A stretch of 5,413 nucleotides of DNA. Origin: Comamonadaceae bacterium (GTDB lineage: Bacteria > Pseudomonadota > Gammaproteobacteria > Burkholderiales > Burkholderiaceae). Where the stretch lies: the NCBI GenBank assembly GCA_947377705.1, contig CANCGU010000185.1, forward strand, positions 1 to 5,413. Reading direction: 5' to 3'. The stretch's first letter is position 1, and the number at the start of each line of letters is the position of its first letter. Shown piece by piece: positions 1 to 5,413 of the stretch. Made by a program: the position numbers and the translations under genes. The notes under the pieces are model-generated. The model did not search any database, was not told where the DNA came from, and worked only from the letters and a program-made list of their open reading frames with translations.

Positions 1-82
1 CCACCAACACGGGTTTGTCAGCTTGTAAAACGTCTGCTTCGAAGCTGGTGTCGGTGATGTGTTTGATCAAATCGCTGGCCAT
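1..82 (-). CDS. trxA: Thioredoxin 1 (TrxA), N-terminal part, runs off the window
   Basis: Read on minus from the ATG at 82-80, the 27 visible codons begin MASDLIKHITDTSFEADVLQ and end in KPVLV. This is the typical N-terminus of bacterial thioredoxin 1 just before the strand that leads to the WCGPC active site, which lies outside the window. In this family the protein is a small cytoplasmic disulfide reductase kept reduced by thioredoxin reductase. The start is supported by a Shine-Dalgarno sequence AGAGGA (96-91) with an 8-base spacer. The gene diverges from the DsbA-family gene at 152, leaving a 69-base shared upstream region where I see no convincing sigma70 promoter on either strand. Identification rests on 27 residues, but the match is characteristic. 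Confidence 0.88.
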   Translation of the reverse strand, partial: MASDLIKHITDTSFEADVLQADKPVLV

Positions 83-90
83 GGTTTATT

Positions 91-96
91 TCCTCT
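91..96 (-). promoter_or_regulatory. Ribosome binding site of trxA
   Basis: AGAGGA on minus, 8 bases before the ATG at 82. It fixes the start of a gene of which only 27 codons are visible. Confidence 0.7.
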
Positions 97-151
97 TTCA
101 ATTGGCGATAGAGATACAGTTGGGGCATTGTGGCAGAAACCAAGTACCCCT

Positions 152-805
152 ATGAAAACTCTCACCATTGATGTTGTGTCCGATGTTGTTTGTCCTTGGT
201 GCTATATCGGCAAACGGCGTTTGGAGCGTGCGCTGGCACTTTTGGCAATTCAGTACCCCGATGTGGAGCCCGAGGTGCGCTGGCATACCTTTCAACTCAA
301 TCCCGACATGTCGCCCGAGGGCATGCCTCGCGCTGACTATGTCAAAAACAAATTTGGTGATGCAGCCAACAGCCCCTATGAACGCGTGGCCGCTGTGGGC
401 AAAGAAGTGGGGCTTGCATTTGCGTTTGATCGCATCAGTCGCCAGCCTAATACCGTGGTGGCGCACAGTTTGATTGCAGTCTCAGAACCTGGCATGGCGC
501 AAGACGCAATGGTGGAAGCCCTTTTCAAAGCGTATTTCATTGAGGCACGCGATTTGACCGAGGCCTCGGTGTTGATCGATATTGCCGAGTCAGCGGGGAT
601 GGACCGAGTCTTGGCTAAACAGCATTTGCAAAATGCTGCCTTGCACAGCCAAACCATTGACAGCGACAAAGCGGCCCGCGAGATGGGCATCACTGGCGTG
701 CCATTTTTCATCTTCAATCGCCAAGTGGGCTTGTCTGGCGCACACGAAGGCGAAACCTTGTTGCAAGGCATGGTGGAGGCGATGAACGCCGCCACCGACG
801 ATTAA
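152..805 (+). CDS. Cytoplasmic DsbA-family (FrnE-like) thiol oxidoreductase
   Basis: 217 residues, a normal length for the DsbA-like/2-hydroxychromene-2-carboxylate isomerase thioredoxin-fold family (FrnE branch). Residues 5-13 form the first strand and lead into the redox motif C14-P-W-C17 (VVCPWCYIGKRR). A helical insertion follows, then the cis-proline loop near residues 182-186 (G-V-P184-F-F) that faces the active cysteines in thioredoxin folds. There is no signal peptide, so it should act in the cytoplasm, unlike periplasmic DsbA. The substrate is unknown; FrnE-type proteins are linked to disulfide exchange and oxidative stress. An in-frame ATG at 59 exists, but it would add 31 unrelated residues and overlap trxA. 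The ATG at 152 gives the usual family start (MKTLTIDVVSDVVCPWC), although no clear Shine-Dalgarno precedes it. It diverges from trxA and converges on the formate channel gene. Confidence 0.92.
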   Translation: MKTLTIDVVSDVVCPWCYIGKRRLERALALLAIQYPDVEPEVRWHTFQLNPDMSPEGMPRADYVKNKFGDAANSPYERVAAVGKEVGLAFAFDRISRQPNTVVAHSLIAVSEPGMAQDAMVEALFKAYFIEARDLTEASVLIDIAESAGMDRVLAKQHLQNAALHSQTIDSDKAAREMGITGVPFFIFNRQVGLSGAHEGETLLQGMVEAMNAATDD

Positions 806-815
806 CGCTTTTCAA

Positions 816-1652
816 TCAATGGGTAGGACTGGGTGACGCTGTCGCCGCCACGCGATAAATCAAGTGGTACACCAAGCCGACAAACACGCTCCCGCCCACC
901 AAATTGCCCAAAATCACAGGCACTAAGTTGCCAAATAGGCCCGCAATGCTGAGCGCGCTGCCCGCCGTGGCCGGTTCGAAATATTGAATGATCAGCCCGA
1001 GCTGCATGAAATACATATTGGCAATGCTGTGCTCAAATCCCGCGGCCACAAACGCGGTAATTGGGAAGATGATGGCAATGACTTTGTCCATCACGCTGCG
1101 GCCGGCCATGGCCATCCATACCGCCATGCACACCAACACATTGCACAACACGCCTCTGAAAAACGCCTCATGCCACACGAGATTTTGCTTAGCGAGTGCG
1201 ATTTTTAATACCGTCGCCCCAATCGCACCACCATTCAGATGGGTGTGACCACTGAGATACACGAGCAGCGCCAACCCTGTGGCTCCCACAAAGTTAGCCG
1301 CGCACACCCACAGCCAATTGCGCAGCACTTCATGGGTGGTGATTTGCCCATCGGCCCAGGCCATGGCCAGCAAGTTGTTGCCCGTGAATAACTCGGCCCC
1401 AGCGATGATCACCAAGATCAGGCCTAAGCAAAACACAAAACCACCCAGTAATTGACTGGCGGCAAAGCTGAGGCTGGCGTCCGATTTCACGATGACGAAA
1501 AACATCCCACCTAAGCCAATGAAGGCGCCCGCTAACAAGCCCAGCATCACCAAGGGCAGGGTGGTCATATGTGCTTTGGCGACGCCTACCGTTTCTACTT
1601 TGGTGGCAATCTCTTTGGGGGCGTAGGCATCAGAACCAAACAATTCGGGCAT
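816..1652 (-). CDS. focA: Formate/nitrite transporter family channel, FocA-like
   Basis: 278 residues, close to the usual 270-285 of the family. It should be an inner-membrane pentameric channel moving formate or a related small anion. Hydrophobic segments lie roughly at residues 31-56, 66-88, 112-134, 163-183, 188-217 and 236-268. Family signatures are visible: AGAELFTGN at 84-92, RGVLCNVLVCMAVWM at 166-180, GRSVMDK at 184-190 and FVAAGFEHSIANMYF at 201-215. Thr90 and His208 fall where E. coli FocA has its gating Thr91 and pore His209, and Phe201 matches its Phe202 constriction. The similarity is closer to FocA than to NirC, but the substrate is inferred. No pflB or other formate gene is in the window. 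The ATG at 1652-1650 gives the expected short cytoplasmic N-terminus; its ribosome binding site is weak. A possible promoter (TTCAAT, 17 bases, TAAATT) lies between this gene and the one at 1736, with low confidence. Confidence 0.92.
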   Translation of the reverse strand: MPELFGSDAYAPKEIATKVETVGVAKAHMTTLPLVMLGLLAGAFIGLGGMFFVIVKSDASLSFAASQLLGGFVFCLGLILVIIAGAELFTGNNLLAMAWADGQITTHEVLRNWLWVCAANFVGATGLALLVYLSGHTHLNGGAIGATVLKIALAKQNLVWHEAFFRGVLCNVLVCMAVWMAMAGRSVMDKVIAIIFPITAFVAAGFEHSIANMYFMQLGLIIQYFEPATAGSALSIAGLFGNLVPVILGNLVGGSVFVGLVYHLIYRVAATASPSPTH

Positions 1653-1725
1653 AGACGTGATCTCGTTTGTGAATTTGTTTAATTTACTACTTGAACTGGC
1701 AGAATTGAAGCACTCTTAGTTTTTC

Positions 1726-1729
1726 GGAG
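1726..1729 (+). promoter_or_regulatory. Ribosome binding site of the small gene at 1736
   Basis: GGAG six bases before ATG 1736. This well-placed site is one of the main reasons to accept the small plus-strand reading frame over the longer minus-strand one covering the same bases. Confidence 0.55.
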
Positions 1730-1735
1730 TCGTTC

Positions 1736-2023
1736 ATGCCTCATTCGTCGTCCAACATGGTTCGCACCCTGGTGTTGCGTGAGCTTGAGGCGGGCAAACG
1801 CGATGATGGTTTGTGGCTCCAAGCCATGTCCGAGTCCAAGCTGGACAAAACTAAAGCACAAATCCGTTACATCGAATTGCGAATCAAAGCGCTCAACGGG
1901 GATGTCAAAGGCTTGTTGATCAAGCAAATTCGTGGCGCGATTGCCAGTGACAGCAATCGCAAGGGGACTCGCAGCAATGCGAGTCTTGCCGACTATTTGT
2001 CTGCCAAAACGATTAAGAAATAG
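1736..2023 (+). CDS. Small basic protein of unknown function (95 aa)
   Basis: I do not recognise a named family. The protein is soluble and lysine/arginine-rich. A helical central part around residues 12-55 carries the pattern DGLWLQAM, then DKTKAQIRYIELRIKAL. This W-x-x-A … A-x-x-x-YI-x-x-R-x-x-x-L layout recalls short alpha/beta-proteobacterial proteins of unknown role, a resemblance from memory only. The C-terminus (about 65-95) is Ser/Asn/Lys/Arg-rich, probably flexible, and ends TIKK. Support for coding: a good Shine-Dalgarno (GGAG, 6-base spacer), a plausible amino-acid composition, and a divergent position opposite focA. The last 11 bases overlap the end of the minus-strand gene at 2013-2450. 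Two perfect stem-loops lie within codons 68-84. A possible -35 (TTGAAC, 1691-1696) has no good -10 partner. Confidence 0.68.
   Translation: MPHSSSNMVRTLVLRELEAGKRDDGLWLQAMSESKLDKTKAQIRYIELRIKALNGDVKGLLIKQIRGAIASDSNRKGTRSNASLADYLSAKTIKK
1937..1960. repeat. Perfect inverted repeat, 8-bp stem, 8-base loop
   Basis: GCGATTGC (1937-1944) pairs exactly with GCAATCGC (1953-1960) around the loop CAGTGACA. It lies inside the 3' end of the small plus-strand gene and is followed after five bases by a second perfect stem-loop. There is no U-run on either strand, so it is not a standard rho-independent terminator. Confidence 0.6.
1966..1985. repeat. Perfect inverted repeat, 8-bp stem, GCAA tetraloop
   Basis: GACTCGCA (1966-1973) pairs exactly with TGCGAGTC (1978-1985) around GCAA, a GNRA tetraloop when read on plus. 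Two G·U pairs (1965/1986, 1964/1987) could extend it. It stands 35 bases before the plus-strand stop codon and 27 bases past the end of the minus-strand gene, so it could protect or delimit transcripts of either convergent gene. The role is inference. Confidence 0.6.
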
Positions 2024-2450
2024 AGCTGCGCAATTTGCGTGGGATGTCGATGGCCGGGTACCGTTTGGCGGGCTTGGCCTGCGTGCGTTGTAGGGACGCC
2101 ATGAGATCGGTTTGTGCGGAGGGTTGAGGAAGCTTGAACGCATGCCCCAAACCGATTTGAATGGCGGCGGCCTTACGCTGTAGCAGTTGCGCTGTCATCA
2201 TGTGGATGTAAACGGACTTGGCACCGTTGGACCAGTTCTCCCACTCTTCGCGGAAGGTCTTGATGTGCGCCCGTAAAAACTTGTCTAACTCAGTACTTTC
2301 AACTTGGTGCTGGGTGGCCTCATAGGCTGTGTCTATGAAAGGCTGGATGGCATCCGGCGTTTTAGGTTCTGAGGGCGTCGCAGCCGCTTCGGGCACTTCG
2401 GGGGCGCTCGGTATCACGTCTGGTTTTGCTTCTGTCATTTCTTCGGCCAT
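2013..2450 (-). CDS. Hypothetical protein with acidic Pro/Ala-rich N-terminus (145 aa)
   Basis: No recognised family. Residues 1-35 are rich in Glu, Pro and Ala (for example PSAPEVPEAAATPSEP) and look disordered. Residues about 36-107 look helical and soluble, with a stretch ELDKFLRAHIKTFREEWENW followed by a mostly helical AAAIQIGLGHA region. The C-terminus is basic and Pro-containing (KPAKRYPAIDIPRKLR). No signal peptide or membrane segment is visible, so it is probably cytoplasmic. AAGGTGGT directly precedes ATG 2450-2448, a very short spacing. The second in-frame ATG (codon 5, 2438-2436), preceded by GAAGAA, is a fair alternative start. The gene lies downstream of the lipoprotein gene but beyond its terminator, so it is probably transcribed separately or by readthrough. 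Its 3' end overlaps the convergent small gene by 11 bases. Confidence 0.75.
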   Translation of the reverse strand: MAEEMTEAKPDVIPSAPEVPEAAATPSEPKTPDAIQPFIDTAYEATQHQVESTELDKFLRAHIKTFREEWENWSNGAKSVYIHMMTAQLLQRKAAAIQIGLGHAFKLPQPSAQTDLMASLQRTQAKPAKRYPAIDIPRKLRSSIS

Positions 2451-2490
2451 ACCACCTTATCGGCACGGGTTGAGCATTTCTTGAGTGCCA

Positions 2491-2525
2491 AAAGAAAAAA
2501 AGAAGCTCTCCGACCCAGGGGCTTC
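2491..2525 (-). terminator. Rho-independent terminator of the lipoprotein gene
   Basis: On minus, GAAGC (2525-2521) pairs with GCTTC (2506-2502) around a 14-base interior that can pair partly. It is followed at once by a T-rich run, TTTTTTTCTTT (2501-2491). The stem begins inside the TGA stop codon of the lipoprotein gene, a compact arrangement that separates it from the minus-strand gene downstream. Confidence 0.7.
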
Positions 2526-3105
2526 AATGTGTGTTGATGATCGCTGGCCCTATGTCTTGTAAAGGTCCAAGTGGGTTCTTTTGATGGTCAATCTCATACA
2601 CATCGGGCTGACCGCCCCATGACCTATAAACCACCACATCATCCACGATGAGTATCAAGGCGTTAAACCGCCAACCTGTTGTCTCAGTCCTGCGGCGGTA
2701 ATTGATGAAGTCAGGAAAGAACGCCCCTGTTCTTTTTTTGTCAATTTTTGAAATATTCAGGTCCCAGCCTCTGCATGCATCTCTGGCGGCGAGGCAAGTT
2801 GACACACCAGGTCCTAAATCTTCCTTGGAGAGGACGCCGCTTCCAACGAACTTTTTAGAGATGTCGGCAAACGACAAAATGACAGTGTTTGGCTGGTGTT
2901 GGGGATCTAATTTCAGCCCAACTAAATCTTTTAAATTACTCTGCAATGGCACGAGTGATTCAATGGCAAACCGAGCTTGGTCAAAAGTCTGGAAATAGAA
3001 AGACTCATTCTCAGCCTTCGGCAACCAACTAGAACAGGCCGATAAACAACTTGCGATCAAGCAAATAACGGCGCTTTTGTTGCAGGAAAACCTCCTCGTT
3101 GCCAT
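2524..3105 (-). CDS. Putative outer-membrane lipoprotein of unknown function
   Basis: 193 residues from ATG 3105-3103. The N-terminus MATRRF is followed by a hydrophobic stretch (about 12-22) and the lipobox L-S-A-C24, so signal peptidase II should cut before Cys24. Ser at +2 rather than Asp favours outer-membrane sorting. The mature part is soluble, with conserved-looking features in its C-terminal half: a Cys pair around CLAARDAC, the block TGWRFNALILIVDDVVVYRSWGGQP, and NPLGPLQ near the end. I recall similar endings in uncharacterised proteobacterial lipoproteins but cannot name a family. The reading frame is open back to 3252, but the extra 49 codons would translate the SRP RNA gene, and the signal peptide fits only this start. 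GAAGG (3120-3116) with a 10-base spacer is the likely ribosome binding site. By eye it is more AT-rich than dnaX. With no terminator after ffs, it may be transcribed from the ffs promoter. Confidence 0.85.
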   Translation of the reverse strand: MATRRFSCNKSAVICLIASCLSACSSWLPKAENESFYFQTFDQARFAIESLVPLQSNLKDLVGLKLDPQHQPNTVILSFADISKKFVGSGVLSKEDLGPGVSTCLAARDACRGWDLNISKIDKKRTGAFFPDFINYRRRTETTGWRFNALILIVDDVVVYRSWGGQPDVYEIDHQKNPLGPLQDIGPAIINTH

Positions 3106-3137
3106 ATTCGAATCGCCTTCGTGTCGTGAAAGAAGGT

Positions 3138-3231
3138 GACGGACCTTGACCCCAGCACTGGCTCCACAGTTAGGGCTGCTCGGTTCCCCGCCTGACCCAG
3201 TTGGCCGCTTCACCATGTGGGAAGGCCCGTC
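3138..3231 (-). ncRNA. ffs: 4.5S signal recognition particle RNA (small bacterial SRP RNA)
   Basis: On minus the sequence holds the SRP core GGTCAGG – CGG GGAA CCG – AGCAGCC, about 3195-3172. E. coli 4.5S has GGUCAGG – UCC GGAA GGA – AGCAGCC. The GGAA tetraloop and flanking asymmetric loop are kept while the stem pairs change together, as expected for a conserved RNA. This is the Ffh (SRP54) binding hairpin used in targeting inner-membrane proteins. The ends close in a 10-bp helix, GACGGGCCTT (3231-3222) with AAGGTCCGTC (3147-3138), including one G·U pair. The next bases, CCCA and TGGG, also pair. The 94-base length fits the small bacterial type. Exact mature ends are inferred. A promoter sits at the right distance upstream. 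No clear terminator follows, so the 3' end may be made by processing. Confidence 0.9.
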
Positions 3232-3238
3232 GAACTCA

Positions 3239-3265
3239 ATTGTAGGACACAAGCGCGTTTTTCAA
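3239..3265 (-). promoter_or_regulatory. Sigma70 promoter of ffs
   Basis: On minus, TTGAAA (3265-3260, five of six to TTGACA) and TACAAT (3244-3239, five of six to TATAAT) are separated by 15 bases, or 16 if the -35 is read as GTTGAA. Counting 7-8 bases past the -10 puts the start at 3232-3231, the first base of the SRP RNA closing helix. The spacing is a little short, but the agreement with the RNA end supports the call. Confidence 0.65.
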
Positions 3266-3289
3266 CTCTGACAGATCAAAACTGTTTCG

Positions 3290-3307
3290 ATGGTGTATCA
3301 ACACCAT
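3290..3307. repeat. Perfect 7-bp inverted repeat between the ffs and dnaX promoters
   Basis: ATGGTGT (3290-3296) and ACACCAT (3301-3307) flank the loop ATCA. It lies in the divergent intergenic region upstream of both ffs and dnaX. It could be an operator for a dimeric regulator or a leader hairpin if dnaX is transcribed from upstream. Neither is shown. Confidence 0.45.
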
Positions 3308-3342
3308 GCGCCTCATTCAAGAGTGGCGCTCGCTTTAGACTT

Positions 3343-3348
3343 TAGAAT
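3343..3348 (+). promoter_or_regulatory. Possible -10 element of dnaX
   Basis: TAGAAT matches TATAAT at five of six positions and would start transcription about 3355, only a few bases before ATG 3358. No good -35 lies 16-18 bases upstream, so this is a weak call; the true promoter may be further upstream. Confidence 0.3.
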
Positions 3349-3357
3349 CTGACGCTT

Positions 3358-5202
3358 ATGTCCTACCTCGTGCTCGCCCGCAAGTACCGTCCTAAAACCT
3401 TCACGGAAATGGTGGGGCAAGAGCACGTCGTGCAGGCGCTGACCAACGCCCTGACCACCCAGCGTTTGCACCATGCTTATTTGTTCACGGGTACACGCGG
3501 CGTGGGCAAAACGACGGTGTCGCGCGTGCTGGCCAAATCGCTCAATTGCCAAGGCGTGGATGGCACGGGTGGCATTACCGCGAATCCGTGCGGTGTGTGC
3601 CAAGCGTGTACCGATATCGACGCCGGACGTTTTGTGGATTACACCGAGCTAGATGCCGCCTCGAACCGTGGGGTGGACGAAGTGCAAAGCTTGCTAGAGC
3701 AAGCCGTGTACAAACCCGTGCAAGGCCGCTTCAAAGTCTTCATGATTGACGAGGTGCATATGCTCACCAACACCGCGTTCAATGCGATGTTGAAGACGCT
3801 AGAAGAGCCACCCGAATATTTGAAATTTGTGCTCGCCACCACCGACCCGCAAAAAGTGCCGGTCACTGTGTTGTCGCGATGCTTGCAGTTCAACCTGCGG
3901 CCCATGGCGCCAGAAACCGTGTTGGAGCACTTGGGCCATGTGTTGGGCCAAGAAAACATCGTTTCTGAGCCACAAGCCTTGCGCCTGCTGGCCCGTGCAG
4001 CCCGCGGTTCGATGCGCGATGCCCTCAGTTTGACCGACCAAGCCATCGCCTACGGCGGTGGCCAATTGCAAGAAGCTGCCGTGCGCCAAATGCTGGGCAG
4101 TGCCGATCGCTCGCATGTTTTCCGTTTGATTGAGGCGCTGGCCCACAGCGATGGCAAATCAGTGGTGGAAACTTCTGAAGCCTTGCGCTTGAATGGCCTG
4201 AGTGCCGCCGCCACACTCGAAGACATGTCGATGGTCTTGCAACGCATGGCTGTGTTGCAAGCCGTGCCCGACATGGCCGAAGCAGACGCTTCAGACCCAG
4301 AAGCAGCCGAGATGGCGCGCTTGGCCGGTGTGATGCCGCCTGACGAAATCCAGCTGCTTTACAGCTTGAGTTTGCATGGTCGCCAAGAGCTGGGCTTGGC
4401 CCCAGACGAATATGCCGCGCTCACCATGGTGCTGCTGCGCTTGTTGGCGTTCAAGCCTCAGGCTTCGGCTGAAAAAAAAACTCTAATTAATCCTCAACGC
4501 GCAACTCCAGCGCCAGCAGCTGTTCAGCGGGTGACTCAACCACCTGCAGCACAAGTGCCGCCAGCGCCCGTTCAACTGGCTCCACCTGAGCCACAACCCG
4601 CCGCTACCGTACAAGCTTTGCCCGTGCGCGACATGCGGCCGCGTGAAGTTGCCCCTTGGGAAGACGACCCAAGCTACGATCCAGATGGCGCAGACAGCCC
4701 GAGCTACGACCACGACTCAGATGCCGCTGTGGTGGCCATGCCGGTGCGCCAACAAGCCGAGCCAAGTGCTGTGCTTGAGCCGCAAATACCCACCACCGAG
4801 GTGCCACAAATTGTGGCCACGCCCGACGGTGAGTTTTGGCACAAATTGGTGATGGACATGTCTGCCGCCGAAACCATCAACGCTTTGGTGCGCGAGTTGG
4901 GTTTGCAATCCCAGTTGGTGGCGCGTGACACCGACACATGGATGCTGCGTGTGGAGCGTGAGTCACTCAACAGCACCATGAGCCGTGAGCGTTTGCAAAC
5001 GGCATTGGCGACGGCCGGCTATCCCGTGCGCCTCACCGTTGAAGTGGGCCGCGTGCAAGACAGCCCCGCCAAGCGCAATGCCGCCGCCGCTGCACAGCGT
5101 CAAGCAGGAGCTGAGGCCATCATCCTCAACGACCCATATGTTCAAAGTTTGATGCGAGATTACGGCGCCAAAATCGTGCCGGGCAGCATCAAGCCGCTTT
5201 AA
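3358..5202 (+). CDS. dnaX: DNA polymerase III subunits tau/gamma (clamp loader ATPase DnaX)
   Basis: 614 residues, against 643 in E. coli. Tau/gamma is the motor of the clamp loader, which places the beta clamp on DNA and, through tau, ties the polymerase cores to the helicase. Visible in order: N-terminal YLVLARKYRP; Walker A GTRGVGKT (45-52); zinc cysteines C64, C78, C81, C84, with a spacer a few residues longer than in E. coli; Walker B with IDEVH (130-134); arginine-finger motif SRC (173-175); sensor 2 GSMRDAL (217-223). The domain III collar reaches about 368. A Pro/Ala-rich and acidic linker spans about 370-490, with a PSYD repeat at 438-441 and 448-451. The tau C-terminal alpha-binding domain is about 491-614. 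A nine-A run at codons 372-375 probably also yields gamma. An in-frame TAG at 3343-3345 makes ATG 3358 the only ATG start; no Shine-Dalgarno is seen. ybaB follows after 32 bases. Confidence 0.98.
   Translation: MSYLVLARKYRPKTFTEMVGQEHVVQALTNALTTQRLHHAYLFTGTRGVGKTTVSRVLAKSLNCQGVDGTGGITANPCGVCQACTDIDAGRFVDYTELDAASNRGVDEVQSLLEQAVYKPVQGRFKVFMIDEVHMLTNTAFNAMLKTLEEPPEYLKFVLATTDPQKVPVTVLSRCLQFNLRPMAPETVLEHLGHVLGQENIVSEPQALRLLARAARGSMRDALSLTDQAIAYGGGQLQEAAVRQMLGSADRSHVFRLIEALAHSDGKSVVETSEALRLNGLSAAATLEDMSMVLQRMAVLQAVPDMAEADASDPEAAEMARLAGVMPPDEIQLLYSLSLHGRQELGLAPDEYAALTMVLLRLLAFKPQASAEKKTLINPQRATPAPAAVQRVTQPPAAQVPPAPVQLAPPEPQPAATVQALPVRDMRPREVAPWEDDPSYDPDGADSPSYDHDSDAAVVAMPVRQQAEPSAVLEPQIPTTEVPQIVATPDGEFWHKLVMDMSAAETINALVRELGLQSQLVARDTDTWMLRVERESLNSTMSRERLQTALATAGYPVRLTVEVGRVQDSPAKRNAAAAAQRQAGAEAIILNDPYVQSLMRDYGAKIVPGSIKPL
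4459..4490 (+). promoter_or_regulatory. Probable programmed slippage/frameshift site giving DnaX gamma
   Basis: Nine A residues (4472-4480) cover the codons GAA AAA AAA ACT, with an in-frame A-AAA-AAA heptamer. One base back, the frame reads AAC TCT AAT then TAA (4488-4490), giving 377 residues. One base forward, it reads CTC then TAA (4484-4486), giving 375 residues. Either slip ends the protein just after domain III, close to a gamma subunit. E. coli uses -1 ribosomal frameshifting on A AAA AAG; Thermus thermophilus uses transcriptional slippage on an A9 run. The long pure A run and stops in both frames resemble the Thermus case. CAGGC-TTCG-GCTG (4459-4471) can form a short hairpin with a bulge and a C(UUCG)G tetraloop directly against the A run. 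The mechanism is inference. Confidence 0.75.
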
Positions 5203-5234
5203 GTTTTTATTAGTTTTGTAAAAGGGAAGACACC

Positions 5235-5413
5235 ATGTTCAACAAAGGACAACTCTCGGGCCTCATGAAGCAAGCCCAAGCCATGCAAGAAAACCTCAAA
5301 AAAGCACAAGAAGAGCTGGCCTTCGTCGAAGTCACAGGCGAATCTGGCGCTGGTTTGGTCAAGGTCTTGATGACCTGCAAGCATGAGGTCAAACGCATCA
5401 CCATCGACCCCAG
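5235..5413 (+). CDS. ybaB: Nucleoid-associated protein YbaB/EbfC, N-terminal part, runs off the window
   Basis: Fifty-nine complete codons are visible, starting [20 protein letters not shown] and continuing with a helix rich in K, A, Q and E, then the strand region [14 protein letters not shown] and [10 protein letters not shown]. This is the characteristic start of the YbaB/EbfC family (full length about 105-110 residues), small DNA-binding dimers that coat the nucleoid. GGGAAGA (5224-5230), 4 bases before the ATG, is the ribosome binding site. The gap to the dnaX stop is 32 bases, AT-rich and without a hairpin, so both genes are probably on one transcript. In many proteobacteria recR comes next in this operon; it is outside the window. 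Confidence 0.95.

Follow-up and report, generated by a model that had tools for sequence, protein, structure and literature searches.

A conserved A9 run followed by stops in both alternative frames as a probable slippage site in dnaX of a Comamonadaceae clade

In Thermus thermophilus, dnaX carries an A9 run with stops in both alternative frames, and transcriptional slippage yields gamma and tau at a ratio of 1:1 (PMC5009743). In E. coli, slippage at the Thermus run likewise goes either way, and multiple insertions are the predominant outcome (PMC6260861). A sequence-only reading of the locus described here had named two precedents, E. coli (-1 ribosomal) and Thermus (A9, transcriptional), and the literature bears out both (PMC5009743, PMC1088944). 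In Recode-2, the dnaX genes of Neisseria, Salmonella and Vibrio are E. coli-type. GeneTack lists 17 two-ORF dnaX genes from 12 genera, and 12 of these genes, Chlorobium among them, contain 7 to 10 consecutive A's (PMC3711429). Of the Betaproteobacteria, Neisseria was the only one we found named in the literature searched, with the E. coli-type pattern (PMC3711429). The need for gamma beside tau was for a long time disputed even in E. coli, and a review speaks of "considerable controversy" (PMC5009743).

The dnaX locus and its predicted products

The window (the whole stretch of DNA analysed, 5,413 nt) comes from a Limnohabitans-like Comamonadaceae bacterium. Limnohabitans is among the named close protein matches of its DnaX, at 98% identity (P0004), and the nearest genome locus (L001, 98%) belongs to a Comamonadaceae MAG. 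Comparisons were made with two sets of genes. The first (n=86) comprises the window, the best 80 genome loci, which were chosen by protein similarity and not by A-run, and L082-L086 from an order-wide sample; L081 was left out as it repeats the L001 gene. The second was drawn from 100 family genomes, 95 of them with a match, from which 60 loci were fetched, mostly of lower identity or partial coverage. The 22 A9 genes of this second sample served as the holdout, with L217, L224, L235 and L238 counted as misses. The features of the window are as follows.

3135-3231, reverse strand: small SRP RNA (RF00169) upstream of dnaX, ordinary (Rfam scan)
3358-5202, forward strand: dnaX, a single ORF for tau, 614 aa (ORF list, Pfam, TIGR02397 dnaX_nterm at residues 3-362)
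DnaX residues 238-367, forward strand: PF12169, domain III (Pfam)
DnaX residues 492-610, forward strand: PF12170, the alpha-binding domain V of tau (Pfam)
3358-4490, forward strand: predicted coding region of gamma, 375-377 aa (reading of A8, A10 and A11 transcripts)
4472-4480, forward strand: putative A9 slippage run, GAA AAA AAA ACT (sequence; at least nine A's in 86/86 genes, and A9 in 22/26 clade members of the second sample)
4484-4486, forward strand: TAA stop in the +1 frame, which would serve A8 or A11 mRNA (sequence; same place in 78/86 genes)
4488-4490, forward strand: TAA stop in the -1 frame, which would serve A10 mRNA or a -1 ribosomal shift (sequence; same place in 50/86 genes, within 30 nt in 82/86)
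5235-5413, forward strand: start of ybaB/ebfC, the downstream neighbour, cut by the window end (PF02575)

The dnaX gene has 614 codons and 59% GC, and starts with ATG at 3358. Positions 4471-4490 read GAAAAAAAAACTCTAATTAA, and the codons from 372 onward are GAA AAA AAA ACT CTA ATT AAT. The nine A's at 4472-4480 are its sole A-run of seven or more. Direct reading thus confirms the earlier report of an A9 run in dnaX with TAA at 4484 in the +1 frame and at 4488 in the -1 frame, and the product lengths given there, 375 or 377 residues, were obtained again by reading the A8 and A10 transcripts. The predicted product of an A10 mRNA is 377 aa long and ends in EKKNSN (40,981 Da), that of an A8 mRNA is 375 aa long and ends in EKKL (40,778 Da), and that of an A11 mRNA is 376 aa long and ends in EKKKL; these predicted gamma forms of about 41 kDa compare with 66,561 Da for tau (614 aa). 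With residue 367 the last of domain III and residue 492 the first of the domain V match, the A9 site lies at the border of domain III and the linker, where the sequence-only reading had put it, and a shift either way would leave the clamp-loader domains only. The CTA codon after the run had been called rare; this holds clade-wide (1.6% of Leu codons), but CTA is not unique in the window gene, where it accounts for 4 of 66 Leu codons.

We propose that the A9 run is quite probably a programmed slippage site, at which Thermus-type transcriptional slippage would give gamma (375-377 aa) beside tau (614 aa). RNA polymerase would slip on the T9 template and produce a mixed mRNA population, in which A9 and A9+3n messages would encode tau, while A8, A10 and A11 messages would reach a stop within a few codons and encode gamma, consisting of the AAA+ domains and domain III and lacking the tau domain that binds polymerase alpha. 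We infer that slippage takes place at a useful frequency and mainly during transcription, and that gamma joins the clamp loader. The earlier suggestion of a likely gamma by slippage at A9 is supported by the comparisons that follow.

Conservation of the run and of its out-of-frame stops

A-runs were searched between codons 340 and 450 in the first 81 genes, where the longest run, which begins between gene positions 1105 and 1174, consists of ten A's in L041 and of nine in the other 80. Across the first set, every gene had a run of at least nine (85 A9, one A10); the A10 of L041 is in frame and apparently arose by substitution. The second sample of 60 contained 22 A9 genes, one A8 gene (L217) and 37 genes with neither. 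In a 97-gene DnaX tree, 26 of these 60 genes fell in the window clade (SH-aLRT 90, not starred), namely the 22 A9 genes, L217, and L224, L235 and L238, which are without A9; the other 34 lay outside the clade and had no run. The A9 gene L086 was also placed outside the clade in this tree, which leaves its position unsure, as well as whether A9 predates the clade. Five A9 genomes (2.2 to 6.6 Mb) each contained between 5 and 18 copies of the A9 9-mer, counting both strands and overlapping matches, and the dnaX copy was among them in 5/5.

Codon usage at the site differs from that elsewhere in the same genes. The 86 genes share 112 two-fold codon columns in which the residue is conserved, and of these only E372, K373, K374 and one Phe column were invariant. 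K373 and K374 are AAA in 86/86 genes each (172/172), compared with 42% AAA for other Lys codons, and both AAA and AAG occur in the remaining 11 conserved Lys columns; the Lys pair is likewise AAA AAA in 22/22 holdout genes. E372 is GAA in 81/81, a codon that makes up 43% of Glu codons elsewhere in these genes. The Lys pair is preceded by GAA in 81 genes, by CAA in 4 and by AAA in 1, and it is followed by a codon for Thr (ACN) in 75 and for Ser in 11. Ser is encoded by AGY at this position in 11/11 genes of the main set and 7/7 of the holdout, against a background of 36%. The residues therefore vary (E/Q/K before the pair, Thr/Ser after it) while the A's stay, which points to a constraint on nucleotides and not on amino acids. 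In a fixed-protein test, in which synonymous codons were resampled from each gene, A9 was expected in 7.0 of the 86 genes and observed in 86.

A further preference at the site concerns the Thr codon after the run (4480-4482 in the window), which is ACT in 64/75 genes and in 8% of other Thr codons. This preference is required neither by A9 nor by the stops.

The stops are conserved as well. A +1 stop lies within 30 nt of the Lys pair in 84/86 genes, compared with 26% at other positions in the same genes, and a -1 stop in 82/86, compared with 22%; both occur within 18 nt in 66/86 against a background of 2%. The exceptions, with a stop more than 30 nt away, are L049, L061, L076 and L083 for the -1 frame and L038 and L078 for the +1 frame, and no gene of the 86 is without both stops at once. 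In 78/86 genes, the codon that follows Thr/Ser supplies the +1 stop together with the first base of its neighbour, as happens at 17% of other Leu codons. Its makeup in these 78 genes is CTG-A (51), CTA-A (18), CTA-G (5), GTA-A (3) and TTA-A (1), and where the Leu codon is followed by G, the rare CTA is used in 5/5. That the +1 stop is kept through differing codons is as expected of selection on the stop.

With the protein fixed, and counting a +1 stop within 12 nt together with a -1 stop within 18 nt, both stops were expected in 10.8 of the 86 genes and observed in 65; in the holdout, they were expected in 1.7 and observed in 17 of 22. Taken singly, the -1 stop was expected in 18.5/86 and observed in 70, and the +1 stop was expected in 58.1/86 and observed in 81, an expectation high enough that part of the +1 signal resides in the residues. 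The sequence-only reading had named an alignment of related dnaX genes as the comparison on which it could fail; in that alignment, the run of nine or more and the out-of-frame stops were both kept.

Recoding sites in other dnaX genes

For the wider order, 110 loci were read among 192 genomes with a match, and 104 of them lie outside the clade (L087-L190). A run of at least eight A's after domain III was found in at least 12 of the 104 (L087, L100, L103, L106, L113, L119, L126, L130, L143, L155, L167 and L176), a lower bound because four of the loci have cut tails of less than 150 aa and others are cut before the gene end. The -1 stop starts 1-7 nt after the run in 11 of these 12 distant genes; in L167 it starts at 28 nt, and a +1 stop at 15 nt. 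The +1 stops of the 12 start 10 to 330 nt away. Such a pattern, an immediate -1 stop and a +1 stop that is frequently distant, would also be explained by a ribosomal -1 shift. L106, L113, L126 and L143 form one clade with CAA AAA AAA ACT followed by the -1 stop. On a 190-gene tree, the fewest state changes came to nine, which makes repeated gain likely, although tree error could lower the number.

In L119, L103 and L130, the A8/A9 is in another phase and adjoins the Phe-Asp-Gly with which domain V begins; the Phe-Asp codons of these three genes provide the -1 stop, a TGA.

Among 250 genes scanned, A_AAA_AAG occurred after domain III in L224, L188 and L011. L224, which is placed inside the A9 clade and has no A9, reads TC A_AAA_AAG CCTGA 35 nt after domain III. 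TGA lies 2 nt past its heptamer, an SD-like AGAGGAG precedes the heptamer by 15 nt, and there is a stem with a folding energy of -17.4 kcal/mol (z -2.0; 18/500 shuffles as low). This site looks like the E. coli arrangement and, as a single case, suggests that it may be gamma, and not A9 as such, that is kept by selection. In L235 and L238, neither an A-run nor A_AAA_AAG was found in the linker read. The A9 gene L011 has an additional A_AAA_AAG 305 nt after domain III, with a -1 stop 35 nt further on. The L188 heptamer, 92 nt beyond domain III, is preceded at 7 nt by AAGGAGG and followed 11 nt later by a -1 stop; this site, too, looks E. coli-type.

A different layout was seen in Sutterella-like genomes, where dnaX is split in L252-L255 and L263-L265 (five of which are the genes of L142, L183, L173, L156 and L101), which makes seven split genes among the family's 24 loci, of which one was too short to judge. 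Their zero frame stops 76-108 codons past domain III, and domain V continues in the +1 frame. Three of the split genes share CCT CCC TGG GGR GAR followed by GCC RGT TGA, and three have CGG GGA GAG TGA. These are candidates for a +1 frameshift or for reinitiation to make tau.

A tentative wider reading, which we hold with slightly less than even confidence, is that betaproteobacterial dnaX may have undergone repeated turnover of recoding mechanisms under steady selection for gamma. On this reading, transcriptional slippage at A9 would have become fixed through most of the Comamonadaceae clade and given way, in at least one lineage (L224), to a ribosomal cassette with A_AAA_AAG. Runs of A8-A10 would have arisen independently in roughly twelve other genes, those of a Thiobacter clade among them, and Sutterella-like genomes would add a split dnaX with domain V in the +1 frame. 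Selection on the run and both stops, recurrence elsewhere and apparent ribosomal replacement constitute comparative evidence that many bacteria need gamma, and Limnohabitans, Rhodoferax and Variovorax are easily grown genera in which that need could be tested.

Slippage, its alternatives and the described systems

Transcriptional slippage is favoured because the run is longer than the seven A's of a ribosomal heptamer and because SD words and downstream structure are lacking. An SD-like 5-mer was found upstream of the run in only 2/86 genes, and there was no consistent downstream stem-loop, with z below -2 in 3/86 genes (+3..+63) and 7/86 (+9..+54). In an Rfam search of the window, L001, L106, L217 and L224, no frameshift element matched up to E 1, and the small SRP RNA was the only match. 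Both-frame stops beside A9, as in Thermus, together with the two-way slipping of the Thermus run, lead us to rank transcriptional slippage above a ribosomal -1 contribution. Against slippage at the run as the best explanation stand the 34/60 family-sample genomes, outside the clade, that do without the site, the two clade members with no such run in the linker read (L235, L238), and a mean z of -0.45 for the downstream fold relative to shuffles, a little lower than in two control stretches (-0.07 and -0.17), the upstream value being -0.38.

Ribosomes that shift to the -1 frame on A_AAA_AAA (4473-4479) and terminate at TAA 4488 might instead make gamma at this site, although we regard this as unlikely. 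The heptamer is present in 86/86 genes, most have the nearby -1 stop (82/86 within 30 nt), and so do 11 of the 12 A-run genes found farther afield, where it begins 1-7 nt past the run, and the genomes nearest to the window, G001 and G002, have the UUU tRNA-Lys with no CUU tRNA-Lys found, a set that resembles that of E. coli. However, A_AAA_AAG, which is reported to be far more shift-prone in E. coli than A_AAA_AAA (PMC5009743), is used at the A9 site in 0/86 genes, SD-like words are scarce and no stem is consistent. The flanking A's (4472 and 4480) and the +1 stop would serve no purpose in such a shift, although the former persist in 86/86 genes and the latter in most. A constraint on the peptide E-K-K-T-L, with no recoding, would account for the presence of EKKT in 120/120 close homologues among the matches listed, the window protein included, but it is largely refuted by the synonymous tests and keeps very little probability: Lys is AAA in 172/172 codons, Glu is GAA in 81/81 and Ser is AGY alone, A9 and both stops are in excess with the protein fixed, and residue 372 varies among E, Q and K without loss of the run. 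Homopolymer runs can also act as curved DNA, as a transcription signal or as a mutable tract. That the run is kept for such a nucleic-acid role, with no gamma made, is highly improbable, as this would predict no paired out-of-frame stops, and run length is nine in 85/86 genes and ten, in frame, in the remaining one (L041).

In Thermus, slippage has been tied by a review to the presence of two lysine tRNAs (PMC5009743), a suggested correlate that this type of dnaX does not require. A first strict pattern applied to 45 genomes matched CUU tRNA-Lys in 2/24 A9 and 11/17 non-A9 genomes, and no tRNA-Lys of either kind in 9/24 of the former; a later pattern was applied to 35 genomes with an ARAGORN check. 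Using pattern search and ARAGORN, CUU tRNA-Lys was found in 14/26 A9 genomes and not in the other 12, which include the window-nearest G001 and G002. A loose anticodon-arm search of these 12 A9 genomes, the L224 genome and G245 returned UUU-Lys, Asn or Met arms in each and no convincing CUU. Outside the A9 clade, 16/17 family genomes had CUU tRNA-Lys (some by pattern only). As A9 occurs alongside one or two lysine tRNAs, their number is neutral between the mechanisms. Loss of the CUU tRNA-Lys is patchy within the A9 clade.

A9 slippage in dnaX belongs to a known class of mechanism, and for the proposed site comparative support is strong. Among the matches listed in the open-licence literature searched, we found no earlier report of an A9 dnaX site in Comamonadaceae, and such slippage appears undescribed for this group. 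Caulobacter also makes a shorter DnaX form, by proteolysis of tau and not by frameshifting (PMC5009743). The two-ORF genes from GeneTack share poly-A slippage in dnaX with the site proposed here from sequence (PMC3711429), but recoding is needed there for tau, whereas tau of the window is the zero-frame product. The -1 ribosomal frameshift of E. coli dnaX follows the same product logic at a similar place, about two-thirds through the gene (PMC5009743), and a stop just downstream in the -1 frame (TAA 4488-4490 in the window) is shared with the E. coli type. Unlike E. coli, with its A_AAA_AAG, SD and stem-loop, the A9 set is without AAG, has no SD in 84/86 genes and no consistent stem, and has stops in both frames. 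As in Thermus thermophilus, the A9 lies in a single tau ORF with both non-zero-frame stops close by, and gamma is the truncated product, here as a prediction from sequence (PMC5009743, PMC1088944). Thermus has two tRNA-Lys (PMC5009743) and A9-clade genomes one or two, and while the Thermus run lies seven-eighths through the gene (PMC1088944), that of the window lies 61% through, right after domain III.
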